A stretch of 64,000 nucleotides of DNA, taken from Aquaticitalea lipolytica (GTDB taxonomy: Bacteria; Bacteroidota; Bacteroidia; Flavobacteriales; Flavobacteriaceae). The notes beneath the pieces are model-generated. The model made no database searches. It was not told the DNA's origin and saw only the letters and a list, made by a program, of their open reading frames with translations. Shown here in pieces: positions 1 to 64,000 of this stretch. Both the position numbers and the translations under genes were made by a program. The stretch's first letter is position 1. Each line of letters begins with the position of its first letter. The stretch is taken from the NCBI RefSeq assembly GCF_014641635.1, contig NZ_BMIC01000003.1:124001-188000 (forward strand). Direction: 5' to 3'.

Positions 1-135
1 ATTTTCACCTTTATTACTAATTCCTAAATCGGTCAGAAATTTATTAAATCCACCATCTTTTCCATCAATTCCAGCCGACTCAATAAAGGTTAGATGTTCA
101 TGTAGAAAATGCTTTTTGTTGGTCAAAATTCCCAT
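1..135 (-). CDS. Hypothetical protein, N-terminal fragment
   Basis: An open frame of 45 codons starts with ATG at 135 on the minus strand and continues past the left edge without a stop (begins MGILTNKKHFLHEH). It sits where array 1 should hold its next gene, 19 bases inside the GTT/AAC boundary at 155-157. I do not recognise the family, and too little is visible for domain analysis. Confidence 0.5.
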   Translation of the reverse strand, partial: MGILTNKKHFLHEHLTFIESAGIDGKDGGFNKFLTDLGISNKGEN

Positions 136-154
136 TGGTTCTCAACTTGTTGCT

Positions 155-198
155 AACGGTTAGTATAAGGCGCGTTTCAATGCGCTTTATATAGTGTT
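155..198 (-). repeat. att-like cassette junction, short form
   Basis: A 44-bp spacer from AAC (155-157) to GTT (196-198). It holds a 10-bp hairpin, TATAAGGCGC (164-173) with GCGCTTTATA (182-191), containing one G-T wobble. The flank GTTGTACACC (196-205) is the reverse complement of 1187-1196 on the far side of the next cassette. Confidence 0.65.
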
Positions 199-209
199 GT
201 ACACCGTTT

Positions 210-590
210 TTATTTATTTTTTAATATCCGTTCAACATATTTTCTGTGATTGTCAAATCCGTTATTTTCTGGATTTTCCAAGTCAACCATTACATTAATT
301 CCAGAGTCGTAAATCTGCCAATTATACTTTTTCGATAATTCAATCAAGGCATAAATTGCGTTTTCTCCATATAGTGAAAGCATAAAATTACTTGAATGCT
401 TGTTGTCGATAAAAAAGTCAATCGTAAAATCAGTTCCTATTATTTCTCTGTGATTGTCGTCTTTTTTTATTCGGTCAAATGAGCTTTCTAAAATTCCGCT
501 AAAATCTGTTGGTTCGAGTTGGTTTTCGTCCAGTTCTGCGATTGATTCTATTTTCTGTCTTGAATTAAAAAGTATAATGTCCCAACTCAT
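210..590 (-). CDS. Hypothetical protein, second gene of a two-gene cassette
   Basis: 126 aa, no signal peptide or membrane segment; acidic and probably cytoplasmic. It has the look of a small family scattered through Bacteroidota genomes (MSWDIILFNS start, LYGENAIYALIEL and NWQIYDSGINVMVDLENP segments), but I know no function for it. Its ATG at 590 lies two bases after the stop of the 593-1174 gene, so the two are translationally linked and travel in one cassette bounded by GTTGTACACC and its complement. An immunity or toxin-antitoxin role would fit the context, but nothing in the sequence proves it. Confidence 0.7.
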   Translation of the reverse strand: MSWDIILFNSRQKIESIAELDENQLEPTDFSGILESSFDRIKKDDNHREIIGTDFTIDFFIDNKHSSNFMLSLYGENAIYALIELSKKYNWQIYDSGINVMVDLENPENNGFDNHRKYVERILKNK

Positions 591-592
591 AT

Positions 593-1174
593 TTAATTTT
601 TCATTATTCCTGCTCGGTCAAAATATTCTCCAATAGAATATCTTGGAAGTCCTTCCTCATAACCCAATCGATAGAATCCAATTCCATCGCTTTTTTGTCC
701 GTTTACAGATTCTTGGATTTCTTTCGCCTTATGAATGATTTCTAACTCAGTCAATTCTGATTTACTTTCAATAACTTCTCCTTTTTTTAGCCCACCTTTT
801 GAACCATAAGGAACTAGTATAATTTTTGACGCATTGAATGTCCGACTTCCAAATTCGGATTCCAGTTTTTCAATACCGCTTGAGTCAAAAGCATTCCAAT
901 TAACTTTTTTTGTTCTTCCAAATCTCATCGGTAAATCAGGTCGAAAATATTGTAATTCCTTTTCTGTCAAAGGTAGATTTTCAATCAATTCTGATTTGTT
1001 CTTGAAAATATCAGAGGACATTCGATAGAAAACTGTTTTGACTAGAAATTTGCCCGAGAATGTCCATTTATTATTTGCCCAAAGACAATCATAAAACACT
1101 TCGTAATCGTCAAATCCGATTATTCGAAATGGTCTTTCATCAAATTCTGTTTTATAAATATTTCCTAATTTCAC
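593..1174 (-). CDS. Hypothetical protein, first gene of a two-gene cassette
   Basis: 193 aa, soluble, no recognised domain. The start is GTG at 1174, with no upstream ATG available inside the cassette. Only 12 bases separate the GTG from the cassette terminus (GGTGTACAAC, 1187-1196), and the leader contains ATTTGA, as in several other cassettes here. The C-terminal half has SGIEKLESEFGSRTFNASK and GFYRLGYEEGLPRYSIGEYFDR segments. Function unknown; it is co-transcribed with 210-590. Confidence 0.65.
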   Translation of the reverse strand: MKLGNIYKTEFDERPFRIIGFDDYEVFYDCLWANNKWTFSGKFLVKTVFYRMSSDIFKNKSELIENLPLTEKELQYFRPDLPMRFGRTKKVNWNAFDSSGIEKLESEFGSRTFNASKIILVPYGSKGGLKKGEVIESKSELTELEIIHKAKEIQESVNGQKSDGIGFYRLGYEEGLPRYSIGEYFDRAGIMKN

Positions 1175-1193
1175 TTTTGTTCAAATGGTGTAC

Positions 1194-1267
1194 AACGTGT
1201 TTGTGTAAGCAAAAATGCAACGACCAAACGGTTTAACTAAAATAAGCAATGTTTTTTACACGGTGTT
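1194..1267 (-). repeat. att-like cassette junction
   Basis: A 74-bp spacer from AAC (1194-1196) to GTT (1265-1267). The outer arms GTGTAA (1203-1208) and TTACAC (1256-1261) pair. The left end AACGTGTTTGTGTA is shared with the array 2 sites at 44647, 45284 and 43990. Confidence 0.65.
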
Positions 1268-1284
1268 AGCAAACGTATTTTTTG

Positions 1285-1839
1285 TCAGAAGCTAAATTCC
1301 AATACTACAATTCGTTTATGAAAATAATCATTAAAATCAGGATTCGAACTTAAAATTCCGTTAACTACTAATTCGTTTTGCATCATTCCAGCTGCTTCTC
1401 GTTTTTCCCAATACTTATTAATCAAATTATCAGAATCTTTTACAACATAGAGTGCTTGCATATATTTACCAATATTGTTTACGCTAATTGTTTCGATGGA
1501 ATCTTTTGAATTAATATCGAAATAATAATTCGTTTCATAAACTTCATTCCATAAACCACTTTCAATATATTCAGTAATAGTCTTTCTGGACATAAAACTG
1601 TAATTTTCATAATAGGATATTGTGTCCGAAATCATATCATTAAGATATTGTCGATAACCTTTTTCGGTTGTCAAATTCGGATATATTTTAGTTAAATTTA
1701 TTTCAAAGTCAGATACGAGTAAATTCAGAGCATTTGTCTGTCTTTCTCCTAATACTTTTTCAAATTCCGTAATTCGGTTGTCAGTTTGAGTACAACTAAA
1801 AGTCAAAACCAGAACTAAAACTAAATAAAATTTCTGCAT
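1285..1839 (-). CDS. Cassette-borne lipoprotein, function unknown
   Basis: 184 aa. The N-terminus MQKFYLVLVLVLTFSCTQ is a short hydrophobic signal ending in a lipobox-like FSC, so the mature protein is probably a membrane-anchored lipoprotein from Cys16. The rest is mainly helical and polar with no domain I recognise. It forms a one-gene cassette with termini GTTAGCAAAC (1265-1274) and GTTTGCTAAC (1851-1860), a perfect 10-bp complement. Confidence 0.7.
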   Translation of the reverse strand: MQKFYLVLVLVLTFSCTQTDNRITEFEKVLGERQTNALNLLVSDFEINLTKIYPNLTTEKGYRQYLNDMISDTISYYENYSFMSRKTITEYIESGLWNEVYETNYYFDINSKDSIETISVNNIGKYMQALYVVKDSDNLINKYWEKREAAGMMQNELVVNGILSSNPDFNDYFHKRIVVLEFSF

Positions 1840-1857
1840 TTCGTTTTTATGTTTGCT

Positions 1858-1981
1858 AACGGTCTAGTATAAGAATAGTAGCGGATTTACAGCCACTAAC
1901 TTTTCGTATGAACACAGACCTTTTTTATATTCACTTTGTTTCAGTTTAGCGATTAAACCGCTATTATTTTTATACATTGTT
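1858..1981 (-). repeat. att-like cassette junction with 17-bp stem
   Basis: A 124-bp spacer from AAC (1858-1860) to GTT (1979-1981). The arms TATAAGAATAGTAGCGG (1868-1884) and CCGCTATTATTTTTATA (1958-1974) pair over 17 positions with two G-T wobbles. The outer ends AACGGTCT and TATACATTGTT are the same as in the site at 46925-47049, whose inner arm sequence is different but also self-complementary. Confidence 0.7.
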
Positions 1982-1992
1982 GGGCGCAGTTT

Positions 1993-3606
1993 TTATTCGA
2001 TAAGTTCTGTCAAAGGTTGTAATAAGGCTCTATAAAAATCTTTTATTTCGGTTGAGTCAAGAATTAATTTCCTGACTGTATTTTCATATTGTTCTTTATT
2101 AAGTCCCAAGCCTGATGTTATCCTATTTAAAACTTGGGTTTCTCTAATAGGATAGCGAGTTAGTAATTCCATCTGATTGCTATTTGTAACAAGACTGTCG
2201 AAATAATTTTCTTCATCTTGTAAAATTTGGTTTAAATCAAATGTTACATTGAACTGTCCTCTTTGTTGAATATCTCTATGTTTTGGCATTGATAACATTA
2301 TGTCATTACGAAGCTTCTTTTCGCAAAGTTTAGAACAAAGCCTCTCTTTATGCTGTGAGATATCTGAAATTATATTTTCGGTTGCGTTTTGATATAATGT
2401 TGTTGCTTCTTGACCTGTTAATTCAGAGATTTTTTGTGCAACTTTTTCAATAATATGTAAATGATAATATAACGCTTCTACCGAGTAAAAAGGAATAGCA
2501 GCAACTCCCTTTTCTAATAATGCTTGAATTTGTTCTGGTGTTCTATCATCTGTATCTATTAGACCATATGCATTTATCCAATGAATGGTTTCTGTTTTTT
2601 TTATTCCGTTAACTGCTTTTTCTACTTCTCTACAATTTCCTTGCGGAATAACAGAAACACTTGGATATATGAGTTGGTAGATTTGTCTATCTAGACTTGT
2701 TGATTGTCCTTCTACAAACAGTAATTCTCTTTTTGAACCAAGTATATCAGTTTTAATAGATATTGGAATAGACAAATCAGCAGTTATCAAATCAGCATCC
2801 CAATCTTTTATATTTTTTCCTTGCCATTGACAACTACGAATTAAAAGCGTGCTCGATTCTTGACAATCAATTGGCAAATGAATGTCGTGGGTAGAAATTA
2901 CAAAAACACAATCTTCTCTTTTTCTAAACAACGATGTCAATAATGGCGAAATAATTGACCTATGTAAATGCCTTTCTGGTTCATCAAGAATAATTAATGA
3001 GTTTGGGTCAGTGGTCAAAACATCTGCTCCAATCAAAAGTGCATTTCTTTCGCCATCTGATAACTCTGCAATGCTATATGGTTCACTACCATTTTTTGAT
3101 GCGAATAGTTGTTCATCTTTTCCAAGAATGATTTTTATTGGAATATTTGATATTGCTAATAATTCATTTATTGCCTCAATAGGTGCTTGGTGTCTCGAAT
3201 GTTCTTTTGCGAGTTCAATATTATCGCCATCAACAGCATCAGCAATAATTCTAGCTCTAATTTTATGTGAATTTATTAAATCAAAAATTGACAAAGAAGT
3301 TCTTGCTTGTGAATAATCATCTTTCCATCTTGAATAAGTACGAGTATCGCTTGATTTTATATTACTTTCAGTTGACTTCTTTTGAGAAGCAGTCATATTC
3401 ATTGCATTATCAGTAAACCAAGTTTGTCTATGAGCAAGGATTCGTTTGGCGTGGTTTTGATTTTGACTAAACAAATTATGCATTAGCGTTGATTTTCCTA
3501 CTCCATTTGCTCCTAGTACGAAAACTGTATTTCCTTCAGTCAATGGAATGTTAAGCGTTCCATTATTTGACGTAGGTATATTGAACTTATATTTATTTTC
3601 AGTCAT
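1993..3606 (-). CDS. ABC-type ATPase with C-terminal TOPRIM/DUF4435-like domain (PARIS-like candidate)
   Basis: 537 aa, cytoplasmic. Residues about 25-45 carry the Walker A motif GANGVGKST. About 180-240 hold the ABC signature LSDGERNALL, the Walker B motif LIILDEPERHLH and the H-loop ISTHD. The C-terminal part reads LLFVEGQS, then LIDTDDR, then FYSVEALYYH, which matches the glutamate, DxD and following helix of TOPRIM/DUF4435 domains. In PARIS defence systems AriA is such an ATPase and AriB such a DUF4435 nuclease, and fused versions are known. The OLD-nuclease family is the main alternative. This is the leader-proximal cassette of array 1, bounded by GTTGGGCGCA and its complement. The domain call is firm; the defence role is inferred. 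Confidence 0.7.
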   Translation of the reverse strand: MTENKYKFNIPTSNNGTLNIPLTEGNTVFVLGANGVGKSTLMHNLFSQNQNHAKRILAHRQTWFTDNAMNMTASQKKSTESNIKSSDTRTYSRWKDDYSQARTSLSIFDLINSHKIRARIIADAVDGDNIELAKEHSRHQAPIEAINELLAISNIPIKIILGKDEQLFASKNGSEPYSIAELSDGERNALLIGADVLTTDPNSLIILDEPERHLHRSIISPLLTSLFRKREDCVFVISTHDIHLPIDCQESSTLLIRSCQWQGKNIKDWDADLITADLSIPISIKTDILGSKRELLFVEGQSTSLDRQIYQLIYPSVSVIPQGNCREVEKAVNGIKKTETIHWINAYGLIDTDDRTPEQIQALLEKGVAAIPFYSVEALYYHLHIIEKVAQKISELTGQEATTLYQNATENIISDISQHKERLCSKLCEKKLRNDIMLSMPKHRDIQQRGQFNVTFDLNQILQDEENYFDSLVTNSNQMELLTRYPIRETQVLNRITSGLGLNKEQYENTVRKLILDSTEIKDFYRALLQPLTELIE

Positions 3607-3644
3607 TTAGTTAATTTGATTACGGTCGTTTTTAAATTGCGCCC

Positions 3645-3773
3645 AACTAGTTATATGTGGACTAATGTTCCTGTATATATATAATAATAAAGGGATAACA
3701 GGAATTATTAGCCTAATTATTAGGCATAAATCTAAACTAAACTTACTTAATTTCCTATACGTAGAACTACGTA
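3645..3773 (-). repeat. Array leader copy A (attI-like candidate)
   Basis: 129 bp, about 90% identical over the same length to 47698-47826. It starts with AAC (3645-3647), the boundary of the first cassette, and ends with the palindrome TACGTAGAACTACGTA. Inside are a hairpin TTCCTGT/ACAGGAA (3668-3674, 3698-3704) and the palindrome GCCTAATTATTAGGC (3711-3725). Read in the gene direction it sits just upstream of the first cassette. It may hold both the insertion site and a promoter; TAGATTTA resembles a -7 box but is one base off TAnnTTTG. Confidence 0.65.
3758..3773. promoter_or_regulatory. TACGTAG-AA-CTACGTA palindrome
   Basis: Perfect 7-bp inverted repeat with a 2-base centre. The same 16 bases occur at 20290-20305 and 47811-47826, each time between two minus-strand genes. 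Its size and symmetry suggest a dimeric regulator's operator; the NarL/LuxR type is one possibility. On the minus strand it lacks the T-run expected of a terminator for the upstream gene. Confidence 0.5.
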
Positions 3774-3815
3774 ATTTTCAATTAATTATAAGTAAAAAAA
3801 CAAACGCTTAATTGG

Positions 3816-5048
3816 TTATTTCTTCAAGTTTTTAACACGCTCTAAAAGTGTAGGATGTGAGTAATGTACCCAAACATAAGCAGGATGTGGTGTTAAATTG
3901 CTTAAGCTGTTTTTAGATAGCTTTTTTAACGAGGTAATTAATGGCTCTGCTTTATAAGTCGTTTTGGCATAATCGTCGGCTTGGTACTCAAACTTTCGTG
4001 AAAAATGATTCATTATAAAGCCTGTAACTTCCGAAATTGGTGAGTAAAGCATTCCAAACGCTATTAAACCAACATGAAAACTTGGTATAGATACACCTAA
4101 GGCATGCGATAATAACGGATTTGAAATAAAAATAGATAAAATGTACAGTGTTAATCCTGTTAATAGTACAGAGGCTATTAAGTTAAAAATGATGTGCTTC
4201 TTTTTATAATGTCCAACTTCATGCGCCAAAACAGCTACTATTTCTTCTTCGTTTAAATCGTTTACCAAAGTATCGTACAGCGTAACACGTTTTTCGCTTC
4301 CAAATCCTGAAAAGTAGGCATTAGCTTTAGTGCTACGTTTTGAGCCATCGATAATAAAAATTTTATCGAGATTAAAGCCAACCGTTTGTGCATAGTCTGA
4401 TATTTTATCTCTTAAAGAGCCTTCTTCTAAAGGTGTTTGCTTGTTAAACATCGGCACTATAAGTTTGGCATAAAACATATTCATAAACACAGTAAATACT
4501 GTTACAATTGCCCAAGCATAAAGCCAGAATAGGTGTTGTGTTTCTTCGTAAAACCAAATTATGGCTGCAATTATTCCGCCTCCTAAAACAACCATCATTA
4601 GCAATCCTTTTATTTTATCGAGTATAAATGTTTTTTTTGTGGTTTTGTTAAACCCAAACTGTTCTTCAATAACAAAGGTTTTGTAATACGCAAAAGGTGT
4701 AGAGATGATATCGCTACCTAACATGATAATTCCAAAAAATATAAGTGCAATTATTATAGAGTTGTCGCTATAACTTCGTGCCAAAGTATCGACATACTCA
4801 AATCCGCCAAACATTAAAAAAGCGAGTGTTACTACTATTGAAAACGTAGAGCTCCAAACACCAAATTTGTAATTTGTGACTTTATAAGCTTGCGATTTTT
4901 TATATTCTTCTTCATCATAAACGTCTTGCAATTCAGGTGGAATGGCATCGTTGTAATGTTTTGCATTTAGTGTATCTAAAATTTTATCTACAATAAAATT
5001 GATAATTATTATTGCAATGATGATGTAGAATAATGTTGTTGAGGTCAT
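3816..5048 (-). CDS. M48 family metallopeptidase (Ste24/CAAX protease-like)
   Basis: 410 aa, inner-membrane zinc endopeptidase. Several hydrophobic segments lie in the first 200 residues and two more after the active site. The zinc-binding motif HEVGH is in AVLAHEVGHYKKKH near residue 277, and FEYQADDYA near 356 supplies the third ligand. Length and layout match Ste24-type M48A enzymes of Bacteroidota; the substrate is likely membrane or misfolded proteins, not prenylated CAAX proteins. It lies 17 bases downstream of the RNA methyltransferase gene and is probably co-transcribed with it. Confidence 0.9.
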   Translation of the reverse strand: MTSTTLFYIIIAIIIINFIVDKILDTLNAKHYNDAIPPELQDVYDEEEYKKSQAYKVTNYKFGVWSSTFSIVVTLAFLMFGGFEYVDTLARSYSDNSIIIALIFFGIIMLGSDIISTPFAYYKTFVIEEQFGFNKTTKKTFILDKIKGLLMMVVLGGGIIAAIIWFYEETQHLFWLYAWAIVTVFTVFMNMFYAKLIVPMFNKQTPLEEGSLRDKISDYAQTVGFNLDKIFIIDGSKRSTKANAYFSGFGSEKRVTLYDTLVNDLNEEEIVAVLAHEVGHYKKKHIIFNLIASVLLTGLTLYILSIFISNPLLSHALGVSIPSFHVGLIAFGMLYSPISEVTGFIMNHFSRKFEYQADDYAKTTYKAEPLITSLKKLSKNSLSNLTPHPAYVWVHYSHPTLLERVKNLKK

Positions 5049-5065
5049 AAAGTGATTACTAATTA

Positions 5066-5863
5066 TTAATGAATACTTCTTTGTCTAACAGCTTCAAAAA
5101 CAAGTATTCCAGCAGCTACAGAAACGTTCATCGAATCTATTTCGCCTTGCATTGGTATGATTATGTTTTGGGTGGAATTTTGCAACCATTCGTCGCTTAA
5201 TCCTGTGGCTTCAGTGCCAACTACAATAGCACTAGCTTGCTTATAATTTTGTGCTGTATAGAGTTTTGAGGCTTGTAAAGCTGCACAATAAATACTAATG
5301 TTGTGTTGCTTTAAAAACGCAATAATTTCTGCAGTACTTCCTGTAGCAATGGTATTGGTAAAAATACAGCCAACACTAGAGCGAATACTATTAGGATTGT
5401 ATAAATCGGTTTTAGGATTAGCAATAATCACTGCATCGACATTTGCAGCATCTGCAGTACGTAGCAAAGCACCAATATTTCCAGGTTTTTCAGGAGCTTC
5501 GGCTACTAAAACTAATGGATTTTTGGTTTTAAATTTAATAGATTGTAACTCGTGAGATTTACTTTTTGCAATGGCAATAATGCCTTCGGTTGTATCGCGA
5601 TGTGCTAATTTTTGATAGACTTCTTTTGAGATTTCTATACTATTGGTTTGTTGCTTTGTTAATGCGCTAACTTTAGCTTCAGAAATTAATTCAGGATAAT
5701 ACAAAATAGTGTCAAGCTCATAGTGCCCTTTTATAGCTAAACTAATTTCGCGTTCGCCTTCAATTAAAAATAATCCCGATTTTTTACGTTCACGTGATTT
5801 TTCCTTTAACTGAAAAAGCTGCTTTATATAAGGGTTTTGTATGCTTGTAATTTCTTTATTCAT
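5066..5863 (-). CDS. TrmH/SpoU family RNA 2'-O-methyltransferase
   Basis: 265 aa from ATG at 5863; the frame is open a little further upstream to a TTG, but MNKEITSIQNPYIKQL is the usual start. The N-terminal about 100 residues form the substrate-binding region (SGLFLIEGEREI). The SPOUT knot follows with motif 1 (NIGALLRTADAANVDAV), motif 2 (VVGTEATGLSD) and motif 3 (IIPMQGEIDSMNVSVAAGI). It should transfer a methyl group from SAM to a ribose 2'-OH in 23S rRNA or tRNA. The exact target cannot be read from the sequence. Confidence 0.9.
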   Translation of the reverse strand: MNKEITSIQNPYIKQLFQLKEKSRERKKSGLFLIEGEREISLAIKGHYELDTILYYPELISEAKVSALTKQQTNSIEISKEVYQKLAHRDTTEGIIAIAKSKSHELQSIKFKTKNPLVLVAEAPEKPGNIGALLRTADAANVDAVIIANPKTDLYNPNSIRSSVGCIFTNTIATGSTAEIIAFLKQHNISIYCAALQASKLYTAQNYKQASAIVVGTEATGLSDEWLQNSTQNIIIPMQGEIDSMNVSVAAGILVFEAVRQRSIH

Positions 5864-5948
5864 AATTGAAAGCAAAAGTAACAGATTTTAGTGTAAACAT
5901 TGTATGTTTGATACGACAAACAATTCAAAATCAAAAAAAAACTCTATA

Positions 5949-6743
5949 ATGAAAAAACTAACCTTATTATTTGTTTTACTAGTTGTTATCACTTCTTGTA
6001 AAGAAAAAACAGAAACTCCAACAGTTAATTATGAGGAACAAAATTTAGACGTTACCACAAGTATTTACCCTGAAGATATTACTAAAGTGTTTGATGCTCA
6101 TGGTGGGTTAGATAATTGGAAGCAAATGCGTACTCTAGAATTTAGTATGGAAAAACCTGATGGTTTAGAAATTACTACAACCGATTTAAGAGAACGTTAC
6201 TCACTTATTGAAATGCCAAAACACACCATTGGTTTTGATGGTGAATCTGTTTGGATGAAAAGTAAGGACAAAACAGTTTATAAAGGGAATCCTAAATTTT
6301 ACTACAATTTAATGTTCTATTTTTATGCGATGCCTTTTATTTTAGCTGATGATGGTATAAAGTATACTGATGCTGAGCCATTAGTGTTTGAAGGAAAATC
6401 ATATCCTGGAATTAAAATTAGCTATGAGGCAGGAGTAGGAGAGTCGCCAGATGATGAGTATGTAATGTATTATGATAGTGAAACTAACAAAATGACTTGG
6501 TTAGGCTATACAGTAACATATTTTTCGAAAGAGAAAAGTGAAAAATGGAGCTTTATAAATTATAGCGATTGGCAAGAAGTTGAAGGGTTATTAATGCCAA
6601 AAACCTTATCATGGTATAATGTTGAAAACAACTTACCAACAACAAAAAGAAATGATGTTGAGTTTTCGCATGTGATGATGACGACAGACAAAATGAGCTT
6701 AAAAATGTATATGATGCCTGACGACGCAGAAGTTGTTCAATAA
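5949..6743 (+). CDS. DUF6503-like lipoprotein
   Basis: 264 aa when started at ATG 5949 (MKKLTLLFVLLVVITSCKE), which gives a clean lipoprotein signal with the lipobox TSC; the upstream in-frame codons from 5904 look non-coding. The mature protein has KVFDAHGGLDNWKQMRTLEFSMEKPDG and a later run of beta strands, as in the DUF6503 lipoproteins of Bacteroidota. These may bind lipid or act in the envelope, but no function is proven. It converges on the amidohydrolase genes and shares the terminator at 6750-6774 with them. Confidence 0.7.
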   Translation: MKKLTLLFVLLVVITSCKEKTETPTVNYEEQNLDVTTSIYPEDITKVFDAHGGLDNWKQMRTLEFSMEKPDGLEITTTDLRERYSLIEMPKHTIGFDGESVWMKSKDKTVYKGNPKFYYNLMFYFYAMPFILADDGIKYTDAEPLVFEGKSYPGIKISYEAGVGESPDDEYVMYYDSETNKMTWLGYTVTYFSKEKSEKWSFINYSDWQEVEGLLMPKTLSWYNVENNLPTTKRNDVEFSHVMMTTDKMSLKMYMMPDDAEVVQ

Positions 6744-6749
6744 AAAAAA

Positions 6750-6774
6750 GCGAACCATTTGGTTCGCTTTTTTT
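6750..6774. terminator. Bidirectional terminator
   Basis: Stem AGCGAACC (6750-6757) with GGTTCGCT (6761-6768), loop ATTT, flanked by A-run and T-run. It serves the lipoprotein gene from the left and the convergent amidohydrolase gene from the right. Confidence 0.85.
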
Positions 6775-6778
6775 ATGC

Positions 6779-8083
6779 TTATTGTTTTGATTTGTACTTA
6801 TTATCGTAGCGTTGCCATAATTCAGTTTGATGCGTTTCTAAACTAATTAGTCGACCATCAATAAAAGCATGAGTTAATATATTTGTTCTCATATCTAAAG
6901 CATCACCTTCACTAATAAACAAAGTTGCATTTTTGCCATTTTCTAAAGTGCCATACATATCATCAATACCAAGAATTTTAGCTGTGTTAGATGTGATAAG
7001 CTGTAAGGCTTGTTCTTTAGTTAAACCATGAGCTACTGTTGTTCCAGCATAAAACGGAAGGTTACGAGCGTTCATACGTTCCATTTGCCCGCTTACTTCT
7101 AATCCAACTAAAACACCTTTATCAACTAATAATTTTGCCATTTTATATGGTAAATCGTAATCGTCATCTTCAGCATTAGGACGTAAATGAACACGTTGTA
7201 ATAACACAGGAATATTGTTTTGTTTTAATAAACTAGCAACTTTATAAGCTTCAGCGCCACCAACAATAACCATAGATTTTACTTTATTCTCTTTAGCAAA
7301 ATTGATAGCATCAGTAATTCCTTTTTCATCATCTGCATGAATATATAGTTTTTGTGTGCCATCAAATAAACCTTTACAAGCTTTATATGGTAAATTAGTT
7401 GTTGTTTTATCACCATCAGCATAAGCTTTACTTTCATTAAAAAATGCAGTTACTTCATTAACCTGTTCACTGTACTTGTCGTTAGCTTTTAAACCAGGAT
7501 CTTCACCTAACCACCAACGACCACGAGTAAAACTACTTGGCCAGTTCATGTGTATTCCATCATCTGCTTTAACAGTTGCGTCTTCCCAGTTCCACGCGTC
7601 AAATTGTGCAATAGAAGAAGTTCCAGAAATACGTCCACCACGAGGTGTAATTTGCCCTAAAAGCACACCATTAGGTCGCATTGACTCTACAACTTTAGAT
7701 TCAGCATTATAAGCAATAATACTGCGTATATGCGGATTAAAATTTCCTATTTCAGCATCGTCATCAGTAGCTCTTACAGCATCAATTTCAACTAGTCCTA
7801 AAGTTGAATTAGGTACTATAAAACCTGGATACACATGTTTACCATTGGCATTAATGATTTCCATGTCAGACATATCCATTTTTATAACTGTAGCATCTGC
7901 AACAGTAACAATTTTTCCGTCTTTAAAAATAACAACGCTATTTGGAATGACGTCACCATTACCAATATGTGCAGTAGCTCCCATTATAGCAATGGTTTTG
8001 GTCTGCTTTGATGCTGGAGTTTGCTGTGCCAAGGATATTGAAGTACACAGCAAGGTTAATATTAATAGTTTTAAATTTTTCAT
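6779..8083 (-). CDS. Exported amidohydrolase-fold protein, degenerate metal site
   Basis: 434 aa with a signal peptide (MKNLKLLILTLLCTSISLAQ). The amidohydrolase N-terminal strand region is clear (GDVIPNSVVIFKDGKIVTV, then GKHVYPGFIVPNSTLG), but the HxH that normally follows this turn is missing. The C-terminal part has the usual TSNTAKILGIDDMYGTLENGKNATLFI stretch. It is probably a periplasmic or surface partner of the larger amidohydrolase 58 bases upstream, with little or altered metal-dependent activity. Such pairs are common in flavobacteria; their substrate is not known to me. Confidence 0.8.
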   Translation of the reverse strand: MKNLKLLILTLLCTSISLAQQTPASKQTKTIAIMGATAHIGNGDVIPNSVVIFKDGKIVTVADATVIKMDMSDMEIINANGKHVYPGFIVPNSTLGLVEIDAVRATDDDAEIGNFNPHIRSIIAYNAESKVVESMRPNGVLLGQITPRGGRISGTSSIAQFDAWNWEDATVKADDGIHMNWPSSFTRGRWWLGEDPGLKANDKYSEQVNEVTAFFNESKAYADGDKTTTNLPYKACKGLFDGTQKLYIHADDEKGITDAINFAKENKVKSMVIVGGAEAYKVASLLKQNNIPVLLQRVHLRPNAEDDDYDLPYKMAKLLVDKGVLVGLEVSGQMERMNARNLPFYAGTTVAHGLTKEQALQLITSNTAKILGIDDMYGTLENGKNATLFISEGDALDMRTNILTHAFIDGRLISLETHQTELWQRYDNKYKSKQ

Positions 8084-8141
8084 TTATATTTTGTTTTTAT
8101 AAAGCATCATATAATTTGATGCAACCTTATATGTTTTAAAT

Positions 8142-11114
8142 TTATTCCTCTAAAGAATCGCAATGCAATAATTCTTTTTCTTTCTTTTTGATAGGCTGAG
8201 TTTTTAATCCTTTGTTTTTTGCTTTAAGCATCTCATTGATTAAATCGCTCTTCTCTCTCATAATGGCATCTCTCATTAGTTCATCACGCTTTAAATCGAA
8301 ATACGTTACGCCTTCAATAATTGTTTTTTCTGCTTTCGCATATATTGAAAGCGGATGGTCTGTCCAAAGCACAACATCAGCATCTTTACCAACTTTAATA
8401 CTACCAACTCTATCATCAATATGTAAAAGTTTTGCAGGATTAAGAGTTACAAATTTCCAAGCTTCTTCTTCGCTAATTCCTCCGTATTTTACAGATTTTG
8501 CAGCTTCTTGGTTTAAACGTCGAGACATTTCGGCATCATCACTATTTATGGCTACAGTAACACCAGCATCGTGCATAATAGCTGCGTTGTAAGGGATGGC
8601 ATCATTAACTTCGTATTTGTATGACCACCAATCACTAAAGGTTGATCCACCAACACCATGAGCTTTCATTTTATCGGCAACTTTATAACCTTCAAGAATG
8701 TGAGTAAACGTATTAATATTGAAGTTAAACTTATCAGCAACTTTCATTAGCATATTAATTTCACTTTGTACATAAGAGTGACAGCTAATAAAGCGTTCTT
8801 TGTTTAGAATTTCTGCAAGGGTTTCCATTTCTAAATCTTTTCGATATGGTTTACCACTTTTCTTTAAAGCATCATATTCTTTGGCTCTAGAGAAGTAATC
8901 AATAAACAATTGCTCAACTCCCATACGAGTTTGAGGAAAACGACTGTAACTTTCCCAGTTAGATTGTTTTACGTTTTCACCTAAAGCAAATTTTATAAAT
9001 TTTGGACTGTTATTGTAAATTAAATTATTGGCAGTTTCTCCCCATTTTAGTTTGATAATTGCCGAACGTCCTCCAATTGGATTAGCAGAACCATGTAGTA
9101 TTTGAATTGATGTAACACCACCAGCCAAGTTTCTATAAATATCAATATCTGTGTCATCTACAACATCTTCAATAGTAACTTCGGCAGACGAATTTTGACC
9201 ACCTTCATTTATTGATGCAGCAGCAATATGAGAATGCTCATCAATTACTCCAGCAGTTAAGTGTTTGCCTGTAGCATCAATAACTGTTGCGCTACTATCA
9301 GATAGATTTTGACCGATTTTAGCAATTTTTCCGTTTTTAATTAATACATCTGTATTGTTTAGTACACCATCTTTTTCGTTGGTCCAAACTGTTGCATTTT
9401 TAAATAATAACGTTTCTTGTTTTGGAAGTTCAGCAAAACCAAAAGCCTTATTAGGATACGTTATAGGAGATACTTTCTCGGCATTGTTTTTATCTTCTTT
9501 TTTGTCGTCACCACCTTTTTTAGCATCATCCTTAGCTTCAGATTGCTTTGCGAAAAATGTCATTTCTGTTCCGCTTGGCAACATTGCTTTTCCGTTAAGG
9601 TTTTTGTTTGCATCGACATTAGCAACTATTCTAATAAATTCTTGTTGTATTGAATCTTTTGTTGTGAATGCAATATTTACCCAATCATCAGCATAAGATA
9701 TTTTTGAACCTCTTGTTTTTTCATCTGAAGTTACTTCCGATTTTAATTTGTCTAGCTCACCTTTAATATCCATTTTGTAGGTTTCACCAGCTAATGAAAA
9801 ATCGTAAGTTCCTCTAATATCAATAGCATTCATATTTTCAAGTACATTTTTATTGCCTTGAACCCAGTTTTCGTAAACGGTTGTTTTTTCGTCAAAAATA
9901 TCACCAGAAGTGATTAAGAAATTAGCATAAGCACCATTTTTTAAAGAACCAATACTATTAGATTTTCCTAAAATTTGAGCTGGAATGATAGTTAATGCCT
10001 CTAATGCTTTGTCTTTAGAAAGCCCAAATTTTATAGCTTTCATTAAGTTAGATTTAAACTCTTTAGGAGATTTTAAATCGTGAGTAGTTAAAGCAAAAGT
10101 GATATTGTTATCTGCTAAAATTTTAGGATTTGCAGGTTTTTGATTCCAAGCTCTTAAATCGCCAAGTGATAGCGTAGAAGCTAAAAATGCATTTTCTACA
10201 TCATAAGCATCAGGGAAATTTATTGGGATAATCATTGACGCATTCATGGCTTTTATCTCACCAATACGTTCAAATTCGTCTCCACCACCTAAAATTACAT
10301 ATTGTATGTTATAGGCATCACCAACTTTGTCAGCTCTTAAATCGTTTGCTCTGCTGCCAGCTTCAAAAATCTGTACCAGTTGTTTGTTTGAGTTTAAAGC
10401 TTCTAATGATAAATCTTTAGTTTTAGAGTTGCCTTTTGCATACCAATCTGCATCTAAATACATTTGGCGTAATAAAGCCATACTTCCCATAATTGAAGAT
10501 GGGTAAGCTTGGTTAGATGTTAAACTCTTACTAAAAGATAAGTATTGAGCTGATCTTGTATCTAAAACTCTAACTTCATTTCCATCGTCATTATTTAAAG
10601 CAACAAGAGTTCCTGTTCCTCTAATAATACCATCTTGAATGTGAGTGTTTACAACTCCAAATCCAGCTTTAATTAATTCATCAGCTTTTTTAGAATCGTA
10701 GTTAAACTTGTCTATGGCATTGTTTTCTGGCATAACGTGGTCATTCCAATAATAACCAGTTCTGCTCGCATCATATTGAGCACTTCTGCCACCGCCTTGA
10801 CGCTTTGGTTTTTCTACTCCAAAACTAGAGTAGATATCGATAAAAGATGGATAAATACTTTTACCAGTAGCATCAATTATAGTACTGTTTTTCGGGATGG
10901 TTACCGTTGTTCCTGATGCAACTACTTTTCCGTCTTTAATTAATAATGTCCCTTTCTCAATTACCTGAGTAGGTGTGACATAAATTTTAACGTTTGTGAT
11001 TGCTGTGTAATTGGTGTTTTTTGTTACAACACCATCATTTTTTGGAAAATAATCTTGTGCAAGTAGTGTAAAACCACACAAGAACGTGAGGATTGTTAAA
11101 TAGTGTTTAATCAT
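8142..11114 (-). CDS. Exported tandem amidohydrolase, 990 aa
   Basis: Signal peptide (MIKHYLTILTFLCGFTLLAQ) followed by two amidohydrolase modules. The N-terminal module (to about residue 430) has the turn IYPSFIDIYSSFG without HxH and so looks inactive. The C-terminal module (from about 590) has the metal motif in AGVIDEHSHIAAAS, a later CHSYV and AINSDDAE, which fit an active imidazolonepropionase-like or dipeptidase-like hydrolase. A lysine- and aspartate-rich linker (about 530-560, KKGGDDKKEDKN) separates them. It probably forms an operon with 6779-8083. Confidence 0.85.
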   Translation of the reverse strand: MIKHYLTILTFLCGFTLLAQDYFPKNDGVVTKNTNYTAITNVKIYVTPTQVIEKGTLLIKDGKVVASGTTVTIPKNSTIIDATGKSIYPSFIDIYSSFGVEKPKRQGGGRSAQYDASRTGYYWNDHVMPENNAIDKFNYDSKKADELIKAGFGVVNTHIQDGIIRGTGTLVALNNDDGNEVRVLDTRSAQYLSFSKSLTSNQAYPSSIMGSMALLRQMYLDADWYAKGNSKTKDLSLEALNSNKQLVQIFEAGSRANDLRADKVGDAYNIQYVILGGGDEFERIGEIKAMNASMIIPINFPDAYDVENAFLASTLSLGDLRAWNQKPANPKILADNNITFALTTHDLKSPKEFKSNLMKAIKFGLSKDKALEALTIIPAQILGKSNSIGSLKNGAYANFLITSGDIFDEKTTVYENWVQGNKNVLENMNAIDIRGTYDFSLAGETYKMDIKGELDKLKSEVTSDEKTRGSKISYADDWVNIAFTTKDSIQQEFIRIVANVDANKNLNGKAMLPSGTEMTFFAKQSEAKDDAKKGGDDKKEDKNNAEKVSPITYPNKAFGFAELPKQETLLFKNATVWTNEKDGVLNNTDVLIKNGKIAKIGQNLSDSSATVIDATGKHLTAGVIDEHSHIAAASINEGGQNSSAEVTIEDVVDDTDIDIYRNLAGGVTSIQILHGSANPIGGRSAIIKLKWGETANNLIYNNSPKFIKFALGENVKQSNWESYSRFPQTRMGVEQLFIDYFSRAKEYDALKKSGKPYRKDLEMETLAEILNKERFISCHSYVQSEINMLMKVADKFNFNINTFTHILEGYKVADKMKAHGVGGSTFSDWWSYKYEVNDAIPYNAAIMHDAGVTVAINSDDAEMSRRLNQEAAKSVKYGGISEEEAWKFVTLNPAKLLHIDDRVGSIKVGKDADVVLWTDHPLSIYAKAEKTIIEGVTYFDLKRDELMRDAIMREKSDLINEMLKAKNKGLKTQPIKKKEKELLHCDSLEE

Positions 11115-11196
11115 TATATTAAATTGGTTGATAAGTTTGAGTTCTAAAGATAAAAATTAACTTTATAGTTACTCACTTTATTTAAACTTTTAACTT

Positions 11197-12264
11197 TTAT
11201 AAATTGTTAACTTTATAGTAGTTAACTAAAAGACCAACAACATAATTATAGCTTTCAATACCTTTTGTTTGATTATTGGCTTTTAAAAATCCATTATAAA
11301 AAAGTTTAAAAAATGGCTCTGTCGGATTTTGATATCCTTTCCAAAAGGCATTAACTTCAGCGTAGTTTTTTAAAATTCCAACATTAATTTTTGGTATAAG
11401 CATGTCGTATTGAGTAGTGTCTCTTTGGTAAACTTCGCTCAAACAATGCTGCAAAGCATAAGTATAACCTGAATATTTAAAGTACTTATTTTTATGGTTT
11501 ATACTTGCCATAGCACCAATAAAATTGGCTTCATTTTCTGCTGCATAACCTAATTGGTGAGCAACTTCATGGCTAGCAGTTGTAGGATATTTATAAGTAG
11601 GAATTAATCCATCTATTTGAGCTTCATTTGTAAACGGATTTAAATAACCACTAAATCCCATATAAGTTAATGGTAAGCTATACAATGAACGTTTTAAGCT
11701 TTTGGGCTTGTAAGCCAAATGCGGAAATTGTTTAGATAACTCGTTATAGCCTTCAGGAATTAAATTTAATAACTCTGTTTTAGTATAAGGCATTTCCACT
11801 TTTACCGAATCGTTGTGAGTGATAGCTATATGTGCAGCATTCGATTTAACAATAAGTTGGTTAGTTATATTTAATAATTCTTCCGTTGTGTAATCAGCTT
11901 CAATTTGTAAAGATTTATGAAGAGGCAGTCTGTAATAATTAAATGCCCAAAGAAAATGAAAAGCAAAATAACCAACAGATACTGCAACCATTACATCTAA
12001 AAACCAGTTTTTAGTATCTTTTAGTATTCGTTTACGGTTAACAAATAACCATCGTAAAATATAAATTCCTGCAATAGTGTAAAATATATCGCCAACAGAA
12101 AAAGGAATCCAGCCAAATACATAATGCATTAATTTAGATATGAATATGTAAATTCCATTACTGTAAACAGATTCAACAAATTCAGGAAATTGTGCCAAAA
12201 GCTTTATAACTACAATTTGGAGTAGAATAGAAAAAGCAATAATTGGCTTGGTGTATTTACGCAT
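11197..12264 (-). CDS. DUF3810 family putative membrane metalloprotease
   Basis: 355 aa. Three hydrophobic stretches in the first 130 residues anchor it in the inner membrane. A soluble domain follows with TASHEVAHQLGYAAENEANFIG near residue 230, an HExxH-type zinc motif with a downstream glutamate. This order matches DUF3810. Metallopeptidase activity is implied by the motif but has not been shown to my knowledge. It is divergent from pepD; the 12264-12338 gap holds the pepD promoter. Confidence 0.8.
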   Translation of the reverse strand: MRKYTKPIIAFSILLQIVVIKLLAQFPEFVESVYSNGIYIFISKLMHYVFGWIPFSVGDIFYTIAGIYILRWLFVNRKRILKDTKNWFLDVMVAVSVGYFAFHFLWAFNYYRLPLHKSLQIEADYTTEELLNITNQLIVKSNAAHIAITHNDSVKVEMPYTKTELLNLIPEGYNELSKQFPHLAYKPKSLKRSLYSLPLTYMGFSGYLNPFTNEAQIDGLIPTYKYPTTASHEVAHQLGYAAENEANFIGAMASINHKNKYFKYSGYTYALQHCLSEVYQRDTTQYDMLIPKINVGILKNYAEVNAFWKGYQNPTEPFFKLFYNGFLKANNQTKGIESYNYVVGLLVNYYKVNNL

Positions 12265-12281
12265 AAATCAAAAATAGAAAA

Positions 12282-12316
12282 TTGTTTTATAAAAGATATA
12301 CGAATACTTACCTTTG
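12282..12316 (+). promoter_or_regulatory. Predicted promoter of pepD
   Basis: TTG at 12282-12284, 24 bases, then TACCTTTG (12309-12316), matching the Bacteroidota -33/-7 pattern. It lies over the non-ATG upstream extension of the reading frame, which supports translation starting at 12338. Confidence 0.5.
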
Positions 12317-12337
12317 TGCAACTTTATATTTTATACT

Positions 12338-13798
12338 ATGAATTCAGAAATAAGACAATTACAACCAACTCAACTTTGGAACAAGTTTGCAGACCTTAAT
12401 GCTGTACCAAGACCATCAAAAAAAGAAGAACGTGTTATCGCGTTTATGAAAGATTTTGGTAAAAGCTTAGGTTTGGAAACTATTGAAGATAAAGTAGGTA
12501 ATGTTATTATAAAAAAGCCTGCTACAAAAGGAATGGAAGACAGAAAGCCTATCGTTATGCAATCGCATTTAGATATGGTACATCAAAAAAATAATGATAC
12601 AAAGTTCGATTTTGATACTCAAGGTATTGAAATGTATGTAGATGGAGATTGGGTTAGAGCCAAAGGCACAACTTTAGGAGCAGATAATGGGTTAGGAGTA
12701 GCCACAATAATGGCAATATTAGAAAGTAAAGATATTGCTCACCCTGCAATTGAAGCTTTATTCACCATAGATGAAGAAACAGGAATGACTGGAGCTATGG
12801 GTCTAGAAGGTGGATTGCTTAATGGTGAAATACTTTTAAACTTAGACACCGAAGAAGATGATGAAATTGGTGTAGGTTGTGCAGGTGGAATAGATGTAAC
12901 TGCAACTAGAAGTTATGAAGTTGAAGAAACTCCTGAGTTTAAAACTGGATTTAAAATTACTGTAAAAGGATTAAATGGAGGACATTCAGGAATGGATATT
13001 CATAAAGGATTAGGTAATGCTAATAAAATTATGAATCGTTTGATGTTTGATGGATTTGAAAACTTCGGATTGCGAATTTCTGAAATTGATGGAGGAAGTT
13101 TACGTAATGCCATTCCTCGTGAAAGCAATGCTATAGTTGCAATAGATGCAATACATGAAGCTGCTTTTATATCAGAAATGAATGATTTGGCAAACGAGAT
13201 TAAAGCCGAATTAAAAACAATGGAGCCAAAGCTTACCATTGAGGTTTCTAAAATTGAAACACCAGCAACAATAATGGATTTAGGTGTTCAAGAAGGATTA
13301 ACAAGAGCTATTTATGCCGCTTGCAATGGAGTTTACCGAATGAGTGCAGATATTCCTGATTTGGTAGAAACTTCTAATAACATTGCAAGAGTTATTGTTA
13401 AAGATGGTGAGGTTAAAATAGGATGTTTAACACGCTCTTCGGTAGAATCTTCAAAATTTGATTTAGCAAATATGTTACGAGCAACTTTTGAATTAACAGG
13501 TTGTGAGGTAGAATTTTCTGGTGATTATCCAGGCTGGACTCCAAATATGGATTCTGCAATTTTAAAAGTAATGTCTAAACTTTATAAGGATATGAATGGT
13601 AAAGAAGCTCATGTTGCTGCTTGTCATGCAGGATTAGAATGTGGTATTCTTGGAACAAATTATCCAAAAATGGATATGATTAGCTTTGGACCAAATATTA
13701 AAGGTGCACACTCACCAGATGAACGTGCTCAAATCTCTTCAGCTCAGAAATACTGGAAGTTTGTGTTAGAGATATTAAAAAATATACCGAAGAAATAA
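12338..13798 (+). CDS. pepD: Aminoacyl-histidine dipeptidase (peptidase D, M20C)
   Basis: 486 aa from ATG 12338 (MNSEIRQLQPTQLWNKF). Zinc-ligand and catalytic motifs of the M20 family are present in order: MQSHLDMVHQ, GADNGLGVA, FTIDEETGMTGAMGLEGG, then NLDTEEDDEIGVGCAGG, and near the C-terminus AACHAGLECG with SFGPNIKGAHSPDE. It hydrolyses dipeptides such as carnosine and Xaa-His in the cytoplasm. Full length for the family, no oddities. Confidence 0.93.
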   Translation: MNSEIRQLQPTQLWNKFADLNAVPRPSKKEERVIAFMKDFGKSLGLETIEDKVGNVIIKKPATKGMEDRKPIVMQSHLDMVHQKNNDTKFDFDTQGIEMYVDGDWVRAKGTTLGADNGLGVATIMAILESKDIAHPAIEALFTIDEETGMTGAMGLEGGLLNGEILLNLDTEEDDEIGVGCAGGIDVTATRSYEVEETPEFKTGFKITVKGLNGGHSGMDIHKGLGNANKIMNRLMFDGFENFGLRISEIDGGSLRNAIPRESNAIVAIDAIHEAAFISEMNDLANEIKAELKTMEPKLTIEVSKIETPATIMDLGVQEGLTRAIYAACNGVYRMSADIPDLVETSNNIARVIVKDGEVKIGCLTRSSVESSKFDLANMLRATFELTGCEVEFSGDYPGWTPNMDSAILKVMSKLYKDMNGKEAHVAACHAGLECGILGTNYPKMDMISFGPNIKGAHSPDERAQISSAQKYWKFVLEILKNIPKK

Positions 13799-13823
13799 TT
13801 ATTAAAATATATTGCATAAAAAA

Positions 13824-13848
13824 AGCAGCTCAACGAGCTGCTTTTTTT
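13824..13848. terminator. Bidirectional terminator
   Basis: Stem AGCAGCTC (13824-13831) with GAGCTGCT (13835-13842), loop AAC, with an upstream A-run and downstream T-run. It separates the convergent pepD and the cyclophilin/FKBP gene. Confidence 0.85.
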
Positions 13849-13868
13849 ATAATTTATTCATTCAACAG

Positions 13869-15023
13869 TTATTCAATCATTTCAATTATAAATGTTAAAT
13901 CTGTATTAGGTTGTATTGCTCCACGACCTCTTTCGCCATATGCTAAGTGAGATGGTATATAAAAGAAAGCTTTATCACCAACTCTCAATTGTCCTACTGC
14001 TTCTTTAAATCCTTGAATCATTTGCGCATCTGGACTAATAGTCATTGGCATTGGTGAGTACATTTGACGCTCAATTTTTACAGGATTTAGCATACCATAC
14101 TTCTCCTCAATAGATTGAATGTTACTATCAAATAATTTACCATCAGTAAAATAACCTTGATAATTTAATTTTACTTCGTCACCAATTTTTGGTTTAGTAC
14201 CATTGCCTTTTGTAATATAATATACTTTTAAACCAGTAGCAGTTGCTTTTGTTTTGCTGGTATATTCTTCAATAAGTGGCTTCATTTCTAAAGCAGCAGC
14301 AGCAGTTTTCTCCTCACGAATTCTCTTCTCTTCTTCAATTTTAGCCAAACGTTCTTTTTCTGCTTTTTCAGCTTCAATAAAGTAATCTTTAAATACTTTT
14401 GGTGCATTAAATGCTTTTGCATCAGAACCTTTTCTAATAATATTTACCTCCTCCATAATAACTGGATTAACAGGTTTGTTAGAAGGTTTGCTTACTTCAA
14501 CTTCAGCTAGTGTATGCAAAACATCTTCTCCAATTACTAGATGTCCAAAAACACTATGTCTTCCATCTAGTGATGGATATGGTACTTCAGTAATAAAGAA
14601 TTGACTTCCGTTTGCATTTGGACCAGGATTAGCCATTGATAAAATTCCTAGTCTGTCGTGTTTTAAGTCTGGTGAAAACTCGTCTTTAAATTTATAGCCT
14701 GGACTTCCAGTACCAGACGCTGTTGGGTCTCCACCTTGAATCATAAACTCGTCCATAATTCTATGAAAAGTTAATCCGTTATAATACTTTTTTCCTGCAT
14801 ATGCGCTATCAACTAAAGTATTTGTTCCTTCGGCTAACGACACAAAGTTTGCAACTGTTACAGGTGTTTTTTTGTACTCGAGCTTAAGCACCATTGTGCC
14901 ATAATTTGTAATAATTTCGGCATATAAACCATCTTCTAAATCTGGGTATTTATCCTGACAAGCTGTAGCTGTTAATAATGCAAAAAGCATTAAAAATTGA
15001 AATGATTTTGTGATCAATCGCAT
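13869..15023 (-). CDS. Cyclophilin-FKBP fusion peptidylprolyl isomerase lipoprotein
   Basis: 384 aa. The signal ends in a lipobox (ATACQDK), so the protein is anchored in the envelope. Residues about 35-195 are a cyclophilin domain (ANFVSLAEG, FHRIMDEFMIQGGDPTGTG-type stretch, NGSQFFIT, VFGHLV). A charged helical linker follows (about 200-255), then an FKBP domain (GDEVKLNYQGYFTDGKLFDS, and AYGERGRGAIQPNTDLTFIIEM). It catalyses cis-trans proline isomerisation of exported proteins. It is the distal gene of a minus-strand operon with gldI and the DHH gene. Confidence 0.9.
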   Translation of the reverse strand: MRLITKSFQFLMLFALLTATACQDKYPDLEDGLYAEIITNYGTMVLKLEYKKTPVTVANFVSLAEGTNTLVDSAYAGKKYYNGLTFHRIMDEFMIQGGDPTASGTGSPGYKFKDEFSPDLKHDRLGILSMANPGPNANGSQFFITEVPYPSLDGRHSVFGHLVIGEDVLHTLAEVEVSKPSNKPVNPVIMEEVNIIRKGSDAKAFNAPKVFKDYFIEAEKAEKERLAKIEEEKRIREEKTAAAALEMKPLIEEYTSKTKATATGLKVYYITKGNGTKPKIGDEVKLNYQGYFTDGKLFDSNIQSIEEKYGMLNPVKIERQMYSPMPMTISPDAQMIQGFKEAVGQLRVGDKAFFYIPSHLAYGERGRGAIQPNTDLTFIIEMIE

Positions 15024-15027
15024 AATT

Positions 15028-15573
15028 TTAATCGTTTTGGGTTTTTGTTATTGAGTTTACAGTTACTTCACAAATTAATGGAGTGTTTGTGCCAATTCTA
15101 TTAGTGTCACCATAGTAACCATAGGCTTTTTGAGATGGGAATAAAAAGGTAACTGTTTCTCCTGGTTTCATAAGTTTTAATCCTTCTCTTAAACCAGTGA
15201 ATAATTCTTCTTTATCCATTGAGTAGTCTTGTGGTTTTATGTCTTCATCAGAATAAATCACACTTTTATTAAAATCTTTTACGTTGTAATCAAAATTAAC
15301 AATATCACCAAATTTTGCAGTGATAGTATCTTGTTCTACTTTTACATTATAGTAATACCAAAATCCACTTTCTGAAGGAAGGTATTTGTTTAGCGTGTCA
15401 TTTTTTATAATACCTTGGATGATATCTTGCTCTTTTTTGTTGAGTTTTTTGTTTCTTTCAACGGAAGCATTAATAAACGAGCCTGTTTTTTGAGATATAG
15501 GTCGTCTTGCTTCTGGTGATTTACAACTTACCACGTTTATGAGTAGAAGTAATATGATTATAGGTCTTATCAT
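15028..15573 (-). CDS. gldI: Gliding motility-associated FKBP lipoprotein GldI
   Basis: 181 aa with a lipobox signal (MIRPIIILLLLINVVSCKS) and a C-terminal FKBP domain (GDIVNFDYNVKDFNKSVIYSDE, GLREGLKLMKPGETVTFLFPSQKAYGYYGD). In Flavobacterium johnsoniae GldI is needed for gliding, probably by folding other Gld or type IX secretion proteins. The sequence and the DHH and PPIase neighbours match the usual gldI locus. Its start overlaps the stop of the DHH gene by four bases (ATGA). Confidence 0.88.
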   Translation of the reverse strand: MIRPIIILLLLINVVSCKSPEARRPISQKTGSFINASVERNKKLNKKEQDIIQGIIKNDTLNKYLPSESGFWYYYNVKVEQDTITAKFGDIVNFDYNVKDFNKSVIYSDEDIKPQDYSMDKEELFTGLREGLKLMKPGETVTFLFPSQKAYGYYGDTNRIGTNTPLICEVTVNSITKTQND

Positions 15574-16589
15574 AGATTTAAAGCTTCTTTATAGCTAGGC
15601 AATATACTAATAAATTTTTCAACAGTATCGTTTAAATTTAAATCGCTTTTACCACCTGCTGCATTGGTATGTCCACCACCTTCAAAATGTGCTCTTGAGA
15701 ATTCGTTCACTGAAAAGTCACCTTTGCTACGTAATGAAATTTTAATAATGCCTTCCTGTTTGTGTTCAATAAAAATTACAGCAAAAACAACATTGTCTAA
15801 TGACAATCCATAATTAACAAAACCTTCGGTATCTCCTTTTTTAAAGTTGAATTTATTTAGTTCTTCTTGTGATAATGTTATATAGGCAGTTCGCAATTCG
15901 GGAATAACTTTTAGGTTACTTAAAGCACACCCTAAAAGTTGCATTCGCTCATAACTATTAGTATCAAATATAGCATTATGTATGGCTGCACTATTTGCAC
16001 CTTTGTCAATTAAATTAGCAACCACGTGATGTGTTCTGCTTGTTGTTGATGCAAAACGGAAAGAACCTGTATCTGTCATAATACCTGCATATAAGCAAGT
16101 AGCAATATTGGCATCAATTTTATCTTTATCACCAAGCATTTCAATAAAATTGTAAACCATCTCACAAGTAGATGACATGCTTACATCAGAATAAGTAAAT
16201 GCCGCATAATCGTCTGGTTGTTGATGATGATCTATCATAATTTTTGTAGACTTATTTGCTGTTAAAATAGCTTCCATTTCGTCACCTGTTCTGTGTAAAG
16301 CATTAAAATCTAAAGTGAAAATTAAATTAGCCTTTTGTATTAAGTCTTCAGCATTTTTTCTATCGCTTTCAAAAATCACAATTTTGTCTTGTTTTGGCAT
16401 CCATTTTAAAAAATCTGGATAATCATTTGGAGCAATAACAGTTGTAATATGATTTTGCTTTATAAGATAGTGGTATAAACCTAGAGTAGAGCCAATAGCA
16501 TCACCATCTGGATTTTTGTGAGGTATTATCACAATGTGTTTTGGAGTTGTTAAAAGCTGCTTTATGTTATTAATATCGTCTGTTGTCAT
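15570..16589 (-). CDS. DHH family phosphoesterase (NrnA-like)
   Basis: 339 aa, cytoplasmic. Motifs are HKNPDGDAIGSTLGLYHYL near the N-terminus, LIFTLDFNALHRTGDE, MIDHHQQPDDYA (the DHH triad), TGSFRFAST and a C-terminal DHHA1 part with FEGGGHTNAAGG. This is the layout of bifunctional nanoRNase and pAp phosphatases, which degrade short oligonucleotides and 3'-phosphoadenosine 5'-phosphate. It is divergent from ndk. Confidence 0.88.
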   Translation of the reverse strand: MTTDDINNIKQLLTTPKHIVIIPHKNPDGDAIGSTLGLYHYLIKQNHITTVIAPNDYPDFLKWMPKQDKIVIFESDRKNAEDLIQKANLIFTLDFNALHRTGDEMEAILTANKSTKIMIDHHQQPDDYAAFTYSDVSMSSTCEMVYNFIEMLGDKDKIDANIATCLYAGIMTDTGSFRFASTTSRTHHVVANLIDKGANSAAIHNAIFDTNSYERMQLLGCALSNLKVIPELRTAYITLSQEELNKFNFKKGDTEGFVNYGLSLDNVVFAVIFIEHKQEGIIKISLRSKGDFSVNEFSRAHFEGGGHTNAAGGKSDLNLNDTVEKFISILPSYKEALNL

Positions 16590-16626
16590 AAGCAGCGAAG
16601 ATACAATTTTTTAATATTGGTTTCTA

Positions 16627-16656
16627 TTGTTTTTGTTAAGAAATGCATTACTTTTG
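16627..16656 (+). promoter_or_regulatory. Predicted promoter of ndk
   Basis: TTG (16627-16629), 19 bases, then TACTTTTG (16649-16656), an exact Bacteroidota -33/-7 pair located 22 bases before the ATG. Confidence 0.65.
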
Positions 16657-16677
16657 CAGCAAATTTAAAATAAACAA

Positions 16678-17097
16678 ATGGCAACGAATAGAACATTTAC
16701 AATGCTTAAGCCAGACGCTGTTGAAAAAGGACACGTTGGTGCAATATTAGAAAAAATTAATGCTTCAGGTTTTAGAATTGTAGCATTAAAATTAACTCAA
16801 ATGACAACTGCTGATGCTCAAGCATTTTATGCAATACATAAAGAGCGTCCGTTTTTTGGTGAATTAGTAGAATACATGACACGCGGACCAATTGTTGCTG
16901 CTGTGTTAGAAAAAGATAATGCTGTTGAAGATTTTAGAACTTTAATTGGAGCTACAAATCCTGCTGATGCTGCTGAAGGAACAATCCGTAAATTATATGC
17001 TGCTTCTATTGGAGAGAATGCTGTACACGGAAGTGATAGTGATGAAAATGCTGCTATTGAAAGTGCTTTCCATTTTTCTGGAAGAGAAATGTTTTAA
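16678..17097 (+). CDS. ndk: Nucleoside-diphosphate kinase
   Basis: 139 aa, the standard length. [17 protein letters not shown] at the start is the phosphate-binding region. [14 protein letters not shown] and [11 protein letters not shown] follow, the latter with the catalytic histidine that carries the phosphate between NTP and NDP. Single-gene transcription unit with its own promoter and terminator. Confidence 0.97.
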
Positions 17098-17125
17098 GAC
17101 TTACTTTAGTTATAACTATAAAAAA

Positions 17126-17151
17126 ACCTGCAACGAAAGTTGCAGGTTTTT
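17126..17151. terminator. Terminator of ndk / cspA-like gene
   Basis: Stem ACCTGCAAC (17126-17134) with GTTGCAGGT (17139-17147), GAAA tetraloop, A-run before and TTTT after. It can act in both directions. Confidence 0.85.
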
Positions 17152-17178
17152 ACATTTAAAAAAGTTTGTGAGTATATG

Positions 17179-17370
17179 TTAAATTACTTTTACGTTTACT
17201 GCGTTTAATCCTTTTTTTCCTTCTTTCAATTCGAATTCAACTTCATCGCCTTCGCGAATTTCGTCGATTAATCCAGAAATGTGAACAAAATGTTCTTTGT
17301 TGTTTCCTTCTTCAACAATAAAACCAAATCCTTTGGCATCATTGAAAAATTTTACTGTTCCTTTACTCAT
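17179..17370 (-). CDS. Cold-shock domain protein
   Basis: 63 aa, entirely a cold-shock domain: GTVKFFNDAKGFGFI (RNP1), HFVHISGL (RNP2) and the closing EGKKGLNAVNVKV. It binds single-stranded RNA/DNA as a chaperone. An A/T-rich untranslated region of roughly 100 bases precedes it, as is usual for csp genes. Confidence 0.95.
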   Translation of the reverse strand: MSKGTVKFFNDAKGFGFIVEEGNNKEHFVHISGLIDEIREGDEVEFELKEGKKGLNAVNVKVI

Positions 17371-17482
17371 TGTAATAAATATTAAATTAATTGTGTTTGA
17401 TAAATCAAATATAGTACCATAAAATTTAATTAGCTATTTTTTTTTGTTTTTCTTGTTAAAAAGGCAGAAAAATATAAATAAG

Positions 17483-18658
17483 TTATTTATTTGGAATAGA
17501 GTGTCTTACAGAGTACATTAAGTAAATAATAATAATTAACGTGGCTATTCCTGTAACTATAAAAATTATTGAAGCTCCAAAAGTGAACCAGATAAATCCT
17601 GCTAATGCGCTAGCTAGCATAGTACAAATACTCTGAAAAGCAGAAAAAGTACCTATTGCTGTTGCAGTATCTTTTTTATCACAAATATTGCTAATCCAAG
17701 CCTTTGAAATGCCTTCTGTTGCAGCTGCGTAAACACCATACAGAAAGAATAACCCAAAAAACACATATAAATTTGTATTAGTTGCCATGCCAAAATAAAC
17801 AATGGCAAATAGTGATAAACCAAAAATGAATACTTTTTTAAGTCCTATTTTATCTGCTAAAATCCCGATTGGAAACGCAAATAAAGCATAAATAAGATTA
17901 TAAAAAATGTAAACACCAATTATAGAAGTATCATCCAAACCAGCATCCTTAGCTTTAAGAAGCAAAAACACATCACTACTATTAAATAGTGTAAAAGCTA
18001 ATAAACCAATAGCAAGTTTTCTGTAAGAAGAAGGGCTTTGTTTCCAGTAGTTTAAAAACGAAAAGAAGCTGGTTTTCTTTTTAATTTTAATCTCTTGCTT
18101 TTTTTCTTTTAGATAAAAGGAAGCTATAATTGCAAAGAGTCCAGGAACAAAAGCTATAAAAAATAAAGTTTTATAATCTTCAGGATAATAGTACAAATAG
18201 AGTAGTGCTAATGCAGGTCCTAAAACAGCACCTAACGTATCCATAGAGCGATGAAACCCGAAGACTTTTGCTTTAGTTTGAGGTGTAGCTTCATCAGATA
18301 ATAATGCATCTCTGGCTCCAGTGCGAATACCTTTTCCTAGTCTATCAATAGTTCGTGCAAAAAATATCCATAATGGATATATAAACATTGCCATCATTGG
18401 TTTTGAAATCGCACTAAACGCGTAACCCAATTGTACAAAAGGAACTCGCTTACCACTATTATCACTTCGTTTACCAAAGTAACCCTTGCTTAAGCCTGCA
18501 ATAGCTTCGGCAAATCCTTCTAAAATACCAATAAGTAAAACTGTAAAACCTATACTTTTTAGGTAGATAGGCATAATAGGATACAACATTTCACTAGCTG
18601 TATCAGTAAATAAGCTGATAAGAGATAAAATCCAAACGCTTTTGCTAATGTGTTTCAA
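17483..18658 (-). CDS. MFS transporter
   Basis: 391 aa with about 12 hydrophobic segments. The N-terminal half carries SLFTDTASEMLYPIMPIYL and GYFGKRSDNSGKRVPF, the latter being the MFS loop 2-3 motif, and RTIDRLGKGIRTGARDALLSDEA follows. The family resembles a group of putative drug or metabolite exporters. The substrate cannot be told. Stands alone between the csp gene and the metallo-hydrolase gene. Confidence 0.85.
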   Translation of the reverse strand: MKHISKSVWILSLISLFTDTASEMLYPIMPIYLKSIGFTVLLIGILEGFAEAIAGLSKGYFGKRSDNSGKRVPFVQLGYAFSAISKPMMAMFIYPLWIFFARTIDRLGKGIRTGARDALLSDEATPQTKAKVFGFHRSMDTLGAVLGPALALLYLYYYPEDYKTLFFIAFVPGLFAIIASFYLKEKKQEIKIKKKTSFFSFLNYWKQSPSSYRKLAIGLLAFTLFNSSDVFLLLKAKDAGLDDTSIIGVYIFYNLIYALFAFPIGILADKIGLKKVFIFGLSLFAIVYFGMATNTNLYVFFGLFFLYGVYAAATEGISKAWISNICDKKDTATAIGTFSAFQSICTMLASALAGFIWFTFGASIIFIVTGIATLIIIIYLMYSVRHSIPNK

Positions 18659-18742
18659 AGGCTAGTTTTTGTTTGGATTAAAGTTAGTTGAAATGAATTT
18701 ATTTTAATGTTATTTTTAGACAAAAAATAAAAAAGTAAATAC

Positions 18743-20233
18743 TTAAAACCTCGAATAAAACGTTTTTATTTCCCACTTGCTTTTACCTTCATTAAGTGTA
18801 GCGCATAGTATTTTATGTCCATCTGTACGAACATTTACTAAACCATAAACTATTCCATCAACTACTTTAAGCCTGTTCATGGTTTTGCTTTTATCTGTTG
18901 GATTAAGAGCTCCAGATGAGGTGTGTTTATAGCGAATATTGGTTTTAGCCTCGTTAGTTAATAGTACATCTATTTTTCCATCTGCTGTATCATAATCTTT
19001 TGAGTTTACCTCATAAGGATCGCCAATTTTTAAACTTCGCGATATTTCTGTGCTATAGATAAGCGGTGTTACCATTTCGTCGTTTTCAATTTTTTGAAAC
19101 CCTGTTACACCAGAAGCTGCTACAATATTTGGTCGAGGATGCGCATGTGTTTCATCGTCACCAGATGAAATAACTGTTGCAGCTGCGTTAACGTATTGCA
19201 AAAATTCGTAAGAGCAATCATCGCTTCCATGATGGCAAGCTTTTACAACATCTGCTGCCAGTTCAATTTTATTTCCTGATAACGATTCAATAATATGTCG
19301 CTGACTTTTTTTGTTTAAATCACCTGTGAGTAAAATTCGGCTTCTGCCATAATCTACTCGTAATAAAACAGAATTACCATTGGTGTTTTTGTCATAAGTT
19401 CCTAAATCTTTTAAAGTTGCTTGTCCATCTATAGTAGTCTCTATTGGCCCAAGAACTTTTATAGATGTAGGTTGATTTGCTTCAAAACCTGGTAAGTAAT
19501 CAAAGTTCTTTTTTGGGTTATATGATAAGCGCTCAATTTTTGCATCGGTCTCAACAATACAATTTAAAAAGTTAGCCCATTCACCTTGCAGTTTTAAACT
19601 CGCTGAGGCTTTTAATCCGTTTTTTATTGATGTTTTACCAGTAAGTAAATCGTACATGGCGCCATCTTTTTCAGTGCCTAAAAATCGAGATTTTTCAGCA
19701 TTCTTCCACCAAGAAATTCCAGCGTGATAAAAGTTTTTTACATTGGTTTTTGTAGTATCGAGCTCTTTTTTTTCGCGTTCGTCAGGGTTTATTAAATCCC
19801 ATAAACCGCCATAATGATCTGCATCGCAATGAGAGCAAATCATAGCATCGAGTTCAATGGTGTTTTGCTTGTATTCTTTTTTAAACTTCCAATCGACAAA
19901 GTCGGCTGCACTCTTACCATGAGGTTGTTTTGAGCGTTTGTAGCCACCATCAATAAGTATATGCTTGCGATCTGGTGTAACAATGAGTACGCCATCACCT
20001 TGACCTACATCAATAAAATAAAGTTCTAGTAAAGAAGTGTCACCCAATACATCTGCATCTATATAAGCATTATTTGCCCAACGTGCATTAACTTTGTACC
20101 GACCATTAACTTTGGTGTTAGATACTAGCTCTACTCGATCTCCCCAAAGGAGTTCCATAAGTTCTGTGTTGCTGTTGCTGTCTTTGTAAAGCTTGGCTTT
20201 TTCGACATTAAGATATTTGATTGTGTTCGCCAT
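18743..20233 (-). CDS. ComEC/Rec2-type MBL-fold metallo-hydrolase with N-terminal SH3-like domain
   Basis: 496 aa, no signal peptide or membrane segments. Residues about 1-65 resemble a bacterial SH3 domain (KAKLYKDSNSNTELMELLWGDRVELV). The metallo-beta-lactamase fold starts at about 70 (LELYFIDVGQGDGVLIVTPDRKHILIDGG) and includes SHCDADHYGG, the HxDxDH metal motif of the ComEC class, then LLTGDLNKKSQRHI and KACHHGSDD. Standalone cytoplasmic ComEC-like hydrolases occur in accessory and defence regions, but the role here is unknown. The gene upstream encodes a membrane protein, and the two may act together. Confidence 0.8.
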   Translation of the reverse strand: MANTIKYLNVEKAKLYKDSNSNTELMELLWGDRVELVSNTKVNGRYKVNARWANNAYIDADVLGDTSLLELYFIDVGQGDGVLIVTPDRKHILIDGGYKRSKQPHGKSAADFVDWKFKKEYKQNTIELDAMICSHCDADHYGGLWDLINPDEREKKELDTTKTNVKNFYHAGISWWKNAEKSRFLGTEKDGAMYDLLTGKTSIKNGLKASASLKLQGEWANFLNCIVETDAKIERLSYNPKKNFDYLPGFEANQPTSIKVLGPIETTIDGQATLKDLGTYDKNTNGNSVLLRVDYGRSRILLTGDLNKKSQRHIIESLSGNKIELAADVVKACHHGSDDCSYEFLQYVNAAATVISSGDDETHAHPRPNIVAASGVTGFQKIENDEMVTPLIYSTEISRSLKIGDPYEVNSKDYDTADGKIDVLLTNEAKTNIRYKHTSSGALNPTDKSKTMNRLKVVDGIVYGLVNVRTDGHKILCATLNEGKSKWEIKTFYSRF

Positions 20234-20289
20234 GATTGAAGACTTTTAAAAAGTAGAGGAAAGATACAACTCTATAAAAAGCCAAACAA

Positions 20290-20305
20290 TACGTAGAACT
20301 ACGTA
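20290..20305. promoter_or_regulatory. TACGTAG-AA-CTACGTA palindrome, third copy
   Basis: The same 16 bases as at both array leaders, followed by the same ATTTTT, but without the rest of the leader. It lies 57 bases upstream of the metallo-hydrolase start and just after the stop of the membrane protein gene. Confidence 0.5.
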
Positions 20306-20326
20306 ATTTTTAGAGTTTTATACTTG

Positions 20327-20932
20327 TTAAGATTTGGTTTTATTCCACTCGTCTTTTATGTCTTTCCAATGATTAGTTGGATTGAGATATTTGTTTAGTT
20401 GAACAAAATTGTAGATCGAGCAAGTAATAACAAAAAGAGAAACAACAATAAGAATAATTTTTTCAGTCTGACTGTTAACCATAGTAAACTCCATACAATT
20501 GATGAATAGGATAAAGACACTTACAACAATGTTTATGATGTTTACAATAATAGAAATAGTTTTTGAATTACTGTCTTTAGAGTTGTCTTTTAAATACTTT
20601 CCCCATCTTGTCCAGAATGAATTTGAACCAACAACAACTTCAATTTCCTTTAATCGTAAGCTATAAACTACCAAATGTCTAGTTAATGATATCATCGTTT
20701 TTATTAAGGCAAAAATGATGAACATTAAGCATATCTCAAGAGTTAACTTTTGAAGAAATTGTGGTTTAATAAGGTGAGTGAACAATACTCCAATAATAGT
20801 AATTGAGAATCCTAAAATGGTTATCCTAAAGTTCCAAAACGTGCGCACATTACTACAGAGTTCTTGGTATTCAACAACTAATAATTCATTAAAAGTGTTT
20901 TTGTCTTTGGTTGTTTTTTTATCTTTAGACAT
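20327..20932 (-). CDS. Four-helix membrane protein, function unknown
   Basis: 201 aa. After a charged 30-residue N-terminus there are two hydrophobic segments (about 35-53 and 64-82), a 45-residue loop and two more (about 125-145 and 155-177), then a charged tail. The helical-pair layout recalls SLATT- or RipA-like pore proteins of defence systems, but no diagnostic motif is visible. It is codirectional with the ComEC-like hydrolase 93 bases downstream. Confidence 0.65.
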   Translation of the reverse strand: MSKDKKTTKDKNTFNELLVVEYQELCSNVRTFWNFRITILGFSITIIGVLFTHLIKPQFLQKLTLEICLMFIIFALIKTMISLTRHLVVYSLRLKEIEVVVGSNSFWTRWGKYLKDNSKDSNSKTISIIVNIINIVVSVFILFINCMEFTMVNSQTEKIILIVVSLFVITCSIYNFVQLNKYLNPTNHWKDIKDEWNKTKS

Positions 20933-21010
20933 GTGTAAATATCAGATTGTTAACTAATTACAAATCTAAAGTAGTCTTTGTTTAATTAAAAAACAAAAAA
21001 AATTAAGACA

Positions 21011-21310
21011 TTACCGAAGTACTAACTTTTTAATTACCTCTTTTCCAATAGCTTCATTAAGCATAGTAATTATTTTGTCTTTGCCATAACTCAATTCCTC
21101 TCGAAGCACACTAGAGCTTAATTGTACATAAAGTGTATCGCGCTCTAATTGTACTGCAGTTGTGTAATTATTAACGCCATTTCCCATCATTTGCGCCCAA
21201 GCATCTTGCACATTAACCTTATCTAAACCTGTTTGTAAGCGATTTGTATCAACAAAATCTTTAATGATGTCACTGATAGGTAAGTGGTCGTTATTTCGGC
21301 GTTTAGACAT
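21011..21310 (-). CDS. DUF721 (DciA-like) protein
   Basis: 99 aa. The family pattern is clear: ISDIIKDFVDTNRLQTGLDKVNVQDAWAQMMG, then TLYVQLSSSVLREELSYGKDKII. DUF721 proteins related to DciA help load the replicative helicase. Here it closes the recF operon, overlapping the lipoprotein gene by one base, in line with a replication or repair role. Confidence 0.85.
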   Translation of the reverse strand: MSKRRNNDHLPISDIIKDFVDTNRLQTGLDKVNVQDAWAQMMGNGVNNYTTAVQLERDTLYVQLSSSVLREELSYGKDKIITMLNEAIGKEVIKKLVLR

Positions 21311-21726
21311 TATTCAATTACTAGAGGTTCGTAACGTTTATAAAGGTAGATTAATTTATCTTTATTTTGAATGAGAAGTTTATCTTCAGTAGCATCTAAA
21401 ACAGTTTCTTTCCATTCAGAATAAGGAGTTTTGTAGTATATATTTAAGCTGTCATTTTCAATAACTATTTTTAATGCTTCTGCATCATTTGAAGTTGAGA
21501 AACTGCCATCAAAATTTGGCTTCATTTTTTTTCTAAAACCTGTTAAACTATCATTAATGCTTAAAAAATCGATGGTATCGTTGTAATTATAATCTCGTTT
21601 AGTACCATCAGGAAGTGTAACTTCATCAATTTCCCAATAACCATTTAAATGTGTAATTAGAGTTTCAGGATCTTTTGAACAGCTAAAAATTATTCCTAAT
21701 GCTAGTAATAAAAATACTTTTCTCAC
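21310..21726 (-). CDS. Lipocalin-like lipoprotein
   Basis: 138 aa. Lipoprotein signal [18 protein letters not shown], then [28 protein letters not shown], a small beta-barrel pattern like lipocalin-type DUFs. It overlaps recF by four bases and the DUF721 gene by one, so all three are translated together. The same trio occurs in other flavobacteria as far as I recall. Molecular function unknown. Confidence 0.75.
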
Positions 21727-22802
21727 AGTTTGAATATTTTATAAGATTGATGTGTTTGTTTTACAACATTTTCGGTTCTGTCGGCATGTGTATCGCTAAT
21801 AAATAACTGTCCGAAATGTTTATTGTCTACCAACTCTATTATTTGAGCCACTCTGTTTTCATCTAATTTATCAAAAATATCATCTAAAAGCAAAATAGGA
21901 GGTACACCACTTTGTTGTTTAATAAAATCGAATTGTGCCAATTTTAAAGCGACTAAAAATGACTTTTGCTGACCTTGGCTACCAAATTTTTTAATTGGAA
22001 ATGTGTCTATTTCAAAGTTTAAATCGTCTTTGTGAATGCCAACACTTGTGTATTGTAAAGCTTTGTCTTTATTAATATTTTCTTTTAAAAGCGTGTTTAA
22101 ATCGTTATCAAACAAATCGCTTTTATAACTTAAACTTACATCTTCTTTATTATTACTAATAGCGTCATAACGTTGCTTAAAAATTGGAATAAAGGTTTCT
22201 AAAAACACATGACGAGTATTAAAAATTTCGGTTCCGTAAGTTTGTAATTGTTCATTATAAACTTGTAAAGTTTGTGCGTTAAAGGTGTTGTTTAACGCAA
22301 AATATTTTAATAAAGCATTTCGTTGCGATAATACCTTATTATAATTTATGAGATTGTTGAGGTAGTTTTTATCGCTTTGCGAAATCACACTGTCTATAAA
22401 CTTACGCCTAGTTTCGCTTCCTTCAATAATTAAATCTCTATCTGCTGGTGAGATCATTACTAAAGGTATAAAACCTATATGATCACTAAACTTTTCATAA
22501 GGCTTACCATTGCGCTTTATTAGTTTTTTTTGACCTTTTTTTAGCGAGACTACAATTTTTTCGGTTCTATCTTCTTTTTCAAAAACACCATCGACAACAA
22601 AAAAATCTTCGTCATGCTTTATATTTTGGGTTGCTATCGGATTAAAATAGCTTTTACCAAAGGACAGATGATATATTGCATCTAAAACATTAGTTTTCCC
22701 AACACCATTAGCACCAACAAAGCAATTAATTTTGGAGTCGAACTCGAAGGTTTGACTGTCAAAATTCTTGTAATTGATAAGAGAAAGGGTGTTTAAATTC
22801 AT
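21723..22802 (-). CDS. recF: DNA replication and repair protein RecF
   Basis: 359 aa, usual length. Walker A is in [17 protein letters not shown]. The RecF signature region is [18 protein letters not shown] and Walker B is [15 protein letters not shown], followed by [12 protein letters not shown]. It is an SMC-like ATPase that loads RecA at single-stranded gaps together with RecO and RecR. Confidence 0.95.
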
Positions 22803-22907
22803 AAATGAAACTATGTAGCACGTACTTTATTTAGCCTTAATTTTAAAGGATGTGCAAATTATTGAAAAATAACAAATAATTTACCTTTTAAATACCAATA
22901 AAAATTT

Positions 22908-22915
22908 TATTTTTG
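22908..22915 (+). promoter_or_regulatory. Predicted -7 box
   Basis: TATTTTTG matches TAnnTTTG and lies 22 bases before ATG 22937. It covers the non-ATG upstream extension of the frame, which argues for the downstream start. The -33 element is unclear. Confidence 0.45.
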
Positions 22916-22936
22916 CGGCGCACAAAAAGACAATTT

Positions 22937-23701
22937 ATGGCAACGTATAAGAAAAGAGGTTATAAACCAAAAACGCAAGAAGAGAAAGTTGATGCTTTAG
23001 AGCAAAACTCTACAACAGCAGAAGTATTTAATACATTAGACCAATCTGCTTCTAAAACAGAAGAATGGGCTGTAAGAAATCAAAAATACATTATGATTGG
23101 TGTTGGAGTTATTGCAGCACTTGTGTTAGGATATTTAGGTTACAAAAAATTTGTTGCAGAGCCTAAAGCTAGCGAAGCTATGAATGAGATGTATACAGCA
23201 CAACAGTATTTTGACCAAGCGGTTAACTCTCAAGAAAAAGATTCTTTATTTACTTTAGCTTTAAATGGTGGTGAAGGAAAATTTGGAATGATTGATATTG
23301 TTGAAGAGTATAGCGGAACTCCTGCTGCTAATTTAGCTAACTACTATGCTGGAATGTCTTATTTAAATTTAAAAGATTACAAAAATGCTGTAAAGTATTT
23401 AGGTGATTTTTCTAGTGATGACGAAATGTTAGGTCCTATTGCTAAAGGAGGTATTGGAGATGCTTTTGTGCAGTTAAACCAGCCAGATGAGGCTTTAGGA
23501 TATTACGAAACTGCTGCTGAAATGAAAACAAATGAGTTTACAACTCCAATGTATTTGTTTAAAGCTGCAAATGTTGCTTACTCATTAGGAAAAGCAGATA
23601 AAGCTTTAAAATATTATAACAGAATTAAAAAAGAATTCCCTGCTTCAGCTGAAGCATCTAATATTGATGTGTTTATAGGTAGAGCAGAGGCAAGTCTATA
23701 A
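22937..23701 (+). CDS. Membrane-anchored TPR protein
   Basis: 254 aa from ATG 22937 (MATYKKRGYKPKTQEEKVD). One hydrophobic segment (about 45-65, YIMIGVGVIAALVLGYLGY) anchors it with a short cytoplasmic tail. TPR-like repeats follow (LANYYAGMSYLNLKDYKNAVKYL, KGGIGDAFVQLNQPDEALGYYETAA, KAANVAYSLGKADKALKYYNRI). It resembles the YfgM-type tetratricopeptide proteins. It starts the plus-strand cluster leading into ribH and mutL. Confidence 0.85.
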   Translation: MATYKKRGYKPKTQEEKVDALEQNSTTAEVFNTLDQSASKTEEWAVRNQKYIMIGVGVIAALVLGYLGYKKFVAEPKASEAMNEMYTAQQYFDQAVNSQEKDSLFTLALNGGEGKFGMIDIVEEYSGTPAANLANYYAGMSYLNLKDYKNAVKYLGDFSSDDEMLGPIAKGGIGDAFVQLNQPDEALGYYETAAEMKTNEFTTPMYLFKAANVAYSLGKADKALKYYNRIKKEFPASAEASNIDVFIGRAEASL

Positions 23702-23704
23702 TTT

Positions 23705-24190
23705 ATGGCTACCAAAAATCAAAATCTATCAGAATACGATAAAAATTCAATCCCAAACGCGAAGCAATTTCGGTTTGGGATTGTTGTTTCTGAATGGAAT
23801 GAAAACATAACAGGCAATCTTTATAAAGGTGCTTTTGATACTTTAGTAGAACACGGAGTATTACCACAAAATATCGTTATTTGGCATGTGCCAGGAAGCT
23901 ACGAGCTGATTTACGGAAGTAAAAAAATGCAAGACCAGTTGGTCGATGCTGTGATTGCTATTGGTTGTGTTATACAAGGAGAAACTAAACATTTCGATTT
24001 TGTTTGTGATGCTGTTTCTCAAGGCATAAAAGACTTAAATGTTAAGAGTGAAACTCCTGTTATTTTTTGTGTTTTAACCGATAATACAATGCAACAATCA
24101 ATTGATCGTGCAGGTGGAAAACATGGTAACAAAGGTGTTGAGGCTGCTGTTGCCGCTATAAAAATGGCTGTATTGCGCAAAAACGCTTAA
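23705..24190 (+). CDS. ribH: 6,7-dimethyl-8-ribityllumazine synthase
   Basis: 161 aa. Motifs are FGIVVSEWNENITGNLYKGA, WHVPGSYELIYGSKKM, AIGCVIQGETKHFDFVCDAVSQG, FCVLTDNTMQQSIDRAGGKHGNKG. It condenses the ribityl-uracil intermediate with dihydroxybutanone phosphate, the penultimate step of riboflavin synthesis, in an icosahedral or pentameric assembly. It follows the TPR gene by three bases. Confidence 0.96.
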   Translation: MATKNQNLSEYDKNSIPNAKQFRFGIVVSEWNENITGNLYKGAFDTLVEHGVLPQNIVIWHVPGSYELIYGSKKMQDQLVDAVIAIGCVIQGETKHFDFVCDAVSQGIKDLNVKSETPVIFCVLTDNTMQQSIDRAGGKHGNKGVEAAVAAIKMAVLRKNA

Positions 24191-24339
24191 ATAAAGTACT
24201 TTACACTTTAATTTTATTCTCACTTCATCATTCTAGCTAGTAATTTAGAGCTATTTGTTAACAATTTTTAGGAATTGAAAAGTGGTTTTTCCTTGTATTT
24301 TAAGTACATTTGAACTATTACTAAGCCTAAAATTATTCG

Positions 24340-24552
24340 GTGAACTTATCAAATAAAAATAAGAGATTTAATTATAAGCCAAGATATCAAAAGGAAACGG
24401 TTGAGCCATTAAAAGAAGATTTTAGGTCTAAATGGGAAGAGCTTAAACCAACTAATAAACGAAGAAGTAGCATTTTTACTTCACCCATATTTTTGGTCTT
24501 GTTTTTGATATCTGTTATTGTATTAATGTACGTTTTAGGACGCTACGAATAA
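24340..24552 (+). CDS. Small C-terminally anchored membrane protein A
   Basis: 70 aa starting with GTG at 24340. The N-terminus is basic (NKNKRFNYKPRYQKE), and a single hydrophobic helix lies at about 48-66. A TACATTTG -7-like box at 24305-24312 precedes it. It is similar in layout and in the KxFxYxPRY motif to the next gene, so the pair is probably a duplication. Function unknown. Confidence 0.65.
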   Translation: MNLSNKNKRFNYKPRYQKETVEPLKEDFRSKWEELKPTNKRRSSIFTSPIFLVLFLISVIVLMYVLGRYE

Positions 24553-24560
24553 GCAAAATC

Positions 24561-24839
24561 ATGGGTATTTTTAAGTTAAGAAAGAATAAAAAATTTGATT
24601 ACACTCCTCGTTATTACAAAGGAGAAGGGAATCCTTACGAAGTAAAACATAAATTTGACGACTTCCGTAAATCTATTGATAATAAAGGAATAAAAACAAA
24701 ATTCTTAAATGCTATGGACGATTACAAATCGCCTGATAAATCTGTAAATAAGAGGATTTATATTATAGCTGGTATTTTAATTTTAATTTTTTTGCTATTA
24801 ATTGAATTCGACTTGTCTATATTTCTACCAAACCGCTAA
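24561..24839 (+). CDS. Small C-terminally anchored membrane protein B
   Basis: 92 aa. KNKKFDYTPRYYKGEG at the N-terminus matches the same segment in the preceding protein, and a single hydrophobic helix lies near the C-terminus (about 68-85). Its stop TAA shares one base with the ATG of mutL (TAATG), so the two are translationally coupled. Function unknown. Confidence 0.7.
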   Translation: MGIFKLRKNKKFDYTPRYYKGEGNPYEVKHKFDDFRKSIDNKGIKTKFLNAMDDYKSPDKSVNKRIYIIAGILILIFLLLIEFDLSIFLPNR

Positions 24840-26689
24840 TGGCAGACATCATTCAACTCTTACCAGATCATGTTGCTAATCAAATTGCTGCAGGAGAAGT
24901 GGTTCAACGACCAGCTTCTGTTGTAAAAGAGTTACTAGAAAACGCTATAGATGCTGATGCTACTTTAATAAAACTTATTGTTAAGGATGCTGGCAAAACG
25001 TTAATTCAGGTTATCGATAATGGTAAAGGGATGAGTGCCACAGATGCACGTTTAAGTTTTGAACGTCATGCTACATCTAAAATTCGTTCAGCCGAAGATT
25101 TATTCAGTCTACATACAAAAGGATTTAGAGGCGAAGCCCTAGCGAGTATTGCTGCAATTGCTCATGTTGAGCTAAAAACGAAACAAGAGCAAGATGAGTT
25201 AGGAACTCAAATTACTATTGAAGGTAGTGATGTAGTATCACAAGATATTGTAGTTACACCAAAAGGAACATCTATCTCGGTAAAACATTTGTTTTTTAAT
25301 ATTCCAGCACGACGAAATTTCTTAAAATCGAACACTGTAGAGATGCGTCATATTATTGATGAGTTTCATCGTGTTGCTTTGGCGCATCCAACAATTTCAT
25401 TTGCAATGTATCACAACGGAAGTGAGATGTTTAATTTACCAGAAAGTAATTATCGTCAACGCGTAGTAAATATCTTTGGAAATAAAACCAATGAAAAGCT
25501 TGTGCCAGTTGAAGAGACCACTGATGTTTTAAAAATTTCTGGATTTGTTGGTAAACCACAATTTGCCAAACGAACTAAAGCAGAACAGTTCTTTTTTGTC
25601 AATAACCGATTTATAAAAAGTGCATACCTTAATCATGCCATAAACTCAGCTTTTGATGGGTTAATGAAAGATGGCAGCCATCCAACATATTTTTTAAATT
25701 TAACGGTAGACCCAAAATCTATCGATATTAATATTCATCCAACAAAAACTGAAATTAAGTTCGATGATGAGCATACATTATATGCTATTTTGCGTTCTTC
25801 TGTAAAGCATAGTTTAGGGCAATTTAATATTGCTCCTGTGTTAGATTTTGAGTACGATACAAATTTAGATACACCTTACGATTATAAAGATAAAACTGCA
25901 TCAACACCAACTATTGAAGTAGATAGAAATTATAACCCGTTTGCAGACCATAATGTATCTGGGAAACAAACAACTGCATTTAAGAAACAAACACTTAATA
26001 ATTGGGACAGTATTTATGTTGGTTTAGAATCTAAAAGTACAAGAGAAGAGCAAGATTTTAGTGAAGTAGAATTTGAAAGCGAAGAGAAAACGGAATCACT
26101 ATTTAAAAACGATTCAGCATCAGAAGCAACTTATAGCACTTATCAGCTTCATAATAAATATATTGTAAGCACAATAAAATCTGGAATGCTACTTATCGAT
26201 CAGCATAGAGCACATCAACGTATTTTATATGAAAATCTGTTGAAGAGCATGACAATAAAAGAAGCTGTAAGTCAGCAGTTGTTGTTTCCATTGGAGCTAC
26301 ATTTTACACCAACAGAGTTAACAATTTTAAAGCAATTAAAAGAAGATTTAGAAGCTACTGGTTTTATTTTTTCTAATTTTAATAAAGAGAGTATAGATAT
26401 TATTGGAGTTCCAGTTAATGTTCCAGATAGTGAGGTGTCTATAATACTTGAGCAACTTATAAGTGATGTAGAACAAGAAGTGCCAGATAGTAATTTTAGT
26501 GCAACCGATTTATTAGCTAAATCGATGGCTAAGAGCTTAGCAATAAAAACAGGACAATCGTTAACCAATAGCGAGCAAGAACATTTAGTAAATAGTTTAT
26601 TTGCTTGTAAAGAACCTAATGTTTCGCCAACCAATAGAACAACATTTGTAACTATTGATGTTGAAGAATTAGATAAAAAATTTATGTAA
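24839..26689 (+). CDS. mutL: DNA mismatch repair protein MutL
   Basis: 616 aa. The GHKL ATPase domain is at the start: LPDHVANQIAAGEVVQRPASVVKELLENAIDA, VIDNGKGM, THKGFRGEALASI-type stretch and GTSISVKHLFFNIPARRNFLK. The C-terminal dimerisation domain starts at about 430 (YIVSTIKSGMLLIDQHRAHQRILYE). A metal-binding endonuclease motif DQHAxxER of the PMS2 type is only partly matched (DQHRAHQR), so endonuclease activity is uncertain. It acts with MutS in mismatch repair. Confidence 0.96.
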   Translation: MADIIQLLPDHVANQIAAGEVVQRPASVVKELLENAIDADATLIKLIVKDAGKTLIQVIDNGKGMSATDARLSFERHATSKIRSAEDLFSLHTKGFRGEALASIAAIAHVELKTKQEQDELGTQITIEGSDVVSQDIVVTPKGTSISVKHLFFNIPARRNFLKSNTVEMRHIIDEFHRVALAHPTISFAMYHNGSEMFNLPESNYRQRVVNIFGNKTNEKLVPVEETTDVLKISGFVGKPQFAKRTKAEQFFFVNNRFIKSAYLNHAINSAFDGLMKDGSHPTYFLNLTVDPKSIDINIHPTKTEIKFDDEHTLYAILRSSVKHSLGQFNIAPVLDFEYDTNLDTPYDYKDKTASTPTIEVDRNYNPFADHNVSGKQTTAFKKQTLNNWDSIYVGLESKSTREEQDFSEVEFESEEKTESLFKNDSASEATYSTYQLHNKYIVSTIKSGMLLIDQHRAHQRILYENLLKSMTIKEAVSQQLLFPLELHFTPTELTILKQLKEDLEATGFIFSNFNKESIDIIGVPVNVPDSEVSIILEQLISDVEQEVPDSNFSATDLLAKSMAKSLAIKTGQSLTNSEQEHLVNSLFACKEPNVSPTNRTTFVTIDVEELDKKFM

Positions 26690-26698
26690 TAATTTATT

Positions 26699-27445
26699 AT
26701 GAGAGGAATAACAGATACTGTAAAACACCTGTTAATTATCAATGTGTTGATGTTTATTGGAGCATCAACAATTGGTAATGGAATTTTTTATAATTGGTTT
26801 TCACTGCATTTTCCAAAGAATGATTTGTTTCAACCTTGGCAATTTGTAACACATATGTTTATGCATGGAGATATTATGCATATTGCTTTTAATATGCTAG
26901 CGTTATGGATGTTTGGTACAGCAGTAGAACAGGTTTTTGGAGCCAAAAAATTCATTATTTTTTATTTTCTATCTGGACTTGGAGCTGCAACAATAATGAT
27001 TGGTTTTTATTTTTTTAAATACCTTCCATTAGAAGCAGATTTAATTGCTTCTGGAATAACTTCTGGTGAAATCAAACAAATGCTATCAACAAATAAATTG
27101 TTGGGAGGAATATCTGCTGCACAACAGCTTCAACTTCAGAGCATGTTTGAAATTTTTCATTCGTCAATGGTTGGTGCTTCTGGAGCGATTATGGGACTTC
27201 TAGTAGCATTTGGTATGTTATATCCAGAATCTAAATTAATGCTCATATTTTTACCTATACCTATTAAAGCAAAGTATTTTATCCCTGGAATTATAGCTTT
27301 AGATTTATTTTCTGCAATTACAGGACAATCAATATTTAGCCCTAATAATACTGCTTATGTTGCACATATTGGTGGTGCATTAACAGGGTTTATACTTATG
27401 TGGATTTGGAAAAAAAATCAATTCGATAAATATCGCTGGAACTAA
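26699..27445 (+). CDS. Rhomboid family intramembrane serine protease
   Basis: 248 aa with six hydrophobic helices. HMFMHGDIMHIAFNMLALWMFG is the TM2 histidine/asparagine region, GASGAIMGLL holds the catalytic serine in TM4, and AHIGGALTGFIL in TM6 carries the catalytic histidine. An insertion of about 50 residues lies between TM3 and TM4 (QMLSTNKLLGGISAAQQLQL). It follows mutL by nine bases. Confidence 0.92.
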   Translation: MRGITDTVKHLLIINVLMFIGASTIGNGIFYNWFSLHFPKNDLFQPWQFVTHMFMHGDIMHIAFNMLALWMFGTAVEQVFGAKKFIIFYFLSGLGAATIMIGFYFFKYLPLEADLIASGITSGEIKQMLSTNKLLGGISAAQQLQLQSMFEIFHSSMVGASGAIMGLLVAFGMLYPESKLMLIFLPIPIKAKYFIPGIIALDLFSAITGQSIFSPNNTAYVAHIGGALTGFILMWIWKKNQFDKYRWN

Positions 27446-28321
27446 ATGACATCACTTAAACAAGACATACAACATAAATTAGGTCGCTTAAATGTTTTAG
27501 AAAAAATTATAGCGATTAATGTCTTGGTTTTTGTAATTGGGTTTATTGCTAAACAATTTCTTTTACATAGTAGTAGCTTATTTTGGCTGGAACTTCCTTC
27601 AGATTTTTTTGATTTTTTATATAAGCCATGGACCATTATTACCTATGGTTTTGCTCATTACGGGTTTTTGCACATCTTGTTTAATATGATTGTGCTATAC
27701 TTTGTATCACGTTTAATGCTTAACCTCTTTAATCCCAAAATGGCTCTTAATATTTATTTTTTAGGAATTATTTTTGGAGGACTTGCCTTTTTATTGGTGT
27801 ATAATGTGCTTCCTAAAAGCATGGTGAGTGTAGTTACTGTTTTGGTTGGCGCATCTGCAGGTGTGAGAGCATTATTGATTTTTTTGTGTTCTTATATGCC
27901 TCAAACAGAAGTTAGATTAATTGCTTTTAATATTAAACTTTGGTATTTAGGTGTGGCATTAGTTGTTATAGATATCATGGGTCTTTTTAGTCTTAATCAA
28001 GGAGGAAGTATCGCTCACCTTGGAGGAAGTTTGCTTGGCTATTTATATGCTACACAACTTCAAAAAGGGACAGATATAGGTAAAGGTTTTGAACGCTTTA
28101 CAGATTGGGTGTCTAATCTATTTAGGGCAAACAAGAAATCGCCATTAAAGGCTGTATACAAAAGCAAATCTAATAAAGTTGCAGGCCATACTAAAACCGA
28201 ATTTAATGAGTTTAATAAACAAAAACAGATTGATCTCATTTTAGATAAGATTAGTAAAAGTGGTTATGAAAGTTTAACTAAAGAGGAAAAAGAATTTCTG
28301 TTTAAGGCTGGAAAAGATTAA
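27446..28321 (+). CDS. Rhomboid family protease, second copy
   Basis: 291 aa, starting directly after the stop of the first rhomboid. Catalytic regions are YGFLHILFNMIVLYF, VGASAGVRALLIFLC (GASAG serine motif) and AHLGGSLLGYLYA (histidine). After the last helix a 90-residue basic cytoplasmic tail ends in LILDKISKSGYESLTKEEKEFL, a common tail of the flavobacterial family. Sequence identity to its neighbour is low outside the motifs. Confidence 0.92.
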   Translation: MTSLKQDIQHKLGRLNVLEKIIAINVLVFVIGFIAKQFLLHSSSLFWLELPSDFFDFLYKPWTIITYGFAHYGFLHILFNMIVLYFVSRLMLNLFNPKMALNIYFLGIIFGGLAFLLVYNVLPKSMVSVVTVLVGASAGVRALLIFLCSYMPQTEVRLIAFNIKLWYLGVALVVIDIMGLFSLNQGGSIAHLGGSLLGYLYATQLQKGTDIGKGFERFTDWVSNLFRANKKSPLKAVYKSKSNKVAGHTKTEFNEFNKQKQIDLILDKISKSGYESLTKEEKEFLFKAGKD

Positions 28322-28329
28322 AACACGAT

Positions 28330-29352
28330 ATGAAGAAACTAGTGCTTTTTTTAAATAAGATAGTTTTCTTTTTAAACTCATTTGCTGCTACAATGTTGTT
28401 GCTGGCTTATGTGTTGCCATATGTTGAGCCAAAAAAGTTTGCTTTTTTATCTGTTTTGAGTCTGTCGGTTCCTTTTTTAATAATCTTAAATATTCTGTTT
28501 TTAATTTACTGGCTTCTTCAAGTTAAAAAACAATTACTGCTGTCATTAATAATTTTATTTGTTGGGTTTATCTTCTTAAGTCCGTTATATAAATTTTCGT
28601 CTTCAAAAAACATAGAAGATGAAAATAACATTAAAGTAATGAACTATAACGTGCGTTTATTTAATGTTTTTAAATGGATTAAAGAGGAAAATGTTGATCA
28701 GAAAATTGTAGATTTTATTAATGAAAAGCAACCAGATATTTTAAGTATTCAAGAGTATCGAAGAGATGAAGATATTAACCTTTCAGGTTACGAAAAATTT
28801 GAAGTTATCTCAGGACAGAAAGTTAAAAACGGACAAGCTATTTTTTCAAAATTTCCGATTATAAATTCTGGTTCAATTGAATTTCCTAACTCTTTCAATA
28901 ATGCTATTTATGTTGATATTGTTAAAAACAAAGATACCATTAGAGTTTATAACGTACATCTTCAGTCGATGAAGATTGATGCTAATGCTGATGCATTAAA
29001 GAATGAAACCTCTGAAAATTTATATAGAAGAGTTAGTAAAACTTTTACTATGCAACAATTGCAAGCTGAGCAATTTTTAGAGCATAAAAGTAAATGTCCT
29101 TATAAAATGATTATTTGTGGCGATTTTAATAATACAGCTTACTCTTATGTTTACAAGGAAATAAAAGGAGATTTGCAAGATGCCTTTGTAGAAGCTGGTA
29201 ATGCATTTGGTAGGACTTATGATATTAGATTTTTCCCTGTTCGAATAGATTTTCTTTTAGTTGATGATGCTTTTGAAGTCAATAGCTTTAAAACTTTTGA
29301 TGTTGTGCTTTCAGATCATTATCCTATAATGGCAAAGGTGAAATTAAAATAA
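28330..29352 (+). CDS. Endonuclease/exonuclease/phosphatase family protein
   Basis: 340 aa. Two or three hydrophobic segments (about 1-85) anchor the N-terminus in the membrane. The EEP fold follows with MNYNVRLFN, DILSIQEYRR (catalytic glutamate), VHLQS, ICGDFNNTAYS and LSDHYPIMAKV. It is likely a metal-dependent phosphodiesterase with its active site outside the cytoplasm. Last gene of the plus-strand run; its stop meets the convergent DUF6122 gene. Confidence 0.88.
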   Translation: MKKLVLFLNKIVFFLNSFAATMLLLAYVLPYVEPKKFAFLSVLSLSVPFLIILNILFLIYWLLQVKKQLLLSLIILFVGFIFLSPLYKFSSSKNIEDENNIKVMNYNVRLFNVFKWIKEENVDQKIVDFINEKQPDILSIQEYRRDEDINLSGYEKFEVISGQKVKNGQAIFSKFPIINSGSIEFPNSFNNAIYVDIVKNKDTIRVYNVHLQSMKIDANADALKNETSENLYRRVSKTFTMQQLQAEQFLEHKSKCPYKMIICGDFNNTAYSYVYKEIKGDLQDAFVEAGNAFGRTYDIRFFPVRIDFLLVDDAFEVNSFKTFDVVLSDHYPIMAKVKLK

Positions 29353-29661
29353 TTACATCATTAGGCAATCTACTGTGTCTGCTATAATATGTATTACCAA
29401 ACCTATTCCTAAGAGCCTAGTTTTTTTAAAAAATAGCATTAGTAAGTATGCACACAAGGCGTAGTAGGTGTGTAGCGGATGAAAGTTTATACTACATCTA
29501 TTTGGGTCAAAAATTGGTGTTGCAAGTAAGTGATCTAGGTCTATTAACATTCCGCAAATCATTACAAAAAAAGCAAACTTCCAATGGCTTTTAAAGAAAA
29601 TTAAAGCAATGGCTAATGGCAATAAAAAATGAATTCCGTAATGAACTATTGATTGTATCAT
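29353..29661 (-). CDS. DUF6122 membrane protein
   Basis: 102 aa with four hydrophobic segments. It has conserved acidic and histidine residues (LIDLDHLLATPIFDPNRCSINFHPLHTYYA, HIIADTVDC), typical of the DUF6122 family. It overlaps the WbqC-like gene by four bases. Function unknown; an MBL- or YdjM-like metal-dependent hydrolase has been suggested for similar folds, but this is uncertain. Confidence 0.8.
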   Translation of the reverse strand: MIQSIVHYGIHFLLPLAIALIFFKSHWKFAFFVMICGMLIDLDHLLATPIFDPNRCSINFHPLHTYYALCAYLLMLFFKKTRLLGIGLVIHIIADTVDCLMM

Positions 29662-30284
29662 TGTAACTGAAGTTGTTGAGATTCTAGATACATCATTGCA
29701 TTAGGACCTTCATTACAAATTAAATCTAAAATACTTAGATTAGGAATAAAACCATGCTTGTCATCAAACACCTGAACATAAGGTTTAAAATCTTGAGGGA
29801 TTTCTTTTCTATTGTCAACCAAAAATCTGCAATCATATTGGTTGTCTAATGTTTTATTAAATACTTCAGTAGTCTTGTATTTTAATGGTATTTGTAAACA
29901 TTCGTAAACTGCTTCTAAGCACTTAAAATTAAAGTCTAAAAGGAATTTAAATTTTGAGGTATATAAATGTTTTATATCGTCTTCATAAAACTCAAAAAAA
30001 GGTGAGTTACTATAAGCCGACTGAATTGATTTCCAATGTAAATCTTGCCAGTTTTCATCTTCTGAGATTACAATATCTTTATATAGCTGTCTGTTTTTTT
30101 GCGAATAAACTACAGGAATTGTTAATGGTAATTTACCATTAGCATCATAAATAAACATCCTGTTTCTGTAGGTTTGTTTTTGGTAATTATCACAAACCTC
30201 TAAGATTACTTTTTCTGCATTGGCAATGGCCACAAAAGTTGCTATGCTAGGAAAATAAGTTGGATGTAGCAAAACATTTAGCAT
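29658..30284 (-). CDS. WbqC-like family protein
   Basis: 208 aa from ATG 30284 (MLNVLLHPTYFPSIATF). The frame is open to 30326, but that would overlap lepB and the family starts here. The WbqC pattern is clear: LEVCDNYQKQTYRNRMFIYDANGKLPLTIPV, then DENWQDLHWKSIQSAYSNSPFFEFYEDDI. Relatives are found in polysaccharide loci, but in Bacteroidota the gene regularly sits after lepB. Confidence 0.87.
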   Translation of the reverse strand: MLNVLLHPTYFPSIATFVAIANAEKVILEVCDNYQKQTYRNRMFIYDANGKLPLTIPVVYSQKNRQLYKDIVISEDENWQDLHWKSIQSAYSNSPFFEFYEDDIKHLYTSKFKFLLDFNFKCLEAVYECLQIPLKYKTTEVFNKTLDNQYDCRFLVDNRKEIPQDFKPYVQVFDDKHGFIPNLSILDLICNEGPNAMMYLESQQLQLQ

Positions 30285-30291
30285 TACTAAA

Positions 30292-32265
30292 TCAATCTTT
30301 TTTCCTAATAACAATTGACTTAGCAATTAAATCATGAATCGCTTTTTTATTTTCATTACCAGAAATTGTTAAAAGTGAAAGCCAGCCTAGAAGTGCTTTA
30401 AAGATAAAACGAAGGATAGCAAGAGGTAGTGAAATATATTTATCCGCTTCATTATCCTTTCGAACACTAATTTTAGCAATTGTATGTCCTATTGTTCCAC
30501 CATTAAAACTTGTAAATAATGGATCATAAAGCAAGAATATTAGTATTGAAACTATAATTTTCACAACATTTGTTACTGATTCAAAATGTGTAAAAATTTC
30601 AGATATACTATACATCGCTATTATTATTATTATTGAATCAATTACTGCGGCTTTAATTCTATCAGATATAGAAGCATATTCTTTATCTGAATCTATTAAA
30701 GTTGTATTGTTAAAAGCTTTATTTTTTGCTTTATATTTCTTCATCCATTGATTAAAGCCTACATACACTATCAATAAAATCAAAAAGGGAATGAATAAAG
30801 AAGAAGGTTTACCACTACCACCAACTGTTGTAAAAAATCTATCCCAACGTGGTTTTTTGTTGGCATCCCAACTCATCCAAATAAATACAGGTTTACCAAC
30901 AACATGGTCAAAAGGAACAAATCCCCAAACTCTAGAGTCTTGTGAGTTGTGACGATTGTCTCCCATCATCCAATAGTAGTTCTGTTTAAAAGTATAAGAG
31001 TTAGTTACTTTACCATCAATACTAATTTGATTACCATTAACAGATAGTTCATGACCTTCATAAGTTGAAATAATGCGCTTATATAATGGTAAATTCTCAA
31101 CAGTTAAGTTTATAGTTTTTCCTTCTTCAGGAATGTACATTGGACCGAAATAATCATTATTCCAATTATATCCAGCATCCATTGGGAAAATTCCAGCATC
31201 TCTACGACCTAATGAATCTTTAATTATAGTTATACTTTCAATGTTCGGATGATTTTTTGCTTTAGTAACAGCTTCTTCAGTTGCAGCAGGAATAATATAC
31301 GCTTCATTTTTTTCGTCATAACCAAGTCCATCAGTCATATCATAGCGATCTAAAATATCATACACCTGATTCATTGAACTTAGCTGACCTTTGAATTTTA
31401 TATTGTAAGAAAACTGAATTTTACTTCTGTCTGGCAGTTCATTCTTTTTACCATTTATATAAACGTATCCATCTTTTATAGAAAGAGAATCTCCTGGAAG
31501 ACCAACACAACGTTTTACATAATTTGTCTTTTTATCAATTGGTTTGTAGTAAAACTTATCTGTATGTCTCATGTCTAGCATAGTATCAACAGGCCAGTTA
31601 AAAACAACAATATCGTTTTGCTTTATTTTTTGAAATCCTGGAATTCTCATATAAGGTAACTCAGGATAAGATAAATACGATTTTATTTTTGCAAACGGAA
31701 TTGTATCATGAACCATTGGAGCTGCTACAGTTGTCATTGGTATTCTTGGACCATAATGCATTTTACTTACAAACAAAAAGTCGCCAACTAATAATGTTTT
31801 TTCTAAAGATGAAGTTGGAATAGTAAAAGGTTGAATAAAATAAGTATGTACTATAGTCGCAGCAACAATTGCAAATAATATAGAACTTACCCAATCTCCT
31901 AAGGCAGATTTAGGATGTAAACTTCTGTCTTTAACATGTGCAACATCTACAAAATAATTTAAGTAGTAATTATAAAAACCTAAAGTAACAACAGCTAAGA
32001 GTGTATCTGTTGCAGTGTTTTTTCCAAAACTTCTGGCAGTTTCTACCCAGATTACAGGAAACATAATTAAATTAACAACAGGTACAAATATTAAGAATGT
32101 CCACCACCAAGGTCTGTTAATTATTTTCATTAATACAACAGCATTGTAAACAGGAATAAAGGCTTCCCAAGCTTTTCTGTCAGCTTTTACATATAATTTC
32201 CATGTTCCAAAGCCATGAATAACTTGAACAATCAAGAAAAATATTAACCATTGTGATATTGTCAT
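30292..32265 (-). CDS. lepB: Signal peptidase I with C-terminal RDD domain
   Basis: 657 aa, longer than most LepB proteins. The N-terminal about 115 residues are a multi-helix DUF5684-like module. The peptidase domain has PTSSLEKTLLVGDFLFVSK (catalytic Ser, about residue 150), NYVKRCVGLPGD (catalytic Lys) and MMGDNRHNSQDSRVWGFV. After a transmembrane helix at about 500, residues from about 535 onward form a separate RDD-type module (SISDRIKAAVIDSIIIII, GGTIGHTIAKISVRK). It removes signal peptides from exported proteins. The RDD fusion is unusual. Confidence 0.93.
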   Translation of the reverse strand: MTISQWLIFFLIVQVIHGFGTWKLYVKADRKAWEAFIPVYNAVVLMKIINRPWWWTFLIFVPVVNLIMFPVIWVETARSFGKNTATDTLLAVVTLGFYNYYLNYFVDVAHVKDRSLHPKSALGDWVSSILFAIVAATIVHTYFIQPFTIPTSSLEKTLLVGDFLFVSKMHYGPRIPMTTVAAPMVHDTIPFAKIKSYLSYPELPYMRIPGFQKIKQNDIVVFNWPVDTMLDMRHTDKFYYKPIDKKTNYVKRCVGLPGDSLSIKDGYVYINGKKNELPDRSKIQFSYNIKFKGQLSSMNQVYDILDRYDMTDGLGYDEKNEAYIIPAATEEAVTKAKNHPNIESITIIKDSLGRRDAGIFPMDAGYNWNNDYFGPMYIPEEGKTINLTVENLPLYKRIISTYEGHELSVNGNQISIDGKVTNSYTFKQNYYWMMGDNRHNSQDSRVWGFVPFDHVVGKPVFIWMSWDANKKPRWDRFFTTVGGSGKPSSLFIPFLILLIVYVGFNQWMKKYKAKNKAFNNTTLIDSDKEYASISDRIKAAVIDSIIIIIAMYSISEIFTHFESVTNVVKIIVSILIFLLYDPLFTSFNGGTIGHTIAKISVRKDNEADKYISLPLAILRFIFKALLGWLSLLTISGNENKKAIHDLIAKSIVIRKKD

Positions 32266-32328
32266 AATTATAATTTTGTTTTTTAATCGGTTGTAAATTA
32301 ATAGAGATTGTTACATCTAATTATCTAA

Positions 32329-33030
32329 TTAACCTATGTTTAACACATCTTTCATGGTAAATATACCATGTTTGCCAACTATCCATTCGGCTGCAATAAC
32401 AGCTCCTAAAGCAAATCCATCTCTATTATGTGCTGTGTGCTTTATTTGAATAGTATCTACACTAGACTCGTAAGTTATTTCATGAGTACCAGGAACATTT
32501 TCAATTCGCTTGGCTGTAATGCCTAATTCATTATTTTTTGGAGTTTCTAATGTCCAGTTTTTGTATTCAGAATTTGTAATAATATCGTTTGCTAAGCTAA
32601 TTGCTGTTCCACTAGGTGCATCAAGCTTTTGTGTATGGTGAATTTCTTCAATACTAGTTGAGTATTGAGGCAATCCTTTCATCAATTTTGAAAGTGTTTT
32701 ATTCAATTCAAAAAAGATATTTACGCCAAGACTAAAATTTGATGCATAAATAAATGCACCATTTTTTTCATGGCAAAGCTCTACCATTTTATTATAGTTA
32801 GCTAGCCAGCCTGTAGTTCCAGATATTACAGGAACATTATTCATTAAACAGTTTGTAATATTATCGACAGCAGATTCTGGAGTACTAAAATCTATAGCTA
32901 CATCTACATCAGCTAGATTATAATTTTTGTCTTGACTAGTTACTTTTAAAACGATTGAATGACCTCTTTGAATAGCGATGCCTTCAATAACTTTACCCAT
33001 TTTGCCATAACCTAGTAAAGCTATTTTCAT
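32329..33030 (-). CDS. dapB: 4-hydroxy-tetrahydrodipicolinate reductase
   Basis: 233 aa. GYGKMGKVIEGIA is the nucleotide-binding start. AIDFSTPESAVDN, SGTTGW, SNFSLGVNIF and EEIHHTQKLDAPSGTA are the active-site motifs (catalytic His and Lys). It reduces the dihydrodipicolinate precursor in lysine and diaminopimelate synthesis. It abuts the DUF5683 gene with a one-base overlap. Confidence 0.96.
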   Translation of the reverse strand: MKIALLGYGKMGKVIEGIAIQRGHSIVLKVTSQDKNYNLADVDVAIDFSTPESAVDNITNCLMNNVPVISGTTGWLANYNKMVELCHEKNGAFIYASNFSLGVNIFFELNKTLSKLMKGLPQYSTSIEEIHHTQKLDAPSGTAISLANDIITNSEYKNWTLETPKNNELGITAKRIENVPGTHEITYESSVDTIQIKHTAHNRDGFALGAVIAAEWIVGKHGIFTMKDVLNIG

Positions 33031-33632
33031 TAGAATTTAAAGTTTAAAGTTAAACCTAAATCTGATGAATTTTCCCATTCATTATACTGAAAGTGAGGTC
33101 TTACGGCTAAATTTTCATCTACATTATATTGCAATAAATGCGCATCAACGTTAGCATCGATAATATTTAAAGCGTAAAAGCCAATAGTAACTAGTAATGA
33201 TAATTCTTTGTTACGTTTTAATGTTTGTTGCGCTCTAATAAGTCCATCGCTAGTAACACGAGGTGATCCAGGAGTTGGACCATAAAACTCATCGTCTGTA
33301 AAACCTGCTAATCTCCTTTTATAAGCATCGCGATAACGATCGTAATCTTTATCATTTTGAATGTAGAAATAAACTCCTGTTCCAATAGCTGCATATACTA
33401 TTGGGATTTTCCAGTATTTTTTATTGTATGCTTGACCTAAACCAGGCAAAACAGCTGAGTAAAAAGCGGCTTTAGATGGAGATAAAGCATCTATAGGTTT
33501 TTTTACAACACTATCAATAACCACTAAATTGGTAGAAATTTCAGTTTTAGTACTATCAGTTTCAGTTTGAGAAAACCCAATACAACTGATTAAAAAAAAT
33601 ATAAGGATGCTATGTCTTTGCTTATTTAGCAC
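33030..33632 (-). CDS. DUF5683 membrane protein
   Basis: 200 aa with an N-terminal signal (LIFFLISCIGFSQ) and the conserved core SPSKAAFYSAVLPGLGQAYNKKYWKIPIVYAAIGTGVYFY, followed by a polar loop (YRDAYKRRLAG) and YALNIIDANVDAHL. This is the DUF5683 family that sits between parB and dapB in many Bacteroidota. Its start overlaps the end of parB by 11 bases. Function unknown. Confidence 0.88.
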   Translation of the reverse strand: MLNKQRHSILIFFLISCIGFSQTETDSTKTEISTNLVVIDSVVKKPIDALSPSKAAFYSAVLPGLGQAYNKKYWKIPIVYAAIGTGVYFYIQNDKDYDRYRDAYKRRLAGFTDDEFYGPTPGSPRVTSDGLIRAQQTLKRNKELSLLVTIGFYALNIIDANVDAHLLQYNVDENLAVRPHFQYNEWENSSDLGLTLNFKF

Positions 33633-34521
33633 TTTGAACCAATTTTTTAATTCTGTTAAAATCTTCTTCAGAATGAAAAGGAATAGTAATGGCTCCTTTT
33701 CCGTTCTTACTCACTTTAACGGTTATTTTATGTCCAAAGTATTCCGAGAAATCTTTAACGCCATTTTTAACAAAAGATGGAAGTTCTTCTTTATCAGAAA
33801 TCTTAACTTTTTTAGTAGTATGATAATTTTTCACTAAGGCTTCTGTGTCTCTAACAGAAAGCTGATTAGTTATAATTTTCTCGTAAATATCTAACTGATT
33901 CGTTTGGTCTTCAATATTAATTATAGCACGACCATGACCCATAGTTATAAATCCATCACGCATTCCTGTTTGAATAATTGGATCTAACTTTAACAGACGT
34001 AAATAATTAGCAATTGTAGATCTTTTTTTACCAACACGATCACTCATTTGTTCTTGAGTAAGGTTAATTTCGTCAATTAAACGTTGGTAAGAAAGTGCAA
34101 TCTCAATTGGATCTAAATCTTGTCTCTGAATATTTTCAACTAAAGCCATTTCTAACGATTCTTGGTCGTTAGCAATACGTATGTATGCAGGAATGGTTTC
34201 TAGTCCAATAAGTTTTGAAGCTCTATAACGACGTTCTCCAGATACTAATTGGTATTTATTAAAATCTAATTTGCGAACTGTAATAGGTTGTATTACACCT
34301 AATTCTTTTATAGATGAAGCAAGTTCGCGAAGTGTTTCTTCATTAAAATTTGTACGTGGTTGAAAAGGATTGATTTCAATAACATCTAATTCCAATTCAA
34401 TAATATTACCTACAACTTTATCTGCATTTTTATCTTGTACAGATTTAATATCGTTTGAAGGGTCTTTTAAGAGAGCAGATAAGCCTCTACCTAAAGCTTG
34501 TTTTTGAGTTGCCTTCGCCAT
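33622..34521 (-). CDS. parB: ParB/Spo0J chromosome-partitioning protein
   Basis: 299 aa. LGRGLSALL start, ParB/Srx domain with NPFQPRTNF, VSGERRYRAS (CTP-binding and sliding region) and VENIQRQDLDPIEIA, then a helix-turn-helix (QEQMSDRVGKKRSTIANYLRLL) and a C-terminal dimerisation tail. It binds parS and works with ParA in origin segregation. I could not see an obvious parS (TGTTNCACGTGAAACA) in the window. Confidence 0.95.
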   Translation of the reverse strand: MAKATQKQALGRGLSALLKDPSNDIKSVQDKNADKVVGNIIELELDVIEINPFQPRTNFNEETLRELASSIKELGVIQPITVRKLDFNKYQLVSGERRYRASKLIGLETIPAYIRIANDQESLEMALVENIQRQDLDPIEIALSYQRLIDEINLTQEQMSDRVGKKRSTIANYLRLLKLDPIIQTGMRDGFITMGHGRAIINIEDQTNQLDIYEKIITNQLSVRDTEALVKNYHTTKKVKISDKEELPSFVKNGVKDFSEYFGHKITVKVSKNGKGAITIPFHSEEDFNRIKKLVQSAK

Positions 34522-35285
34522 TAGTCATTCTTTTTAATAATTTCTTTTGCCAAACTTAAATAATTTGCTGCACCTTTACTACTCACATCAAAATTTATAA
34601 TGCTTTCACCAAAGCTTGGCGCTTCACTTAAACGTACATTACGTTGTATTATAGTTTCAAATACCATATCGTTAAAGTGCTTTTGTACTTCTTCTACAAC
34701 CTGATTAGATAATCGCAAGCGCGAATCGTACATTGTAAGCAACATCCCTTCAATATCTAGATTTTGATTATGAATACGTTGAACACTTTTTACTGTATTT
34801 AATAATTTTCCTAAACCTTCTAACGCAAAATATTCACATTGTATTGGTATAATAACAGAATCTGCAGATGTTAACGCATTTAATGTTAATAAACCTAACG
34901 AAGGTGCACAATCAATAAGTATGTAATCGTATGACGATTTTAAATGCGAAATAGCTTTTTTAAGCATATACTCGCGTTCATCTTTATCAACAAGCTCAAT
35001 CTCAATAGCAACTAAGTCTATATGAGCAGGAATAATATCTACGTTTGGAGCTGTTGTTTTTATAATACATTCTTCAGCAGTAGCCGAATGTTCTATAAGT
35101 TGGTATGAGCCTATCTCAACACTTTCAACATCAACACCTAAACCAGATGTTGCATTAGCTTGTGGATCTGCATCTATAAGTAGGACCTTTTTTTCCAGAA
35201 CTCCTAAGGAAGCTGCTAAATTTACTGACGTTGTTGTTTTACCTACGCCTCCTTTTTGATTGGCAATTGCAATGATTTTACCCAT
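34521..35285 (-). CDS. parA: ParA/Soj chromosome-partitioning ATPase
   Basis: 254 aa when started at ATG 35285 (MGKIIAIANQKGGVGKTT), the standard ParA start; the frame continues upstream without the family's sequence. The deviant Walker A is KGGVGKTT. Walker A' is LLIDADPQANATSG and Walker B is YILIDCAPSLGLLT. Its stop overlaps the parB start by one base. Confidence 0.96.
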   Translation of the reverse strand: MGKIIAIANQKGGVGKTTTSVNLAASLGVLEKKVLLIDADPQANATSGLGVDVESVEIGSYQLIEHSATAEECIIKTTAPNVDIIPAHIDLVAIEIELVDKDEREYMLKKAISHLKSSYDYILIDCAPSLGLLTLNALTSADSVIIPIQCEYFALEGLGKLLNTVKSVQRIHNQNLDIEGMLLTMYDSRLRLSNQVVEEVQKHFNDMVFETIIQRNVRLSEAPSFGESIINFDVSSKGAANYLSLAKEIIKKND

Positions 35286-35492
35286 TAATTGATTTGGTTT
35301 TTGAGAACGTAAAAATACGATTATTTGTGAGTTTAAAAAATGTAACTTGTTAACATTGTATTTACAGCATCTTCCTGTTAAAATCAATTTATTTATAATG
35401 TTAAAGGATTATTTCTGCGTTAAATTTATTTTAAATTTTATTTCTTAATAAAGTATGTACTATCTTTATAGACAATCAATTAACAACTCATT

Positions 35493-38261
35493 ATGAAAAA
35501 AATCAATTATTTATTAAAAATTACATTCTCATTTGTTTTGCTTGTAGCAATTTCTTTTTCTGCAGAAGCACAACTAAAAAAAGGAGCAAGTGTTGAAGGA
35601 ATTACAGAGTATTCGTTAGATAACGGATTAAAAGTACTTCTGTTTCCTGACAATTCTGCTCAAACAATTACAGTTAACATTACCTATATGGTAGGTTCTC
35701 GTCATGAAGGTTATGGTGAAAAAGGTATGGCTCACTTGTTAGAGCATATGGTGTTTAAAGGCACTCCTAATCATCCTAATATTCCTGAAGAATTATCTTC
35801 TCATGGTGCACGACCAAACGGAACAACGTGGTACGATCGTACTAACTATTTTGAGACGTTTAATGCCACAGACGAAAATTTAGATTGGGCTTTAGATTTA
35901 GAAGCAGACCGAATGGTAAATTCATACATTGCTAAAAAAGATTTAGAATCGGAGTTTTCTGTAGTTCGTAATGAGTTTGAAAGTGGTGAAAATTCACCTA
36001 CTGGTGTATTGATGGAAAAGGTAATTAGTGCTGCATATTTATGGCATAATTACGGAAAATCTACTATTGGTAACCGTTCTGATATTGAACGTGTGCCAAT
36101 TGAAAATTTACAGGCATTTTACAAAAAATACTATCGTCCAGATAATGCTATTTTAATGGTTACAGGTAAGTTTGAAACTGAAAAAACATTAGCACTTATT
36201 GTTAAAAAATTTGGAGGAATTAAAAACCCAGACACACCTTTAAGAGATATTCCAACTGTTGAGCCAGCACAAGATGGCGAAAAGCGAGTATCATTAAGTC
36301 GTGTTGGCGATTTACAAATTGTTTCTGCATTATATCATGTGCCAGCAGGATCTCATGAAGACGCAGCAGCTTTAGCAATTGCCGAAGCAATACTTACTGA
36401 CGAACCTTCAGGTCGTTTATACAAAGCGTTAGTAGATGGTAAAAAATCATCAGGAATATGGTCGTTTACTCCATTCACTAAAGAGCCTTCGTTTTTGTAT
36501 ATCAATGTAGATGTGCCTTCTGATAAATCGTTAGCAGAAGCAGAAACAACATTACTATCAACTTTAGATGGGTTATCAAAAAACCCTGTTACTGAAGCAG
36601 AAGTTAATAGAGCAAAAGCTAATATATTAAAGCAAGTAGATCAAATCTTTAGAAACTCATCATATTTAGGAACTTATATGAGCGAGTTTATTGGAGCTGG
36701 CGACTGGAGATTATCATTCATTTTTAGAGATCGTATTGAGGCTATGACTCCAGATAAAGTTAATGCAGCTATACAACGTTATTTAATTAATACGAACAGA
36801 ACTGTAGGTAATTTTGTGCCAAGTAAACAACCAATACGTGTTGATATTGAGCATACCGAAGGTGTTGATGCTTTAGTAAGTAATTACAAAGGTAAAGAGG
36901 CTCTAAACGCAGGAGAAGCTTTTGATGTGTCTTATGATAATATTCAAAAAGCATTACAGTCTGGAATGCTTACTAAAAGCAATATTGAATATGGCTTTAT
37001 TAAAAAAGATAATCGTGGTAAAACGGTTAACTTAAACTTTACTATGCGTAATGGTACTGTTGAGCAATTAATGAATAAAGGTTTAGTAGCTCGTTATACA
37101 GCAAGAATGCTTAATAAAGGGACTAAAACTAAATCTAGACAAGATATTGAAGATAAATTAAGCGCATTAAAATCGTCGGTGTTTTTTAACGGAAGTACTG
37201 GTCGTACGTTTGCTTATGTAAATAGTACTGAAGAAAATTTAATGGAGACATTAGCTTTAATGACAGATATGCTTAAAAACCCTGTGTTTGATGCTACAGA
37301 ATTAGAAAAGCTAAAAACTCAAGATTTAGCTGGACTTGAAGAAAGCAAAAACGAACCACAATCGGTTGTGTCTAGACAAATAGGAATCCTAAATAACAAC
37401 TTTCCTAAAGGACATCCATCGTATGCAATGACTTTAGAAGAAGAAATTGCAGCAATAAATGCAGTTACTGTTGATGCTATAAAAGCTTACTACAAAGATT
37501 TTTACGGAATCTCTAATAGTGCGTCTTTAGTTGCTATAGGTAATATGGATGAGCAAGCTGTAAAAGGATATTTTGAAAAAGAATACGGAAGCTTTAAAAA
37601 CACTAAGCCTTATACAGAAATTAGTAATCCGTATAAGCCAAGTAAACCAGCAAACGAGCAAATTATCACACCAGATAAAAAGAATGCCTTTACATTAGGT
37701 ATTTTAGGTTTTGAAGCGAGCCAGTATGATGATGATTATGCTGCGTTGCAAGTTGCTGGCGAAATTTTTGGAGGAGGTTTCTTAAACTCACGTATTGCAG
37801 GACGTTTACGTCAGCAAGATGGTGTGAGCTATGGAGCAGGAGGTAATGTTGGTGTTGATGGAGATCCTAAAGACAAAAATTCATCAATGTATATTTATGC
37901 TATTTACAATCCAGAAAATGCTGCTAAAGTACAACAAGGATTTAGAGAAGAAATTGCTCGTTTTATAGCAGATGGTATTACTGAAGAAGAACTTACTAAT
38001 GTAGTTAATGGTTGGGTACAAGAACAAAACGTATCTAGAGCTAAAGACAATGAGTTAGCTGGTACTATTGGTAATAACTTGTACTACGATAGAGATATGA
38101 ATTTCCAAAAAGATGTAGAAGCTAAAGTAAAAGCACTTACAGTTGCAGATGTTAATAGAGTAATTAAAAAATACTTTAAAGCTTATGAAAATTGGACTGT
38201 AGTAAATGGTGGTGATTTTGAAAATTTAGAAATTAAAAATGAAACCAAAAAAGTAGACTAA
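35493..38261 (+). CDS. M16 family zinc protease (insulinase-like), exported
   Basis: 922 aa. A signal peptide (FSFVLLVAISFSAEAQ) precedes two M16 repeats. The active N-terminal module has HLLEHMVFKGT (HxxEH), with a downstream glutamate in the RNEFESGENSP region. The second half (from about 490) is the inactive partner module, with GRLRQQDGVSYGAGG near the C-terminus. It is a periplasmic or surface oligopeptidase. Own transcription unit with a terminator at 38287-38311. Confidence 0.93.
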   Translation: MKKINYLLKITFSFVLLVAISFSAEAQLKKGASVEGITEYSLDNGLKVLLFPDNSAQTITVNITYMVGSRHEGYGEKGMAHLLEHMVFKGTPNHPNIPEELSSHGARPNGTTWYDRTNYFETFNATDENLDWALDLEADRMVNSYIAKKDLESEFSVVRNEFESGENSPTGVLMEKVISAAYLWHNYGKSTIGNRSDIERVPIENLQAFYKKYYRPDNAILMVTGKFETEKTLALIVKKFGGIKNPDTPLRDIPTVEPAQDGEKRVSLSRVGDLQIVSALYHVPAGSHEDAAALAIAEAILTDEPSGRLYKALVDGKKSSGIWSFTPFTKEPSFLYINVDVPSDKSLAEAETTLLSTLDGLSKNPVTEAEVNRAKANILKQVDQIFRNSSYLGTYMSEFIGAGDWRLSFIFRDRIEAMTPDKVNAAIQRYLINTNRTVGNFVPSKQPIRVDIEHTEGVDALVSNYKGKEALNAGEAFDVSYDNIQKALQSGMLTKSNIEYGFIKKDNRGKTVNLNFTMRNGTVEQLMNKGLVARYTARMLNKGTKTKSRQDIEDKLSALKSSVFFNGSTGRTFAYVNSTEENLMETLALMTDMLKNPVFDATELEKLKTQDLAGLEESKNEPQSVVSRQIGILNNNFPKGHPSYAMTLEEEIAAINAVTVDAIKAYYKDFYGISNSASLVAIGNMDEQAVKGYFEKEYGSFKNTKPYTEISNPYKPSKPANEQIITPDKKNAFTLGILGFEASQYDDDYAALQVAGEIFGGGFLNSRIAGRLRQQDGVSYGAGGNVGVDGDPKDKNSSMYIYAIYNPENAAKVQQGFREEIARFIADGITEEELTNVVNGWVQEQNVSRAKDNELAGTIGNNLYYDRDMNFQKDVEAKVKALTVADVNRVIKKYFKAYENWTVVNGGDFENLEIKNETKKVD

Positions 38262-38286
38262 TTACAGTTTGCTATACATAAAAAAA

Positions 38287-38311
38287 CCTGTCATTATTGG
38301 CAGGTTTTTTT
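38287..38311. terminator. Terminator between convergent genes
   Basis: CCTGTCA (38287-38293) pairs with TGGCAGG (38298-38304), with one G-T wobble, TTAT loop and flanking A- and T-runs. Confidence 0.8.
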
Positions 38312-38335
38312 GTTTTATTAATCAGAACTATTTTT

Positions 38336-39496
38336 TTATTTAATACTGAATACGTAACCTAGTTTTAATTGTAGATTTGTACCATAATCTTCTACATAAT
38401 TTGTGTGTTGATAGTTATAGTCTGTATAACTAATCTCAAATACGAACTTTTGTTTTTTAATCATTATAAAAGTTCCAGCTTTTAACATAACAGAAAAGCT
38501 TTGATCTGGTTTTACTTCATAAGCTTCATCAGTAATTATGTCTTTTTTAGTAACATCGTTTTTTAAATTAAAACCATAAGAAGAACCAACACCAATGTAC
38601 GGATTTAAAAGGCTTTTCTTGTTATAAAGTGGTTGGTATATTATTGCGGCAAAAGGTTCAATAACTGCTGCATCATGAGTAATAGTTCTTTCAGATATTA
38701 AATTTTCTGTTTTGTATGTATAGTCAACCTTTTTTTGATTGTATTCTAGTCCAAGTTGAAAAGTTAAATTTAATCTTGTAATATCTGGAGAAAAACTAAT
38801 AAAGCTACCTACACTTAACCCAGGGCTTGAACCACGAGTTTTATATGGTTCTGCGCCTGTGTTTTGAAAATTAGCAAAGTTTGATCCAACAGTAAAACTA
38901 ATTTCTAATAAATCGATACGAGATGTGTAAGAATAATTTTCACTATCAGCTTTTCGACATTCGTTTAACTTTATTATATAGTCTGCAAGTTTATTACGCT
39001 TAAAACTTACGGATTGAGCTTCTTCTTGTACTTCTGGACAATCTTTTGCATAATAGCTTAAAACACCTTTATATGTGCTAATTGAGCTTTCAAAAGTACC
39101 TTTTTTAGTTACTTCATTTGTTTTTTTTATTTCTAGCAAAATGATATCATTTTCTTCACTATGTATGTAATAATTATTGTTTACATATAGTAATGATACT
39201 TCGCTTTTAACAATATATTCAAAGAAATAAGAAGCATTAGTTTTCTTAATGGTTTTCGAAACAAACTTTCTTTCAGGCTCAGCTAATGAAAATCCTTTAA
39301 TCGATTTATTATTGTAATTACTAGACTCAGCATCGAGAGTAGTTTTAAATTCAATTTCAACATCAGATAGAATTTTTACATAACCATTAATGGTTTCACC
39401 ATTAAATTTTGTAATACTGCCAGTTTCAAAAGTAACTTGAGAATAATTAGTTGTATATATGACAAAACATATAAAAAAAAGAAACAATTTGTTCAT
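38336..39496 (-). CDS. Predicted outer-membrane beta-barrel protein
   Basis: 386 aa from ATG 39496 (MNKLFLFFICFVIYTTNYSQ, a signal peptide); the frame extends upstream without coding character. The first about 170 mature residues are mixed, with SITKFNGETINGYVKI. The C-terminal half is a run of alternating strands (LNLTFQLGLEYNQKK, PYIGVGSSYGFNLK, VFEISYTDYNYQ) ending LQLKLGYVFSIK, a typical barrel end. No specific function recognised. Confidence 0.7.
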   Translation of the reverse strand: MNKLFLFFICFVIYTTNYSQVTFETGSITKFNGETINGYVKILSDVEIEFKTTLDAESSNYNNKSIKGFSLAEPERKFVSKTIKKTNASYFFEYIVKSEVSLLYVNNNYYIHSEENDIILLEIKKTNEVTKKGTFESSISTYKGVLSYYAKDCPEVQEEAQSVSFKRNKLADYIIKLNECRKADSENYSYTSRIDLLEISFTVGSNFANFQNTGAEPYKTRGSSPGLSVGSFISFSPDITRLNLTFQLGLEYNQKKVDYTYKTENLISERTITHDAAVIEPFAAIIYQPLYNKKSLLNPYIGVGSSYGFNLKNDVTKKDIITDEAYEVKPDQSFSVMLKAGTFIMIKKQKFVFEISYTDYNYQHTNYVEDYGTNLQLKLGYVFSIK

Positions 39497-39606
39497 TGCT
39501 AATGGTTTTAAATAATATTGTTTAGTTAAATGGTTAATTAAAACTTGACAAATAAATAGCATTTGTATGAAATATCCTAAACATTTATTGGTAGTTTTTT
39601 TTTGTT

Positions 39607-39963
39607 TTACTCATTTATAAACTTCTCAAAAGCATCATTGTAATAAATAGTAATTTCATCACCTTTTGTAATATCTGTTTTAGCAGCAAAAGTTTGTACT
39701 AGGTTTGTAAAATCGCGAGCTATAATTTCTGCGCTAGGTTGGTTGTGATGATTAAAAAAGCTCCCAACATCACTTAAGCAAATAGCATCATACTCATCTG
39801 TCCATGGAAACTGAAGTGTTGCCAAGGCTTCTGGTAGGTTTTCATTAACATGCACCAAAGCCATGTGGCTCTCTACAATAACTTCACCTTTTTTAATATT
39901 TCGTGTTGCAAAAACGCCTTTGCCATGCACAGGAGAATGCTTTACTTCAACTATTGTAGTCAT
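39607..39963 (-). CDS. SET domain protein
   Basis: 118 aa, all SET-like: VKHSPVHGKGVFATRNIKKGEVI at the start, SDVGSFFNHHNQPSAEI (SAM-binding NHxxxP-like motif) and GDEITIYYNDAF at the end. Small bacterial SET proteins are predicted lysine methyltransferases; the target is unknown. It is 17 bases downstream of the cyclophilin gene. Confidence 0.85.
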   Translation of the reverse strand: MTTIVEVKHSPVHGKGVFATRNIKKGEVIVESHMALVHVNENLPEALATLQFPWTDEYDAICLSDVGSFFNHHNQPSAEIIARDFTNLVQTFAAKTDITKGDEITIYYNDAFEKFINE

Positions 39964-39979
39964 GTAATATAATGTGTAA

Positions 39980-40810
39980 TTATTTTAATATTCTAACCGA
40001 TAAGATGAGCACATCTTCAATAGGTCTGTTTCTATCGTCTGTTTTTACAGCTGCAATAGCATCAACAACTTCAATACCTTTAATAACCTGACCAAAAACA
40101 GTATAGTTTTGGTCTAGATGAGGCGTGCCACCAATAGTTTTATAAATATCTCTATGCGATTGTGGTATGGTATATTTAGTATAATTGGTGTAGGTTTTAG
40201 CAATGGCATCTATCTTATCGCTATAGTCTTTAATGCTTTCATTGTTTTCTTCCTCTAAAGCATTTTGATAGTCATTCCAAAGTTGTTTGTTTGCCACATC
40301 GTTAATAACCTCATGTCTGGCAAGCTTAGTATTTATTCTTGTTTCTGCTATATCTAGCAGACTATCATTAAAGATTTTACCTTGCACAATAAAAAACTGT
40401 ATAGCACTAGATGCTCTGTCTAGGTTATCTTCTCTAGCAGTTGCCAAAGCACCTTTTTTATGAAACAAATCTGGATTAAATTCTGCAGGTACAGTATAAC
40501 CTAAATCACCTTCGCCAAGTGCTGTATTTGGTTTAGCATCTCTACTATCAGGATCGCCTCCTTGTATCATAAAACTTTCTATAACACGATGAAACAACAA
40601 ATTGTCGTATGCCTTTTCGCTAACGAGTTTTATAAAATTATCACGATGTAAAGGCGTTTCGTTATATAACTCTAGCAATATCGTACCATAATTGGTCACC
40701 ATTTCTACAGTTACTCTGTTGTTTGGTTTGGTTTGTGGTGTGTTGCTTTTAAAACTAAAAAACAATACACTTATTAATAGAGTTAAGGTTATTTTATAAG
40801 CTAGTTTCAT
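39980..40810 (-). CDS. Exported cyclophilin-type peptidylprolyl isomerase
   Basis: 276 aa with a signal peptide. Cyclophilin motifs are HRDNFIKLVSEKAYDNLLFHRVIESFMIQGGDP, SSAIQFFIVQG and TVFGQVIKGIEVVDAI. An insert of roughly 80 residues (about 145-225, helical and charged) interrupts the fold between QFFIVQG and the VFGQ strand, as in a group of Bacteroidota cyclophilins. Last core gene before array 2. Confidence 0.9.
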   Translation of the reverse strand: MKLAYKITLTLLISVLFFSFKSNTPQTKPNNRVTVEMVTNYGTILLELYNETPLHRDNFIKLVSEKAYDNLLFHRVIESFMIQGGDPDSRDAKPNTALGEGDLGYTVPAEFNPDLFHKKGALATAREDNLDRASSAIQFFIVQGKIFNDSLLDIAETRINTKLARHEVINDVANKQLWNDYQNALEEENNESIKDYSDKIDAIAKTYTNYTKYTIPQSHRDIYKTIGGTPHLDQNYTVFGQVIKGIEVVDAIAAVKTDDRNRPIEDVLILSVRILK

Positions 40811-40883
40811 TGTAGTAAAAAGTGTTTGTAAATGATGTGCGACTAAGTTAGTAATTTGAGTTGGCTTTAGCCGAATGTACTTT

Positions 40884-40929
40884 AACGTTTTTGTGTAAAA
40901 TTAGTTAAAATGTATTTTTATTTATCGTT
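40884..40929 (-). repeat. Degenerate att-like junction at the left end of array 2
   Basis: 46 bp from AAC (40884-40886) to GTT (40927-40929). The left end AACGTTTTTGTGTAAAATTA resembles the AACGTGTTTGTGTATGATTA of the other sites. The right half is AT-rich and barely pairs with it. Confidence 0.45.
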
Positions 40930-40943
40930 ATGTAATAGCTACT

Positions 40944-41612
40944 TTATTTTAATAATCTTAATGCTTCTTTTTTACTTAAATTACTCAATTCGGTATTATT
41001 TACAAACTCAATTACCCAATTTGGGTTTGTTCTGCTATATTCTCGTAATACCCAACCAATGGCTTTATTTATGAAAAATTCTTTTGAGTTTAATAGAGAA
41101 TTAATAGTCGAACTCAGTAATACAGTATCTATTTTGTTTTTGTATTTTAACTGAAATAACAAAGCAGACCTTTGTAGCCAAATATTATTAGATTTTAGCC
41201 ATTTGGTTACATATTTCTCTTTTTGGTTTGGAAAAGTTTTAAAATACTCTCCCATTAGTTTATTAGCAATAAAATCAACCGTGTCCCACCATGACTTATT
41301 AGTCACCATAAACTCAAATAGATTAATGTCATTTAGCTCTAATTGTTTTACATATTTAAAGGCAAGTTCCTGAGCAAAGTGTTGATATTCTCTTTGTTGT
41401 TTTTCCCAAAGTGTTTTTATTATGTGTTCTATTTCACTTTTTTGAGGTAGATATTCTTTTATAAAAAATGGTTTTTGAATTTCCCTTCTTACAGTTGCTT
41501 TTAGGCCATAAAATTGAAATTGATGTCGCATATATGCCTTTTGCTCTAAAGCAATTTTAGCATTTTTATGCTTTTCAAATTCTATTTCTAATGTATTTAT
41601 AAATTCAATCAT
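40944..41612 (-). CDS. AlkD-family DNA alkylation repair protein
   Basis: 222 aa of HEAT-like helices. Residues that match the AlkD DNA glycosylase active site are present: TNKSWWDTVDFIA (Trp and catalytic Asp), IWLQRSALLFQLKY (Arg) and KAIGWVLREYSRTNP (Trp). It should excise alkylated bases such as 3- and 7-methyl purines. It lies between a degenerate junction and half a junction, so it may be an old cassette or a core gene beside which the array ended. Confidence 0.87.
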   Translation of the reverse strand: MIEFINTLEIEFEKHKNAKIALEQKAYMRHQFQFYGLKATVRREIQKPFFIKEYLPQKSEIEHIIKTLWEKQQREYQHFAQELAFKYVKQLELNDINLFEFMVTNKSWWDTVDFIANKLMGEYFKTFPNQKEKYVTKWLKSNNIWLQRSALLFQLKYKNKIDTVLLSSTINSLLNSKEFFINKAIGWVLREYSRTNPNWVIEFVNNTELSNLSKKEALRLLK

Positions 41613-41615
41613 TTT

Positions 41616-41657
41616 TGTAAGTAGGCGAGAACTAGCAATTAATTTTTATACGATGTT
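41616..41657 (-). repeat. Half of an att-like junction
   Basis: GTAAGTAGGCGAGAACTAGC and the following bases to GTT (41655-41657) match the right half of the long sites (for example 44097-44136). The AAC half is missing; the AlkD gene starts four bases away. Probably a deletion scar. Confidence 0.5.
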
Positions 41658-42254
41658 GGTGTTGTGATTTTTTTCTGCTATAATTTTATTTATCCTCGGT
41701 TGTATAATCCAAATCCCAAATGGGAAAAACCAAATCATAAAAAATTCGCCTGCAAAATCACTAAAAGTCACTCTCCGTTTTAATTCAGTAGTTTTTATTG
41801 TTTTAGATACAAAATATAATAAATAAAATATACAGAACATAGAAAACAGGTGTATTGGAACAATTACAAATAACATTTTTCCAACAATTCCATTACTTCC
41901 AGATGAAATTCCGTAAAAAGCATTTCCGATTACTAATAATAAGAAAAGAATATAAAACAGTGGAATAAAGAAGAATGCTTTAAATTTTTTAATTTTCATT
42001 TTAATATCAGTTGGGACATATTTCTGTAATCCAATTCCAACTGACCAAAACCAACCAAAAAAAAGCCCAATGTAAAAGGAAATTATAATTGGAAACAACT
42101 TCATCATATTCAGCATTCCTGTTTGGTCTGGATTTCCGTTTGAATCAATATTCATAAACATTGAAATCATAACTGCAATTTGTAATGCAAATGGAAGTCC
42201 AAACATTAAGATAAATAATTGCCAATGTTTGGCGTTTAAAAATTTGTTAATCAT
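41646..42254 (-). CDS. Multi-pass membrane protein, function unknown
   Basis: 202 aa with four or five hydrophobic segments and the C-terminal motif FAGEFFMIWFFPFGIWIIQPRINKI, which I associate with an uncharacterised Bacteroidota family. The frame runs through the AAC core and ends inside the junction (last codons AAC ACC AAC ATC GTA TAA), so its C-terminus NTNIV is partly encoded by the site. Confidence 0.65.
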   Translation of the reverse strand: MINKFLNAKHWQLFILMFGLPFALQIAVMISMFMNIDSNGNPDQTGMLNMMKLFPIIISFYIGLFFGWFWSVGIGLQKYVPTDIKMKIKKFKAFFFIPLFYILFLLLVIGNAFYGISSGSNGIVGKMLFVIVPIHLFSMFCIFYLLYFVSKTIKTTELKRRVTFSDFAGEFFMIWFFPFGIWIIQPRINKIIAEKNHNTNIV

Positions 42255-42283
42255 TTAGTGATAGATGCTTTAATATTTATGGC

Positions 42284-42348
42284 AACATTTATGAATATTA
42301 TTAGTTTCGTAAGTATGCTAGTACTAGCCATTTTTTATATACTTTGTT
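42284..42348 (-). repeat. att-like cassette junction, short form
   Basis: 65 bp from AAC (42284-42286) to GTT (42346-42348). Its last 23 bases (42326-42348) are identical to the last 23 bases of the next short site (42904-42926). Confidence 0.55.
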
Positions 42349-42850
42349 AGCCACTGTTTTTATTTTTTAGTTTCCTTTTTATTAGTTCAATTTCTTTGGT
42401 CGGATTTTTTTCATCAAGATAGATAATTAAACTATCCGATTTTATTTCAAAACTTCCGCTATATTTTTCAATCTGTGTTGATAAAATAAAGGTATTTCTG
42501 TTATTTGGGTCTGGATAAAAAGGTTCGTCAAAGTCAACAGATTCGGATTCTTTTTTTAATTTATAGTTTTTAAAATCAGAGTCAGATTCCAATTCAATTT
42601 CAAAAGGTTTATGATTGTCATAAGTGATTCTGACTTTTGGAGAGTAACAAAATCCAGTCATTTCTCCAATGCTAAAATTTCCGTTTTGGTCAGAAGTCGA
42701 AGTTAGATTTTTGTCAATCATTTCAATTTTAGCACCACTTATCGGTTTACCAGTATCGGATGAAACAACTTTTCCATTTACCGAAATCCAACAATCGCAA
42801 GAACTTAACAAAAGTGTAATTCCGATTAATGTAAAAATCTTTATTTTCAT
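42347..42850 (-). CDS. Cassette-borne lipoprotein with carboxypeptidase regulatory-like domain
   Basis: 167 aa from ATG 42850 (MKIKIFTLIGITLLLSSCDC, a lipobox signal); a TTG start at 42862 is possible but unlikely. NGKVVSSDTGKPISGAKIEMIDKNLTSTSDQNGNFSIGEM is a CarboxypepD_reg/SusC-plug-type beta-sandwich. Its stop TAA (42347-42349) lies within the GTTA of the junction. ATTTGA follows the terminus in its leader, as in other cassettes. Function unknown. Confidence 0.7.
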   Translation of the reverse strand: MKIKIFTLIGITLLLSSCDCWISVNGKVVSSDTGKPISGAKIEMIDKNLTSTSDQNGNFSIGEMTGFCYSPKVRITYDNHKPFEIELESDSDFKNYKLKKESESVDFDEPFYPDPNNRNTFILSTQIEKYSGSFEIKSDSLIIYLDEKNPTKEIELIKRKLKNKNSG

Positions 42851-42871
42851 AGTAGTTTTCAAATAGTGATC

Positions 42872-42926
42872 AACAGTTTTGTGTAAGATTAGTACTGTAT
42901 TTAAGCCATTTTTTATATACTTTGTT
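42872..42926 (-). repeat. att-like cassette junction, short form
   Basis: 55 bp from AAC (42872-42874) to GTT (42924-42926). The left flank AGTGATCAAC pairs 7/10 with 42346-42355 across the neighbouring gene. Confidence 0.55.
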
Positions 42927-42942
42927 AACTAACGTTATTTTC

Positions 42943-43353
42943 TTATTTGCAATTTTTGGAATTCATACGTTTATTAAATCCATTCCAGAATTCCTTTTCG
43001 TTTTCGAAATTAAGATTTCTATTTATAGGTTCTAAATTCCGTCTTTCATCAGTTTCCAAAAACCGCATTTCAATATTATTAAATCCTGTGTAATTTATTT
43101 TCGCTTTCATTTTCTCTCTCCATTCTCCAAACGTCTCGAAATAAAGAGTGTCATTTTTGATTTCGATTTTTCTCCATTTGGATAATTTGACTCTTTCATT
43201 GTTGGATGCAACTCTCATTGAGTCTTGTTTGAAATAAATCTCTAAATATTCTCCATTGTTACAAACCGAATAATTTCCATCAAGATTTCGGTCGGTTTCA
43301 CAACTAAAGCACAATATTAATGTCAATATTATATTCCAGAGTTTGAGTTTCAT
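42943..43353 (-). CDS. Cassette-borne small lipoprotein
   Basis: 136 aa. Signal MKLKLWNIILTLILCFSCET with a lipobox cysteine, then NLDGNYSVCNNGEYLEIYFKQDSMRV and mainly beta-strand sequence, as in small envelope lipoproteins. Termini GTTAACTAAC (42924-42933) and GTTGGCTAAC (43359-43368) are complementary in 8 of 10 positions. Function unknown. Confidence 0.65.
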   Translation of the reverse strand: MKLKLWNIILTLILCFSCETDRNLDGNYSVCNNGEYLEIYFKQDSMRVASNNERVKLSKWRKIEIKNDTLYFETFGEWREKMKAKINYTGFNNIEMRFLETDERRNLEPINRNLNFENEKEFWNGFNKRMNSKNCK

Positions 43354-43365
43354 TTAATGTTGGCT

Positions 43366-43419
43366 AACGTGTTTGTATATAATTAGTTGTGTGTTTAAGC
43401 AATTTATTATCATTTAGTT
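43366..43419 (-). repeat. att-like cassette junction, short form
   Basis: 54 bp from AAC (43366-43368) to GTT (43417-43419). The left end AACGTGTTTGTATATAATTAG matches the common site; the right end TTTAGTT is less typical. Confidence 0.55.
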
Positions 43420-43435
43420 ATGTGTAGTTTTTTTA

Positions 43436-43636
43436 TTACCATTTCTTTCCATTTGCTGTTTTTCTACAATAATAACATCCACTAGTTTCATTGTCAATAT
43501 TATACCAGGAATGTTCAGCATTAACTATTTCACAATCTTTACCTTTATCAGCAATTCCAAGATTGATTAGAAACCAAGGTAATCTTGCTCTCCACCAAAT
43601 CCTGTATCTGTAAGGATGCTTCTTAATCGTTTTCAT
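43436..43636 (-). CDS. Small protein with CxxC motif, cassette-borne
   Basis: 66 aa, basic N-terminus (KTIKKHPYRYRIWWRARLPW) and a C-terminal HSWYNIDNETSGCYYCRKTANGKKW. The CxxC with upstream histidine could bind zinc. Its ATG overlaps the end of the 114-aa gene by 14 bases, so the two are coupled. Not recognised. Confidence 0.6.
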   Translation of the reverse strand: MKTIKKHPYRYRIWWRARLPWFLINLGIADKGKDCEIVNAEHSWYNIDNETSGCYYCRKTANGKKW

Positions 43637-43967
43637 CTAAGTTATATTTCTCTAAAGCATCAGCCCAAATGTGTTTCTTATTGATGTTTATAGCGTTTTT
43701 TACCAATTTAGTTATTATCTCTTGATTCAATTTATCCTGTTCAATTTCTTCAATAAATTTCTGAGAATCTTCGTGGCTTAATTGTTTTGACTTTTCATCA
43801 AGATTACAGCAACCATAACCATCAAAAGATATTCTTACTAATGATATTAGATTTTCATTAGAACGATTAAAATCGATGAAAACTGAACTGTCAAGGCAAG
43901 ACAAATAGTAGTCAGCTTTTCGGCTTTCAGGCATTATTGTTTTATGAAAGTCTAAATTGTATTTCAT
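43623..43967 (-). CDS. Hypothetical protein, cassette-borne
   Basis: 114 aa, soluble, acidic. SVFIDFNRSNENLISLVRISFDGYGCCNL suggests a small beta fold, followed by a charged helical C-terminus. No family recognised. It is the first gene of the two-gene unit with 43436-43636; the upstream terminus is degenerate (GCGCAATTC where AAC is expected). Confidence 0.65.
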   Translation of the reverse strand: MKYNLDFHKTIMPESRKADYYLSCLDSSVFIDFNRSNENLISLVRISFDGYGCCNLDEKSKQLSHEDSQKFIEEIEQDKLNQEIITKLVKNAININKKHIWADALEKYNLDEND

Positions 43968-43987
43968 CTCACTCTTGAATTGCGCAA

Positions 43988-44136
43988 TTCGTGTTTGTGT
44001 ATGATTAGTGGCGTGGTTTCAGCAACTAAATTAGCAAATACAAACCAAATAGAAAATCCGCGAGACACGAGCAAAGAACTGGCGTAAGCAATTTTGGTAA
44101 GTAGGCGAGAACAAGCAATTAGTTACAGCCATTGTT
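43988..44136 (-). repeat. att-like cassette junction, long form
   Basis: About 149 bp, ending with GTT at 44134-44136. The AAC at the left end is altered (AATTCGTG instead of AACGTG). The interior (GAAAATCCGCGAGACACGAG, GGCGTAAGCAATTTT) is nearly the same as in 44647-44797 and 45284-45433. Confidence 0.65.
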
Positions 44137-44150
44137 GTGTGTAGTTTTTA

Positions 44151-44630
44151 TTACTTTTTATTCAGGATTTTTTGAATTTCCTTTTCCCTTTTTTCACGTT
44201 TGTCTTTAGGAATTCTCCATTCAGTTCCTTCCCAATAGTCAATTATTCCATTCCACGCATTTTGGGTTTCTGTTTTTAACCATTCATTAAATGAATGATG
44301 ATATTCAATTTTTTCTCCACCAATATTTTGAATTCCCTCAAATAATCCAACTGTAATGAAATTCCGAACGTCTTTATCGCCATTTATATAAACATCTTCA
44401 ATATTTTCAAATAGAAGGTCAAAATCAGAAGTTTGATTTTCGAGTTTTTTTTCGACGATAAATCTGGAAATCGAGCCAATATCAACATAAGGAATATTAT
44501 CCACTTGATTGTAGTCTGTAAGGTTAACTTCTTTCGTAAAATGTTCAGTTAGTTCAGCATTTCCTGAAATCAGTTTTTCAAATACTTTTTCAATCTCTTT
44601 ATACTTATATTTGGGTTCTATTACGTTCAT
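44151..44630 (-). CDS. DUF7674-like protein, cassette paralogue 1
   Basis: 159 aa, soluble. YKYKEIEKVFEKLIS, YVDIGSISRFIVEKK and VGLFEGIQNIGG match the 44809-45267 protein in order (roughly 40% identity by eye), so the two are paralogues. I recall this pattern as a DUF7674-type family found near polymorphic toxins as possible immunity proteins, but the function is unproven. One-gene cassette with termini GTTGTGTGTA and TACACACAAC. Confidence 0.65.
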   Translation of the reverse strand: MNVIEPKYKYKEIEKVFEKLISGNAELTEHFTKEVNLTDYNQVDNIPYVDIGSISRFIVEKKLENQTSDFDLLFENIEDVYINGDKDVRNFITVGLFEGIQNIGGEKIEYHHSFNEWLKTETQNAWNGIIDYWEGTEWRIPKDKREKREKEIQKILNKK

Positions 44631-44646
44631 TTCTCAAATTACACAC

Positions 44647-44797
44647 AACGTGTTTGGCTATAGTTTCGTTGCGTGGTTAAGCAACTAAGTTAACAAATAA
44701 AAACCGAATAGAAAATCCGCGAGACACGAGCAAAGCGAACTGGCGTAAGCAATTTTCACAAATAGGCTATAACTAGCAATAAATTATATTCGGTGTT
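44647..44797 (-). repeat. att-like cassette junction, long form
   Basis: 151 bp from AAC (44647-44649) to GTT (44795-44797). It shares most of its interior with the two other long sites, but its left arm reads AACGTGTTTGGCTATAGTTTC. Confidence 0.65.
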
Positions 44798-44808
44798 GTA
44801 AGTAGTTT

Positions 44809-45267
44809 TTATTTTTTCTTATTCAATATTTTTTCGCTTTCAGCAGTTCTTTTCCAATCATCTTTTTCCCAAAAATCAATTAATTCTCTCCACGCTTTGA
44901 GCGAATTTGGTTTCAGCCATTTGTCAAATGAACGATAATAATCTATTTTATAACCGCAAAAAGCTTGGATTCCCTCAAAAAGACCTATTACGATAAGTTC
45001 TTGAACATAGTGTTCTCCGTAAATCATTATTTCTTCTACGTTCTCAAAGAAAATTTCAAATTTCTCGGTTTGTTCGGCTTTTTTCTTTTCAACTATAAAT
45101 TTTGAAATATCTCCAATGTCAACATAGGCTAATCGGTCATTTGGGTCATCATAATCAAATTTCACTTCTGTGTTGTAGAAATCGGTAAGTTCATTCCAAT
45201 TCGAAATCAGTTTATGGAAGACTTTTTCAATGTCAGATTGATGATATCTAGTTTCTGGTTTATTCAT
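44809..45267 (-). CDS. DUF7674-like protein, cassette paralogue 2
   Basis: 152 aa. SDIEKVFHKLIS, YVDIGDISKFIVEKK, IGLFEGIQAFCGYKIDYYRSFDKWL align with the downstream paralogue at 44151-44630. Termini GTTGTAAGTA (44795-44804) and TACTTACAAC (45277-45286) are a perfect 10-bp complement and differ from those of its paralogue. Leader ATTTGAGAG before the ATG. Confidence 0.65.
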   Translation of the reverse strand: MNKPETRYHQSDIEKVFHKLISNWNELTDFYNTEVKFDYDDPNDRLAYVDIGDISKFIVEKKKAEQTEKFEIFFENVEEIMIYGEHYVQELIVIGLFEGIQAFCGYKIDYYRSFDKWLKPNSLKAWRELIDFWEKDDWKRTAESEKILNKKK

Positions 45268-45283
45268 CTCTCAAATTACTTAC

Positions 45284-45433
45284 AACGTGTTTGTGTATGA
45301 TTAGTGGCGTGTTTAAGTACCTAATTTAGCAAATATAAACCGAATAGAAAATCCGCGAGACACGAGCAAAGCGAACTGGCGTAAGCAATTTTCGTAAGTA
45401 GGCGAGAACAAGCAATAAATTATACTCGTTGTT
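45284..45433 (-). repeat. att-like cassette junction, long form
   Basis: 150 bp from AAC (45284-45286) to GTT (45431-45433). The right GTTA contains the stop codon of the 45432-46076 gene. Confidence 0.65.
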
Positions 45434-46076
45434 ACCACACGTTTTTTATATCAGTTTCTTTTAGTTTTTTTTCTTTCCGAGTTTCCTCAATTATATAGTC
45501 AATTTCTTTTCTAAATTCAATTGTGTTTCCTGATTCGGATTTTAGTTGTTCAACTCTTTTTTTTAATTCCAATTCCCATCCATATTCCAATTTATTTTTT
45601 AAAATCAGTTCGAAATACTGGTGAGCTTTTTTTTGGTCATTATTTAACCCACAAATTATTGCTCGATGATAATTCCCCCAAAGACTGTCACTGGTAAATT
45701 CGTGATTCAGAATCGTATTTGTTGCAGTATTTAAGTCAGACAATTTCTCACGTAATTCTAAAGTTCGGTTCAGAGCTAATTCCGTAAGAGTGCACATTTC
45801 TTTTTCAAATTGTTCTTCATTTACAAAGTCAATGAATTCAGATTCTCTATATCCAATGTCATAAGAAAAATAACCTTTTTGATACCAATGAAAATTTACT
45901 CCAACATTTAAACAAGTTCCTTGTCTATCTTTAAAAGGTTGAAATTCTATTCCTGTTGTGAACCAATAATGGTCGTCAAGCCATTTACGAGATTGTCCCT
46001 TGCGTTCAATTCCGTACTCTTTTAAAATTTTCCGAGCAACTTTGTTTATTATTTTACTATGAATTGGTGTTGGCAT
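45432..46076 (-). CDS. DUF4304-like protein, cassette-borne
   Basis: 214 aa, soluble. The N-terminal half (IINKVARKILKEYGIERKGQSRKWLDDHYWFTTGIEFQPF, then VGVNFHWYQKG) looks like DUF4304; the C-terminal half is helical (possible TPR-like ALNRTLELREKL). Its last codons GTG TGG TAA are part of the terminus GTGTGGTAAC's copy at 45431-45440, so the stop is inside the core. Leader ATTTGAGAA before the ATG. Function unknown. Confidence 0.6.
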   Translation of the reverse strand: MPTPIHSKIINKVARKILKEYGIERKGQSRKWLDDHYWFTTGIEFQPFKDRQGTCLNVGVNFHWYQKGYFSYDIGYRESEFIDFVNEEQFEKEMCTLTELALNRTLELREKLSDLNTATNTILNHEFTSDSLWGNYHRAIICGLNNDQKKAHQYFELILKNKLEYGWELELKKRVEQLKSESGNTIEFRKEIDYIIEETRKEKKLKETDIKNVW

Positions 46077-46092
46077 TTCTCAAATGTGTGGT

Positions 46093-46215
46093 AACGGTTT
46101 TGTGTATGGTTAGTGGCGTGTTTAAGCACCTAATTTAGCAAATAAAAACCGAATAGAAAATCCGCGAGGATTTTCGTAAGCAAGCTCGAACTAGCCATTA
46201 ATTATACACGGTGTT
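46093..46215 (-). repeat. att-like cassette junction with 16-bp stem
   Basis: 123 bp from AAC (46093-46095) to GTT (46213-46215). GTGTATGGTTAGTGGC (46102-46117) pairs with GCCATTAATTATACAC (46194-46209), with three G-T wobbles. At the apex GAAAATCC (46156-46163) and GGATTTTC (46168-46175) form a perfect hairpin with loop GCGA. Confidence 0.7.
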
Positions 46216-46897
46216 ACCTGCTGGCTTTTATTTTTTCAAATTCCGATTCACTAAGGATTTCGGCTAATTCCAATTCAATCAACTCGTGTTGAATAGGGAT
46301 TTTCCTTTTATATTTTATCATTCCAATGTCTTTTACGTAAAATGCATCTTGATAAAACCTTTGCTCAACATCGTGGTCAAGTGCTAAAATTATATAGTCG
46401 TCTCTAAATTTCACAGCTTCATATTCCTTTCCATTTACAGTAATATTTTCAATTCCAGATTCCGCTCTTTTCTTTTTAAAATCGAAGCGACCATATTTAT
46501 TTACATATTTAACAGAATATATGTACTCTTTATCTCCATTCCATTTGTAAACGTCTTTGTCAATTACCTTTGCTTTGATTTCTTTTCTTTCTCCTTTATC
46601 ATTCATTTCGAAGTCAGAGTAAGCTGTTAATTCAGCTCCATTTTCTGTTATAAACTCGTCAAACGTATTATAAATATTAAAGTCAGAATCGTAAGAAACT
46701 GTTTTCAATTCATTTGTTTTCGGATTTGATGTCACTTTCCAATACTCAATTTTTGTCGAGTCGTTTTTATCCACGTATTTATAAACTTTGGTTTCTGTTT
46801 TATTTGAAAATGGATAATAAAAGTCTTTTAAATTTTCTTGCGCAGAGCAACTTGAGATAATAAAAATTAAAATCAAAAGTGTAATGTTTTTTGTCAT
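46214..46897 (-). CDS. Cassette-borne lipoprotein
   Basis: 227 aa from ATG 46897 (MTKNITLLILIFIISSCSAQ, lipobox SSC). The open frame reaches TTG at 46903, but ATTGAGA right before the ATG matches the leader of other cassettes. The mature protein is polar and strand-rich; no domain is recognised. The stop TAA (46214-46216) lies within the junction GTTA. Termini GTTACCTGC / GCAGGTAAC. Confidence 0.65.
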   Translation of the reverse strand: MTKNITLLILIFIISSCSAQENLKDFYYPFSNKTETKVYKYVDKNDSTKIEYWKVTSNPKTNELKTVSYDSDFNIYNTFDEFITENGAELTAYSDFEMNDKGERKEIKAKVIDKDVYKWNGDKEYIYSVKYVNKYGRFDFKKKRAESGIENITVNGKEYEAVKFRDDYIILALDHDVEQRFYQDAFYVKDIGMIKYKRKIPIQHELIELELAEILSESEFEKIKASR

Positions 46898-46924
46898 TCT
46901 CAATGTTTTTTTTAGCTTGCAGGT

Positions 46925-47049
46925 AACGGTCTCGTATAACCGTCAGTTACGGGTTAATATGCGTTAATTTTCGGTTTAACACAGGCTTTAGCAATTCCGC
47001 ATGGATTCGGACGTAGTCGAATCCGCCGTAATTGCGGTTATACATTGTT
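46925..47049 (-). repeat. att-like cassette junction with 17-bp stem
   Basis: 125 bp from AAC (46925-46927) to GTT (47047-47049). TATAACCGTCAGTTACGG (46935-46952) pairs with CCGTAATTGCGGTTATA (47026-47042) with one bulge and one wobble. An inner hairpin GGATTCG/CGAATCC lies at 47003-47009 and 47018-47024. Outer ends are as in the 1858-1981 site, inner arms differ. Confidence 0.7.
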
Positions 47050-47061
47050 GTAAACTGGCTT

Positions 47062-47676
47062 TTATGCGACTCTTTCAATTCGGCAATTTTCACATTCAGG
47101 ATGAGTTTTTACAAAGTCAGCAATCGATTCATTGATTTTCTCAAATGATTCTCCATAAAAATATAATCCAGTTTCTGTATTTCCTTGCCAATATCGAAGA
47201 ACATTATCTTTTATATTCGCTAATCGTCTAATCTCTATAGCTAAAGTTTCAGAGTCAGAATTTTTATAAACTTCATCAGACAGATTTATTCCGTCAAGAT
47301 AAATTCCTAAACCTTCCTTTTTTCCAAATTCAATTTTCTGTTCCGTTTTCTCAATTGTCAGCTTAGAACCTTTTGGTGCTCCAAGCTCTTCAAGTTTCTC
47401 AATGATTGATTTAATGTGATTTTCATTAATGTCATCAGAATTTAGTTGGATCTCTACGTCACAGTATTCTAATTCTCCAGATTCTAATTGCATAGTTCCT
47501 CCACCTGTAACTTCTCCAATTCCATTAGCTTGAAGAAATTCATCTAACGGGTCTTCATAAATTTCTCCTCTATCAATTGGCATTACTTTATCATTTAGAG
47601 TTGCGACAATAAAATTCCCAGAGTATTCTTCTTCCTCTTTTTTATTTAATCCGAAAAGTTTTTTAATGAAGTTCAT
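47062..47676 (-). CDS. Hypothetical protein, leader-proximal cassette
   Basis: 204 aa, soluble, acidic. FIKKLFGLNKKEEEEYSG start, a central ferredoxin-like pattern (LEYCDVEIQLNSDDINENHIKSIIEKLEELGAPKGSKLTI) and a C-terminal HPECENCRIERVA with CxxC. I do not recognise the family. The leader is immediately upstream, so this is the first cassette of array 2. Termini GTTGTAAAC (47047-47055) and GTTTACAAC (47692-47700). Confidence 0.65.
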   Translation of the reverse strand: MNFIKKLFGLNKKEEEEYSGNFIVATLNDKVMPIDRGEIYEDPLDEFLQANGIGEVTGGGTMQLESGELEYCDVEIQLNSDDINENHIKSIIEKLEELGAPKGSKLTIEKTEQKIEFGKKEGLGIYLDGINLSDEVYKNSDSETLAIEIRRLANIKDNVLRYWQGNTETGLYFYGESFEKINESIADFVKTHPECENCRIERVA

Positions 47677-47697
47677 ATGTTGGTTTAGCTTGTTTAC

Positions 47698-47826
47698 AAC
47701 TAGTTATATGTGGACTATTGTTCCTGTTTATATTTTTCAATTAAGGGATAACAGGAATTATTAGCCTTATTATTAAGCATAAAACTAAATTAAACTTATG
47801 TAATTTCCTATACGTAGAACTACGTA
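47698..47826 (-). repeat. Array leader copy B (attI-like candidate)
   Basis: 129 bp, same length as copy A at 3645-3773 and different at about 13 positions. It keeps the AACTAGTTATATGTGGACTA end at the cassette boundary, the TTCCTGT/ACAGGAA hairpin (47721-47727, 47751-47757) and the TACGTAG palindrome, while the GCCTAATTATTAGGC palindrome of copy A is imperfect here. Confidence 0.65.
47811..47826. promoter_or_regulatory. TACGTAG-AA-CTACGTA palindrome
   Basis: 16 bases identical to 3758-3773 and 20290-20305, here at the outer end of leader B, 30 bases from the stop of the AlkD-like gene. Confidence 0.5.
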
Positions 47827-47855
47827 ATTTTTAAGTGTAAAATGCGTGAGGTAAT

Positions 47856-48500
47856 TTATGTATTCAATTTAGCGACTTCAATTCTAATAAACTCTGGTAA
47901 ATAACTTGGCGTACAATTTTTAGGTACAACCTCGTCTTTATAAAGTCCTGTTGTTTCGCCAATAGCAATACATCTGTAGCGATAATTAGTTTGCCATTTT
48001 CCTATTTGACCAGCTGTATAATTCATTGCCCATTGTACCTCTGGTGTTTCATCCATTATATGTTTCTCTATTGACGATAAAAGGTAGTCTGTATTAGATT
48101 GGTTAGTATTTCCCATCCATCTTAATCTTGCTTGGTAATACCAAAACACTCTACGTTGTAATGAATAGGAGCTGTTTTCCCAAGATTCAATAAGAGCAAC
48201 CAATTTTTTGTCTTTAGATAATTGGTTTGCCATTAGCCAATCCATTAAATGAATTCGCTCATCGTAATCGTGTTTTTGAATATCTTGGTCAAGTTTGTCA
48301 ATCTCTTTTTGGTTAAGACGTTTGCTATCCATTATTAGAATAGCCAATTGACGAGGTAAAAATTCGGTAGTTGCCCAAAGTTCTAAAGCCAAATTGTGGT
48401 CTTTTTTCAATTCTTTAGCAATCTTTCTCAAATCTCCCAATTTGGTAGTTTGCTTATCGATTTGATTATAAATATGTTGTGCTTTAGAAGATAGTTTCAT
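47856..48500 (-). CDS. AlkD-like HEAT-repeat protein
   Basis: 214 aa, helical. LALELWATTEFLPRQLAILIMDSKRL and SWENSSYSLQRRVFWYYQARL match the repeat pattern of DNA alkylation repair proteins. The catalytic Trp/Asp pair of AlkD is not clear, so enzymatic activity is uncertain. It follows the mutase operon by 40 bases and lies directly outside array 2, while another AlkD homologue lies at the other end. Confidence 0.65.
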   Translation of the reverse strand: MKLSSKAQHIYNQIDKQTTKLGDLRKIAKELKKDHNLALELWATTEFLPRQLAILIMDSKRLNQKEIDKLDQDIQKHDYDERIHLMDWLMANQLSKDKKLVALIESWENSSYSLQRRVFWYYQARLRWMGNTNQSNTDYLLSSIEKHIMDETPEVQWAMNYTAGQIGKWQTNYRYRCIAIGETTGLYKDEVVPKNCTPSYLPEFIRIEVAKLNT

Positions 48501-48540
48501 TATGTTTTAAATTACACCTAAATAATTATAAGAGCAATTC

Positions 48541-50664
48541 TTAGTCAATAAGAATCTCTAAAATCTGAATAGCAGCATCGCTAATTTTTGTTCCAGGACC
48601 AAATACAGCTACTGCACCAGCATCAAACAAATATTGGTAATCTTGCTTTGGAATAACACCACCAACAATAACCATAATATCGTCGCGACCATATTTTTTA
48701 AGCTCTTCAATAACTTGAGGGACTAAGGTTTTGTGTCCTGCTGCTAATGATGATACACCAAGTATATGAACATCGTTTTCAACCGCTTGTTTTGCTGCTT
48801 CTTTTGGTGTTTGAAACAAAGGACCAATATCGACATCAAAGCCAACATCAGCATAACCAGTTGCGACTACTTTTGCGCCTCTATCATGACCATCTTGTCC
48901 CATTTTTGCAATCATAATACGTGGTCTGCGACCATCTTGTTCTGCAAATTTATCGGCAAGTTCTCGAGCCTTTTTAAAGGAAGCATCGTCTTTTATTTCT
49001 TTACTATACACGCCAGAAAATGATTTTATTTGTGCTTTATAACGTCCGAAAGCAGTTTCTAAAGCATCACTTATTTCGCCTAATGTTGCTCGCTCTCGAG
49101 CAGCTTCGACAGCTAAAGCTAATAAATTTTGATTTCCTAATCGTGCTGCTTCAGTTAATTTTGATAAAGCTACTGTTGTTTTTTCGCTATTACGAGATGC
49201 TTTTATGCTATTTAAACGCTCAATTTGTGAGTTTCTAACTGTTTGGTTATCGACTTCTAGAGTTGAGATTGGATCTTCTTGGTCTAATCGGTATTTGTTA
49301 ACACCAACAATTATATCTTGCCCAGAATCGATACGTGCTTGTTTGCGCGCTGCAGCTTCTTCAATACGTAGTTTTGGGATGCCAGCTTCAATAGCTTTGG
49401 TCATTCCGCCAAGTTCTTCAACTTCTTCAATAAGTTGCCATGCTTTTTGAGCAATATCGTGGGTTAGCTTTTCAACATAGTAACTACCAGCCCAAGGGTC
49501 GACAGTTTTAGTAATATGTGTTTCTTGCTGTAAAAATATTTGTGTATTACGTGCAATACGAGCCGAAAAATCGGTTGGTAAAGCTATGGCTTCGTCTAAT
49601 GCATTGGTATGTAAACTCTGTGTGCCACCAAAAGCTGCTGCTGCTGCTTCAATAGTGGTGCGAGCCACATTATTAAATGGGTCTTGTTCTGTTAAACTCC
49701 ATCCACTGGTTTGGCAATGTGTACGTAAAGCTAACGATTTATCATCTTTTGGGTTGAATTGTTTTACGAGTTTTGCCCATAACATACGTGCTGCACGCAT
49801 TTTGGCAATCTCCATAAAATGATTCATACCTATAGCCCAGAAAAACGATAAACGAGGCGCAAAGGTATCGATATCCATTCCTGCTGCAAGCCCTTTTTTA
49901 ATGTACTCTAATCCGTCGGCAAGTGTGTAAGCCAATTCAATATCGCAAGTTGCACCAGCTTCTTGCATATGGTATCCAGAAATACTAATACTATTGAATT
50001 TTGGCATGTTTTTGCTCGTGTATTCAAAAATATCAGAGATAATTTTCATCGATGGTGTAGGAGGATAGATGTAGGTATTACGTACCATAAACTCCTTTAA
50101 AATATCGTTTTGTATGGTTCCTGCTAGTTGTTCTGGTTTTACGCCTTGCTCTTCTGCAGCAACAATATAAAATGCCATAATTGGTAACACAGCACCATTC
50201 ATAGTCATTGAAACAGACATTTTATCTAAAGGAATCTGGTCGAAAAGTATTTTCATATCCTCAACCGAATCGATAGCAACTCCTGCTTTACCAACATCGC
50301 CAACCACACGTTCATGATCGCTATCGTAACCTCTATGTGTTGCCAAATCGAAAGCTACAGAGAGTCCTTTTTGTCCTGCTGCAAGATTACGTCTGTAAAA
50401 AGCGTTACTTTCTTCTGCAGTACTAAAACCAGCATACTGACGAATAGTCCAAGGTCTGCGAACATACATGGTTGAGTATGGACCACGAAGGTTAGGAGCA
50501 ATGCCAGCTATAAAGTTGATATGTTCTACATTTTTTAAATCGTCTTTAGAATAGGTAGATTTAACATCAATATCTTCAGCTGTTTTAAATATGCTATTAG
50601 CCTTTGGTTTTTGGCTTTCAGATTTAGTATTTAATGCGATATGTTGAAGGCTTTTTCTACTCAT
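48541..50664 (-). CDS. scpA: Methylmalonyl-CoA mutase large subunit
   Basis: 707 aa. The N-terminal TIM barrel has [32 protein letters not shown] and [18 protein letters not shown]. The C-terminal cobalamin-binding domain has [26 protein letters not shown] (DxHxxG) and [15 protein letters not shown]. With the small subunit it interconverts succinyl-CoA and methylmalonyl-CoA. It overlaps the small-subunit gene by eight bases. Confidence 0.96.
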
Positions 50665-52015
50665 CTTCTAAACGTTTTTGTTCCATAGTTTCAGCAAGCC
50701 TTTTTTCTATAATTGGCTCAATCAACGTTTTTACAGGATTGGTTTTTACAAAAGGATATAACTCTAATTCATGCTTCATTTTATCTTTAGGATTTGGATG
50801 TTTATTGGTTCCTAATAAAATATCTTCACCAGAATTAAATTGCTCTTGCTCTTTAGCTGCGCTTTCTTTTATTTTTCGTTGGATAAGCCCTTCTTTTAGT
50901 TGGTGTAAAAAGCCACCATTTGCTTCAATCTCTTTAAAAAGTGTTAGTGCTTTTTCTGCTAATTGCGTTGTAATGCTCTCTATATAATATGCACCATCTG
51001 AAGGATTATTAACCTTATCGAAATAGCTTTCGTGTTTTAAAACTAATAACTGATTGCGAGAAATACGTTCGCCAAACTCATTGTCTTTATGATAAATGGC
51101 ATCGTAAGCCAAATTACAAATGGTATCTGCTCCACCAAGTACAGCACTCATACATTCGGTTGTTGTACGAAGCATGTTGGTGTTGTAATCGTATAGTGTT
51201 TTGTTACGCTTTGTTGGTGTTGCAAAAATGTAGCAATAGATAGGTATTTGATACTCATTTGCTAAGGCTTCCCAAAGCATTCGTAAGGCTCTGAGTTTAG
51301 CAATTTCAAAGAAGTAATTGGTACCAACAGCAACATTAAAAATGACTTTAATGTCTTGCTTTTCGTTAGTGTTAAAATGATTTAAATACTCATTAGCATG
51401 CGCCATGGCATAGGCTAGTTGCTGAACCATTGTAGCTCCTGCATTTTGATATAGTGATACATCAACACTAAAACTAGACGTTGTATTGACTATAGCTTCA
51501 AATTGTTGATGGTCGTCTTTAAGGTTTGTAAACCAGTTACCTGTTCTGGCAAGATGACCAATAATATCTGATTGAATATAAATACCAGCTTTTGAAGGAA
51601 TAGAGCTTAGCTCTTTTACGAATTCGGAGTTTAAAAATTGTAATTCGAAATAGATAGCAGTTTCTGAAAGATTGATATTTACCAGTAAATCTTTTAATGA
51701 AATATCTTCAGTAGGAATAATAAATTTAATGCGTTCTGCACCTCGTTCAATTGCATCAACTGCTTTAGCATTCGATTTGCTTACATTGGCTACAAATATG
51801 GTTTGGCAAATATTCCACTGAGTCGCTTTTGAAGCTGTAATATCTGGAAGTGCTGCAAATTCATCAGCGTGATAAAAAGGCTTTACATTAATGCCTTCGT
51901 TGGTTTTCCAGATTAATGTTTCGTTATAATCTTCACCTTTTAGGTCAGCTTGTATAAGTTGTTTCCACTGTTTTGAGGAGACTTCAGGAAATGCTTTGAA
52001 TAATTGTTTACTCAT
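50657..52015 (-). CDS. mutA: Methylmalonyl-CoA mutase small subunit
   Basis: 452 aa. It has the mutase barrel ([50 protein letters not shown]) but no C-terminal B12 domain, as expected for the non-catalytic subunit. It lacks the DxHxxG motif. Overlaps: eight bases with the large subunit and eight with the DivIC/FtsB gene. Confidence 0.92.
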
Positions 52016-52331
52016 CTTTTTTCTGGTTTTTTAAACTGTCCTCATATTCAATTATATAAATATCTTCATTCTCTTTTTTCATATAATATTTTTCGCGAGC
52101 CAGTTTTTCAATACCTTCTTCAGTACTTAATTCTTTTATTGCTTTTTTGTCTTTATCAATCTCGTTTTTGTAGTATTCTTTTTCATTTTCTAAATCGTCA
52201 ATATCACTATTTAATCCACGATGTGTTAACCACGAATTGGTATCAAAAAAAAGCATCCAAACTACAAACCCTGAAAAAATTAGGATATATAGGTTTTTGA
52301 ATGGTTTTAGATATTTAGATTTAAAATTCAT
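52008..52331 (-). CDS. Septum formation initiator (DivIC/FtsB family)
   Basis: 107 aa: one transmembrane helix (about 15-33, LYILIFSGFVVWMLFFD), then a coiled coil (DIDDLENEKEYYKNEIDKDKKAIKEL) and the family motif EGIEKLAREKYYMKKENEDIYIIE. It is a bitopic division protein that acts with FtsL and FtsQ homologues. Directly after the uridine kinase gene. Confidence 0.9.
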   Translation of the reverse strand: MNFKSKYLKPFKNLYILIFSGFVVWMLFFDTNSWLTHRGLNSDIDDLENEKEYYKNEIDKDKKAIKELSTEEGIEKLAREKYYMKKENEDIYIIEYEDSLKNQKKDE

Positions 52332-52940
52332 TTATACTAAACGTTGATTAATAATTGTCTTTACAATATCAACAGCTACTGTATTGTATTTATTGTTAGG
52401 TATAATAATATCAGCATACTCTTTCATTGGCTCAATAAACTGCTGATGCATAGGTTTTAATGTGTTTTGATAACGAGATAACACTTCGTCTATATCTCTG
52501 CCACGCTCTGTAATATCGCGTTTTAAACGACGAATTAAACGTTCGTCACTATCAGCATGTACAAATATTTTTATATCAAACATATCTCTAAGCTCAGGAT
52601 TGGTTAATATTAAAATACCTTCCACAATCATTACTTTTCGAGGATGCGTTAAAATAGTATCTCCTGTTCGGTTGTGCTTTATAAAAGAATACACAGGCTG
52701 GTTTATATCGTTGCCTTTTCGGAGTTCTTTAAGATGCTCTTCTAACAATTCAAAATCTATAGAACGTGGATGGTCAAAATTAATCTTTACACGCTCTTCA
52801 TAACTTAAGTGTGATGTGTCTTTATAATAAGAGTCTTGTGAGATAACTCCAACTTCGCCTTCAGGTAGTTCATTTAGTATTTGATTGACTACTGTTGTCT
52901 TTCCGCAGCCAGTTCCACCAGCAATTCCTATAATAAGCAT
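52332..52940 (-). CDS. udk: Uridine kinase
   Basis: 202 aa. Walker A GIAGGTGCGKTT, SQDSYYKDTSHLSYEERVKINFDHP, the substrate loop YSFIKHNRTGDT and LIRRLKRDITERGRD lid region. It phosphorylates uridine and cytidine in pyrimidine salvage. First gene of the operon udk-divIC-mutA-scpA. Confidence 0.95.
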   Translation of the reverse strand: MLIIGIAGGTGCGKTTVVNQILNELPEGEVGVISQDSYYKDTSHLSYEERVKINFDHPRSIDFELLEEHLKELRKGNDINQPVYSFIKHNRTGDTILTHPRKVMIVEGILILTNPELRDMFDIKIFVHADSDERLIRRLKRDITERGRDIDEVLSRYQNTLKPMHQQFIEPMKEYADIIIPNNKYNTVAVDIVKTIINQRLV

Positions 52941-52988
52941 ACTTTTTGTTTAGATGTTGCCGCAAATTTAACCAATTATAAAAGATTT

Positions 52989-53402
52989 TTATTGCTGAAT
53001 TTTTGAAACTTCGTCTTCAGTTATCATTTTATCATTTTTGTTATCCCAAGAGTTTGTTATGTAATTCATTACATCTGCTACTTCTTTGTTAGTTAATCCT
53101 AAAGGAGCCATCGCTGTTTTATACTTTTTTCCATTTACAGTAATTTCTCCTGTAAGTCCATATTTAATGGCCTTAATACTCTCTTTACGCTTATTCATCA
53201 AATAATCTGAATTTGCTAAAGGAGGAAAAGCCTTTTCAACTCCTTTTCCATCAGGCATATGGCATTGCATACAGAAGTCTTCATAAACAATAGCACCTCG
53301 TTGTATACTTGCTTGCAATTGCTGATTTTGTTTAGGGTTTGAATCGTTGCACGATAAAAGTGACAAGAGAATAATAAGAATAGAAATCATAGATAGCTTC
53401 AT
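52989..53402 (-). CDS. Cytochrome c lipoprotein
   Basis: 137 aa. Signal MKLSMISILIILLSLLSCND with a lipobox, then a single haem site CMQCHMPDGKG and a distal methionine region (YKTAMAPLGLTNKEVADVMNYI). It overlaps the sugar dehydrogenase gene by one base and is its probable electron acceptor in the envelope. Confidence 0.9.
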   Translation of the reverse strand: MKLSMISILIILLSLLSCNDSNPKQNQQLQASIQRGAIVYEDFCMQCHMPDGKGVEKAFPPLANSDYLMNKRKESIKAIKYGLTGEITVNGKKYKTAMAPLGLTNKEVADVMNYITNSWDNKNDKMITEDEVSKIQQ

Positions 53403-54508
53403 TATTTTTTTGGTAATAATTTTACGATGCCTAAATTTTCTATACCAACATAAATAAAGCCATCAGGTCCTTGGATTATTGTTCTTACTCTACCTAATCC
53501 GTCTAAAAGGCGTTCTTCTTTAATTACTTTTCCATCTTTTAACACACATTTATCTACATATTGAAATTTTAAAGAGCCAACAAGTAAATCGCCTTTCCAT
53601 CCAGGATATTTATCACTAGAGATAAACGCCATACCACTAGGTGCAATAGAAGGGTCCCAATAATGTAGCGGCTGTTCCATTCCAGGACGAGCAGTTTCGT
53701 CTGTTATTTTTGTGCCTATATAGTTAATACCATATGTAATTACAGGCCATCCATAATTGGCACCAGCTTTAATGATGTTTATTTCATCACCTCCACGTGG
53801 TCCATGTTCATGTGTCCAAACCTCTCCAGTTTCAGGATGCAAAACCATACCTTGCGGATTGCGATTACCAAATGTGTAAATAGCCTTTTTAGCATTAGGT
53901 TCATTTACAAATGGGTTGTCTTTTGGTATTGTACCATCATCGTGTAATCGATATACTTTTCCGCCATCGCGAGTAATATCTTGCGGATTTACAAACTCTT
54001 CACCTCGCTCGCCAATTGTAAAATACAAGTAACCTTGATTATCAAATACAATGCGCGATCCAAAATGTTGACCTCTAGTTGTGTTTGGAGTTGCTTTATA
54101 TAGAAGTTGTTTGTCAATGAGTTTATTGTCTTTTAGTTTTGCTCTCATTAACGCTGTGTTTCCTCCTTCGCCTTCACCTTCAGAGGAAGCATAGGTAATA
54201 TAAATCCAGCCATTTTCTTTGTAGTTAGGATGAAGAGCAATATCTAATAAACCACCTTGACCTCTGTTGTAAACTTTTGGTACATCTTCTATGGTAATTT
54301 TTTTACCATCTTTATAGTGTATCATTTTACCTTCTTTTTCATTGATAAGCATTGAGTTGTCAGGTAAAAAAACAAATCCCCAAGGAATAGATAAATCTGA
54401 CACAACTACTTCATAATCATGATTTGTGTTTACAGGATTTTTGTCTTGAGCACAAGTGAATAAACTAAAAAAAACAAGGAGTAATAGATATTGATATTTT
54501 AGTGTCAT
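53402..54508 (-). CDS. PQQ-dependent sugar dehydrogenase-type protein
   Basis: 368 aa with a signal peptide (LLLLVFFSLFTCAQ). The six-bladed propeller of the glucose/sorbosone dehydrogenase family is visible: LSIPWGFVFLPDNSMLINEK, LLDIALHPNYKENGWIYITYAS, HFGSRIVFDNQGYLYFTIGERG, RNPQGMVLHPETGEVWTHEHGPRGGDEIN, IAPSGMAFI. It oxidises an aldose, passing electrons to the cytochrome c encoded next to it. Confidence 0.9.
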   Translation of the reverse strand: MTLKYQYLLLLVFFSLFTCAQDKNPVNTNHDYEVVVSDLSIPWGFVFLPDNSMLINEKEGKMIHYKDGKKITIEDVPKVYNRGQGGLLDIALHPNYKENGWIYITYASSEGEGEGGNTALMRAKLKDNKLIDKQLLYKATPNTTRGQHFGSRIVFDNQGYLYFTIGERGEEFVNPQDITRDGGKVYRLHDDGTIPKDNPFVNEPNAKKAIYTFGNRNPQGMVLHPETGEVWTHEHGPRGGDEINIIKAGANYGWPVITYGINYIGTKITDETARPGMEQPLHYWDPSIAPSGMAFISSDKYPGWKGDLLVGSLKFQYVDKCVLKDGKVIKEERLLDGLGRVRTIIQGPDGFIYVGIENLGIVKLLPKK

Positions 54509-54546
54509 AAGATAATTGCTTTAATCTTTAAATTTAAAAATAAATC

Positions 54547-54578
54547 TTGTTAGTTTTTAAAGAAAAGCCATATATTTG
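54547..54578 (+). promoter_or_regulatory. Predicted promoter of tRNA-Pro
   Basis: TTG (54547-54549), 21 bases, then TATATTTG (54571-54578), an exact Bacteroidota -33/-7 pair 40 bases upstream of the tRNA. Confidence 0.6.
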
Positions 54579-54617
54579 CACCTCGATTTTCACGATAGAA
54601 AATTTAGATAACCAATT

Positions 54618-54692
54618 CGGGGTGTAGCGTAGCCCGGTTATCGCGCCGCGTTTGGGACGCGGAGGTCGCAGGTTCGAATCCTGCCACCCCGA
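54618..54692 (+). tRNA. tRNA-Pro (TGG)
   Basis: 75 nt cloverleaf. Acceptor CGGGGTG pairs with CACCCCG, followed by discriminator A. The anticodon stem is CCGCG/CGCGG with loop TTTGGGA, giving anticodon TGG (54653-54655). The T-loop is GGTTCGAATCC. CCA is not encoded, as is usual in Bacteroidota. Confidence 0.96.
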
Positions 54693-54704
54693 CTTAATAA
54701 AAAA

Positions 54705-54729
54705 AGCTGAACATTTGTTCAGCTTTTTT
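54705..54729. terminator. Terminator after tRNA-Pro
   Basis: AGCTGAACA (54705-54713) pairs with TGTTCAGCT (54716-54724), TT centre, then a T-run. The same stem occurs at 55294-55313 after the FKBP gene. Confidence 0.85.
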
Positions 54730-54786
54730 GTTTCTAATCTACTACGTTAAGCTTTTCTTAATTTGTGCTTTTAAACGCTTATAATC

Positions 54787-54816
54787 TTGGCGTTCTTTAT
54801 ATTAATGGTAGTTTTG
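54787..54816 (+). promoter_or_regulatory. Predicted promoter of the FKBP gene
   Basis: TTG (54787-54789), 19 bases, TAGTTTTG (54809-54816), 28 bases before ATG 54844. It overlaps the upstream part of the open frame, which supports the downstream start. Confidence 0.6.
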
Positions 54817-54843
54817 CACTTTATTAAAAACAAAATACAAATT

Positions 54844-55272
54844 ATGAGTCAAGTAAAAGAAAATGACACAGTGAAAGTGCATTACACAGGAAAATTAATC
54901 GATGGTCGAATTTTTGACAGTTCGCTAGAGCGCGAACCTATAGAAGTCACTATTGGTAAAGGGATGTTGATTCCTGGATTTGAGAATGCAATCATTGATA
55001 TGAAAGTGAATGAGAAAAAAATCATTGAAATTTCAAAAGATGAGGCATATGGTGATATTCAAAAGGAATTATTTCATGAGGTAAAGATTGAACAGTTGCC
55101 ACCTGATGTAAAGCCTGAAATTGGAATGGGATTGGCTTCTAAAGGACAAGATGGGAGTGAACATCAATTTAGAGTTGTTGATGTAAAAGAAGATCACATT
55201 ATTATTGATGGAAATCATCCGTTAGCAGGTCAGAATTTAGTTTTTGATTTGGAAGTGGTTGAGATAAAATAA
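54844..55272 (+). CDS. SlyD-like FKBP peptidylprolyl isomerase
   Basis: 142 aa from ATG 54844 (MSQVKENDTVKVHYTGKL). FKBP half-domains KLIDGRIFDSSLEREPIEVTIGKGMLIPGFENAI and a C-terminal NHPLAGQNLVFDLEVVEI surround an inserted flap (KEDHIIIDGNHPLAG), the SlyD pattern. No signal peptide, so it is a cytoplasmic folding helper. It lacks the His-rich metal-binding tail of Escherichia coli SlyD. Confidence 0.92.
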   Translation: MSQVKENDTVKVHYTGKLIDGRIFDSSLEREPIEVTIGKGMLIPGFENAIIDMKVNEKKIIEISKDEAYGDIQKELFHEVKIEQLPPDVKPEIGMGLASKGQDGSEHQFRVVDVKEDHIIIDGNHPLAGQNLVFDLEVVEIK

Positions 55273-55293
55273 TTATTATACTTTAAACAAAAA

Positions 55294-55320
55294 AGCTGAA
55301 CATTTGTTCAGCTTTTTTTT
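55294..55320. terminator. Bidirectional terminator
   Basis: AGCTGAACA (55294-55302) pairs with TGTTCAGCT (55305-55313), then TTTTTTT. It serves the FKBP gene and the convergent lipoprotein gene. Confidence 0.85.
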
Positions 55321-55322
55321 GT

Positions 55323-55784
55323 TTACTCTATTCGTTTATAGTTTTCGGAATAGATTCTGTTTCCATCTTCATCTAATTCAATCTGACTAAATCTATTTTT
55401 TTCTAAATCTAACTCGTAAATAAACTCTTTTTTCTCTTGTATGATTTTTTTCATCATTTTAGAACCATAATCTAAAACTTCAATAAGGTGTTTATCTTTT
55501 ATATTATAACTTCCATAACCAAACCATTCAGTTGAGTCTGTAGGAACATGTTTACTCCACATTACCTTCGTTGGTGTATACATTTTTACTTGTCGGTAAC
55601 CTTCATTTGTGTCAAATGAATCTACAACTTTGTTATCTACATAATTATAAAAACCAACTAATTCCCAAGTGCCTTGAAGAGATAAGTTAGTAGTTTCTTC
55701 TGCTTTGTCTGTCATTGAATTAGTTTCGTTTTTACAAGATACCAGAAGCATTGCAACAAATAAATTAATAAATAATGTCTTCAT
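55323..55784 (-). CDS. Small lipoprotein, function unknown
   Basis: 153 aa. Signal ending LLVSCKNET with a lipobox. QGTWELVGFYNYVDNKVVDSF, HVPTDSTEWFGYGSYNIKDKHLIEVLDYGSKM suggest a lipocalin-like beta-barrel similar to flavobacterial membrane or lipocalin-like DUFs. Alone between the FKBP gene and trxB. Confidence 0.65.
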   Translation of the reverse strand: MKTLFINLFVAMLLVSCKNETNSMTDKAEETTNLSLQGTWELVGFYNYVDNKVVDSFDTNEGYRQVKMYTPTKVMWSKHVPTDSTEWFGYGSYNIKDKHLIEVLDYGSKMMKKIIQEKKEFIYELDLEKNRFSQIELDEDGNRIYSENYKRIE

Positions 55785-55918
55785 AATTTTAATATTTGTT
55801 TAATAGGTGAGTTACTACTAATTTACAAAAAAAGAGTGAGATTTGTCTGTAATTAAAAGTATTTATAGAACTATAATAACTTTTAATAACTATGCTGTAA
55901 GTATTGTATCAAAAATTC

Positions 55919-55926
55919 TACTTTTG
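55919..55926 (+). promoter_or_regulatory. Predicted -7 box of trxB
   Basis: TACTTTTG (55919-55926) matches TAnnTTTG, 23 bases before the ATG. The -33 element is not clear. Confidence 0.45.
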
Positions 55927-55949
55927 TGTTATAATTTAAGATTCACAGA

Positions 55950-56930
55950 ATGTCAGATACAATTGAAAAAGTAAAATGCCTAATTATAGGTTCTGGTCCA
56001 GCAGGATATACAGCTGCAATCTATGCTGCTAGAGCTAATATGAAACCTGTTTTATACCAAGGAACTCAACCTGGTGGACAGTTAACAACAACTAATGAGG
56101 TTGAGAATTTTCCAGGATATCCAGATGGGATTACAGGTCCAGAAATGATGATAGAGTTGAGAAAACAAGCCGAACGTTTTGAAACTGATGTTAGAGATGG
56201 TTGGATAACTAAGGTAGATTTTTCAGGAGATGTACATAAAGTTTGGGTTAATGAAACTAAAGAGATTCATTGTCAAACAGTAATCATATCTACTGGAGCA
56301 TCTGCAAAATATTTAGGATTAGACTCAGAACAGAAGTATTTAAAACTTGGTGGAGGAGTATCAGCTTGTGCTGTTTGCGATGGTTTCTTTTATAGAAACC
56401 AAGAGGTAGTGATAGTTGGAGCAGGAGATAGTGCATGTGAAGAAGCTCACTATTTATCAAAATTGTGCAAGAAAGTAACTATGTTGGTAAGAAAGGATGA
56501 GTTTAGAGCTTCTAAAATTATGGCTGCCAGAGTTAAAAACACTGAAAATATTGAGATTTTATTCAATACTGAAACTGAAGAAGTTCTTGGTGATGGACAA
56601 GTTGTTACTGGAGTTAGAGTAAAGCATAATATTACAGGAAAGGTTCATGAAATACCTGCTACTGGGTTTTTTGTTGCTATTGGTCATAAACCAAATACCG
56701 ATATTTTTAAAGATTTTTTAAACTTAGATAAAACAGGTTACATTATTAATGTTCCAGGAACTTCAAAAACTAATATAGATGGTGTTTTTGTTTCTGGTGA
56801 TGCTGCTGACCATGTTTACAGACAAGCTGTTACAGCTGCTGGAACTGGTTGTATGGCTGCTTTAGATGCCGAGCGTTATTTAGCTGCAAAAGATTCGACA
56901 TTTGAAGTGAGTACATCAACATATAATTAA
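55950..56930 (+). CDS. trxB: Thioredoxin-disulfide reductase
   Basis: 326 aa. FAD-binding GSGPAGYTAAIYAARANM at the N-terminus, the redox-active CAVC in SACAVCDGFFY, an NADPH Rossmann GAGDSACEEAHYLS and the C-terminal FAD stretch GVFVSGDAADHVYRQAVTAAGTGCMAAL. It reduces thioredoxin with NADPH. Standard length. Confidence 0.97.
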   Translation: MSDTIEKVKCLIIGSGPAGYTAAIYAARANMKPVLYQGTQPGGQLTTTNEVENFPGYPDGITGPEMMIELRKQAERFETDVRDGWITKVDFSGDVHKVWVNETKEIHCQTVIISTGASAKYLGLDSEQKYLKLGGGVSACAVCDGFFYRNQEVVIVGAGDSACEEAHYLSKLCKKVTMLVRKDEFRASKIMAARVKNTENIEILFNTETEEVLGDGQVVTGVRVKHNITGKVHEIPATGFFVAIGHKPNTDIFKDFLNLDKTGYIINVPGTSKTNIDGVFVSGDAADHVYRQAVTAAGTGCMAALDAERYLAAKDSTFEVSTSTYN

Positions 56931-56950
56931 AAAAAACTTATTTATATAAA

Positions 56951-56986
56951 AAGCGCCTAAAGTAATTTTACTTTAGGCGCTTTTAT
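56951..56986. terminator. Terminator after trxB
   Basis: A long stem AAGCGCCTAAAGTA (56951-56964) with TACTTTAGGCGCTT (56969-56982), loop ATTT, followed by TT. It serves trxB and the convergent M2 peptidase gene. Confidence 0.85.
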
Positions 56987-57006
56987 TTTTTATAATTATT
57001 AAACTT

Positions 57007-58824
57007 TTAAAACGTTTCAGGAAGCGTATAAGTTCTTCCTTTATTTTGTTCTTTTAAGTAAGCCATTAAAGGTGCAAAATAGTCTAACATTGGTTTAGCA
57101 CTCATTTCGCTACCAACACTTTCTTTTAATAATTGTCTCCAATCATTGTTTGCACCAGTTTCTAAAACACCTTTTAAAAAATTTCCAACCTCTTTGCTTC
57201 CATAATAGTTGGTTGCATGTGGATCTTGTTTTAAGATGTTTTTAGCAATATGGTCATGGAATTGGAATAATAAAATATAAGATACTGCATAGTCATAATA
57301 CTGAGCAGCATCATTGTTTATATGTGTTTTTGAAGCCGCATCGCAAAACTCTTCACCACGATCTGATGGAGGAACCATACCTTGATACTTTTTAGCTAAT
57401 TCCCACCATTTTTGATTAAATTGATCTTTTGGTAAATTCTCAGCATATAAAGAATTTTCAAACTCAGTCATTACACCAGCTGAAAATGGTAAAAACACAA
57501 CATAGTTTAAAGCTTCTTTTAATAAATTTTGAGTTTCATCTATTTGAACATTAGCATCAACTAATCCTTTTTCAGCTAGAAAAGGTTTTTGCATTGCTGC
57601 AAGACCAAGTAAGCTACCTATTGCTTCATGATAACCTCTATTAGCGCCTCCACGTAATAATGGTGGAACATTAGGATTTGTATATGCCTGATAGTAATAA
57701 ATATGTCCTAACTCATGATGAATTGTCTCATAATAATCGGCATTAGCTTCAACACTCATTAGGCAACGTAAATCGTTTTCTAAATCCATATGCCAAGCAG
57801 AAGCATGGTTGTTCTTTTTATACGTAGCATCAGCAGGAAGAGGATACATACTCGATTTTTCATAAAAACTAGCTGGTAGAGGATTAAACCCAATACTTAC
57901 ATAAAATTTTTCACCTTCTTTAACAATCCATTCTGGTTCTTTATCTTTTAGTGCAGCATCAATATCTAAACCTTCTACATTTACTAATGCACTCCAGTCT
58001 TGTCCCCAACGATTTGGTAACCAGTGAGCAGGTAAATAATCTGGAACTTTTGCATTATATTTTTTTGCTAACTCATAACGAGCCCAAGTGTGTAATTCTC
58101 TATATAAAGGCCAAACTTCTTTAACCATTTTATTCATTTCGTAACGCATTTCTTGACGAGTCATTCCGTAATCAGATACTTGATATGAGAAATAATCATC
58201 ATAACCTAATGCGTTTACAGTTTGATTACGTAGGTTTCGTAAGTTTTCTAATCCATCTTTAAGGTTTTTACCAACTGCTTTTGAAGATTCCCAAGTTTCT
58301 AATCGGCTGTTTAAATCGTTAGATTCTCTTAAAATTTTATCGATGTCTCCAGTTGATACAGACTTTCCTTTAATTTTAAAATCGTAACCAAATAATGTTT
58401 CATTTTGAGCATTTTCTGCTGTAATACGTTGAGAAACAACATCAGAAACTGTTTCTGGGTTATTAGCAGCTGCATACAAAATGGTTTTTAACTGACGTAC
58501 TTGTACAATATCTAGATTGTCTTTTTGCTCTAAATACTTTCGCGTTTTTTCAATAACATCACTACTTCCTGTAAATTTAGCGTAAGCTTCATTTGCTTTT
58601 TGAATATTATAAGCATTTAATGTGTCGCCAACAACTATATGTGTATTTGCAGCCCATTCTGCCTCAGAAGAGTCATAATACAGTTTTTTAAATGTAGTTG
58701 TGTAATCGTCAAGAAAGGTTTGCACTTCTGCTTTTAAAGCAGCATTTGTGTCTTCGGTTTTTGTTTCTTTTTTACAAGCTGTCACACTTATAAGAATGAT
58801 AAAAAACAAGGTTATTTTTTTCAT
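57007..58824 (-). CDS. M2 family peptidyl-dipeptidase lipoprotein (ACE-like)
   Basis: 605 aa. Lipoprotein signal (LFFIILISVTACKKE). The M2 zinc motif is IHHELGHIYYYQAY (HExxH) around residue 370, with the downstream GANRGYHEAIGSLLGL supplying the glutamate. Sequences before it (RCLMSVEANADYYETI) and after it fit the ACE helical fold. It removes dipeptides from oligopeptides in the envelope. Transcribed toward the trxB terminator. Confidence 0.92.
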   Translation of the reverse strand: MKKITLFFIILISVTACKKETKTEDTNAALKAEVQTFLDDYTTTFKKLYYDSSEAEWAANTHIVVGDTLNAYNIQKANEAYAKFTGSSDVIEKTRKYLEQKDNLDIVQVRQLKTILYAAANNPETVSDVVSQRITAENAQNETLFGYDFKIKGKSVSTGDIDKILRESNDLNSRLETWESSKAVGKNLKDGLENLRNLRNQTVNALGYDDYFSYQVSDYGMTRQEMRYEMNKMVKEVWPLYRELHTWARYELAKKYNAKVPDYLPAHWLPNRWGQDWSALVNVEGLDIDAALKDKEPEWIVKEGEKFYVSIGFNPLPASFYEKSSMYPLPADATYKKNNHASAWHMDLENDLRCLMSVEANADYYETIHHELGHIYYYQAYTNPNVPPLLRGGANRGYHEAIGSLLGLAAMQKPFLAEKGLVDANVQIDETQNLLKEALNYVVFLPFSAGVMTEFENSLYAENLPKDQFNQKWWELAKKYQGMVPPSDRGEEFCDAASKTHINNDAAQYYDYAVSYILLFQFHDHIAKNILKQDPHATNYYGSKEVGNFLKGVLETGANNDWRQLLKESVGSEMSAKPMLDYFAPLMAYLKEQNKGRTYTLPETF

Positions 58825-58848
58825 AGTTATATAAATTGAAAAGTTAAT

Positions 58849-59685
58849 TTAGTTGTCTTTTTTCTGAAGTTTAGCTGTATCAATAAACTTATTTAAAACT
58901 ATTTTAGGTAAGTTGTATAAATAAACTTCACTGCTGCCAGAAGCTTCAATAGTAATGGTTTCGTCTACTCTAATTGATGCGTTACTGTTTGTTTCAACAA
59001 TAAGATCGCAATTTTTTGTTGCAAAATCTTTACCGTTAAAACTAGCCGAATTATCTAGTCTGAGCGTTGTTGTTGTAGCTGTACCTTCAATATTTGCTGT
59101 TGCACGTTGATATAAATCCATAACCATTGACTTTGAGTTTATTAATGCTTCAACCTTGCAATTATCGCTTAAAACAATTTTTGAAGTATTAGCATTAATG
59201 TTAAGCTTAACCTTAGCTTTGTCTAGACTGTTATAGGTAAAATTATTAGTTCTAATATTAAGATATGCTTTTGAAGAGCCAGAGGTTCTTAACGTAGCAT
59301 TTTTTAACTCTAAAGAAGTTAGCGAGCGAATTTCTCCGTCATCTTTTGTTTCAATATGTTCAAGGTTATTTGTGTAATTAACCTTAATGTTCATTTTTTT
59401 GCTTGATGTTATCTTTTTTGTCGTTTTTATAGATAATATACTATCTACAACTCCAAAGCTAATATACTCATGCAAGTTGTCGTCTGTTTCAATTTCAATT
59501 GAAGGTTTGCTGTTGTAAATAATTTCTACAGTAAAATCTTCACCTACAATTATTTTATTAAAAGGTTCAATATAGGTTTGTTTAATTGTAACGTTTCTAT
59601 CGCCTTTAATTTTTTCATCATCTTGTGCATTTGCAAAAGAGATAAAACCAATGGCTAATAAGAATGTGAAAATGATTTTATTCAT
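58849..59685 (-). CDS. Head-GIN domain (DUF2807) protein 1
   Basis: 278 aa with a signal peptide (FLLAIGFISFANAQ). DUF2807 pattern VTIKQTYIEPFNKIIVGEDFTVEIIYNSKPSIEIETDDNLHEYI, followed by short beta repeats predicted to form a right-handed beta-helix. Role unknown; such proteins often accompany PspC and PadR genes, as here. Confidence 0.82.
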   Translation of the reverse strand: MNKIIFTFLLAIGFISFANAQDDEKIKGDRNVTIKQTYIEPFNKIIVGEDFTVEIIYNSKPSIEIETDDNLHEYISFGVVDSILSIKTTKKITSSKKMNIKVNYTNNLEHIETKDDGEIRSLTSLELKNATLRTSGSSKAYLNIRTNNFTYNSLDKAKVKLNINANTSKIVLSDNCKVEALINSKSMVMDLYQRATANIEGTATTTTLRLDNSASFNGKDFATKNCDLIVETNSNASIRVDETITIEASGSSEVYLYNLPKIVLNKFIDTAKLQKKDN

Positions 59686-59798
59686 TTATAATGTTTAAAA
59701 GTTGTAATAAACAAATATAAACAAAAACCATCCCAAACTCGTAATTGAGTTTAAAATGGTTTATAAAACTAGTTGGTTGATTAGTTGTTTTTGTAGTT

Positions 59799-60521
59799 TT
59801 ATTGCTTGTTTACACTACCAGAAACATTATCAGATTTATTTACTTTTTCTGGATTTCCATAGTATTTTATATCTCCACCACTTGAGGCATTTGCAGTTAG
59901 TTCTTTAGTTGTATTTAATGTGATGTCACTTCCGCTAGATGCTTTTGCTTCTGCTATTGTTGAAACTAAATCTCCAGCTTTTATATCACTACCACTTGAT
60001 GCATTTGCATAAAATGATTCTGTTTTTCCTGTTATTTTTAAGTCACTTCCACTGCTGCTGTCGCAACGTAAAGATTGTACGTTTATATCTAAAGTCATAT
60101 CACTGCCGCTTTCTGTTGAAAGCTCTAAATCATTTACTGTAATTGTGTTTGTTGAAAACATATCGCTTCCACTAGATGCTGATAGTTTTGAAATTGAGTT
60201 AAAGCTCACAAAAACCTTTTTAGATGCAGCGTAACTGATGTTTTCATCTGCATATATTTTTAGTGTGTTGTTTTCAACTATGGTTTTAATTATATCGTGT
60301 AAGTTTTCATCAGCTTGTACTTTTAAGCTTTCAGAGTCACTTTGAGTAATATATACATCAAGCCCACGACTTACTTCTATAGTATTAAAATCGCCTTCAA
60401 GAGTTCTTTCGGTAGATTTTACAATGCCATTTCCACTTACTCCTGTTCCAATATTAAAGTTACAGGAAAACATTAGCATACTTAATATGCTTGTAACTAT
60501 TATTTTTGTTAGTGTTGTCAT
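59799..60521 (-). CDS. Head-GIN domain (DUF2807) lipoprotein 2 with SGSD repeats
   Basis: 240 aa, lipobox signal (MLMFSCNF). The head FNTIEVSRGLDVYITQSDSESLKVQADENLHDII is a DUF2807 signature. It continues in a beta-helix with the tetrapeptide SGSD recurring about every 20 residues (ASSGSDMFS, TESGSDMTL, SSSGSDLKI, ASSGSDIKA, ASSGSDITL, ASSGGDIKY), each likely one turn. Adjacent to the other head-GIN protein. Confidence 0.85.
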   Translation of the reverse strand: MTTLTKIIVTSILSMLMFSCNFNIGTGVSGNGIVKSTERTLEGDFNTIEVSRGLDVYITQSDSESLKVQADENLHDIIKTIVENNTLKIYADENISYAASKKVFVSFNSISKLSASSGSDMFSTNTITVNDLELSTESGSDMTLDINVQSLRCDSSSGSDLKITGKTESFYANASSGSDIKAGDLVSTIAEAKASSGSDITLNTTKELTANASSGGDIKYYGNPEKVNKSDNVSGSVNKQ

Positions 60522-60549
60522 AATATTCGTTTTTTGATTGATTAATTTT

Positions 60550-61050
60550 TTATTGATGGTCGAAACTTAAGATTCGTTTAATTTTCCATTGATTGTTTTC
60601 TAAAATCCATAAATGTGAAAACTTTGCAACACTGCCAGCTTTTTCATTTCCTTGAAAGGTTTCATAAAATTGATGTTCGCCATTTTGGATTGCTCCATAA
60701 ATTTTACCGTTTTCATAAAGAGGATACACTTTTAAGCTCCCTTTTACTAATTCTCGTCTTGCTTTATATAGATTGTCTTTATGGCAAATACCATTGGCCA
60801 TCACACTAATGAATTCTACTTTTGATTTAAGTATTCCATTTTTGTCATGATAAAACTCCAAATCATCTGTAATTAAATTTTTAAATTCATTTAACTCACA
60901 TTCGTTAAAGCCAACATTAAAAAGTAAGCTGTCGTTAGTTTTTAAAGCAATAAACAACTCAGAGTCTTCTGAGACTTGGGCTTTAATTGGGTTGATTATT
61001 CCCAAGAAAAACACCATTGTTATAGCGATTAAAAATGTATCCTTTTTCAT
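60550..61050 (-). CDS. NTF2-like (DUF4440-type) exported protein
   Basis: 166 aa from ATG 61050 (MKKDTFLIAITMVFFLGI, signal peptide); the frame extends upstream to a TTG. NECELNEFKNLITDDLEFYHDKNGIL and FSHLWILENNQWKIKRILSFDHQ show the NTF2/SnoaL-like fold. No catalytic residue assignment possible. It lies between head-GIN 2 and the PspC gene. Confidence 0.75.
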   Translation of the reverse strand: MKKDTFLIAITMVFFLGIINPIKAQVSEDSELFIALKTNDSLLFNVGFNECELNEFKNLITDDLEFYHDKNGILKSKVEFISVMANGICHKDNLYKARRELVKGSLKVYPLYENGKIYGAIQNGEHQFYETFQGNEKAGSVAKFSHLWILENNQWKIKRILSFDHQ

Positions 61051-61138
61051 TTTGATTGATTTCTGATTCAAATATCTATTAAAATGTTATTGATGAGTAA
61101 CATAAATATCTGAACTGTTGATTTTTAATGATGAATTG

Positions 61139-62911
61139 TTAATTGTCGTCTGATGTGATTTCAATTCCGTTTTTATCGATGTTAATTCGCACACTTTCGC
61201 TATTAGATTTTACGCCTTTATTATTAATCTCAACTGATGTGCTATCACTTTTAATTCGCAATCCGTTTTCGTCTAATTTAAACTCTGAACCATCATCATT
61301 AATATTAATGTTCATTTTAAAATCATCGTCATCACAATCCAGGCAAATAATTTCGTTATTTAATATTTTAAGATAATGTTCTTCCATACCATTGTCTAAT
61401 ATGTCATTATAATGTTCAGTATTACTATGAAATGAATATGTGTTCTCATCAGCATATAAAACTGTGCCTTCAGGTAAGTATAGTGTAACTTCAACCTGTT
61501 GTGCTCTAAACTTATTACTATGAGGTGTAGTTAGGTATGAATCTATTAGTAACGACTTACCATTTAAGGTATAGTTATAGTTTATATCTAACGCTCTCTT
61601 TTTTGCTTCTTGATAGTTTTTGCCATGAGCATTTTTCTCAATATTTATTGATGCTACAGAGTCTTTTGTTGATCTTACAATTAATCTAATATCAGATGTA
61701 TAAATAAGTTTGTTGTCATTTTCATCGTAAACTGTTTTAAAAACCTCTCTGTGTCTTCCAAAATGTTTACTATAAGTTGCATTTTCTAGCATACTTAAAT
61801 GTAAGGTGTCATTGGCTGTTATGTTTAATTGTTCTTTTGTAATTGTGCTAGCGTCATAATTATACTCACTGGCTTGTCTTGCACCAATAACGATTAATCC
61901 AATAATTGCCATTAACCATAAACCAAAGAGTGAGAATTTAGCAATGTTGCCTATAGATTTTAAGTTGTTTACTAGAATTTTCAGCCCTAAATAGAACAAG
62001 AAAAAGAAAGGAATACCAACAGCAAAAAGCGATAATAATGATATTAACCAAATTGGCACATTAGCTGCATTTGCTGAATCTATAAGGTCAAATCCAGGAA
62101 TATGAATCACATCTGCTACACCAACTGAAAACATAGCTACAATTAATCCTATAAGCACAGAAGCACCTACAATCATTAATAGAATACCTATAAATTTGGC
62201 AAACACTTTTAAGAAAAACATTATAATATCACCAATAGAATCAAAAAATGATTTTGAGGATGATTTTATGCGATTGCCTTGTTTTGGTAAATCAATGTTT
62301 TTTACTGTATCACTTACGGTTTGAGATACATTTTCAAATCCGTCTTTGATTTTTTTTTCAATGTTGCTAATGTTTACTGGCTCTCCAGTCATGGTTAGCT
62401 TTTCTGAAGTTGTTTTAGCTTCTGGAACTAAAACCCAGAACAAAATGTAAATCAGAATAAAAGTTCCACCAGATCCGAAGGCAAATATTATCCAAAGTAA
62501 ACGTACCCAAACGGCATCGATGCCTAAATAATGGCCAAGTCCAGAGGCTACACCACCAATATATGAGTTGTCAGTATCTCTAAATAGCTTTTTAGAATTG
62601 CTGTTGCTAGATGTTTGTTTTCTAGGTTCGTCTTCAAATATTTCGTCGTCAACAAGATAGTCTTCTGGTTGTCCCATAATGGTGATAACCTCGTCAACTT
62701 CTTTATTGCCAATTACTTGTTTGTCATGTTTTACACGCTCACTAAATAATTCGGCAATACGAGCTTCAATATCTGATATGATTTCAGAACGACCTTGAGA
62801 ATCTGTAAAAGAACGTTTTATAGCCTCAAGGTAACGTTGAAGTTTTAAGTATGCATCTTCATCGATATGAAAAAATATACCTGCTAAATTTATATTGACT
62901 GTCTTATTCAT
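61139..62911 (-). CDS. PspC domain membrane protein
   Basis: 590 aa. The N-terminal segment (AGIFFHIDEDAYLKLQRYLEAIKRSF, IIGNKEVDEVITIMGQPEDYLVD-type stretch) is the conserved cytoplasmic part of this family. The PspC domain KLFRDTDNSYIGGVASGLGHYLGIDAVWVRLLWIIFAFG follows at about 110-175, then several more helices. The extracytoplasmic C-terminus is strand-rich and ends in repeats (LKIDENGLRIKSDSTSVEINNKGVKSNSESVRINIDKNGIEI type). Its start overlaps padR by eight bases, and padR likely controls it. Confidence 0.87.
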   Translation of the reverse strand: MNKTVNINLAGIFFHIDEDAYLKLQRYLEAIKRSFTDSQGRSEIISDIEARIAELFSERVKHDKQVIGNKEVDEVITIMGQPEDYLVDDEIFEDEPRKQTSSNSNSKKLFRDTDNSYIGGVASGLGHYLGIDAVWVRLLWIIFAFGSGGTFILIYILFWVLVPEAKTTSEKLTMTGEPVNISNIEKKIKDGFENVSQTVSDTVKNIDLPKQGNRIKSSSKSFFDSIGDIIMFFLKVFAKFIGILLMIVGASVLIGLIVAMFSVGVADVIHIPGFDLIDSANAANVPIWLISLLSLFAVGIPFFFLFYLGLKILVNNLKSIGNIAKFSLFGLWLMAIIGLIVIGARQASEYNYDASTITKEQLNITANDTLHLSMLENATYSKHFGRHREVFKTVYDENDNKLIYTSDIRLIVRSTKDSVASINIEKNAHGKNYQEAKKRALDINYNYTLNGKSLLIDSYLTTPHSNKFRAQQVEVTLYLPEGTVLYADENTYSFHSNTEHYNDILDNGMEEHYLKILNNEIICLDCDDDDFKMNININDDGSEFKLDENGLRIKSDSTSVEINNKGVKSNSESVRINIDKNGIEITSDDN

Positions 62912-63248
62912 TTTTTGATTTTTTTTGTCTGGTTACTAAATTTACTGCGTTTTGTAATTCGCTCCAAGTGGTATTTAACTCGTTAAGGAATAATTTTCCT
63001 GTTTCGGTTAATCCATAATATTTTCTAGGAGGTCCTGATGTAGACTCTTCCCATCTGTAATTAAGAAGACCTGCATTTTTAAGCCTTGTAAGTAAAGGGT
63101 AAATTGTGCCTTCTACCACGAGCAGTTTTGCGTCTTTAAGTGTGTCTAAAATTTCTGCAACATAAGCGTCTTCGTCTTTTAAGACCGAAAGTATGCAGTA
63201 TTCTAATACACCTTTTCGCATTTGTGCTTTTGTGTTTTCTATCTTCAT
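62904..63248 (-). CDS. PadR family transcriptional regulator
   Basis: 114 aa. Winged helix with QMRKGVLEYCILSVLKDEDAYVAEILDTL, the wing motif VVEGTIYPLLTRLKNAGLL and RKYYGLTETGKLFLNELN, the PadR signature. It probably represses its own operon with the PspC gene. No clear operator seen in the 55 bases upstream. Confidence 0.9.
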   Translation of the reverse strand: MKIENTKAQMRKGVLEYCILSVLKDEDAYVAEILDTLKDAKLLVVEGTIYPLLTRLKNAGLLNYRWEESTSGPPRKYYGLTETGKLFLNELNTTWSELQNAVNLVTRQKKSKNE

Positions 63249-63303
63249 AGTGTCATTCGTTTTAATTTTTTAAACTGTTCATTTTTTGATTGATTGATGA
63301 TGA

Positions 63304-63750
63304 TTATTTGATGAAATTTATTGTTAATGGATATTTGTATTCTTCTCCATCTCTAGCTTTTAAACTTGCTTTAACTATAAATAAGAGTTCTAAAATAAAA
63401 CCTACTATAGCCAAAAAGCCAAGTCCACCTCCAATATAAAGTAGAGGAGAAGGTTTGTCTATATTAATACTGAAATTATCAAACCCATTAAAGTCTAAAA
63501 AATCAATACCATTAAAAATATTGAATATAAAAAACGGTATCGTTAGTGTTCCAATTATTACAGCATAAAGCAAAATGCTTATTTGAAAGTTAATAGCTTG
63601 TTTACCATGACCATCAACAAAAGGTGATTTTTCTTTATTAGCAATCCAAAGAATTAATGGACCTATAAAATTTCCAAACGGAATTATAAACCTCGAAAAG
63701 GTTGATAAATGTATAAACGTTGCGATATTTTTTTGGTGATTATCTAACAT
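63304..63750 (-). CDS. DUF4870 membrane protein
   Basis: 148 aa with four hydrophobic segments. ATFIHLSTFSRFIIPFGNFIGPLILW, HGKQAINFQISILLY and FIVKASLKARDGEEYKYPL match the DUF4870 family. Function unknown. First gene of the padR-pspC-head-GIN string. Confidence 0.85.
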   Translation of the reverse strand: MLDNHQKNIATFIHLSTFSRFIIPFGNFIGPLILWIANKEKSPFVDGHGKQAINFQISILLYAVIIGTLTIPFFIFNIFNGIDFLDFNGFDNFSINIDKPSPLLYIGGGLGFLAIVGFILELLFIVKASLKARDGEEYKYPLTINFIK

Positions 63751-63894
63751 GATGTAAAAGCATATAATAGTTTCTTATGCAAATATATATCTAAAAAAAG
63801 GTATTATGCAAAACATAGTAGTATAATTTAACATAATTTTAACAAATTGTAATGTGAATTATTTTCGATAATTTTGAGAAAAATAAACTAACAA

Positions 63895-64000
63895 ATGAAG
63901 TTAACACCTAGTAAAATAAATACTTTCAATCTGTTTAAGCTACCATCAGTTTTTTTTACAGGAGTAAGAGTAAAAACAATTGATGATGTATCATGTACAG
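63895..64000 (+). CDS. DUF4442-like protein, N-terminal fragment
   Basis: Starts with ATG 63895 and is cut by the window edge: MKLTPSKINTFNLFKLPSVF, then FTGVRVKTIDD. This N-terminus is typical of DUF4442, a hot-dog-fold family related to thioesterases. Only 35 residues visible. Confidence 0.65.
   Translation, partial: MKLTPSKINTFNLFKLPSVFFTGVRVKTIDDVSCT

Follow-up and report, generated by a model that had tools for sequence, protein, structure and literature searches.

A probable single-chain PARIS protein borne as an integron-type gene cassette in Aquaticitalea lipolytica

The window analysed here is a stretch of 64,000 nucleotides from Aquaticitalea lipolytica (contig NZ_BMIC01000003.1, positions 124,001 to 188,000). 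It holds two arrays of cassettes, both read leftward. The cassette next to the leader of the first array encodes a protein of 537 aa with an ATG start, and this protein is the main subject of our study. The following features are referred to throughout, all in window coordinates.

210 to 1174, minus strand: third cassette, with two open reading frames (593-1174 and 210-590) to which no function is assigned
1285 to 1839, minus strand: second cassette gene, encoding a lipoprotein-like protein of 184 aa
1854 to 3647, minus strand: gene cassette, which starts with GTTGGGCGC at 3647 and comprises the gene, R'' GCGCCCAAC at 1979-1987 and an attC-like hairpin up to the GTTAGC of the next cassette (1860)
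1854 to 1987, minus strand: attC-like site, with a long hairpin predicted on the plus strand of the window, i.e., the bottom strand of the cassette
1993 to 3606, minus strand: fused AriAB (PARIS-type) protein, with the ABC ATPase at about residues 1-275 and DUF4435/Toprim at about 290-537
2476 to 2478, minus strand: E377 of the YSxE motif, which AriB also has; invariant
2548 to 2556, minus strand: Toprim D351-x-D353, invariant and aligned with IDxD of AriB
2710 to 2712, minus strand: Toprim glutamate E299 (FVEG motif), invariant and aligned with FVEG of two-gene AriB
2974 to 2991, minus strand: Walker B, ILDEPE (D208, E209), with D208-E209-P210-E211 invariant in 13 relatives
3487 to 3513, minus strand: Walker A, G32-ANGVGKS-T40, with G32, N34, G35, G37, K38 and S39 invariant in 13 relatives
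3631 to 3781, minus strand: leader, common to the second array and to contig C1
3645 to 3660, minus strand: attI-like core CCACATATAACTAGTT, whose exact matches in the genome lie only at four array heads
42347 to 47700, minus strand: second array, eight cassettes with attC-like sites
47698 to 47713, minus strand: attI-like core of the second array, an exact copy of 3645-3660

The original prediction had described a fusion of an ABC-type ATPase with a TOPRIM/DUF4435-like domain, resembling AriA plus AriB of the PARIS system, and profile searches bear out both points. Pfam reports AAA_21 with 46.5 bits and, at residues 296-471, DUF4435 with 40.9 bits (cut-off 27 in either case). The PADLOC profile of fused AriAB (PDLC02982) covers residues 4-532 of 537 and profile positions 25-567 of 570 (E=1e-65, 220 bits). 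Another AriAB model scores 54 bits and AriA 47 bits, and the top non-PARIS families reach 38-39 bits. AAA_21 together with DUF4435 is the published detection rule for PARIS, of which a single-gene fusion form is known (Rousset et al. 2022, PMC9122126). The open reading frame unites in one protein AAA_21, one of the two ATPase domains (AAA_15 or AAA_21) named in the domain rule, with the DUF4435 that the rule requires. The fused architecture is already known (PMC9122126, PMC10568477), and a fused PARIS protein is an added member of a known family. Its size is normal: 537 aa had been thought compact for such a fusion, which does not hold because the AriAB profile is 570 positions long and the relatives measure about 530-560 aa. 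In relatives at 31-65% identity, found in a Clostridium genome, on plasmids and on viral contigs, AriAB is also the top profile. A fused AriAB of about 31% identity occurs on a very small E. coli plasmid (5.3 kb) and on similar Salmonella plasmids, the gene accounting for about a quarter to a third of their length.

Besides the Walker motifs, the signature SDGE and H240 are invariant in the AriAB protein (13 sequences, 29-94% identity), and so are all Toprim acidic residues, E299, D351, D353 and E377. The same motifs occur in two-gene AriB, and E299 is likely the counterpart of the glutamate in AriB FVEG.

ABC ATPase and Toprim parts are combined in other defence nucleases as well. It is unlikely, but has to be weighed, that the protein is an OLD/Gabija-like or retron/Septu-like ABC-Toprim nuclease, which would cut DNA and not tRNA and would thus serve defence without being PARIS. 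This alternative draws on the fold. All structure comparisons used a second model (pLDDT 85), the first (5 close sequences, pLDDT 43) having been set aside. Foldseek places GajA (OLD class 2) first, aligned over ATPase and Toprim, and VIA-align places the retron protein PtuA first. A best structural match outside PARIS had been named beforehand as evidence against PARIS, and in the literal sense this is what was obtained. The outcome is nevertheless ambiguous, since AriA is tied with these rows (Z 14.6 vs 15.4), the solved PARIS structures have separate AriA and AriB chains, and rows with the ATPase fold make up the list, ABC transporters with tied scores among them. By fold comparison, PARIS is not distinguished from the ATPases of Gabija, Septu or retrons; the rows span mostly residues 1-343, so that the effector half is barely covered.

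These families are told apart by sequence profiles, not by fold. The ATPase half gives the alternative some further room: its alignment to OLD ATPases is no worse than that to AriA (262 columns with OLD proteins), in a comparison of 13 OLD sequences with 3 of AriA whose imbalance favours OLD, and it has no long insert of the kind expected from the AriA length of 450-464 aa. The effector half points the other way. Against an AriB profile built from four sequences of two-gene ATPase+DUF4435 loci, it aligns over 107 residues through FVEG, IDxD and YSxE, a weak match (E=6e-4, probability 28%), whereas the profile alignment with OLD proteins spans 31 residues only; past the FVEG motif it tracks AriB and not OLD. 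A phmmer search of this half against the PDB returned a chance match only. The comparison of DUF4435 with OLD profiles that had been proposed came out on the side of DUF4435, which lies above its cut-off; OLD-like_TOPRIM (PF20469) is absent among the Pfam matches of the open reading frame up to E=1 and has no match at E<=1e-10 in the genome. The distance between the AriAB profile and the top non-PARIS profiles likewise speaks against a DNA-cutting OLD, Gabija or retron nuclease. We place the protein in PARIS because of the fused AriAB profile and the DUF4435 effector; the fold offers no such basis.

Close copies of the cassette occur in two other genera. DNA identity is 91.7% over 1668 nt with the Cyclobacterium copy and 88.9% over 1689 nt with the Lutibacter copy, and in both the homology begins 41 nt before the ATG, at GTTGGG, giving common ends GTTGGG...GCCCAA. 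In Cyclobacterium it stops at GCGCCCAA behind the stop codon; in Lutibacter it continues about 20 nt further, into the attC-like element. Around the Cyclobacterium copy, whose cassette ends are the same, no attI or attC-like hairpin was recognised. dN/dS amounts to 0.029/0.37 against Cyclobacterium and 0.032/0.61 against Lutibacter (ratio about 0.05-0.08). These values argue for a maintained protein, and by this measure the gene is under strong purifying selection; they also mark both copies as old and selected. A further close copy was absent from both samples searched, 395 genomes from the order and 395 from the phylum, and this patchy distribution fits horizontal transfer. The attC-like hairpin differs from that in Lutibacter; the idea that it does not travel with the gene was dropped, since a dS of 0.61 allows such non-coding drift.

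The gene had been predicted to lie leader-proximal, and it does: its cassette starts, reading leftward from 3647, at the GTT of a conserved leader and attI-like core. Further copies of the leader, which is 151 nt long, stand at 47684-47834 (87%) and on contig C1 (89%). The genome contains its core CCACATATAACYAGTT without mismatch exactly four times, each time at an array head, and every other match has two mismatches. The second array of the window and the array on contig C1 share leader and attI core and have no recombinase alongside. Cassette calls rest on complementary ends, because a mechanical hairpin scan gave many false hits. Eight of 11 cassettes in the two arrays of the window show perfect end complementarity of 9-10 nt. 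Among the 11 testable cassettes, the start matches the cassette's own end in a mean of 6.1 of 7 positions, compared with 2.2 for other ends, a pairing reached in none of 20,000 permutations. Rfam reports nothing near the AriAB array. Neighbouring cassettes of the second array (44151-44630 and 44809-45267) both encode DUF7674 proteins, possibly as immunity or duplicate cassettes. On contig C5, an apparent 3.2-kb cassette with matching ends contains several genes in mixed orientation, which by inspection of their translations are LtrA-like, thioesterase-like, peroxiredoxin-like, quinone reductase-like and HxlR-like.

Could AriAB be an ordinary chromosomal gene, with cassette-like ends and hairpins arising by chance? 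Such a reading could point to the genome itself, which lacks an intact matching-type recombinase, and to the attC-like element behind the gene, for which a long hairpin is predicted on the bottom strand alone and the energy z-scores are modest. We regard it as extremely improbable: cassette ends are common to separate genera, the permutation test is clear, an exact attI core heads all four arrays, and the Lutibacter copy sits within a long attC-like array. Site-specific recombination at the attI-like core is the probable route by which the cassette came into this genome. As judged from sequence comparison, we consider it probable that the 537-aa protein is a single-chain PARIS (AriAB) abortive-infection protein borne as an integron-type gene cassette.

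That these arrays carry defence genes had been anticipated as well, and at the level of prediction the claim is supported by AriAB and a PDC-S15 gene as head cassettes and by the content of the Lutibacter array. The first cassette of the array on contig C1 encodes an FRG-domain protein with a 371-bit match to PDC-S15, a candidate defence family; the other cassette genes scanned in this genome, including those of the second array, gave no defence match. In Lutibacter agarilyticus (19 kb of sequence), the array around the AriAB cassette contains a bSEFIR gene, two ThsB-like TIR genes and a PDC-S20 KAP ATPase. This array is long, attC-like and rich in predicted defence genes, and a Ppl-like protein is encoded there as well. 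The Lutibacter neighbours bear on another reading, namely a conserved cassette ATPase-nuclease that has no anti-phage role and acts, e.g., in plasmid exclusion or stress-induced growth arrest. The literature covered holds no phage data on any family member, and for relatives on plasmids and viral contigs the exclusion of rivals is also plausible. Yet all close profile matches are defence families, and the Lutibacter copy has bSEFIR, ThsB-like and PDC-S20 genes around it, so we deem a role outside phage defence very unlikely and retain the PARIS reading.

In the two-gene form of PARIS, AriB is held by a hexamer of AriA until phage proteins, e.g., Ocr, bind AriA; host tRNA is then cleaved by AriB, acting as a Toprim nuclease of the two-metal type (PMC12409363). 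By analogy, the ATPase part of the fused protein would sense a phage protein and activate the Toprim part, which would then cleave host tRNA and stop translation. Here the effector could not be released as AriB is, because it is covalently tied to the sensor; activation would therefore have to occur in place, e.g., by a change of oligomer. A fused sensor-effector whose nuclease is not releasable thus allows a test of whether release is required in PARIS or activation is enough.

On contig C5, the attI core directly follows a tyrosine-recombinase fragment of about 111 codons, just past its stop codon. The fragment has a full-length relative in Lutibacter (67% identity), and relatives of this Lutibacter recombinase occur in 49 of 199 sampled genomes of the family, including one genus-mate. 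Wherever the gene is readable (24 of 24 loci), an attI-like core follows within about 200 nt of the recombinase stop codon; the same holds for 5 of 136 other long open frames. Each of the 24 sampled relatives has a different first cassette behind the core. Among the 19 loci with enough downstream sequence, the complementary 10-nt cassette end is exact in 11 and has at most one mismatch in 14. The array head had been proposed as the place where new cassettes would enter. The attI-like core supports this, but capture is probably dormant in this genome, since the search for a recombinase of the matching type yielded only a truncated gene, which lies on another contig.

The linked recombinase is XerA-like; it scores 213 bits with NF040815 (cut-off 220) and 194 bits with the integron integrase model (cut-off 265). 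The gap between Arg and HxLRH measures 89 residues in 24 of 25 sequences, and the IntI insertion is absent; in IntI this gap is longer. TIGR02249 found nothing above cut-off in this genome or in 299 genomes of the family. The Lutibacter recombinase was considered as a canonical IntI and rejected, its TIGR02249 match consisting of two separate stretches below cut-off without the IntI insertion. Checked against the features of classical integrons, the arrays have complementary RYYYAAC / GTTRRRY ends with a foldable attC, and no IntI integrase with the IntI-specific insertion goes with them.

AriAB as a defence family is familiar, and it is the mobile setting that is unusual: cassette ends that recur across genera flank a PARIS gene, which heads its array next to an attI core belonging to a recombinase lineage that about a quarter of the sampled family genomes possess. 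We lean, by a little, towards seeing the fused PARIS as one item of a little-noticed cassette-capture system spread throughout the Flavobacteriaceae. It would be an integron analogue, run by a XerA-like recombinase without the IntI insertion and with attI directly behind the recombinase gene; it would gather anti-phage genes, exchange them across genera and leave behind satellite arrays that have no integrase, e.g., the two in the window. Defence cassettes in IntI integrons are known from Vibrio and from mobile integrons (Darracq 2025 and Getz 2025, as cited in PMC12444791), and complete integrons are almost absent from Bacteroidetes according to the 2022 IntegronFinder 2.0 survey, which names one complete example (PMC9024848). 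Our literature search, which covered part of the literature, found no description of the recombinase-attI arrangement. If such a system exists, the idea of integrons as defence libraries, demonstrated so far for IntI integrons, extends to a phylum thought nearly integron-free.

Compared with known systems, the protein agrees with the fused PARIS form (PADLOC AriAB PDLC02982) in domain order, length, full-length profile match and Toprim motifs, and differs in being borne as an integron-type cassette. Two-gene AriA/AriB (solved, e.g., as 8ux9 and 8v46) likewise combines an ABC ATPase with a DUF4435/Toprim part carrying FVEG, IDxD and YSxE. There, however, AriA and AriB are separate chains and AriA has its 450-464 aa, whereas here one chain holds both and the ATPase part has about 275 aa. 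OLD-family nucleases, including GajA of Gabija, also join ABC ATPase and Toprim in one chain with a similar ATPase fold; in contrast to them, our cassette has no helicase partner, gives no reported OLD-like_TOPRIM match and encodes an effector that is AriB-like past the first motif. As for the mobile setting, IntI integrons likewise possess an attI-like site, complementary GTT.../...AAC ends, a bottom-strand hairpin and defence genes among their cassettes. They differ from the system outlined here in that its linked recombinase is XerA-like, without the IntI insertion and under the IntI cut-off, and in that its attI lies downstream of the recombinase stop codon.
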